From an uncultured Prevotellaceae bacterium (GTDB taxonomy: Bacteria > Bacteroidota > Bacteroidia > Bacteroidales > Bacteroidaceae), in contig CAMNHM010000019.1 of assembly GCA_946539475.1 (NCBI GenBank), forward strand, positions 1 through 27,848: 27,848 nt of DNA, in the 5' to 3' direction. Numbering within the stretch: the stretch's first letter is position 1; each line of letters begins with the position of its first letter. Below, piece by piece: positions 1 through 27,848 of the stretch. A program made the position numbers and the translations under genes. The notes below the pieces were generated by a model. It ran no database searches and was not told the DNA's origin. It saw only the letters and a list, made by a program, of their open reading frames with translations.

Positions 1-292
1 TCAGACACATGATCGACGACGAGAACTCCAGCAGCATGATCTCGCGCGTGGTATATCCCGCCACCCATCGTGGCATCCAGGGCGACTCGATGTTCATCTT
101 CATCTGAATGCAGATGACGGCGCCGATGAAGAACGAGATGAGCAGCACGATGCCAATGGAGTTGACGCCTAGTTGCGCCATCTCCTTGACGTACTGCTTC
201 CAGAACATCCGCATGCGCTCGGGCACGGAGAATGTACGTCCCATCAGAAGCAGGTAGCGTCCAAACGTGGTCAGGTATCGCTGGATTATCAC
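1..292 (-). CDS. mlaE: MlaE/YrbE-type ABC transporter permease, N-terminal part (cut by window start)
   Basis: Reading the minus strand from a GTG at 292 gives 97 open codons to the window edge. The product begins MIIQRYLTTFGRYLLLMG and continues with a basic/aromatic amphipathic stretch, then a hydrophobic segment around residues 42-60 (GVNSIGIVLLISFFIGAVI), then GYTTREIMLLE. This order (amphipathic interface helix, then a first membrane helix ending near an IQM motif) matches the MlaE permease family, which with an MlaF ATPase and an MCE-domain protein moves phospholipids between the inner membrane and the outer-membrane side. The rest of the gene and its partners would lie to the left. The GTG start is chosen because a promoter -7 box lies just upstream and no in-frame ATG is closer; an ATC or ATA start is less likely. 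Family call is confident, exact start less so. Confidence 0.85.
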   Translation of the reverse strand, partial: MIIQRYLTTFGRYLLLMGRTFSVPERMRMFWKQYVKEMAQLGVNSIGIVLLISFFIGAVICIQMKMNIESPWMPRWVAGYTTREIMLLEFSSSIMCL

Positions 293-316
293 GTATACTG
301 CGGGTTGTTGAGGATG

Positions 317-324
317 CAAAGGTA
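317..324 (-). promoter_or_regulatory. Bacteroidota -7 promoter box for the MlaE-type gene
   Basis: On the minus strand this reads TACCTTTG, matching the TAnnTTTG -7 element of the Bacteroidota primary sigma factor, about 25 bases before the proposed GTG start. No good -33 element is visible at the expected distance, so the call rests on the -7 box and its position. Confidence 0.6.
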
Positions 325-395
325 CACATTTATAACGAGCCGCCACGAGGATTTGTGTTTTTTAACATACACTTTAACGTATTCGCTTCCAGGTG

Positions 396-425
396 CATGA
401 GACAAATAGAAAAACACATGAGACA
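396..425 (+). repeat. Direct repeat CATGAGACA, two copies 21 bp apart, upstream of the FAS1/SusCD operon
   Basis: CATGAGACA occurs at 396-404 and again at 417-425. The start-to-start distance of 21 bp is two helical turns, so both copies face the same side of the DNA. They lie about 75-100 bp upstream of the -7 box at 498, a typical place for an activator. No regulator gene is in the window, so a binding-site role is inference. Confidence 0.4.
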
Positions 426-497
426 TGTACAAAAGTCGGCTATACAAACACGAAAAGCAATTAAACGCCTAATAATGCGCGGCGCGGGAAATGTTCG

Positions 498-505
498 TAC
501 CTTTG
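498..505 (+). promoter_or_regulatory. -7 promoter box of the FAS1/SusC/SusD operon
   Basis: TACCTTTG matches the Bacteroidota TAnnTTTG -7 element and lies 40 bases before the ATG at 545, leaving a leader of about 33 bases. The -33 region has no clear TTG, which would fit a promoter that needs an activator. It faces away from the MlaE promoter, so 325-497 is a shared divergent control region. Confidence 0.65.
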
Positions 506-544
506 CAGCCAGAAACCGAATGAACAAAGATAGCAAAAAAACGT

Positions 545-3094
545 ATGAAAACCAAACGACAGATCAGCAAGTGGAGTCGGCGATGGACGCTGGCTGCCAC
601 TAGCGTGCTGATGGCTGGTGGAGGTAGCTTCATGGCGTCGTGCTCTCAGTACGATCTCGACGAGAAGACCCCGGAAGGATGGGGCTCGAGTATCTACAGC
701 TGGCTCGACGAGCAAGGCAACTACACCAACACGGTGCGCATGATTGAAGATCTTGGCTACAAGGAAGTGCTGGCCAAGACAGGATCGAAGACACTGTTCG
801 TGGCCGACGACGATGCCTACGAACGCTTCTACCGAAACAACACATGGGGTGTCAGCAGCTACGACCGTCTGAGCACCTCGCAGAAGAAGTTGCTGCTCTT
901 CGGCAGCATGATGGACAACTCGATGCAGCTCAACAGCCTGCCCAGCGTCGAGGGCACGCCACCCCGCGAGGGTGAGTGCATGCGGCGCTTCGCATCGAGC
1001 ACCCCCTTCGACTCAGTGCCCATCCTCACGGCGAGCCAGATGCCCGACAATGCCTATTGGCGCCGTCATCGAGAGTCAGGACGCCAGATGGTATGCATGA
1101 TGGACAACTCGACCGTGCCCCTGGTGCAGTTCATCGAGAAGCAGCTCGTGAACAAACGCATCACCAACAGCGACTACGACTTCATCTACAACCACACCAC
1201 GCAGCGTCAGGCCGGCGATGCGAGCATCAACGGCGTACAGGTAGAGCAGCCCAACATCAAGTGCTCCAACGGCTTCATCCACAAGATGGGCGAGGTCGTC
1301 ACGCCGCTGCCCAACATGGCCGAGCTGATCCGCCAGAAGCCGAACGTGAGCCTGTTCAACAGCCTGCTGGAGCGCTTCTGCGCCCCCTACCCTCTTGACC
1401 AGGCATCTACCACGCAGTACAACTACCTCTACGACACGAACGTCGACACCGTCTTCCAGAAGCGTTTCTTCTCGGAGAAGTCGCAGAATGGCGTCGCCGT
1501 CAGCCAGACGCCCGATCGCGGCCCGGTGAACGGCCAGCTGAAGTACGACCCTGAGTGGAATGCCTACTACGCTGGCCTGAACGACCAGGAGGGCAACATC
1601 GTCATGCAGCGCGACATGGCCGTGATGATGGTTCCCAGCAACGACGCCCTGAACGCCTACTGGAACGAGGGTGCCGGCAAGGTGCTCCGCGACTACTATG
1701 GATCGTGGGAGAACGTTCCCGACGATGTCATCTCGAAGCTTCTGAACAACAACATGCTCTCGTCGTTTATCGGCAGCGTGCCTTCGAAGTTCCGGACCAT
1801 CCTTAACGATGCCAACGACCCGATGGGCGTCGAAGTGGAGGCCATCGACTCGGTGTGGCTGGGGTGCAACGGCGCCATCTACCTGACGAACCGCGTCTAC
1901 TCCCCGACGGCCTACGTCAGTGTCTCCTTCCCCGCACTCATCAACGAGACGATGCGCATCCTCTACTGGGGCATCGAGCAGCTGCAGTATAACGTCTACC
2001 TGAACTCGCTGAACAGCTACTACAGCTTCTTCATACCCACCAACGGTGCACTGCTGCAGTATGTCGACCCCTGCTCCTATGGCAAGAGCCACACGCAGGT
2101 GATGCGATTCCACTACGACCCCACGAAGGTGAACAAGACCGAGCGAGTATGGGCCAGCCTCTGGAACTACGATCCTGCCACAGGTGAGCTCGGCGACTCC
2201 ATCAGCCGTATCACCGACTATAACATCATCCGCAACCGACTGAAGGACATCCTCGACACCCACATCGTCATCGGCAACGTCGAGGACGGACATACCTACT
2301 ACCGCACGAAGGGAGGCACCGAGATCCGCGTCAGCAACGCACAGGCAGGCACCGCCGGCATGACCGTCGAGGGCAGCTATCAAGCCAATGAAGGCAAGCC
2401 TGTACAGGTGAGCTACATCTACGACCAGACGGACGGTGGCAACGGCAAGAGCTACATCCTTGACTCCGAGCCTATCATGGGCACGCGGCGCACGGTGCGC
2501 GACGTGCTCGCCGAGCATGAGGAGTTCTCGAAATTCCTGGAGCTCATGGACGGCAGCGGACTCTTCGAGCAGATTCACAACAAGCGCAATGCTGCTCCGG
2601 GACAGAACATTGCCTCGTTCAACACCTATCACTACACCGTCTACGTGCCCTCGAACGAGAGCATCGAAGCCCTCCAGCGCGCCGGGAAGCTGTCGTCGTG
2701 GGAGAAGGTTGATGCCTACGAGGAGGAAGGCAACCTCTCGGCAAAGACACGCGACTCGCTGCAGATCGTGGACTTCCTGAAGTATCACATCCAGGATAAC
2801 GCGCTCTACATCGGAGCAGAAGAGGAGAGCGGCGACTTCGAGACGGCCGTCATCGACCCCTCGACGGAGCGTTTCTACCGTGTCAATGCCCGTCTGGAGG
2901 AGAATGGCATCTCGCTCATCGACCATGCCGGCAACCATCGCCGCGTCGTCACGAGCAATCCCAACCTCTATAATCTCATGGCCCGCGAGTACCTCTATAC
3001 CGAGAGCGACGCTGCACGTGCCACCAATATCGAGACCAGTTCGTCGGCAGTGGTGCATCTCATCGATGAACCATTGCTGCTCACCAATAACTAA
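545..3094 (+). CDS. Large lipoprotein with about four fasciclin (FAS1) domains, first gene of the operon
   Basis: An 849-residue protein with a basic N-terminus, hydrophobic stretch and lipobox SFMASC (cysteine at residue 33), then acidic residues (SQYDLDEK) of the kind that route Bacteroidota lipoproteins to the cell surface. Four FAS1-like units can be traced: about 45-250 (TLFVADDDAYERF, ending CSNGFIHKMGEV), 255-460 (AVMMVPSNDALNAY, ending CNGAIYLTNRV), 470-660 (SFFIPTNGALLQYV, ending SYILDSEPI) and 665-845 (YTVYVPSNESIEAL, ending AVVHLIDEPL). Each has the family's P-T/S-N-x-A/S phrase and a closing strand. FAS1 domains are known from adhesion proteins; no catalytic motif is seen. The next gene, a SusC-like transporter, starts 9 bases after the stop, so the two should be co-transcribed. 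A surface substrate-binding or scaffold role for the transporter is inference. The domain count is by eye. Confidence 0.85.
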   Translation: MKTKRQISKWSRRWTLAATSVLMAGGGSFMASCSQYDLDEKTPEGWGSSIYSWLDEQGNYTNTVRMIEDLGYKEVLAKTGSKTLFVADDDAYERFYRNNTWGVSSYDRLSTSQKKLLLFGSMMDNSMQLNSLPSVEGTPPREGECMRRFASSTPFDSVPILTASQMPDNAYWRRHRESGRQMVCMMDNSTVPLVQFIEKQLVNKRITNSDYDFIYNHTTQRQAGDASINGVQVEQPNIKCSNGFIHKMGEVVTPLPNMAELIRQKPNVSLFNSLLERFCAPYPLDQASTTQYNYLYDTNVDTVFQKRFFSEKSQNGVAVSQTPDRGPVNGQLKYDPEWNAYYAGLNDQEGNIVMQRDMAVMMVPSNDALNAYWNEGAGKVLRDYYGSWENVPDDVISKLLNNNMLSSFIGSVPSKFRTILNDANDPMGVEVEAIDSVWLGCNGAIYLTNRVYSPTAYVSVSFPALINETMRILYWGIEQLQYNVYLNSLNSYYSFFIPTNGALLQYVDPCSYGKSHTQVMRFHYDPTKVNKTERVWASLWNYDPATGELGDSISRITDYNIIRNRLKDILDTHIVIGNVEDGHTYYRTKGGTEIRVSNAQAGTAGMTVEGSYQANEGKPVQVSYIYDQTDGGNGKSYILDSEPIMGTRRTVRDVLAEHEEFSKFLELMDGSGLFEQIHNKRNAAPGQNIASFNTYHYTVYVPSNESIEALQRAGKLSSWEKVDAYEEEGNLSAKTRDSLQIVDFLKYHIQDNALYIGAEEESGDFETAVIDPSTERFYRVNARLEENGISLIDHAGNHRRVVTSNPNLYNLMAREYLYTESDAARATNIETSSSAVVHLIDEPLLLTNN

Positions 3095-3103
3095 CCAATA
3101 CGC

Positions 3104-6100
3104 ATGAATCTTATGGAAAAGAAATCGACAAAAAGACATCTGGCCAAGGCCACAGCTGCGATTGGTTTGTACATGCTGGCACTATCCTCAGCCAGCGCAC
3201 AGAATGCCGGCGACATCATCAGCGGAACGGTCTCCGATGCCTTCGGACCGGTGATGATGGCCAACGTCGTCGAGATCGATGCCGCCAACCGTATCGTGGC
3301 ATCGGCAGTGACCGATATGAGCGGAAACTTCTCGTTCAAGCTGAAGAATCCGAAGGACAAGCTCCGCATCACCTATGTTGGATACAAGACTGTCACCCTG
3401 CCCTTCAATAAGACGAAGTTCAACGTCACGTTGCAGGATGCCACCACGATCCAGAACGTCACCATCACGTCGAAGAAGCGCTCCGGCGGCTCCGGACTCT
3501 CCATCCCCACCGACGAGATCTCCACCGCTCAGCAGAGCATCAACATGTCGGAGTTCGATGGTCTCTCGCTGACGACCGTCGACGAAGCCCTGCAGGGACG
3601 TATCGCCGGTCTGGACATCGTGGCCAACTCCGGTAACCTCGGCGCCGGCACGTCGATGCGCTTGCGTGGCGTGTCGAGCATCAACGGCTCCAGCGAGCCG
3701 CTCATCGTCGTCGACGGCAACGTCTGGGAGACGAATACCAACGACTTCGACTTCTCGTCGGCCAACGAAGAGAAATTCGCCGAGCTGCTCAATGTCAACC
3801 CCGACGACATCGAGAGCATCTCCGTGCTGAAGGATGCCGCCGCCACGGCCATCTGGGGTTCGCAGGGCTCGAACGGCGTCATCGAGATCAAGACCAAGCG
3901 CGGCACGCGTGGAAAGACGAGCGTCGACTACAGCTTCCGTCTGACTGCCACTCACCAGCCCAACGGCTATCGCCTGCTCAACGGCGACGAGTACACGATG
4001 CTGCTGAAGGAGGAGTACTTCAACCCCTCGATGAGCGACGTAGCCAGCAACATCCAGGAGCTGAACTACAACCCCTCGTTCGCTGAGTACGAGATGTACA
4101 ACAACAATACCGACTGGCTCGAGCAAGTGAAGAAGACCGGATGGCGACAGAATCACTACCTCGCCCTCAGCGGCGGTGGCGAGAAAGCCCACTTCCGCGT
4201 GGGTGCCGGCTACGACCACGAGACGGGCTCCATCATCGAGCAGCAGCTCGACCGCTTCACCTCGCGTGTCAACCTCGACTACTTTGTCTCCGACCGCATC
4301 AAGATTGAGACCAACATCGCCCTGACCTATACCAAGAACCACAAGAACAACGGCGACCTCCTCTCTATCGCGTATGTGCGCATGCCTAACCTCTCCATCT
4401 ACGAACAGGACAAGACGGGCGTCGACCAGGACGACTACTACTCGATGCTGCCCACCGTCAGCTCCTCGCTCCGCGACCAGCTGAACCACAAGAATCCCGT
4501 GGCACTGGCCAAGCTCGCCAAGAGCAACGAGACGAGCTATAACATCACGCCCGAGTTCAAGCTGCGCTACGACCTCCTGGGCATCGGTATCGACGAATCA
4601 CGCCTGAACTATGAGGGCAAGGTGGTGTTCAACATCTTCAACCGCTACAACGACAACTTCATGCCCCTCTCGCTAAGCACCGCCGGATGGAATGACACCG
4701 GCAGCAACAGCACGTCGTCAGACATGTCGAAGAGCCTGGGCGTGACAACCACCCACACGCTGACCTTCACCCCCGTCTTCCCCAATCGCGACCACTCCCT
4801 GTCGATGATGCTCCGCGGACAGCTCACCAGCGGCACGTCGTCTTCGCAGAGCACGTCGGCCTGGGGTCTTCCCAGCGGCACCATCGAGAGCACTGCCGCC
4901 GAAGGTATCATCAACAGCATGTCGACAGGCAGCGGACAGTGGCGAAGCATCTACTTCACCTACTCCGCCCACTATGCCTACAAAGGCCGCTACATGGCCG
5001 ACTTCTCCGTACGCCGCGATGGCAGCACGAAGTTCGGCGAAGACCAGCGATGGGGTAACTTCCCCGCTCTCTCGCTGCGCTGGAATGTCAGCCGAGAGCC
5101 TTGGTTCCAGAGCGCATTACCCTTCGTCTCGATGCTGTCATTGCGCCCCGGATGGGGTATCGTTGGTAAGCAGCCAGGTGCCGAGGCACTCTACTACAGC
5201 AAGTATCGCAATGGCTCAGGCTATCTCGGCGAGGGCAGTGTCTATCCGCAGAACATCCAGCTGAACAACCTCAAGTGGGAGCAGAAGGAGACCTATAACT
5301 TCGGATTCGACTTCGGATTCTTCAACGACCGCATCTGGGGTAACGTCGAGCTCTACTGGCAGTACACCACCGACCTACTGATGTCGTCGCGAGGCATCCC
5401 CACCTCGTCGGGCTACTCCACACTGGCCTATCAGAACGTGGGCGACATGAAGAACGTGGGATGGGAGTTCAACCTCAATGGCGAGCGTATCATCAAGGCG
5501 GGACAGTTCTCAGCCGACTTCAACGTCACCTTCGCCAACAACAAGAACCAGATCACGGCGATGGACGAGACCTGCCTGGCCAGCCTGAACAACGAGTTCA
5601 ACCGCAGCAACGGCTCCTACCTCACCCGCGTCGAGCTCAACACCGCCCTCGGCAGCATCTACGGATTCCGCTACAAGGGCGTCTACCAGTACAGCGACTA
5701 TTCCCCGGAGGAGGTGCCCGGCGTCAGCGGCCCCAATGCCCCTGTGGCACGCGACAAGGAGGGTGCCGTCATCCTCGACGAGAACCGCATGACGAAGCCC
5801 ATGATGTTCTGCGCCGGTAGCGTGAACTGCGAGTTCCGCGGTGGCGACGCCATCTATGAAGACATCAATGCCGACGGACAGATCAACGAGCTCGACATCG
5901 TCTACCTGGGATCATCACTGCCCCGCTTCACCGGCGGTTTCGGATTCAAGCTCCACTACGGACGCCTCACCTGGAACAACCAGTTCAACTTCCGCTATGG
6001 CAACAAGATCATCAACCAGGCACGCATGGAGGTAGAGAAGATGTACGACAACAACAACCAGAGCCGTGCCGTCAACTGGCGCTGGCGTGTCGAGGGCGAC

Positions 6101-6409
6101 ATCACCGAGATGCCCCGTGCACTCCGCCAGACAGGCTACAACTGGCTGGGTAGCGACCGCTACGTCGAGGACGGCTCCTTCATCCGTCTGAACTACTCGC
6201 AGCTCAGCTACTCACTCCCCACGAAGACCATCAAGAAATGGGGACTGACACAGCTCAGCTTCTACGTCTCGGCCAACAACCTCTTCGTGCTGACGAAGTA
6301 CTCAGGAGCCGATCCTGAGGTGGGCTACGGGTCTTATGGCATCGTCACCGACAATGCCAAGACGCCTCGTGCAAAGTCCTTCACCGGAGGTATCACCATA
6401 CGTTTCTAA
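3104..6409 (+). CDS. SusC/RagA-family TonB-dependent outer-membrane transporter (first pair)
   Basis: A 1101-residue precursor with signal peptide ending near SSASAQ (residue 33), a carboxypeptidase-regulatory-like domain at about 38-110 (ISGTVSDAFGP to LRITYVGYKT), then the plug domain with MRLRGVSSING, EPLIVVDG and the signature DDIESISVLKDAAATAIWGS followed by GVIEIKTKRG, and a 22-strand-type barrel ending in FTGGITIRF with the terminal phenylalanine used for outer-membrane insertion. SusC proteins import ligands, usually glycans or peptides, using TonB energy and form a lidded complex with SusD. The following gene is the matching SusD, 24 bases on. A second ATG at 3113 (MEKKSTK) could also be the start; both give a normal signal peptide. 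Substrate cannot be read from sequence. Confidence 0.95.
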   Translation: MNLMEKKSTKRHLAKATAAIGLYMLALSSASAQNAGDIISGTVSDAFGPVMMANVVEIDAANRIVASAVTDMSGNFSFKLKNPKDKLRITYVGYKTVTLPFNKTKFNVTLQDATTIQNVTITSKKRSGGSGLSIPTDEISTAQQSINMSEFDGLSLTTVDEALQGRIAGLDIVANSGNLGAGTSMRLRGVSSINGSSEPLIVVDGNVWETNTNDFDFSSANEEKFAELLNVNPDDIESISVLKDAAATAIWGSQGSNGVIEIKTKRGTRGKTSVDYSFRLTATHQPNGYRLLNGDEYTMLLKEEYFNPSMSDVASNIQELNYNPSFAEYEMYNNNTDWLEQVKKTGWRQNHYLALSGGGEKAHFRVGAGYDHETGSIIEQQLDRFTSRVNLDYFVSDRIKIETNIALTYTKNHKNNGDLLSIAYVRMPNLSIYEQDKTGVDQDDYYSMLPTVSSSLRDQLNHKNPVALAKLAKSNETSYNITPEFKLRYDLLGIGIDESRLNYEGKVVFNIFNRYNDNFMPLSLSTAGWNDTGSNSTSSDMSKSLGVTTTHTLTFTPVFPNRDHSLSMMLRGQLTSGTSSSQSTSAWGLPSGTIESTAAEGIINSMSTGSGQWRSIYFTYSAHYAYKGRYMADFSVRRDGSTKFGEDQRWGNFPALSLRWNVSREPWFQSALPFVSMLSLRPGWGIVGKQPGAEALYYSKYRNGSGYLGEGSVYPQNIQLNNLKWEQKETYNFGFDFGFFNDRIWGNVELYWQYTTDLLMSSRGIPTSSGYSTLAYQNVGDMKNVGWEFNLNGERIIKAGQFSADFNVTFANNKNQITAMDETCLASLNNEFNRSNGSYLTRVELNTALGSIYGFRYKGVYQYSDYSPEEVPGVSGPNAPVARDKEGAVILDENRMTKPMMFCAGSVNCEFRGGDAIYEDINADGQINELDIVYLGSSLPRFTGGFGFKLHYGRLTWNNQFNFRYGNKIINQARMEVEKMYDNNNQSRAVNWRWRVEGDITEMPRALRQTGYNWLGSDRYVEDGSFIRLNYSQLSYSLPTKTIKKWGLTQLSFYVSANNLFVLTKYSGADPEVGYGSYGIVTDNAKTPRAKSFTGGITIRF

Positions 6410-6433
6410 CTGAGAACAAAGACATCAAGTATT

Positions 6434-8128
6434 ATGACTACCAAGAAATATAACATCAGCAGTCTCGTGACAGCCCTGGCATTGAGCATGACGGTTACCG
6501 GCTGCTCCGACTTCCTCGACATCCTGCCCATGAACGATGTGGTGCTCGAGAACTACTGGACGGAGAAAGCCGACGTCAGCAGCGAGCTGAACAGTTGCTA
6601 CGAGACACTCGAGCATAGCGACGCGCTCACTCGTATGGCCGTCTGGGGAGAGATGCGCAGCGACAACATCCGCATGGGAGCCAGCGTGCCCAACGACATC
6701 AACGAGATTCTCAAGGAGAACCTCCTCCCCTCGAATCCCTACTGCTCGTGGAGCAAGATCTATGAGTGCATCAACCGATGCAACATTCTCTGCCACTATG
6801 CACCCATCGTGCAGGCACTCGACCCCAACTATACCGAGGACGAGATGAGAGCCAACATCGCCGAGGCCACCACGCTGAGGTCGCTGGCTTACTTCTACCT
6901 CATCCGCACCTTCCGCGACGTGCCCTACACCACGGCCCCCAGCATCGACGACACCCAGCAGTATGTGCTGCCTGCCACACCGTTCAACGACGTTCTCGAC
7001 TCGCTCATCAGCGACCTCGAGCGTGTGAAGGGCGATGCCGTCAGGCGCTACTACACCGACGACAGCAGCAATGCCTATCAGAACTCGTGCCGCATCACCC
7101 GCTGGGCCGTCTATGCCCTACTGGCCGACCTTTACCTCTGGCGAGGCGACTGGGACCAGGCCATCCGCTACTGCGACCTCGTCATAGAATACAAGCAGCA
7201 GCAGTATAAGGAGATGCTCGAGCGCGAGGGCAACGTCAACAACATCGACCTCATCGACAGCATACCCATGATCCTGACAAAGCCCGTGGGCAGCACCGTC
7301 TGCGGCAACGCCTACGACGAGATATTCGGAGAGGGCAACTCCTTCGAGAGTATCTTCGAGCTCTATTTCAGCTCTACCCAAAGCCAGAAGAACACGTGGG
7401 TGAGCGACTACTACGGCAATAACAACAACGTCGTAGGGCGCCTCTCGGCTCCCGACTTCCTGTTCAAGGATGTCGCCACGGGCACCAACAGCATCTTCAA
7501 GCGCACCGACGGCCGCGCCTATGAGTCGAGCGAGCTCTCCAGCTCCCGCTATGCCATCACGAAGTACGCCCGGCGCACCGTGAGCTACTCCACGAGGAAC
7601 GTCACCACCGAGAAAGACCTCAACCTCTCGTCGACGCGACGCTCCAGCAACGATGCCAACTGGATCTTCTACCGCCTGAGCGACATGCTCCTCATCAAGG
7701 CAGAGGCGCTCATCGAACGCGCCGGAGAGGGTGACTTCGACAAGGCCTTCGACCTCATCAACACCGTCAACAAGCGCGCCAACGATGCCGTCGACGGCTC
7801 CCGCTCGGGCACCCTGAACAAGGCCGACTATGCCGACTCGAAGGCTGCCATGGAGGAGCTCGTCCTGGAGGAGCGTCAGCGTGAGTTCCTCTTCGAGGGA
7901 AAACGCTGGTTCGACCTCGTGCGCTTCGCCCGTCGCGACGGCGACAACTCGCGATTGATCAATCTCGCCACCCGCAAGTATCTTGAGAATGTCAATGCCA
8001 TCAAGATCAAGCTGGCCGATCCCAACATCATCTACTTTCCCTATGCCAAGAGCGAGCTGAAGGTCAACCCACTGCTCACGCAGAATCCGGCCTTCACCAA
8101 TGGCGAGGACACCGAGCTGACGAGATAA
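6434..8128 (+). CDS. SusD/RagB-family surface lipoprotein (first pair)
   Basis: A 564-residue lipoprotein: signal peptide with lipobox TVTGC (cysteine 24), then SDFLDILPMNDV, a typical SusD opening. Family marks include the early helical region (NYWTEKADVSSELNSCYETL), the ARSLAYFYLIRTF-type helix (TLRSLAYFYLIRTFRDVPY), WAVYALLADLYLWRGDWDQA, the LLIKAEALIERAG repeat helix, EERQREFLFEGKRWFDLVRF, and the closing PYAKSELKVNPLLTQNPAF. SusD sits as a lid over SusC and captures the ligand outside the cell. It follows its SusC by 24 bases. The start context ATTATGACTACCAAGA is shared with three later genes of the operon. Confidence 0.95.
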   Translation: MTTKKYNISSLVTALALSMTVTGCSDFLDILPMNDVVLENYWTEKADVSSELNSCYETLEHSDALTRMAVWGEMRSDNIRMGASVPNDINEILKENLLPSNPYCSWSKIYECINRCNILCHYAPIVQALDPNYTEDEMRANIAEATTLRSLAYFYLIRTFRDVPYTTAPSIDDTQQYVLPATPFNDVLDSLISDLERVKGDAVRRYYTDDSSNAYQNSCRITRWAVYALLADLYLWRGDWDQAIRYCDLVIEYKQQQYKEMLEREGNVNNIDLIDSIPMILTKPVGSTVCGNAYDEIFGEGNSFESIFELYFSSTQSQKNTWVSDYYGNNNNVVGRLSAPDFLFKDVATGTNSIFKRTDGRAYESSELSSSRYAITKYARRTVSYSTRNVTTEKDLNLSSTRRSSNDANWIFYRLSDMLLIKAEALIERAGEGDFDKAFDLINTVNKRANDAVDGSRSGTLNKADYADSKAAMEELVLEERQREFLFEGKRWFDLVRFARRDGDNSRLINLATRKYLENVNAIKIKLADPNIIYFPYAKSELKVNPLLTQNPAFTNGEDTELTR

Positions 8129-8174
8129 GACCACCACTCATAACCAATAACCCATTTATTGATCATTCAGCATT

Positions 8175-10157
8175 ATGATTACCAATATCGACAGAAGAAA
8201 CAGGTGGTGGCTGCTCAGCCTGCCGTTGCTGGCCCTGAGCATGACATTCACTGCCTGCTATGACAATGACGACGACGTGCCCGAGAGCTACTACGAGTCG
8301 ACGAAGCTCACGGCGGCCGCCTTCCTAGAGGAGCGACCCGAGCTGTTCAGCGACTTCATAGGCATACTCAAGCGCACACCCTACTTCTCCATGCTCTCCA
8401 CCTACGGCACGTACTCCACGGCCGGACTGCTGAAGTACACCCTCTTCGCACCCACCAACGAGGGCATAGAGCGCTATCTCCAGCGGCATGGCTACAGCAG
8501 CATCGAGCAGATACCTGAAGAGACCTGCGACACACTGGCACGCACGCATATCATCAAGAAGGGCGCCTTCTTCACCACCGACATCAGCGAGGGAGCCCTG
8601 CCCGAGCTGAACATGGACGATGCCTACATCGTGCTCTCCTCCGACAGCGACGTGACCAACAACAACAAGCTCGTCTACTATATAAATAAGAACGCACGCA
8701 TGCTGGAGTTCAACGACTCCGTCACCAACGGTGTCGTCCACGTCATCAACAACACCATCTCCTCCTCGTCGATGCTCCTGGCCGACAAGATCGAGGAAGA
8801 CTCCACGCTGACACTCTTCAGCGAGGCACTGCGACTCACGGGCATGGCCGACTCGCTCACCCGCTACATCGACGAGACCTATTCCTGCGGCGACGATTCC
8901 GTATATACCGGAACGATGGAGCGCTGCACCAGTGGTAGCGCCGACTACACCCGGACCTTCTGGGTGGGCAAGCGATACTTCAAGTACACGGCCTTCGTAG
9001 AGCCCGACTCCGTCTTCCATCGCAGCGGCATCTACAACATCGACGACCTCAAGGCGTATGCCAAGAGCGTCTACGACGCCACCTATCCCGAGGATGCCGG
9101 ACTTTACGACGACAACCCCAAGGACCGCCGTAACCCCCTGAACCGCTTCATCAGCTATCATCTGCTCAACCGTATCGGACAGTACAACAGCTGGGTGCCA
9201 TCGGGCACCATCCGTGAACGCTGTCTCGACACCAAGCTCATCGACCCCGAGGAGTACTACGAGACGATGTGCCCGGGCACCATCATGCGCTTCGCCGGGC
9301 CCTCCGACGGACTGTTCATCAATCGCCGAGGCGTACAGAACAGGGCCGAGCGCGGCGTCTTCATCAAGGGTGTGAAGGTGCTCTCGCCCTCTGAGTCCGG
9401 CGAGACCGACCAGAATGCCCTGAACGGGGTATACCACTATCTCGACGACATCCTGGCCTATACCCCCGAGGTGCGCGACATCGTGCTCAACCGCCGCATC
9501 CGCATCGATGCCACTGTCCTGAGCCCCGACTTCATGAACTGCAACGGCCGCGGCCGCTATGGCGAGGACATCCTCACTGGCTTCAAGAACGACTTCATCA
9601 CCGACTGGAAAGCCACGAAGGAGACTTTTATCGGCGTGCATAGCGATGTCGACTATTGGTGGTCGTATCAGGCCAATGCCGTCTGTATCAGCGGTGTCTT
9701 CGACGTCACCTTCAAGCTGCCTCCCGTGCCCACCGGCACATACGAAGTGCGCCTCGGCTACACCCCCGGCGACGAGCGTGGCGTGGTGCAGGTATATCTC
9801 GACAACGAGCCCTGCGGCATTCCCGTCGACCTCCGTGTCTACGGTCAGGATCCCACCATCGGATGGATTGCCGACACCGAGGACGAGGAGGAGAACATGG
9901 CCAACGACAAGGCCATGCACAATCGCGGCTACATGAAGTCCACCGACGTCTGGCATCCCGGTGGCGGCGATGACTCCATGCGTGCGCTGAGTCCCCTGCG
10001 CCGTGTGCTCACCACGAAGTACCTCGATTCCAGCAAGTCATACTATCTGCGCTTCCGCCAGGTGCTCGACGACCCGAACCGCTATTGGTCGTTCGACTAC
10101 ATCGAGCTCTGCCCCAAGAGCGTCTACGGCAGCCCCGAGGGTGAGGACACCCACTAA
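8175..10157 (+). CDS. FAS1-domain lipoprotein with C-terminal beta-sandwich-like domain
   Basis: A 660-residue lipoprotein: basic/aromatic N-terminus, lipobox TFTAC (cysteine 28), then YDNDDDVPE, an acidic tail fitting surface export. FAS1 unit 1 spans about 45-200 (YTLFAPTNEGIERYL, THIIKKG, GVVHVINNTI). Unit 2 spans about 205-435 (starts LTLFSEALRLTGMADSL, contains NRFISYHLL and ends NGVYHYLDDILAY) with a longer insertion. The last 220 residues are strand-rich (VFDVTFKLPPVPTGTYEVRLG, RGVVQVYLDNEPCG, KSYYLRFRQVLDD, WSFDYIELCPK) and look like a carbohydrate-binding-type beta-sandwich; that is a judgement from pattern, not a family match. It lies 46 bases after the SusD gene and 36 before another FAS1 lipoprotein, inside one operon. 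Likely surface accessory of the uptake system. Confidence 0.85.
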   Translation: MITNIDRRNRWWLLSLPLLALSMTFTACYDNDDDVPESYYESTKLTAAAFLEERPELFSDFIGILKRTPYFSMLSTYGTYSTAGLLKYTLFAPTNEGIERYLQRHGYSSIEQIPEETCDTLARTHIIKKGAFFTTDISEGALPELNMDDAYIVLSSDSDVTNNNKLVYYINKNARMLEFNDSVTNGVVHVINNTISSSSMLLADKIEEDSTLTLFSEALRLTGMADSLTRYIDETYSCGDDSVYTGTMERCTSGSADYTRTFWVGKRYFKYTAFVEPDSVFHRSGIYNIDDLKAYAKSVYDATYPEDAGLYDDNPKDRRNPLNRFISYHLLNRIGQYNSWVPSGTIRERCLDTKLIDPEEYYETMCPGTIMRFAGPSDGLFINRRGVQNRAERGVFIKGVKVLSPSESGETDQNALNGVYHYLDDILAYTPEVRDIVLNRRIRIDATVLSPDFMNCNGRGRYGEDILTGFKNDFITDWKATKETFIGVHSDVDYWWSYQANAVCISGVFDVTFKLPPVPTGTYEVRLGYTPGDERGVVQVYLDNEPCGIPVDLRVYGQDPTIGWIADTEDEEENMANDKAMHNRGYMKSTDVWHPGGGDDSMRALSPLRRVLTTKYLDSSKSYYLRFRQVLDDPNRYWSFDYIELCPKSVYGSPEGEDTH

Positions 10158-10174
10158 TGTGATAACCCCGAATA

Positions 10175-10192
10175 ACTGAGAATACTGAGAAT
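10175..10192 (+). repeat. Tandem 9-mer ACTGAGAAT (x2) in the gap before the next start codon
   Basis: ACTGAGAAT occurs twice with no spacer and runs into the ATG at 10194. A related TAACTGAGAAC lies at the stop codon of the first SusC gene (6407). It resembles the heptamer junction repeats elsewhere in the window but with period 9. Confidence 0.7.
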
Positions 10193-10193
10193 T

Positions 10194-11837
10194 ATGACTA
10201 TCAAGAAATACAAACGACAACTGATAGGCTTGTCATTTATCATTTGTCAGCTATCATTCAGCCTGGCACTCACTTCCTGCAGCGACTGGGACGACCACTA
10301 CGAAGGTGCACAGACAGGCACCGGGCAGACGCTGTGGCAGCAGATGCAGCAGATGCCGGAGCTGAGCGACTTCTGCCAGGTACTCGAGCAGACGAAGGTG
10401 TTCCGCATGCATAGGAAGACGCCCGTCAGCTACGCCCAGATGCTCGACGGCGGACAGTCGTTCACCGTCGTGGCACCCGTCAACGGCACCTTCAACCGCG
10501 ATTCACTCCTTCGACTCGTACAGACCAACCAGGGCGACTCCGTGGTCGAGAAGTTCTTCGTGCTGAACCACCTCTCGCGATCGACGAGCTCAGTGAAGGA
10601 GGCGCCACAGTCGATGCTCATGCTCAACTCCAAGCATGTCTCGATGTCGGCTGGAGCCATCGAGGGCGTTGCCCTGCGCGCATCCAACGTGCATGCCAAG
10701 AATGGCGTGCTGCACGTCGCCGAGCGTCCGCTACCCTACGAGTACAACCTTTACGAGGCCCTCTGCGACATGCCGTCGCTGAGTGCCATCGGCTTCTTCC
10801 TCCGCCAGTACGACGAAGACTACTTCGATGCCGATGCCTCCGTCTCCAGCGGCATCGTCGAGGGTGTGCCAGTGTATGTCGACTCGGTCGTCATCGAGCG
10901 CAACCGCATGCTCCAGCGTATAGGCCTCATCAATGCCGAGGACTCCACCTACTGGATGGTCGTCCCGACCACCAACGGCTGGAATCGTGCCTACGCAGAG
11001 GCAACGAAGTATTTCGTCTACGACGCCACGGTGCTCAAGCGCGACTCCATCCAGCAGTACTGGACCAACCGTGCCTTGCTCGACGATGCCGTCTTCAACA
11101 TGACCGACCAGCGCTCCGTCAACGACTCGCTCCTCTCCGTGCCCTACCTCAACTGGCGCACGGGATGGGTCAGCGGAAAGCCCGTCTACCATGTCTTCAA
11201 GCAGCCCTTCGCACAGGGAGGCATCCTGCACGGAGCACAGGCCGTGGCATGCAGCAACGGCACCCTCTACACCGTCGACGAGTGGCCCTTCAACCCCCTG
11301 ACGACCTATTTCACCGAGCTATGGGCCGAGGGTGAGAGCACGTGGCTCATCACCTCAGAGAAGGACTGTTCCTACAACGCCCGCCGACAGGTCGCCGACA
11401 GCATCTCCGAGAATGCCTACCTGCAGATCGTGCCCCGCACGACGACCTCAAACTGGACCCTCAACTTCCGCCTGAACAACACGCTGGCTGGCGACTACGA
11501 CATCTGTCTCGTCATCCTGCCGAAGGCTGTCAGCAACCAGGTCGATCCCGACCTGCGCCCCTGCAAGTTCAAGGCCACGATCAACTATGTCGACGAGGCA
11601 GGAAAGCAGCAGTCGTTCAACTTCGACAACCGGCAGTTCACCAGCGACCCCGAGCGCGTCGACACCATCGTCCTCGCCGAGGCCTTCCGCCTGCCCGTCT
11701 GCAACTACGATCAGACTGACATCAAGGTAAGCCTCACCGTACAGTGCAATATCCTTGCCCGCGAGACGTCACGCTACGCCCGCGAGATGTACCTCGACTG
11801 CATCTATCTCCGTCCACGAACTTCTAAATCCGAATAA
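10194..11837 (+). CDS. FAS1-domain lipoprotein (third of the operon)
   Basis: A 547-residue lipoprotein with lipobox LTSC (cysteine 29) followed by SDWDDHYEG, a common opening of Bacteroidota FAS1 lipoproteins. FAS1 unit 1 runs about 42-185 (LWQQMQQMPELSDFCQVLE, FTVVAPVNGTFNRDSLL, KFFVLNHLS, NGVLHVAERPLPY). Unit 2 runs about 185-385 (NLYEALCDMPSLSAIGFFL, YWMVVPTTNGWNRAY, HGAQAVACSNGTLYTVDEW). The rest (390-547) is strand-rich (NWTLNFRLNNTLAGDYDICL, CIYLRPR) like the C-terminal part of the preceding gene, so the two are probably paralogues or partners. The hydrophobic core of the signal peptide (SFIICQLSF) is encoded by four 7-base repeats and is nearly identical in DNA to that of the second SusD gene. 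The next SusC gene starts 3 bases after the stop. Confidence 0.85.
   Translation: MTIKKYKRQLIGLSFIICQLSFSLALTSCSDWDDHYEGAQTGTGQTLWQQMQQMPELSDFCQVLEQTKVFRMHRKTPVSYAQMLDGGQSFTVVAPVNGTFNRDSLLRLVQTNQGDSVVEKFFVLNHLSRSTSSVKEAPQSMLMLNSKHVSMSAGAIEGVALRASNVHAKNGVLHVAERPLPYEYNLYEALCDMPSLSAIGFFLRQYDEDYFDADASVSSGIVEGVPVYVDSVVIERNRMLQRIGLINAEDSTYWMVVPTTNGWNRAYAEATKYFVYDATVLKRDSIQQYWTNRALLDDAVFNMTDQRSVNDSLLSVPYLNWRTGWVSGKPVYHVFKQPFAQGGILHGAQAVACSNGTLYTVDEWPFNPLTTYFTELWAEGESTWLITSEKDCSYNARRQVADSISENAYLQIVPRTTTSNWTLNFRLNNTLAGDYDICLVILPKAVSNQVDPDLRPCKFKATINYVDEAGKQQSFNFDNRQFTSDPERVDTIVLAEAFRLPVCNYDQTDIKVSLTVQCNILARETSRYAREMYLDCIYLRPRTSKSE
10230..10257 (+). repeat. Heptamer repeat (x4) encoding a signal-peptide core
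   Basis: Four consecutive 7-base units, TTGTCAT, TTATCAT, TTGTCAG, CTATCAT, sit inside the signal peptide of the third FAS1 lipoprotein and encode its hydrophobic core. The surrounding block 10221-10261 matches 15091-15131 in the second SusD gene at 38 of 41 positions. Confidence 0.8.
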
Positions 11838-11840
11838 GCT

Positions 11841-14800
11841 ATGAAGAAGCATATATTCTCCGCAATACTGCTGCTGGCATCGGCGACGCTGGCAGCACAA
11901 GAAAAAACGGTGGTGAGTACCAGCCATTCTCAGACGGTCAAAGGACGTGTCGTCGATGCAGCCACCGGTCAGCCGCTGGCAGGCGTCATCGTCTCGGCCT
12001 ACGGCAACCAGCGCCAGACGACGATGACCGGCGACGACGGTTGCTACGAGCTGAGTGTACCCGACTACGTGCGGTCACTAGCCATGCGTGTCGACGGCTA
12101 CAACCTCCAGCAGACAGCCATCAACGACGGCCGTGCCGACGCCCAGCTATATAGCGACGCCTTCCGTGCCGACTACAACCGCACGGGCACCGCACGCCTC
12201 ACGAGCGAAGCCGCCGACTTCGCCAACACCTCCGAGCTGAGCATCGACCCGCTCATCGCACAGCAGCTAGGCGCCGACGTGCGCAGCGTCAGCCGTGGCG
12301 GCATTCCCGGCATGGGCAGCCAGATGCTCGTCAGCGGCATCAACTCGCTCAATGCCAACGCGCAGCCGCTCATCGTCATCGACGACGTCATCATGGACAT
12401 GCAGTACAGCCGTGAGATGCTCCACGACGGCTACTTCAACAACATCCTTGCCAACTTCAACGTGGGCGACATCGAGAGCGTACAGGTCATGAAGAATGCC
12501 ACCGCCCTCTATGGCGCCAAGGGTGCCAACGGCGTGATCCTCATCAAGACCAAGCGCAACAAGTCGATGGCCACGAAGATCGACGTCACCATCAACGGAC
12601 GCTACGAGCTCGTGCCCCGACTGCCCGAGATGATGTCGGCCGACGCCTACCGCCTCTACACCACAGAGCTGCTCGCCGGACGTACCAACCCAATCCTACT
12701 GGGTAAGATGAAGTACCTCAACAGCGATCCCACCTATTACTATTACAACCAGTACCACAACGAGACCGACTGGACGAAGGAGGTCTACCACAACGCCTTC
12801 TCACAGAACTACGGCATCAACGTGCAGGGTGGCGACGACATCGCCTCCTACAACCTCTCCGTGGGCTACTCCCTGGGCAACAGCACGCTGAAGGAGAACG
12901 ACTACTCGCGCTTCAACATGCGCCTGAACAGCGACATCAACATCACCCGCCGCCTCAACGTGCGCTTCGATGCTTCCTACAGCGACGTCGACCGTTCGCT
13001 GCGCGACGATGGTGCCCCCGCCGATGCCCTCTCGACGGTCGTCACCTCGCCAGGCTTCATCGCCCTGGCAAAGGCGCCCTTCCTCTCGCCCTACGCCTTC
13101 GACAAGTTCGGAAAGGTAAGCCACTATCTGGCCGAGGCCGACGACTATCTCGAGGGTAAGTTCCAAGGACGCGGACGACTGGCCAACCCCGTCAGCATCC
13201 TCGAATATGGCGACGGCAAGAACCGCAACTCCTTCGGCAACCGACTCATCACCTTCGCCATCACCCCGCGCTACGACTTCAACCGACACCTGTCGCTCAG
13301 CGAGCACTTCACGCTCGGCCTCGTCAACACCAACGAGAACTACTACCTGCCGATCAAAGGCGTGCCGACGTTCTATGTAGAAGGCCTCGACGAGGCGACG
13401 ACACTGCAGAATGTAGCCCGTAGCCTCGCTGCCCGACAGACATCCATACAGAGCGACACCCGACTCACCTGGCGCTACACCAGCGGTGCCCACGGGCTGA
13501 ACCTACAGGGAGGCGTACGCTACCTGAGCAACGACTATAAGCTCACCTCGCAGACGGGCTATAACTCCGGCAACGACAAGACGCCGAACATGTCAGGATC
13601 GCTACAGTTCAAGAGCACCGGCGGTGCCGACGACAAGACGCGCGAGATTACCTGGTATGCACTGGCCGACTATAGCTACTCCGACCGCTTCTACCTCGAT
13701 GCAGGACTCTCTGCACAGGCCTCGTCACGCTTCGGCGACGATGCCGGCGGGATGAAGCTCTTCGGCACCGTCTGGGGACTCTTCCCCAGCATCGAGGGCG
13801 CCTGGGTGGTCAGCAACGAGCGATGGCTCGCTGCCGTGCCCGCCGTCAACTTCCTGCGACTGTCGCTGGGATTCGATGTCACCGGCAACGACGACCTCGA
13901 CTACACCGCCTCACGCTCCTATTTCGTCGCCCGCCGTATGCTCGGCGAGAGCGTCAGCGGAAAGGTCATCGGCAACATCGGCAATACCGACCTACAGTGG
14001 GAGACCACACGCCGACTGACGGCAGGACTCGCTGCCAACCTCCTCGACAACCGCCTGTCGCTGCGCTTCAACGTCTTCAAGGGATGGACCTCCAACCTCC
14101 TCTCCCTGCGACAGCTGGCATGGACCAGCGGCCTTCAGGAGAACTGGAGCAACGACGGCAAGCTGCAGAACACGGGCTTCGACCTTAGCCTCGACGCCAA
14201 GGTGCTCGCCCTGCGCGACTTCAGCTGGGAGCTGGGCGCCTCAGCAGGCCACTATAAGAACGAGGTCACCGCACTGCCCAATGCCGACCGCGCCGTCGAG
14301 ACCGACATCTACGGCGCCACCGTGCTGACGAAGGTCGGCATGCCTGTAGGCGTCTTCTACGGCTATCAGACCGACGGCGTCTATGCCACCACCGCCGGCG
14401 CTGCCGCCGACGGCCACTATGTAGAGAAGCAGAATGGCGCCCGACAGTATTTCGAGGCGGGCGACATGCGCATACGCGACCTCGACGGCAACAAGCTCAT
14501 CGACGCCGCCGACCGCACCGTCATCGGCGACCCCAACCCCGACATCTATGGCAATATCTTCACTACGCTGACCTACCGCCAGCTGAAGCTGAGTGCAACG
14601 ATGACCTACTCGCTGGGCGGCGACATCTACAACTACCAGCGATCGCTACTCGAGGGAGGAAGCCTCTTCCTCAACCAGACGACGGCTGTAGAGAACAGAT
14701 GGAACACCGAGGGACAGTCGACCGACATGCCCCGCGTGGCATATACCGACCCCATCGGCAACGCGCGCTTCAGCGACCGCTGGATTGAGGACGGCAGCTA

Positions 14801-15026
14801 TCTCCGCCTGAGCAATGTCACACTCTCATGGCACCTGCCCATTCAGAGCACCTACCTGCAGGGCATCACCGTCTGGGGATCGGCACAGAACGTCGTCACC
14901 CTGACGCGATACCTCGGCAGCGATCCCGACTGCGCCATTCCCGGTGCCATCCTCGCACAGGGCATCGACCGCGGCCTCCTCGGACAGGGGCGCAGCTTCT
15001 CGCTCGGAGTGGACATCAATTTGTAA
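11841..15026 (+). CDS. SusC/RagA-family TonB-dependent outer-membrane transporter (second pair)
   Basis: A 1061-residue precursor: signal peptide ending LASATLAAQ (residue 20), carboxypeptidase-regulatory-like domain about 33-105 (VKGRVVDAATGQPLAGVIVSA, a canonical opening), plug with VGDIESVQVMKNATALYGAK and GVILIKTKR, and a long beta-barrel. The plug phrase usually read as L/I-R-G before the conserved PLxVVDG is here MLVSGINSL, then PLIVIDDVIMD, so the arginine is replaced by serine and the VDG glycine by aspartate. The last residues are SLGVDINL, ending in leucine not phenylalanine. It starts 3 bases after the FAS1 gene, and its SusD follows after a 37-base heptamer-repeat spacer. It is only distantly like the first SusC in this operon, so the operon probably handles two ligands or two forms of one ligand. 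Confidence 0.95.
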   Translation: MKKHIFSAILLLASATLAAQEKTVVSTSHSQTVKGRVVDAATGQPLAGVIVSAYGNQRQTTMTGDDGCYELSVPDYVRSLAMRVDGYNLQQTAINDGRADAQLYSDAFRADYNRTGTARLTSEAADFANTSELSIDPLIAQQLGADVRSVSRGGIPGMGSQMLVSGINSLNANAQPLIVIDDVIMDMQYSREMLHDGYFNNILANFNVGDIESVQVMKNATALYGAKGANGVILIKTKRNKSMATKIDVTINGRYELVPRLPEMMSADAYRLYTTELLAGRTNPILLGKMKYLNSDPTYYYYNQYHNETDWTKEVYHNAFSQNYGINVQGGDDIASYNLSVGYSLGNSTLKENDYSRFNMRLNSDINITRRLNVRFDASYSDVDRSLRDDGAPADALSTVVTSPGFIALAKAPFLSPYAFDKFGKVSHYLAEADDYLEGKFQGRGRLANPVSILEYGDGKNRNSFGNRLITFAITPRYDFNRHLSLSEHFTLGLVNTNENYYLPIKGVPTFYVEGLDEATTLQNVARSLAARQTSIQSDTRLTWRYTSGAHGLNLQGGVRYLSNDYKLTSQTGYNSGNDKTPNMSGSLQFKSTGGADDKTREITWYALADYSYSDRFYLDAGLSAQASSRFGDDAGGMKLFGTVWGLFPSIEGAWVVSNERWLAAVPAVNFLRLSLGFDVTGNDDLDYTASRSYFVARRMLGESVSGKVIGNIGNTDLQWETTRRLTAGLAANLLDNRLSLRFNVFKGWTSNLLSLRQLAWTSGLQENWSNDGKLQNTGFDLSLDAKVLALRDFSWELGASAGHYKNEVTALPNADRAVETDIYGATVLTKVGMPVGVFYGYQTDGVYATTAGAAADGHYVEKQNGARQYFEAGDMRIRDLDGNKLIDAADRTVIGDPNPDIYGNIFTTLTYRQLKLSATMTYSLGGDIYNYQRSLLEGGSLFLNQTTAVENRWNTEGQSTDMPRVAYTDPIGNARFSDRWIEDGSYLRLSNVTLSWHLPIQSTYLQGITVWGSAQNVVTLTRYLGSDPDCAIPGAILAQGIDRGLLGQGRSFSLGVDINL

Positions 15027-15063
15027 TTAGTAATGTGTAATTAGGAATTAGTAATTAGAAATT
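15024..15063 (+). repeat. Stop-anchored heptamer array between SusC and SusD genes
   Basis: The array starts exactly at the TAA stop of the SusC gene: units TAATTAG, TAATGTG, TAATTAG, GAATTAG, TAATTAG in perfect 7-base register to 15058, then AAATT leading into ATG at 15064. The whole intergenic gap is repeat. It contains no Shine-Dalgarno-like sequence. Confidence 0.9.
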
Positions 15064-16770
15064 ATGATTACCAAGATAAGCAAAGGACGACTGATAGGTT
15101 TTTCATTTATCATTTGTCAGCTATCATTTAGTGTAGCATGCTCCGACATCCTTGACACCTCGTCGGAGCTAGTCGAGTTTGCCGAGGACAACACCCTCGA
15201 CCACCCCACCGACTCCGTCTATAGCGTCATGGGCATCATCAACCGCATGCAGGTCATCGCCGACCGTTCCGTCATCCTCGGCGAGCTGCGAAGCGACCTC
15301 GTAGCCCCCACCGACGCTGCCAACGCCGACCTGAAGCGCCTAGCCGCTTTCGACTTCTCACAGCCCAACCGCTACAACCGCATCAGCGACTACTATGCCG
15401 TCGTCAACAACTGCAACTTCTTCCTTGCCAACGTCGACACCATGCTGCAGCGACGCGGACGCACCCTCTTCCGCTACGAATATGCCGCCGTAAAGGCATT
15501 CAGGGCATGGACATACCTCGAGATGGTGAAGAACTACGGCAACGTGCCGCTCGTCACAGAGCCCGTCATGACCGAGCGAGAGGCCTCAGAGGCACTCTCA
15601 CAGCGGCTGTCGACCATCAAGGAGGTATGCGACTACTTCATCGACGACCTCACACCCTATGCTCTCGTCGAGCACCCGGAGTATGGCGACATCGGCGGCA
15701 ACGCCTCCAGCGAGTTCTTCCTGCCCATGAGGGCACTCCTCGGCGACCTCTGCCTGTGGGCAGGACGCTACCAGGAGGCAGCACGCTGGTATCATGACTA
15801 CCTCAACGAGCGGACGGAATTCATCACGATGAACACCGCCAACCGCGTACGCTGGACCAGCGTCACCGACTTCCAGCGGCCATCCGATGCATATAATGTC
15901 AGCGGCAGCGAGGTGATCAGCCGCATACCCATGGAGTCGCGAGTCTTCGACGGCATCGTCTCCGACCTCGAGAACGTCTTCTCCTCCACCCGCGAGAACA
16001 ACTACTTCTACCAGGTGGCACCAGCGCAGGGCATACGACGGCTGTCGGCCAGCCAGGTCTACTGCATGGAGTACAAGACCGAGATTACCACCGACACCGT
16101 CTACCCGCCACGTAGCGGATACTCCGACGAGCTCCTCGTCGGCGACCTACGGCTCTACTCCAACTACCGGCTGACGTCGCAGGGAGGACAGGACGAGTAC
16201 TCCGAGTTCTCCACCCTTCGCCAGACCATCGACAAGCTCTCGCGAACCAGCATCACCACCTACCGCCGCGCAATGGTCTACCTGCGCTATGCCGAGGCAC
16301 TCAACCGTGCACGACTGCCGCAGTCGGCCTTCGCCGTGCTGAAGTACGGACTCTGTGCCGAGAACGTCCGCGCCTATGTCGACAGCCTGGAGCGCGTCGA
16401 TGCCGGCGACCTCATCACCTTCGACGAGACAGCCTTCACACGCGAGACCGTCATCGGCATCCACTCCCTCGGATCCGGCGACAGCCAGTGCAACGCCTAC
16501 TACACGCTGCCTGTGCCGCCTACCGCCCTTGCCACCCGTCAGGACACCATCGACTACCAGATACCCATCGTAGAGGATTGCATCGTCAACGAGATGGCGC
16601 TGGAGGGAGCCTTCGAGGGCTACCGCTTCTACGACCTCATGCGCGTCGCCCTGCGGCGTGGCGACCCGGCCTACCTGGCCAACCGCGTATGCCTGCGCAA
16701 CGGCGAGGCTGACGACGCGCTGCGACAACTACTCCTCGACACCGCCAACTGGTACCTGCCTGCAGAGTAG
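15064..16770 (+). CDS. SusD/RagB-family surface lipoprotein (second pair)
   Basis: A 568-residue lipoprotein with lipobox SVAC (cysteine 26), then SDILDTSSELVEF. SusD marks: ADRSVILGELRSDLVAPTDA, the YYAVVNNCNFFLAN helix, AVKAFRAWTYLEMVKNYGNVPLV, LGDLCLWAGRYQEAARWYHDYL, AMVYLRYAEALNRARLPQ, EMALEGAFEGYRFYDLMRVALRRGD, and an end at NWYLPAE. The usual late PxxSExxxNPxLxQNP segment is absent; the gene instead ends soon after the FxGxRxxDLxR-like helix, which is one of the known SusD end types. It completes the second transporter pair and is the last gene before the operon terminator (stop at 16768-16770, A-tract begins at once). Signal-peptide DNA is shared with the third FAS1 gene. Confidence 0.93.
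   Translation: MITKISKGRLIGFSFIICQLSFSVACSDILDTSSELVEFAEDNTLDHPTDSVYSVMGIINRMQVIADRSVILGELRSDLVAPTDAANADLKRLAAFDFSQPNRYNRISDYYAVVNNCNFFLANVDTMLQRRGRTLFRYEYAAVKAFRAWTYLEMVKNYGNVPLVTEPVMTEREASEALSQRLSTIKEVCDYFIDDLTPYALVEHPEYGDIGGNASSEFFLPMRALLGDLCLWAGRYQEAARWYHDYLNERTEFITMNTANRVRWTSVTDFQRPSDAYNVSGSEVISRIPMESRVFDGIVSDLENVFSSTRENNYFYQVAPAQGIRRLSASQVYCMEYKTEITTDTVYPPRSGYSDELLVGDLRLYSNYRLTSQGGQDEYSEFSTLRQTIDKLSRTSITTYRRAMVYLRYAEALNRARLPQSAFAVLKYGLCAENVRAYVDSLERVDAGDLITFDETAFTRETVIGIHSLGSGDSQCNAYYTLPVPPTALATRQDTIDYQIPIVEDCIVNEMALEGAFEGYRFYDLMRVALRRGDPAYLANRVCLRNGEADDALRQLLLDTANWYLPAE
15100..15127 (+). repeat. Heptamer repeat (x4) encoding a signal-peptide core
   Basis: Units TTTTCAT, TTATCAT, TTGTCAG, CTATCAT encode the core of the second SusD signal peptide (FSFIICQLSF). 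Near-identical to 10230-10257. Confidence 0.8.
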
Positions 16771-16809
16771 AAAAAAAGGGGAATTTCTTTTCGGAATTCC
16801 CTTTTTTTT
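16771..16809 (+). terminator. Rho-independent terminator of the SusCD operon
   Basis: Immediately after the stop codon: an A7 run and G (16771-16778), stem GGGAATT (16779-16785), a 9-base loop, AATTCCC (16795-16801), then T8. The A-run and T-run extend the stem, so it could work in either direction. Confidence 0.9.
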
Positions 16810-16811
16810 CT

Positions 16812-16819
16812 TACCTTTG
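16812..16819 (+). promoter_or_regulatory. -7 promoter box for the MBL/flavodoxin pair
   Basis: TACCTTTG, two bases after the terminator's T-run and 48 bases before the ATG at 16868. Any -33 element would lie within the terminator hairpin; none is obvious. Confidence 0.7.
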
Positions 16820-16867
16820 CGCCCAGAACACTAACAACGCTATTCAACCATCAAAACGTACAGAGCT

Positions 16868-17614
16868 ATGAAGAGAATCATCACCTGCCTGCTGGCCGCC
16901 ATCGGCATCACCACCGCATCAGCACAGCAGAGCCAACAGCCCTACGAAGTCGATGCCTTCACCACCAAGAGCGGAAAGACCGTCCGTTTCCACGCACTCG
17001 TCCACGCCAGCATACGCATCGAGTACGACGGCAAGGAGATCATGGTCGACCCCGTGACCCGACTAGGTAACAGGTCCATCGACTACACCGCCATGCCAAA
17101 GGCCGACTACATTCTCGTCACACACGAGCACCAGGATCACTTCGACCGTGAAGCCCTCAAGATACTCACCGGACAGCAAACACGCCTCGTCACCAACCGC
17201 CGCTGTGCCGACATGCTCGGATCGGGCACCGTCATGGCCAACGGCGACAAGCAGCAGCTGGCCGCCGACATCACCGTAGAGGCAGTACCCGCCTACAACA
17301 CCACCGAGGGCCACCAGCAGTTTCATCCCAAGGGCAGGGACAACGGATATATCCTCACCATCAACGGGCTACGGATATACATCGCCGGCGATACCGAGGA
17401 CATCCCCGAGATGGCCTCCATCAGCAATATCGACATCGCCTTCCTGCCCTGCAACCAGCCCTTCACCATGACCACCAGCCAGCTCGTCAAGGCCACCCGG
17501 ACGGTCAAGCCCAAAGTGCTCTTCCCCTATCACTACGGGCAGACCGACGTCAGCCAGCTTCCTGCACAGCTAAAGGGCGACGGCATCGACGTGAGAATAC
17601 GACATTACGAATAA
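16868..17614 (+). CDS. Exported metallo-beta-lactamase-fold hydrolase, UlaG-like
   Basis: A 248-residue protein with a cleavable signal peptide (to TASAQ, residue 20), so it acts outside the inner membrane. The MBL metal-binding signature is HEHQDH at 86-91, with supporting TEGHQQFHP (histidines 149 and 153), AGDTED with Asp175, and FPYHYGQTD with His222. This arrangement fits the small UlaG-like/beta-lactamase superfamily branch (COG2220-type), whose members hydrolyse varied substrates; the substrate here is unknown. It is followed after 13 bases by the flavodoxin-DUF362 lipoprotein, so the two are probably one transcription unit from the promoter at 16812. No lipobox is present. Confidence 0.88.
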   Translation: MKRIITCLLAAIGITTASAQQSQQPYEVDAFTTKSGKTVRFHALVHASIRIEYDGKEIMVDPVTRLGNRSIDYTAMPKADYILVTHEHQDHFDREALKILTGQQTRLVTNRRCADMLGSGTVMANGDKQQLAADITVEAVPAYNTTEGHQQFHPKGRDNGYILTINGLRIYIAGDTEDIPEMASISNIDIAFLPCNQPFTMTTSQLVKATRTVKPKVLFPYHYGQTDVSQLPAQLKGDGIDVRIRHYE

Positions 17615-17627
17615 AAACAAAGCAGAC

Positions 17628-19190
17628 ATGAGAAAACTGACCATCATCGCAACAGCACTCCTGGCACTGGCCTTCGGAGCCTGTTCGCAGTCAAACAAAC
17701 AAAAAGAACAAGCAGAGACAAAGAGTATGAAAACACTGGTAGCCTATTTCTCGGCATCGGGAGTCACCAAGGGCGTCGCACAGCAGCTGGCAGAGGTGGC
17801 CGGCGCCGACATCCACGAGATCACACCCGCACAGCGCTATACCGACGCCGACCTCGACTGGCGCGACAGCCTGAGCCGCAGCAGCATGGAGATGAAGGAC
17901 AAGGCCTCACGGCCTGCCATCACCGGACTCCTCGACAACATGGGCGACTACGACGTCGTCTACGTCGGATTCCCCATCTGGTGGTACACCTGCCCCACCA
18001 TCATCAACACCTTCATCGAGTCCTACGACTTCCGGGGAAAGACCCTCATCCCCTTCGCCACGTCGGGAGGCAGCGACATCAGCAAGGCCTGCGCCGACCT
18101 CAGGGAAGCCTATCCGCAGGTGAACTGGCTGCAGGGCAAGCTCCTCAACGGAGCCACCCGCGACGCACTACAGCAGTGGGTAGACAGCAACAGCTCACAA
18201 CAACCCATCCCTGGCACCGGCGGCAACGTCTACATACCCTATGAAGAGCGCACGGGCGAAGAAGCCGTCGTCTACTTCACCCGCGACCTCTCGGCTCAGG
18301 GACTCATCAAGGCCTACGAGCAGGTCAGCAGCCAGATCAGCGGACGCGTAGGCATCAAGCTTCACACCGGCGAGCCCAACGGGCCCAACATCATACCCCG
18401 TGAGTGGGTCAGGCAACTCATGGCCAAAGACCTACCCGACGCCACGATCATCGAGACCAACACTTACTACGAAGGCGACCGCTACACCACCGAGAAGCAC
18501 CGCGAGACGCTCAAGGTCAACGGATGGACCTTCTGCCCCGTCGACATCCTCGATGAGGAAGACACCCTCACCCTGCCCGTCAACGGAGGCAAGTGGTTCA
18601 AGCAGATGTCTGTAGGCTCACACCTCACCCGCTACGATGCCATGCTCGCCCTCACCCACTTCAAGGGGCACACACAGGGCGGCTTCGGAGGCTCCAACAA
18701 GAACATCGGTATCGGATGTGCCGACGGACGCATCGGAAAGGCATGGATACACACCACACCCGGACAAGACGACCAGTGGGACATCAAGGAAGAGGAGTTC
18801 ATGGAGCGCATGACCGAGTCGACCAAGGCCACCATCGACCACTTCGGATCACACGTCACCTATGTCAACGTCATGCGCAACATGTCCGTTTCCTGCGACT
18901 GTGAGGGAGTGGCAGCAGAGCCCGTCGTCACGCCCGACGTAGGCATCCTCTCCTCCACCGACATCCTGGCCGTCGACCAGGCCTGCATCGACATCATCTA
19001 CGCCATGACCGCCGACGACCATCACGACATGCTCGAGCGTATCGAGAGCCGCCACGGCCTGCGTCAGCTCTCCTACATGAAGGAGCTTGGCATGGGTCAC
19101 GACCGCTACAAGCTCATCGACCTCGACAACGGTGGCCGCCAGATCACCGCCGCCGATGCCGTCAAAGAGCTGAAGAAGATCGTACGATAG
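17628..19190 (+). CDS. Lipoprotein fusion: flavodoxin domain plus DUF362 domain
   Basis: A 520-residue protein. Residues 1-19 are a signal peptide with lipobox FGAC (cysteine 19). Residues 34-187 are a flavodoxin: MKTLVAYFSASGVTKGVA carries the FMN phosphate loop, and YVGFPIWWYTCPTIINTFIES and FATSGGSDI are the other flavin-side segments of the Flavodoxin_4 type. A short linker (SSQQPIPGTGGN) leads to a DUF362 domain at about 200-520, with VGIKLHTGEPNGPN, SHLTRYDAMLALTHFKGHTQGGFGGSNKNIGIG, and VSCDCEG. Cysteines at 303, 364, 423 and 425 could bind a metal or cluster, but no classic four-cysteine ferredoxin motif is seen. In related bacteria I recall the two domains as separate proteins. An electron-transfer role on the periplasmic or outer side is inference. 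The frame is continuous across the join, so this is a real fusion. Confidence 0.88.
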   Translation: MRKLTIIATALLALAFGACSQSNKQKEQAETKSMKTLVAYFSASGVTKGVAQQLAEVAGADIHEITPAQRYTDADLDWRDSLSRSSMEMKDKASRPAITGLLDNMGDYDVVYVGFPIWWYTCPTIINTFIESYDFRGKTLIPFATSGGSDISKACADLREAYPQVNWLQGKLLNGATRDALQQWVDSNSSQQPIPGTGGNVYIPYEERTGEEAVVYFTRDLSAQGLIKAYEQVSSQISGRVGIKLHTGEPNGPNIIPREWVRQLMAKDLPDATIIETNTYYEGDRYTTEKHRETLKVNGWTFCPVDILDEEDTLTLPVNGGKWFKQMSVGSHLTRYDAMLALTHFKGHTQGGFGGSNKNIGIGCADGRIGKAWIHTTPGQDDQWDIKEEEFMERMTESTKATIDHFGSHVTYVNVMRNMSVSCDCEGVAAEPVVTPDVGILSSTDILAVDQACIDIIYAMTADDHHDMLERIESRHGLRQLSYMKELGMGHDRYKLIDLDNGGRQITAADAVKELKKIVR

Positions 19191-19216
19191 TACATTCGCC
19201 TGCGCCAACAACGCGA

Positions 19217-19261
19217 AATCTGATTACACATTCTGTGCTACGCACCTTGTGTAATCAGATT
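19217..19261. terminator. Long two-tier hairpin between convergent genes, probable bidirectional terminator
   Basis: Perfect 14-bp stem AATCTGATTACACA (19217-19230) with its complement at 19248-19261, enclosing a second small stem GTGC/GCAC (19235-19238 with 19242-19245, loop TAC). It lies 27 bases after the flavodoxin-DUF362 stop and 67 before the end of the convergent toxin gene, and is followed by TATCTTTATAATAA. Short T-run, so termination is likely but not textbook. Confidence 0.7.
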
Positions 19262-19328
19262 ATCTTTATAATAACTTCTGCCGCTTTGCTTGCCTTTTAT
19301 TTCCGATTAATCATGTCACAGATAATGG

Positions 19329-19724
19329 TCATAAGATTTCCAGAAACTGTGCCGGAGTAATTACATGGGGTGATGCAGGATAATGCTTCAAATTTCCTGT
19401 CACAAGAAACGAGCCCTCATGGCTCAGCGAGATTTCATAGAACACACGGTCGTCCTCGTCAGGCATCGGATTATCATAAAAGGATCTTGATGCCTCTATA
19501 CCATTCTCAACAATGAATGATATAAGCGTATCTGCCGTTTCCTCCAGAATCGGAAACTTCGCACGATGCAGCACATCCTCATACTCGACGATGATGTCAG
19601 CGTCGTACAACGGAACAAACGCATGCTCCAACAATTGCCTCACGACCTTGGTTGTGGCGGCTTCTGAGTTGTGCGTAATCAATGCAGACACCAGCACATT
19701 GGTATCTATCACAGCGTAAATCAT
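19329..19724 (-). CDS. PIN-domain toxin (COG1569-type) of a type II toxin-antitoxin module
   Basis: A 131-residue protein starting MIYAVIDTNVLVSALIT. PIN-domain acidic residues are seen at Asp7 (DTN), Glu47/Glu49 (VEYEDVLHR) and 89-92 (DEDDRVFYE), and the late VTGNLKHYP fits the PIN family's T/S-x-N/D closing motif. PIN toxins are Mg-dependent RNases that cut tRNA, rRNA or mRNA; the target is not readable here. The gene starts 15 bases after the antitoxin stop, the normal antitoxin-first order, so both are driven by the promoter at 20107-20138. All catalytic acids seem present, so the toxin should be active. Confidence 0.9.
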   Translation of the reverse strand: MIYAVIDTNVLVSALITHNSEAATTKVVRQLLEHAFVPLYDADIIVEYEDVLHRAKFPILEETADTLISFIVENGIEASRSFYDNPMPDEDDRVFYEISLSHEGSFLVTGNLKHYPASPHVITPAQFLEIL

Positions 19725-19739
19725 ACCGGCTGTTTCTGT

Positions 19740-20051
19740 TTACATAGCATTTCCGTCATTCCGTCGCCTTTCTTCCCTTGCGGCACGTATCTCCTCATTG
19801 ATTTCATCCAATGTCATCTCATGCTCCTGGCTGGCCTCAGCACTCTTACGCTGTTGCAGAAACATGTCAAGCGCACTGGGCTGGGCCAACCTTGCCCCCC
19901 TGATGGTAAACGGGATGCTGCGACTTCTGACGACTGCCTTCACGAAGATGTTGAATGCCGTGTTGGCACTCATGCCAAACTGCTCACAGAGTTCATCGAA
20001 CTGCGACTTCATCTCTGAGTCTATTCTTACTGTTACTGCCGACTGTGCCAT
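19740..20051 (-). CDS. Ribbon-helix-helix antitoxin, RelB/DinJ-like
   Basis: A 103-residue protein. Residues 5-45 (VTVRIDSEMKSQFDELCEQF, then GMSANTAFNIFVKAVVRSRS IPF) are a RelB/DinJ-type ribbon-helix-helix: strand, helix, G-M-S turn, helix. The C-terminal half is charged and helical (EMTLDEINEEIRAAREERRR), the usual toxin-wrapping tail. DinJ-like antitoxins are most often paired with RelE/YafQ toxins; here the partner is a PIN protein. It should repress its own promoter with the toxin; the palindrome at 20082-20094 in the leader is the likely site. Start ATG at 20051 has AAAGG about 9 bases upstream. Confidence 0.9.
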   Translation of the reverse strand: MAQSAVTVRIDSEMKSQFDELCEQFGMSANTAFNIFVKAVVRSRSIPFTIRGARLAQPSALDMFLQQRKSAEASQEHEMTLDEINEEIRAAREERRRNDGNAM

Positions 20052-20081
20052 AATTCAGACCTTTCTACCCAAACGTTACGA

Positions 20082-20094
20082 TGGCATTATGCCA
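20082..20094. promoter_or_regulatory. Palindromic operator TGGCATTATGCCA in the antitoxin leader
   Basis: Six-base arms TGGCAT/ATGCCA around a central T. It lies 13 bases downstream of the -7 box, just past the expected transcription start and before the antitoxin ATG, where an autorepressor would block the promoter. Confidence 0.7.
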
Positions 20095-20106
20095 CCAATT
20101 CGACGG

Positions 20107-20138
20107 CAAAAATACAAACTAATTCTGAAAGTTCCAAA
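20107..20138 (-). promoter_or_regulatory. Full consensus promoter of the toxin-antitoxin operon
   Basis: On the minus strand: TTTG at 20138-20135, a 20-base spacer, then TATTTTTG at 20114-20107. Both elements and the spacing match the Bacteroidota consensus. Confidence 0.85.
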
Positions 20139-20180
20139 TAAATCTGCATTTTTTATCAATTATTAGCCAAAAACATGGTA

Positions 20181-20207
20181 CGGCACTGATGTATCAGCAC
20201 AAAGCCG
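20181..20207 (-). terminator. Possible terminator of the HU-like gene
   Basis: CTGAT/ATCAG hairpin with an outer CGGC/GCCG pair, 10 bases after the HU-like stop; reading on the minus strand it is followed after a few bases by TTTTT. The stem is interrupted by unpaired bases, so support is modest. Confidence 0.35.
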
Positions 20208-20216
20208 CAGAGTTTT

Positions 20217-20600
20217 TTATTTCTCCAGCTCAAACTTGATGTCCTTGTAGAGTTCAGGACTGCCGCCACGACTCTCAGGGAGGAAGTGCAGGCGGACACC
20301 GCGGATGTGCTTCTTGGGCTTGAACAACTCAGGACGGTCCACCTTGTCGCTCTCTACCTCCAGCTTCAGCAGGCCCCAGTCCTCCAGCCTCACCTTGTCG
20401 CCACGGCGCAGGTGCTGGTTGATAACGTTCCACAGCGCCATCCGCACGGCGGTGATGGCGCCCTGCGAGATGCCCAGCCGGCGTGCTGCCTCTTCCTCAA
20501 TCTGATGGTTGTCCACCTCGCCGCCGTGCACAACCTTGGCCTTGTACTTCCCGTAGGTGGGAAGTGCAGGCTTGGTCTCTTGTACTACCTTGTATTTCAT
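20217..20600 (-). CDS. HU-like DNA-binding protein (Bacteroidales HU-related family)
   Basis: A 127-residue protein from ATG at 20600 (MKYKVVQETKPALPTYGKYK). A TTG nine bases further up is in frame but less likely. The core from about 30 to 127 follows the HU/IHF pattern: helices (IEEEAARRLGISQGAITAVRMALWNVINQHLRRGDKVRL is split by a GIS turn), then a strand pair EDWGLLKLEVES and a late beta region KHIRGVRLHFLPES. This longer HU-related family (TIGR01201-type) is common in Bacteroidales near VirE-like genes and often with an N-acetylmuramoyl-L-alanine amidase. Here a VirE C-terminal fragment lies upstream and no amidase is present. It has its own full promoter at 20626-20658. Confidence 0.88.
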   Translation of the reverse strand: MKYKVVQETKPALPTYGKYKAKVVHGGEVDNHQIEEEAARRLGISQGAITAVRMALWNVINQHLRRGDKVRLEDWGLLKLEVESDKVDRPELFKPKKHIRGVRLHFLPESRGGSPELYKDIKFELEK

Positions 20601-20625
20601 AAAAGTCAATTTTACTAAGAATTTT

Positions 20626-20658
20626 CAAAAATAGGTTGTCAGGTTCTTTGCAGGCAAA
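20626..20658 (-). promoter_or_regulatory. Full consensus promoter of the HU-like gene
   Basis: Minus strand TTTG at 20658-20655, 21-base spacer, TATTTTTG at 20633-20626; the ATG at 20600 is 25 bases downstream. A small inverted repeat CGAGC-AA-GCTCG (20660-20671) abuts the -33 box. Confidence 0.8.
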
Positions 20659-20715
20659 GCGAGCAAGCTCGAGCGGACATAACCCCGATATACAAAGGGT
20701 TTGCAACCTGTTTGA

Positions 20716-20746
20716 GGTTGTCAAAGGTTGACATAAGGTTGACATC
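20716..20746. repeat. Three iteron-like direct repeats GGTTGWCA
   Basis: GGTTGTCAAA (20716), GGTTGACATAA (20726) and GGTTGACATC (20737) follow at 10- and 11-base spacing, one helical turn each. A fourth GGTTGTCA lies at 20634, inside the HU-like promoter. On the minus strand they follow directly after the VirE-fragment stop codon. Confidence 0.7.
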
Positions 20747-21089
20747 ATTTCCCGACCAGCGCCACCTTGTAGCGCCGCCGCTCAGCCCCCTCACCCTTGG
20801 CATATCCGCTGCGCCGCAGGTAGCTGCCCAGGATCGTGGCGTTGGAACGGTTGCCGACATCCAGACGCAGCTCTTTCAGCATCTCCGTCGGACTCATCAG
20901 CAACACGTCGTCGCCCGCCCTCGGCTTGCGGAAACGGTCTTCGAAGAGCGCGACGACGGTCGGCGTGTCGTAGTAGTCGCTGTTCTGCTTCTGGATGCGC
21001 CGCTCGCGCTCTCCGGTAAAGGCATACTCCTCGCTGGCATCTATCTCATGCACGATCTGGGCATAGAGCTGCCGATATATGACGGACAT
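20745..21089 (-). pseudogene. C-terminal fragment of a VirE/DUF3874-type protein
   Basis: 114 codons from an internal ATG. YRQLYAQIVHEIDASEEYAFT, GERERRIQKQNSDYY, FEDRFRKP, LLMSPTEMLKELRLD, GSYLRRSGYAKGEGAERRRYKV match the tail of the VirE-like proteins (primase/helicase-type, BT4734 group with DUF3874) of Bacteroidales, which are normally several hundred residues long. The N-terminal ATPase part is missing: upstream the frame meets a TAG at about 21121 and the DNA instead codes, on the other strand, for an ATPase tail. So this is a truncated remnant; whether the fragment is expressed is unknown. It keeps the usual position next to the HU-like gene. Confidence 0.75.
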
Positions 21090-21452
21090 ACCTGGTTTGT
21101 ACAGATGATGATGAACGAGCTATTTGCGATGACACCTATGGAGGGTACCTGTAGTTCAAGGATGATAGCTGAGGCGCAGCAAAACGTCGTACAGGCACAG
21201 TCGGATAGCTTCAGAGACCTGATGGCTCATCTGCCACCTAAGCAGAAAGTGGTGTTGCAGGCGATAGCCCGCGAGGTGCGTGCACAAAACATCACCTCCG
21301 CGAAGTTCATCAAGAAGTATGGCCTCAACTCTGCCAGCTCTGTCCAGGCAGCGGTGAAGATGCTGCTTAAGAACGGCATTGTCACTCAGGCCGAAGGTGT
21401 CTATCGTGTCTATGACCGATTCTTCGCCCAGTGGCTGCTCACCTGTTTCTAA
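21081..21452 (+). pseudogene. C-terminal fragment of an AAA ATPase with winged-helix tail
   Basis: From about 21081 the plus frame reads DGHTWFVQMMMNELF, then SFRDLMAHLPPKQKVVLQAI, ARE, ITSAKFIKKYGLNSASSVQAAVK, LLKNGIVTQAEGVYRVYDRFFAQWLLTCF and a TAA stop. This is the ending of Bacteroidota ATP-binding proteins of the Archaeal-ATPase type (COG1672-like), where a winged helix follows the P-loop ATPase. The P-loop, Walker B and most of the gene are gone; the frame further left is only the antisense of the VirE fragment. The two remnants meet head-on within about 10 bases of 21085, marking a deletion or recombination joint. Confidence 0.7.
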
Positions 21453-21457
21453 AATAG

Positions 21458-21484
21458 CGGGTCAAGGGGGCGACCCTTGACCCG
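21458..21484. terminator. GC-rich 11-bp hairpin between convergent genes
   Basis: CGGGTCAAGGG (21458-21468), loop GGCGA, CCCTTGACCCG (21474-21484), a perfect 11-bp stem 5 bases after the ATPase-fragment stop and 31 before the GH67 stop. No T-run follows, so it may be an mRNA 3'-end stabiliser or a remnant of a mobile-element end. Confidence 0.55.
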
Positions 21485-21515
21485 TGGTTATGAACAACAG
21501 CGAGGTGGGCAGCTA

Positions 21516-23591
21516 CTACTGGTCCGCCTCGGCAAACTGTCGGAAATAGTTGATGCAGTGGTCGCGCCACTGGCGGGCGTTCTGTTGCTGATGGTCGAGG
21601 CGATCACTGACCTCGCGATGGCGCTGAGGATCGACATAGGGACGCATCTGCTGCCAGGTGGCTACATAGGCGTCGACCTTCTCCACACCCTGACGATAAT
21701 GGCGCTGGAGACTCTGCCAGAGCGTCGAGCCATCAGCCATGGGGAAGTCCCAGGGCAGGTGGTGGAACCAGAGGAGGAGCTCCTCAGGACAGGTGGCAGG
21801 ATCGTCGAAGAGTGAGGCATAGGGCTCGCGATACTGCTGCGAGGCTCCCGTGCCACCATGAGTGGAGCGGTTGAAGCCGATGCCGCCCTTGTCTGCCTTA
21901 TGATACCAGACGGGCTTCCACTCATCGGGGAAGTTGGGCTGATTGCCCTCTGGCTCAGGACCGTAATGGTGGTCGCCCTTGAAGATATGGTGTAGGCCCA
22001 GGGGCATCATATAGTCGACGCAGGCCTCGCGGCTGGTCTCCATGATGTCGGTCATCGGCACGAGGAAACGCTCGTCGTCGGTGAACGTCTGCTGCAGCCA
22101 TTCGCGGGCAATGGTACGACTGCTGAGCGTGGGATCCCAGGCCATTCGTCCGAAGACGTACCAGTTGGCTTGCGAGAAGTGATGTCCGCACCAGTTGGCA
22201 TCGAGTCCGATGTTGGCGACGCCGGCGATGGCGGGGAAGTTGAGAGTTGAGGGTTGAGAGTTGAGAGACTTTTGTCCCTCACTCCTAACTCCTAACTGTT
22301 GAAAGAACTCCTGCCACATCGTGCCTAGATAGACGAGGTGACGGCTCTGTCCGAGGTACTCCTGAGTAATCTGCAGCTCGGGCATCATCGGCGTCTGGTG
22401 CAGCTGATCGAAGAGCGGGCTGTAGGGCTCACGCGGTTGGAAGTCGAGGGGTCCGTTTTTAATCTGGATGATGACATTGCTACGGAACTTGCCATCGAGG
22501 GGCTTAAACTCGTTGACGGCTTTCATCACGCGATCGGTGGCTCCCTCATGATAGCCGTAGACGAAGGCTCGCCACATGACGATGCCCTTGTGGGGCGCCA
22601 GAGCGTCGGCCATCATATTGGCGCCCTCGGCGTGCGACCGCTTATAGTCGCCAGGGCCAGGCTGTCCCTCGCTGTTTGCCTTGACGAGGAAGCCTCCGAA
22701 GTCGGGTATGAGGCGGTAGATCTCGTCGACCTTCGCCTTCCACCACTGTGCCACTTGCGGGTCGAGAGGGTCGGCGGTGCTGAGCACCCGTCCTCCGTTG
22801 ACACTCTCTACGGCTACCTTCATCGGCGATGCGAAATTGACTGAGAGGAAGACGCGGATGCCGTAGGGCCTCAAGACGTCAGCGATAGCACGTACGGAGT
22901 CGAGATACTCCGTAGCGAGCATTCGCGGCGAGGCGTTGACATTGTTAAGCACCGTGCCGTTGATACCGATGGAGGCATTGGCGCGGGCGTAGTCTTTCAA
23001 GAGTGAAGAGTGAAGAGTGAAGAGTGAAGAATTTGCTTCCGCATCAAATGAAGAGTTGAGAGTTGAGAGTTGAGAGTTCCAGAAGATGCTTCGGCCGGCA
23101 TAGCCACGCTCGATGGTACCGTCGAGATTGTCCCAGTGGTTGAGCAGGCGTAGGGCGAAGGTGGGGTGCTGCTCGCAGGGGTTGATGGGCTGGTGTGTGG
23201 CCTGAAGTCGCAGCAGGTGATAGACGGCGTAGAGCAGTCCACGGTCGTTGGCAGCCTCGATGGCAAGTCCTCCGCCAGGTATGCGGCGGATGGCGAAGCC
23301 GTCGTCGGCCGGCATCTTATCGTTGACGAAGAGGCTGATGGTCGGCGTGCCGCGCCAATAGCGGCGCAGCTCGTCGACGGCGATGGCGGTGGTGGGAGTC
23401 TCGACGCTGCACTTGACGCTGACCGTGCTCTCCGTCGGCTGCATGCGCAGCCACAGCCGATGGCCGTCCTCCTGCGCTGCTACGGGGCTTAATGACAAAT
23501 GAAAAATGACGAATGACAAGAATGTCACCATCGTCCATCGGCTGTTCTTCACTCTATCTGCCCTCATTCTGCTATTCGTTTCGTTTCTCAT
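21516..23591 (-). CDS. aguA: Alpha-glucuronidase, glycoside hydrolase family 67
   Basis: A 691-residue exported enzyme that removes (4-O-methyl)glucuronic acid from the ends of xylo-oligosaccharides. GH67 marks: RLLNHWDNLDGTIERGYAG (148-166), ANASIGINGTVLNNVNA, GGFLVKANSEGQPGPGD with Glu308 as the likely acid, IQIKNGPLDFQPREP with Asp383 and LQITQEYLGQ with Glu411 as the likely base pair, and IGLDANWCGHHFSQANWYVFGRMAW. Two stretches do not look like the family: residues 172-198 and 432-453 are encoded largely by 7-base repeats and replace surface loops. The signal-peptide core (LSFVIFHLSLS) is repeat-encoded too. Start: ATG at 23591 gives a long N-terminus; ATG at 23567 (MRADRVKNSRW) is at least as likely. 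It is last in a unit with the SIMPL and esterase genes. Confidence 0.93.
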   Translation of the reverse strand: MRNETNSRMRADRVKNSRWTMVTFLSFVIFHLSLSPVAAQEDGHRLWLRMQPTESTVSVKCSVETPTTAIAVDELRRYWRGTPTISLFVNDKMPADDGFAIRRIPGGGLAIEAANDRGLLYAVYHLLRLQATHQPINPCEQHPTFALRLLNHWDNLDGTIERGYAGRSIFWNSQLSTLNSSFDAEANSSLFTLHSSLLKDYARANASIGINGTVLNNVNASPRMLATEYLDSVRAIADVLRPYGIRVFLSVNFASPMKVAVESVNGGRVLSTADPLDPQVAQWWKAKVDEIYRLIPDFGGFLVKANSEGQPGPGDYKRSHAEGANMMADALAPHKGIVMWRAFVYGYHEGATDRVMKAVNEFKPLDGKFRSNVIIQIKNGPLDFQPREPYSPLFDQLHQTPMMPELQITQEYLGQSRHLVYLGTMWQEFFQQLGVRSEGQKSLNSQPSTLNFPAIAGVANIGLDANWCGHHFSQANWYVFGRMAWDPTLSSRTIAREWLQQTFTDDERFLVPMTDIMETSREACVDYMMPLGLHHIFKGDHHYGPEPEGNQPNFPDEWKPVWYHKADKGGIGFNRSTHGGTGASQQYREPYASLFDDPATCPEELLLWFHHLPWDFPMADGSTLWQSLQRHYRQGVEKVDAYVATWQQMRPYVDPQRHREVSDRLDHQQQNARQWRDHCINYFRQFAEADQ
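22239..22298 (-). repeat. Heptamer repeats inside the GH67 gene (loop 2)
   Basis: Plus-strand units GTTGAGA, GTTGAGG, GTTGAGA, GTTGAGA (22239-22266) and CTCACTC, CTAACTC, CTAACTG (22278-22298), two different heptamer types joined by 11 bases. In frame they give a low-complexity stretch with SLNSQPSTLNF. Confidence 0.85.
23001..23078 (-). repeat. Two heptamer arrays inside the GH67 gene (loop 1)
   Basis: Plus-strand GAGTGAA four times (23001-23028, perfect) and GAGTTGA three times plus a partial copy (23053-23078), separated by 24 bases. In frame they encode SSLFTLHSSL and NSQLSTLNSS, seven-residue-period low complexity. Confidence 0.9.
23492..23519 (-). repeat. Heptamer repeat (x4) encoding the GH67 signal-peptide core
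   Basis: Plus-strand units ATGACAA, ATGAAAA, ATGACGA, ATGACAA; on the coding strand these read TTGTCAT-like units giving the hydrophobic run LSFVIFHLSL. Confidence 0.8.
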
Positions 23592-23629
23592 TTCTCATTC
23601 CTCATTTCTCATTCCTCATTTCTCATTTA
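23583..23629 (-). repeat. Stop-anchored heptamer array between SIMPL and GH67 genes
   Basis: On the minus strand the array starts at the TAA stop of the SIMPL gene: TAAATGA, then GAAATGA, GGAATGA, GAAATGA, GGAATGA, GAAATGA and a decayed GAAACGA, all in 7-base register. It covers the intergenic gap and reaches the beginning of the GH67 frame; the upstream copies each carry an ATGA that overlaps start and stop codons. Confidence 0.9.
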
Positions 23630-24310
23630 GCGCAGCGAATACGTGACGGTGGTCACCACGCGCACCTTCTTGATATACGGTGTGTTCTGGTCGCGGTCGT
23701 CGATCTCGAACTGTCCCTGTCCGGCGGTCTGGATGCCGCCCAGCTTAGCACCGCTGGCGTCGGCAAACTGCTCTGCCGTCTTCTGGGCAGCCTTGATGGC
23801 CTCCGACATCATCTCGGGCTTCAGCTCCTGGAAGGAGGCCAGCTCGTAATTGGGATAGCCGCTCTCGATGGCCACGCCCTGCTCCAGCAGTTCTCCCTGG
23901 CGGTAGATGGTCTTGTTGACCTGCTCCACCTTCTTCGTATAGACGGTGACGGTGGTATTAGCCGTATAGCGGTAGCTCTTTCGGTTCTCGCTCCAGGTAT
24001 TGGCCTCGAGGTCGTTGACGGTGGGCGGATTGATGGTAATCTCGCTCTCGTCGAGCCCGTTCTGCACGAGGAACGCCTTGATTTTCTCAGCCTGCTGGCT
24101 GATGCGCTGATAGAGCATTGGCAGGTCGTTGCCCATCTCGGTAGTGCTGATGCTCCATGTCACCTTGTCGGCAGGCACCTCGCGCTCTGCGAGTCCCTTT
24201 ACGGTGACCTGACGGTCTTTGTTGGCAAAGTTATCGATGCCACACTTGATAGTCCATCCCATGGCAATGAGTCCCACGGCGAGGATGATAGCTTCTTTAA
24301 GTCGATTCAT
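23627..24310 (-). CDS. SIMPL (DUF541) domain protein, membrane-anchored
   Basis: From ATG at 24310 ([19 protein letters not shown]) the protein is 227 residues; a longer frame from 24352 exists, but the shorter start gives a normal N-terminal membrane anchor of about 20 residues. The SIMPL body follows: [65 protein letters not shown], and a closing [17 protein letters not shown] proteins form cage-like assemblies in the periplasm; their role is poorly known. It lies between two xylan enzymes, 45 bases after the esterase stop, and no promoter box is seen in that gap, so it is probably co-transcribed. Its stop codon starts the heptamer array before the GH67 gene. Confidence 0.88.
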
Positions 24311-24355
24311 AGTAATGTTTGTTATTTTGTTAATAAAAGGATTTCTTTGCAACGA

Positions 24356-25522
<1,167 letters not shown>

Positions 25523-25535
25523 TCATTATACGATG

Positions 25536-25543
25536 CAAAAATA
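25536..25543 (-). promoter_or_regulatory. -7 promoter box for the esterase/SIMPL/GH67 unit
   Basis: Minus strand TATTTTTG, 22 bases before the ATG at 25513. The expected -33 position (about 25563-25567) is occupied by a palindrome instead of TTTG. Confidence 0.7.
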
Positions 25544-25559
25544 CGAAGAAAGCCGCAAT

Positions 25560-25574
25560 CTCGTAGCATACGAG
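25560..25574. promoter_or_regulatory. Palindrome CTCGTA-gca-TACGAG at the esterase -33 position
   Basis: Perfect 6-base arms around a 3-base centre, lying where the -33 element should be. A regulator site (activator replacing the -33 contact, or repressor) is a reasonable inference. Confidence 0.5.
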
Positions 25575-25600
25575 CGGGAAATTTTGCATTCTTTAACCTA

Positions 25601-25615
25601 AAGCCCGTAGGGCTT
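25601..25615. repeat. Small inverted repeat AAGCCC-gta-GGGCTT in the divergent promoter region
   Basis: Perfect 6-bp stem with a 3-base loop between the two divergent promoters. Too short and without a T-run for a clear terminator; it may insulate the two units or be a binding site. Confidence 0.4.
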
Positions 25616-25649
25616 CTGCTAATAAAGTGTAAAAATACGTCTAAAACGG

Positions 25650-25679
25650 TTGTGCTTCGCTGACTTTTTTGTAACTTTG
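25650..25679 (+). promoter_or_regulatory. Promoter of the RND efflux operon
   Basis: TTG at 25650-25652, 19-base spacer, TAACTTTG at 25672-25679. The start codon is at 25759, leaving a leader of about 70 bases. Confidence 0.8.
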
Positions 25680-25758
25680 CAGCCCGAAAACCGAAGAAGC
25701 GATTTCGAGTTTTCGACCAACGATGGACTCTAACAAGTATAAACATTTATAAACAGGT

Positions 25759-26937
25759 ATGAAAAAGAAAACATTTTTAATGGCACTTGCCGCAGCCGGC
25801 ATGCTGGTGTCGTGCGGCGGAGGCGGCGGAATGCCTAGCTTCGGCGACAATGAGTTTCCTGTGGAGGAGGTGAAGATCTCTTCCGCCGAGATGCAGACGA
25901 CGTACCCTGCCGTGATCAACGGCATCCAGGACGTGGAGATACGTCCGAAAGTTTCAGGATTCCTTACTCAGATCAATGTAACCGAGGGCCAGACGGTATC
26001 GGCAGGCCAGCTGCTTTTCGTGATTGACAACGAGACCTATCAGGCTCAGGTGCGTCAGGCTCAGGCAGCCGTGAACACCGCCCAAAGCCAGGTGAACACC
26101 GCCAAGCTGACCTTCGACAACTCTCAGCAGCTCTTCGACAGCCACGTCATCGGCGAGTATGAGCTGCAGACAGCCGAGAATACCTATAAGAGTGCTCAGG
26201 CCCAGCTGGCCCAGGCTCAGGCAGCCTTGGCCTCCGCCCGTGAGGCCCTTAGTTTCTGCTACGTGAAGAGCCCTGCCCGCGGCGTCGTCGGCACGCTGCC
26301 CTTCAAGAAGGGTGCCCTGGTGAGCGCCTCGAACGTGCTGACTCACGTGAGCGACATCAGCCAGATGGAGGTGTACTTCTCGATGACGGAGAAGGACATG
26401 CTCGCCCTGTCGAAGACAGAGGGCGGTCTGAAGAGCGCCGTGGAGCAGTTCCCGCCCGTGAAGCTGCAGCTGGTCGACGGCACTACCTACGGCTACGACG
26501 GCCGTGTGGCAGCCATCAGCGGCGTCATCGACCAGGCGACAGGCTCCGTTCAGCTGAAGGCCCACTTCCCCAACCCCGAGAGCCTGCTGAAGAGCGGTGG
26601 CTCAGGTACGATCATCGTGCCACGTTCGGACAGCGGTGCCATCGTCATCCCTCAGAGCGTCGTCTCGGAGGTGCAGAACAAGAAGTTCGTCTACGTGCTC
26701 AACGACAGCAACAAGGTGGTCTACACCGAGATTACCGTTGCCCCGCAGAACGACGGTGTGAACTACATTGTGACCGGAGGTCTGAACGTGGGTGAGAAGT
26801 ATGTGACGAACGGCATCACCAAGCTCTCCGACCAGATGGAGATTGTGCCCATCACCCCGCAGCGCTACCAAGAGAAGATTCAGGAGCAGGCCAAGGCCAT
26901 GAGCGCCGGCGATATTGTGAATGCGATGAAGAAATAA
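25759..26937 (+). CDS. RND efflux pump periplasmic adaptor (membrane-fusion lipoprotein)
   Basis: A 392-residue lipoprotein (lipobox MLVSC, cysteine 19) of the AcrA/MexA type. The lipoyl half-motifs are VEIRPKVSGFLTQINVTEGQTVSAGQLLFVID and YVKSPARGVVGTLPFKKGALVS, flanking a helical hairpin at about residues 93-170 rich in Q, A and N (QAQVRQAQAAVNTAQSQV, AQAQLAQAQAALASAREAL). The beta-barrel region follows (QMEVYFSMTEKDML), then the membrane-proximal part (VVSEVQNKKFVYVLND, GGLNVGEKYVTNGITKL). It bridges the inner-membrane pump, whose gene is next, with a TolC-like channel that is not in this window. The stop codon begins a heptamer-repeat spacer to the pump gene. Confidence 0.95.
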   Translation: MKKKTFLMALAAAGMLVSCGGGGGMPSFGDNEFPVEEVKISSAEMQTTYPAVINGIQDVEIRPKVSGFLTQINVTEGQTVSAGQLLFVIDNETYQAQVRQAQAAVNTAQSQVNTAKLTFDNSQQLFDSHVIGEYELQTAENTYKSAQAQLAQAQAALASAREALSFCYVKSPARGVVGTLPFKKGALVSASNVLTHVSDISQMEVYFSMTEKDMLALSKTEGGLKSAVEQFPPVKLQLVDGTTYGYDGRVAAISGVIDQATGSVQLKAHFPNPESLLKSGGSGTIIVPRSDSGAIVIPQSVVSEVQNKKFVYVLNDSNKVVYTEITVAPQNDGVNYIVTGGLNVGEKYVTNGITKLSDQMEIVPITPQRYQEKIQEQAKAMSAGDIVNAMKK

Positions 26938-26969
26938 ATCGCAAAACGTAAATCGTAAATCGTAAATCA
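26935..26969 (+). repeat. Stop-anchored heptamer array between adaptor and pump genes
   Basis: Units TAAATCG, CAAAACG, TAAATCG, TAAATCG, TAAATCA in exact register from the TAA stop of the adaptor gene, then AC and the pump ATG at 26972. Confidence 0.9.
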
Positions 26970-26971
26970 AC

Positions 26972-27848
26972 ATGACATTTACAACATTCATCAAACGCCC
27001 GGTACTCTCGACGGTGATATCCATCCTCATCGTCATACTGGGCTTCATAGGCCTTGCCACGCTGCCCATTGAGCAGTATCCTGACATTGCTCCGCCTACC
27101 GTAGTGGTCTTCACCAGCTATCCCGGCGCCGATGCCGAGACGGTGAAGAACTCTGTGCTCGTACCGCTGGAGGAAAGTATCAACGGTGTGGAAGGCATGG
27201 ACTACATGAGCTCGTCAGCCTCGTCAGGCTCAGCAAGCATTTCCATCCTCTTCCGTCAGGGCATGAATCCCGACATGTGTGCCGTGAACGTTCAAAACCG
27301 TGTACAACAGGCGCAGTCGCTGCTCCCGGCAGAGGTGACGCGCATCGGTGTGACGGTGATGAAGCGCCAGACGTCGCAGGTGATGATGTTCACCCTGACG
27401 TCCGACGGCCGCTACGACGACCAGTTCCTGACGAACTACAACAACATCAACATCGTGCCGGCCATCAAGCGTATCCAGGGCGTGGGCGACGTGCAGTCGC
27501 CTGGTGTGAAGACTTACTCCATGCGCATCTGGCTGAAGCCCGACATCATGAAGCAGTACAACCTGATGCCGAGCGACATCAGCGGCGTGCTGGCCGAGCA
27601 GAACATTGAGGCCGCACCGGGACAGTTCGGCGAGCAAAGCAATGTGGCCTACGAGTACGCCATGCGCTATACGGGTCGTCTGAAGTCGGAAGAGGAGTTT
27701 GGCAACATCGTCATCTCCAGCGACGCCAACGGCAACACGCTGAAGCTGAAGGACGTGGCCAAGATCGAGCTGGGCGGCCTGCAGTACTCCGTGTCGATGA
27801 AGAACAACAACATCCCGTCGGTGATGGGTATGGTACAGCAGATTGCCG
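26972..27848 (+). CDS. RND (HAE1/AcrB-type) efflux pump, N-terminal 292 residues (cut by window end)
   Basis: Begins MTFTTFIKRPVLSTVISILI, with the first membrane helix at about residues 9-30, then the family signature GLATLPIEQYPDIAPPTVVV and SYPGADAETVKNSVLVPLEESINGVEGM (porter domain PN1), SGSASISILFRQGMNPDMCAVNVQNRVQQA, and PN2 (GVGDVQSPGVKTYSMRIWL). It is an inner-membrane proton-driven exporter of drugs, bile salts or similar compounds. The frame is open to the last base; about 750 residues remain outside. The spacer from the adaptor gene is a heptamer array. Confidence 0.95.
   Translation, partial: MTFTTFIKRPVLSTVISILIVILGFIGLATLPIEQYPDIAPPTVVVFTSYPGADAETVKNSVLVPLEESINGVEGMDYMSSSASSGSASISILFRQGMNPDMCAVNVQNRVQQAQSLLPAEVTRIGVTVMKRQTSQVMMFTLTSDGRYDDQFLTNYNNINIVPAIKRIQGVGDVQSPGVKTYSMRIWLKPDIMKQYNLMPSDISGVLAEQNIEAAPGQFGEQSNVAYEYAMRYTGRLKSEEEFGNIVISSDANGNTLKLKDVAKIELGGLQYSVSMKNNNIPSVMGMVQQIA

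What the first reader, a model, noticed from the sequence alone, without database searches (positions are those of the whole stretch)
23583..23629. Heptanucleotide tandem repeats that start exactly at stop codons and fill operon gaps (also 15024-15063 and 26935-26969)
Three unrelated junctions (SusC to SusD, SIMPL to GH67, efflux adaptor to pump) are filled by degenerate tandem repeats, each with period 7 but with a different unit (TAATTAG, GAAATGA/GGAATGA, TAAATCG). In all three the 7-base register begins with the TAA stop of the upstream gene. Three out of three in perfect phase with the stop codon is unlikely by chance. It suggests a process that makes or inserts 7-base repeats at gene ends, or selection for a repeat spacer in translation coupling. 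The units differ, so this is not one mobile sequence copied around. I know of no described mechanism, but cannot search.
Basis: seen in the sequence. Interest (0 to 1): 0.85.

Follow-up and report, generated by a model that had tools for sequence, protein, structure and literature searches.

The report
Repeat arms of elements at stops
Short seven-base repeats sitting right behind genes in this Prevotella-like bacterium look like the end pieces, or leftovers, of a widespread family of tiny DNA elements that carry a four-helix protein, which could explain a puzzling repeat type seen in several groups of bacteria.

Summary
The arrays are real. Period 7 stands out: 6 arrays in the window, 166 in 1.44 Mb (80 Prevotellaceae loci plus window), none in shuffles. 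The phase with stop codons is also real. Of 94 arrays starting within 7 nt of a stop, 46% have the stop codon in register, against 1-5% in the six other registers. At the adaptor-pump junction, with its conserved stop, it is 13 of 21 against about 1 expected.

The arrays are probably not mere spacers. Related genomes carry small PF05635 genes (23S rRNA intervening-sequence / four-helix-bundle protein) in the same kind of operon junction. Their flanks are inverted copies of each other, mostly period-7 arrays, in 68 of 85 loci; like for like, 23 of 30 against 4 of 184 size-matched genes. Junctions are found empty, with a solo array, with a gene-less inverted repeat, or with the gene. Two window arrays match such element arms including their unique inner motifs.

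My reading: solo arrays are arms or remnants of these elements. This is well supported for two window arrays and inferred for the other two reported ones... of which one has an inverted partner. Mobility and the cause of the stop phase are not shown.

The parts
15024..15071 (+). SusC-SusD junction: heptad array beginning with the SusC stop (TAATTAG...) and ending in AATTATGATTAC, within which the SusD start codon lies
   Evidence: Sequence; array; best match to a PF05635-element arm (L304) score 33, unit-permuted null mean 22.5, max 29 of 20; the end pattern TAATTAGWAATTATGATTA is in 4 of 28 genomes, 21 copies, three of them beside PF05635 genes
22999..23042 (+). AGTGAAG-type array plus AATTTGCTTCCGC: one arm of an element of the GAAGAATTTGCTWCCGC family, lying inside the GH67 reading frame
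   Evidence: Array; exact 17-mer at 23026-23042, 0 in shuffles; arm match to L145 score 38, permuted max 30
23052..23078 (+). AGAGTTG array next to that arm, inside GH67; no arm match beyond the null
   Evidence: 22 against permuted max 23
22238..22297 (+). Two period-7 arrays (AGTTGAG 22238-22267, CCTAACT 22277-22297) inside GH67; no arm match beyond the null
   Evidence: 24 against permuted max 28
23584..23629 (-). SIMPL-GH67 junction: AAATGAG/GAATGAG array beginning at the SIMPL stop (23629-23627)
   Evidence: best arm match 31, equal to the permuted max, so the tie rests on the inverted partner
23491..23519 (+). Inverted partner of the array at 23584-23628 across about 64 bp; read on the minus strand it codes the FLSFVIFHLSLS stretch near the GH67 N-terminus
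   Evidence: inverted match score 19; translation
26935..26969 (+). Adaptor-pump junction: TAAATCG array beginning with the adaptor stop
   Evidence: arm match borderline (24 against permuted max 23); same junction holds a PF05635 element in L011 and L078
15099..15130 (+). Degenerate heptad array coding the FSFIICQLSFS stretch near the SusD N-terminus; near-copy at 10230-10258 in another gene
   Evidence: direct match score 27 between the two

Best explanation
The 7-base arrays are the arms, or remnants of arms, of a family of small inverted-repeat elements (about 0.4-0.7 kb with the gene). Full copies carry one gene for a 23S-rRNA-IVP / four-helix-bundle protein (PF05635) between two copies of one array type in inverted orientation. 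A parallel set carries a PD-(D/E)XK 'GxxExxY' gene (PF13366) with arms of period 7-11. The elements occupy operon junctions between a stop and the next start; gene-less inverted repeats and solo arrays occupy the same junctions in other species. Shown: architecture, place, dispersal of one arm family, matched arms, phase with the stop. Inferred: (a) the elements move or once moved; (b) solo arrays arise when the body and one arm are lost; (c) units change by slippage while the two arms stay alike, for example by copying across a hairpin; (d) the phase with the stop arises because the join uses short homology between the stop codon and the TAA/TGA/TAG in the unit, and selection keeps a stop at that place.
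For: PF05635 in 24 of 25 Prevotellaceae genomes, 0 of 14 control genomes. Flanks inverted copies (score >=18): 68 of 85 of the 119 matches (130-bp flanks); like for like with 120-bp flanks 23 of 30 against 4 of 184 genes of 90-170 aa and 6 of 500 other genes; two of those 4 are themselves an element gene: L078's own PF05635 and L014's PF13366. Of 40 elements with 7-nt arrays on both sides 34 share the unit inverted, 1 direct; between elements 126 of 1560. PF13366: 22 of 30 of 78 matches. Left arm at the upstream stop in 43 of 51 assessable elements, 19 of 43 in register against 1.2 expected. Four junctions in all states. One arm family: 208 motif copies in 21 of 28 genomes, reversed-pattern control 0, 26 of 30 behind the same array, 9 gene-less inverted pairs; exact copy in the window. 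Cyanobacterial plasmids: heptad arrays 18 in 4480 bp beside PF05635 genes, 9 in 28650 bp elsewhere.
Against: 17 of 85 PF05635 loci lack matched flanks. In a phylum-wide sample only 10 of 29, and in plasmids 6 of 17, reach the same score. PF05635 proteins group by site, not by genome, so frequent recent jumping is not shown. Units are shared between junctions more within the 20-kb loci (30 of 178) than between genomes (943 of 14452), but P. communis shows little excess (53 of 699). For two of the three reported window arrays the arm match is at or near the permuted null (31/31 and 24/23). The 30 dispersed motif copies examined had no PF05635 gene between them. No target-site duplication or excision was tested. 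The window's own genome was not available.
Confidence: 0.6

Rival explanations
1. Local replication slippage with a 7-nt preference makes the arrays at each junction, starting from the stop codon itself; they are kept as A/T-rich, unstructured leaders for re-initiation of translation. PF05635 genes merely sit in such junctions.
For: Heptamers are a common class in prokaryotes and slippage has been proposed (Mrazek 2007 as reported in PMC4679880, passages). Stop in register but start codon not. Arrays are A/T-rich, C-poor. Units differ between species at one junction.
Against: Matched inverted arms (34 of 40 inverted, 1 direct). Non-repeat inner motifs go with arrays at dispersed places. The same units recur in unrelated junctions and as element arms.
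Confidence: 0.22
2. The arms act as RNA: a long hairpin in the operon mRNA, cut by RNase III as in 23S rRNA intervening sequences, which makes insertion tolerable.
For: Same protein family and terminal inverted repeats as the IVS, which is excised by RNase III (PMC4990558, passages).
Against: Arm mismatches are not G.U-biased on the sense strand: 44 wobble-type against 72 A.C-type in 45 elements (p 0.012 in the other direction), 91 against 119 in 69 with gene-less ones.
Confidence: 0.1
3. A REPIN/RAYT system: the arrays are repeats moved by a Y1 (REP-associated) transposase.
For: Dispersed single and inverted-pair copies look like REP/REPIN; Y1_Tnp (PF01797) is in 18 of 25 genomes.
Against: Of 17 assessable Y1_Tnp genes 1 has inverted flanks; of the 12 printed rows one shows a weak heptad array on one side.
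Confidence: 0.03
4. Chance: A/T-rich gaps give spurious repeats and the stop phase is a choice of register.
For: None beyond the A/T-richness of the gaps.
Against: Shuffled gaps give 0-0.3 period-7 arrays against 102-154 observed; the six other registers are the control for phase.
Confidence: 0.01

Closest known systems
23S rRNA intervening sequences (IVS) with S23p / IVP protein, e.g. Coxiella (PMC4990558, passages)
   Same: PF05635 gene of about 120 aa between terminal inverted repeats; element of about 0.4 kb; proposed there to be a mobile or selfish element
   Different: Found here in mRNA operon junctions, not in 23S rRNA; arms are tandem arrays whose unit differs between copies; gene-less and solo forms exist; RNase III cutting untested
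TAACTGA heptamer direct repeats of Beggiatoaceae, Cyanobacteria and five Bacteroidetes (MacGregor 2015, PMC4679880; outline, one section, passages)
   Same: 7-nt direct repeats, mostly intergenic and co-directional, some overlapping the stop of the upstream gene
   Different: That work treats one unit, stresses start codons and a translational regulator, and notes no inverted partner arrays or PF05635 genes in the parts I read
REPIN/RAYT systems (recalled)
   Same: Full element with gene, inverted pairs without gene, and single copies, mostly between genes
   Different: Gene is PF05635 or PF13366, not Y1_Tnp; arms are tandem arrays
Diversity-generating retroelement protein Avd
   Same: Related four-helix protein: weak hits to Avd and bAvd; kinship noted in PMC10053308 (passages)
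   Different: Below the Avd and bAvd cut-offs; a reverse transcriptase was not searched for

Membership tests
23S rRNA intervening sequence (IVS) | Encodes a PF05635 / TIGR02436 protein | tested here: met
   L011 and L078 junction ORFs E 6.5e-37 and 6.3e-38, TIGR02436, solved relative 2gsc E 2.5e-17. Not so for the window's arrays, which hold no such gene.
23S rRNA intervening sequence (IVS) | Terminal inverted repeats | tested here: met
   68 of 85 loci
23S rRNA intervening sequence (IVS) | Lies inside a 23S rRNA gene | tested here: not met
   The four junctions studied lie between protein-coding genes; gene names by my reading
23S rRNA intervening sequence (IVS) | RNA excised by RNase III | not testable with these tools
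   needs RNA data
Bacterial heptamer repeats (TAACTGA and kin) | Tandem 7-nt units, mainly intergenic | tested here: met
   166 arrays; gaps are 9% of sequence, 86 arrays wholly and 31 partly in gaps, 49 in genes
Bacterial heptamer repeats (TAACTGA and kin) | Unit TAACTGA itself | tested here: not met
   Window units are TAATTAG, AAATGAG, TAAATCG types
REPIN/RAYT | Y1_Tnp gene flanked by the repeats | tested here: not met
   1 of 17 with inverted flanks
Diversity-generating retroelement | Avd above cut-off | tested here: not met
   42.5 of 80 bits, bAvd 34.5 of 40 bits
Diversity-generating retroelement | Reverse transcriptase and template/variable repeats nearby | not tested
   no search made

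The most novel reading that the evidence does not exclude
A new class of mobile element: PF05635 (and PF13366) proteins maintain or spread elements whose two arms are short-period arrays that turn over quickly yet stay matched in inverted orientation, and that land on stop codons of operon genes. Their leftovers would be a source of the long-known but unexplained heptamer repeats of Bacteroidota and Cyanobacteria.
Probability: 0.4. Interest if true: 0.88.

Novelty: new variant of a known kind. Interest (0 to 1): 0.74.

Why it matters
Heptamer repeats in bacteria have been described without an agreed source, and PF05635 and GxxExxY proteins are common proteins of unknown role. A tie between them gives both a testable role. 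It would also show how operon gaps, stop codons and even N-terminal leader stretches (arrays read as FIICQLSF-type sequences) can be built from element remnants.

Tried and rejected
Scan of the window's own genome: not possible (would not lay the file; no genome held). I used 80 related loci and stretches of other genomes.

Idea that the array simply supplies the stop when an ORF runs into it: true for some elements (L280, L288, L295), rejected as the general cause, because at the adaptor, SerC and FrdA the end of the protein and the stop position are kept in species with and without arrays and 13 of 21 adaptor arrays are in register.

Idea that units are selected to hold stop codons: 126 of 154 coding-strand units do, but shuffling each unit's letters gives 116.3 on average, maximum 130, so composition explains most of it.

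mRNA hairpin: no wobble excess. RAYT: 1 of 17. Frequent jumping within genomes: weakened by the tree, where PF05635 proteins group by site (serA 100/100, pepD 99/83, SDR 100/99, RND 94/82, frdB only 56/10; 37 rows, of which four loci occur twice).

Rows dropped: PF05635, 85 of 119 matches examined; the 34 others, many of them partial, weak, in long ORFs or with stops, were not fetched. PF13366, 30 of 78; ORF starts there were set by a motif rule. Y1_Tnp, 30 of 42 fetched, 17 assessed. Motif copies, 30 of 208. Plasmids, 17 of 28 records. Phylum-wide sample: the 29 new loci that the tool handed out, best scores first. Junction tally: L039 (adaptor-pump) and L210, L213, L215 (frd) left out; L216 and L217, fragments of FrdB, not used. 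Gene calls are from a home-made caller. Related species are counted as independent, so p-values are too small.

Literature searches listed only part where many papers matched (15 of 38; 25 of 140; 20 of 1,619), and the library holds open-licence papers only.

Full report
Observation. The three arrays exist at the stated places. The window has six period-7 arrays (score >=14) and none at other periods from 2 to 30 apart from multiples of 7. It is Prevotella-like: its efflux-adaptor protein is 89% identical to one on a rumen Prevotellaceae contig. No genome is held for it, so I used 80 loci around the orthologous adaptor (with the window 1.44 Mb) and 800 kb sampled from the complete Prevotella communis genome.

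Period 7 is special. In loci plus window there are 166 period-7 arrays, against 35 for period 8 and 33 for period 22, and none of period 7 in one dinucleotide shuffle of each sequence. In gaps between genes (score >=10) the counts for periods 7, 8, 9 and 10 are 154, 57, 21 and 17, and 1-2 for periods 3-6; shuffled gaps give 0.3-1.3. P. communis gives 42 in 800 kb, E. coli none in 150 kb. Gaps are 9% of the sequence; 86 of 166 arrays lie there, 31 partly, 49 in genes.

The stop phase is real. I took the 184 arrays (score >=9) that lie wholly between a stop and the start of the next co-directional gene, built the unit from the array alone, and extended it across the stop. Of 94 that begin within 7 nt of the stop, 46% predict the stop codon exactly; the six other registers give 1-5%. 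The last sense codon shows no clear phase, and arrays near a start codon predict it in 3%. In gaps of at least 70 nt, 20 of 106 arrays start 0-4 nt after the stop (4.8 expected), while 7 end 0-4 nt before the start (4.9 expected). At the adaptor-pump junction, where stop and C-terminus are conserved, 13 of 21 are in register against 0.95 expected.

Same junction, different content. At the adaptor-pump junction (79 loci and the window) 19 gaps are short without array, 24 hold a solo 7/8-nt array, 11 an array plus inverted repeat, 6 another inverted repeat, 2 a gene, 18 other. The solo arrays have different units in different species. The gene in L011 and L078 is PF05635, 23S rRNA-intervening sequence protein (E 6.5e-37, 6.3e-38), alias TIGR02436.

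The element. PF05635 is in 24 of 25 Prevotellaceae genomes, 1-15 matches each, and in 0 of 14 control genomes. Its genes often stand between co-directional genes. Of the 85 loci examined (of 119 matches), 68 have flanks that are inverted copies of each other (score >=18, 130-bp flanks); the best array is of period 7 in 42 upstream and 44 downstream flanks. With 120-bp flanks the first 30 loci give 23, against 4 of 184 other genes of 90-170 aa and 6 of 500 others; of those 4, one is L078's own PF05635 gene and one a PF13366 gene. Where both sides have a 7-nt array (40), 34 share the unit inverted and 1 direct; arms of different elements match in 126 of 1560. PF13366 ('GxxExxY') genes show the same plan in 22 of 30 loci (of 78 matches), with periods 7-11. 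Left arms of PF05635 elements start at or before 10 nt from the upstream stop in 43 of 51 assessable cases; 19 of 43 have the stop in register, 1.2 expected.

Other junctions. serC-serA, 30 species: 5 PF05635, 7 solo array, 8 gene-less inverted repeat, 8 short, 2 other. korA-korB, 30: 9 GxxExxY, 2 solo, 2 inverted repeat, 11 short, 6 other. frdA-frdB, 22: 3 PF05635, 1 solo (weak), 2 inverted repeat, 9 short, 7 other. By eye, gene-less copies share arms with gene-bearing ones of the same genome: L266 with L131 (G022) and L275 with L163 (G006).

Ties to the window. One arm family ends in GAAGAATTTGCTWCCGC. It has 208 exact copies in 21 of 28 genomes, up to 47 in one, and none of the reversed pattern. 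Some copies flank PF05635 genes, as G008:C85:19 and 452 around the gene at 78-377. Of 30 copies examined, 26 follow a heptad array; 9 are gene-less inverted pairs and 21 single; none of the 30 had the gene. The window holds an exact copy at 23026-23042 behind its AGTGAAG array, inside GH67, and matches an element arm with score 38 (permuted maximum 30). The SusC-SusD array ends in AATTATGATTAC like arms L304 and L320 (score 33, permuted maximum 29); the pattern is in 4 of 28 genomes. The SIMPL-GH67 array has an inverted partner at 23491-23519, but its arm match equals the permuted maximum (31), and the adaptor-pump array is borderline (24 against 23). For these two the element origin is inferred.

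Wider reach. PF05635 is in 61 of 80 Bacteroidota genomes. Of 29 such loci 10 have inverted flanks (score >=18) and 16 an array of period 7, 8 or 14; of 17 plasmid loci (16 cyanobacterial, one Riemerella) 6 and 13. In the cyanobacterial loci heptad arrays are 12.8 times denser within 140 bp of the gene than elsewhere (18 in 4480 bp, 9 in 28650 bp). Some of these genes stand inside CRISPR operons, between cas10 and a cmr3-family gene and between cas6 and cas4.

How it may work. PF05635 proteins group by site rather than by genome, so at these sites they are inherited or home to one site. At the pepD-like site the units differ between species yet agree between arms (GAGGAAG/GAGGAAG in L135, AGGTACG/CGAGGTG in L137). 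Arm mismatches show no G.U excess on the sense strand (44 against 72), which speaks for upkeep as DNA. My account of the phase is inference: the stop triplet is the short homology at which element and gene end are joined, or at which the body is later deleted, and selection keeps a stop there. It predicts phase at stops only, as seen. Local slippage as the source of some solo arrays remains possible. Units are shared within loci more than between genomes (30 of 178 against 943 of 14452), but P. communis shows little excess (53 of 699).

Literature. Heptamer repeats: MacGregor 2015, PMC4679880 (outline, one section, passages), which reports Mrazek 2007. IVS with S23 protein and RNase III: PMC4990558 (passages). 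PF05635 and Avd: PMC10053308 (passages). A four-helix-bundle gene 35 nt behind guanylate kinase in Flavobacterium columnare, tabled there among phage elements: PMC5524665 (passages). No paper tying PF05635 or GxxExxY to heptamer arrays turned up.

Noticed in passing
window 10230-10258, 15099-15130, 23491-23519: Heptad arrays read in frame code hydrophobic N-terminal stretches (FSFIICQLSFS in two proteins, FLSFVIFHLSLS in GH67), as if element arms had been turned into leader sequences.
   Followed up: partly
L153-L182: PF13366 (GxxExxY, PD-(D/E)XK) genes in 24 of 25 genomes, with inverted arms of period 7-11 (e.g. ATCCGTGTA types) in 22 of 30 loci.
   Followed up: partly
L259, L261, L270, L272, L197, L203, L008, L022 (junctions): A GC-rich gene-less inverted repeat (CCCCTCCC..GGGAGGGG type) in the same operon junctions; a separate family by eye.
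   Followed up: no
L222, L225, L239 (korA-korB), L013 and L064 (adaptor-pump): A REP-like hairpin sequence (GCGCTTTTACAAAGCGTAGCGACTAAAAG type) in two different junctions of several species.
   Followed up: no
L183, L188, L190 (cyanobacterial plasmids): PF05635 genes inside CRISPR operons: between cas10 and a cmr3-family gene, and between cas6 and cas4.
   Followed up: no
L001-L080 and window: Besides period 7, periods 22 (33 arrays), 18 (23) and 21 (20) are also raised; the 21 counts may partly be in-frame or multiples of 7.
   Followed up: no
window 19329-20051: Two adjacent small genes on the minus strand that look by eye like a toxin-antitoxin pair (PIN-like and RelB-like); not searched.
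   Followed up: no
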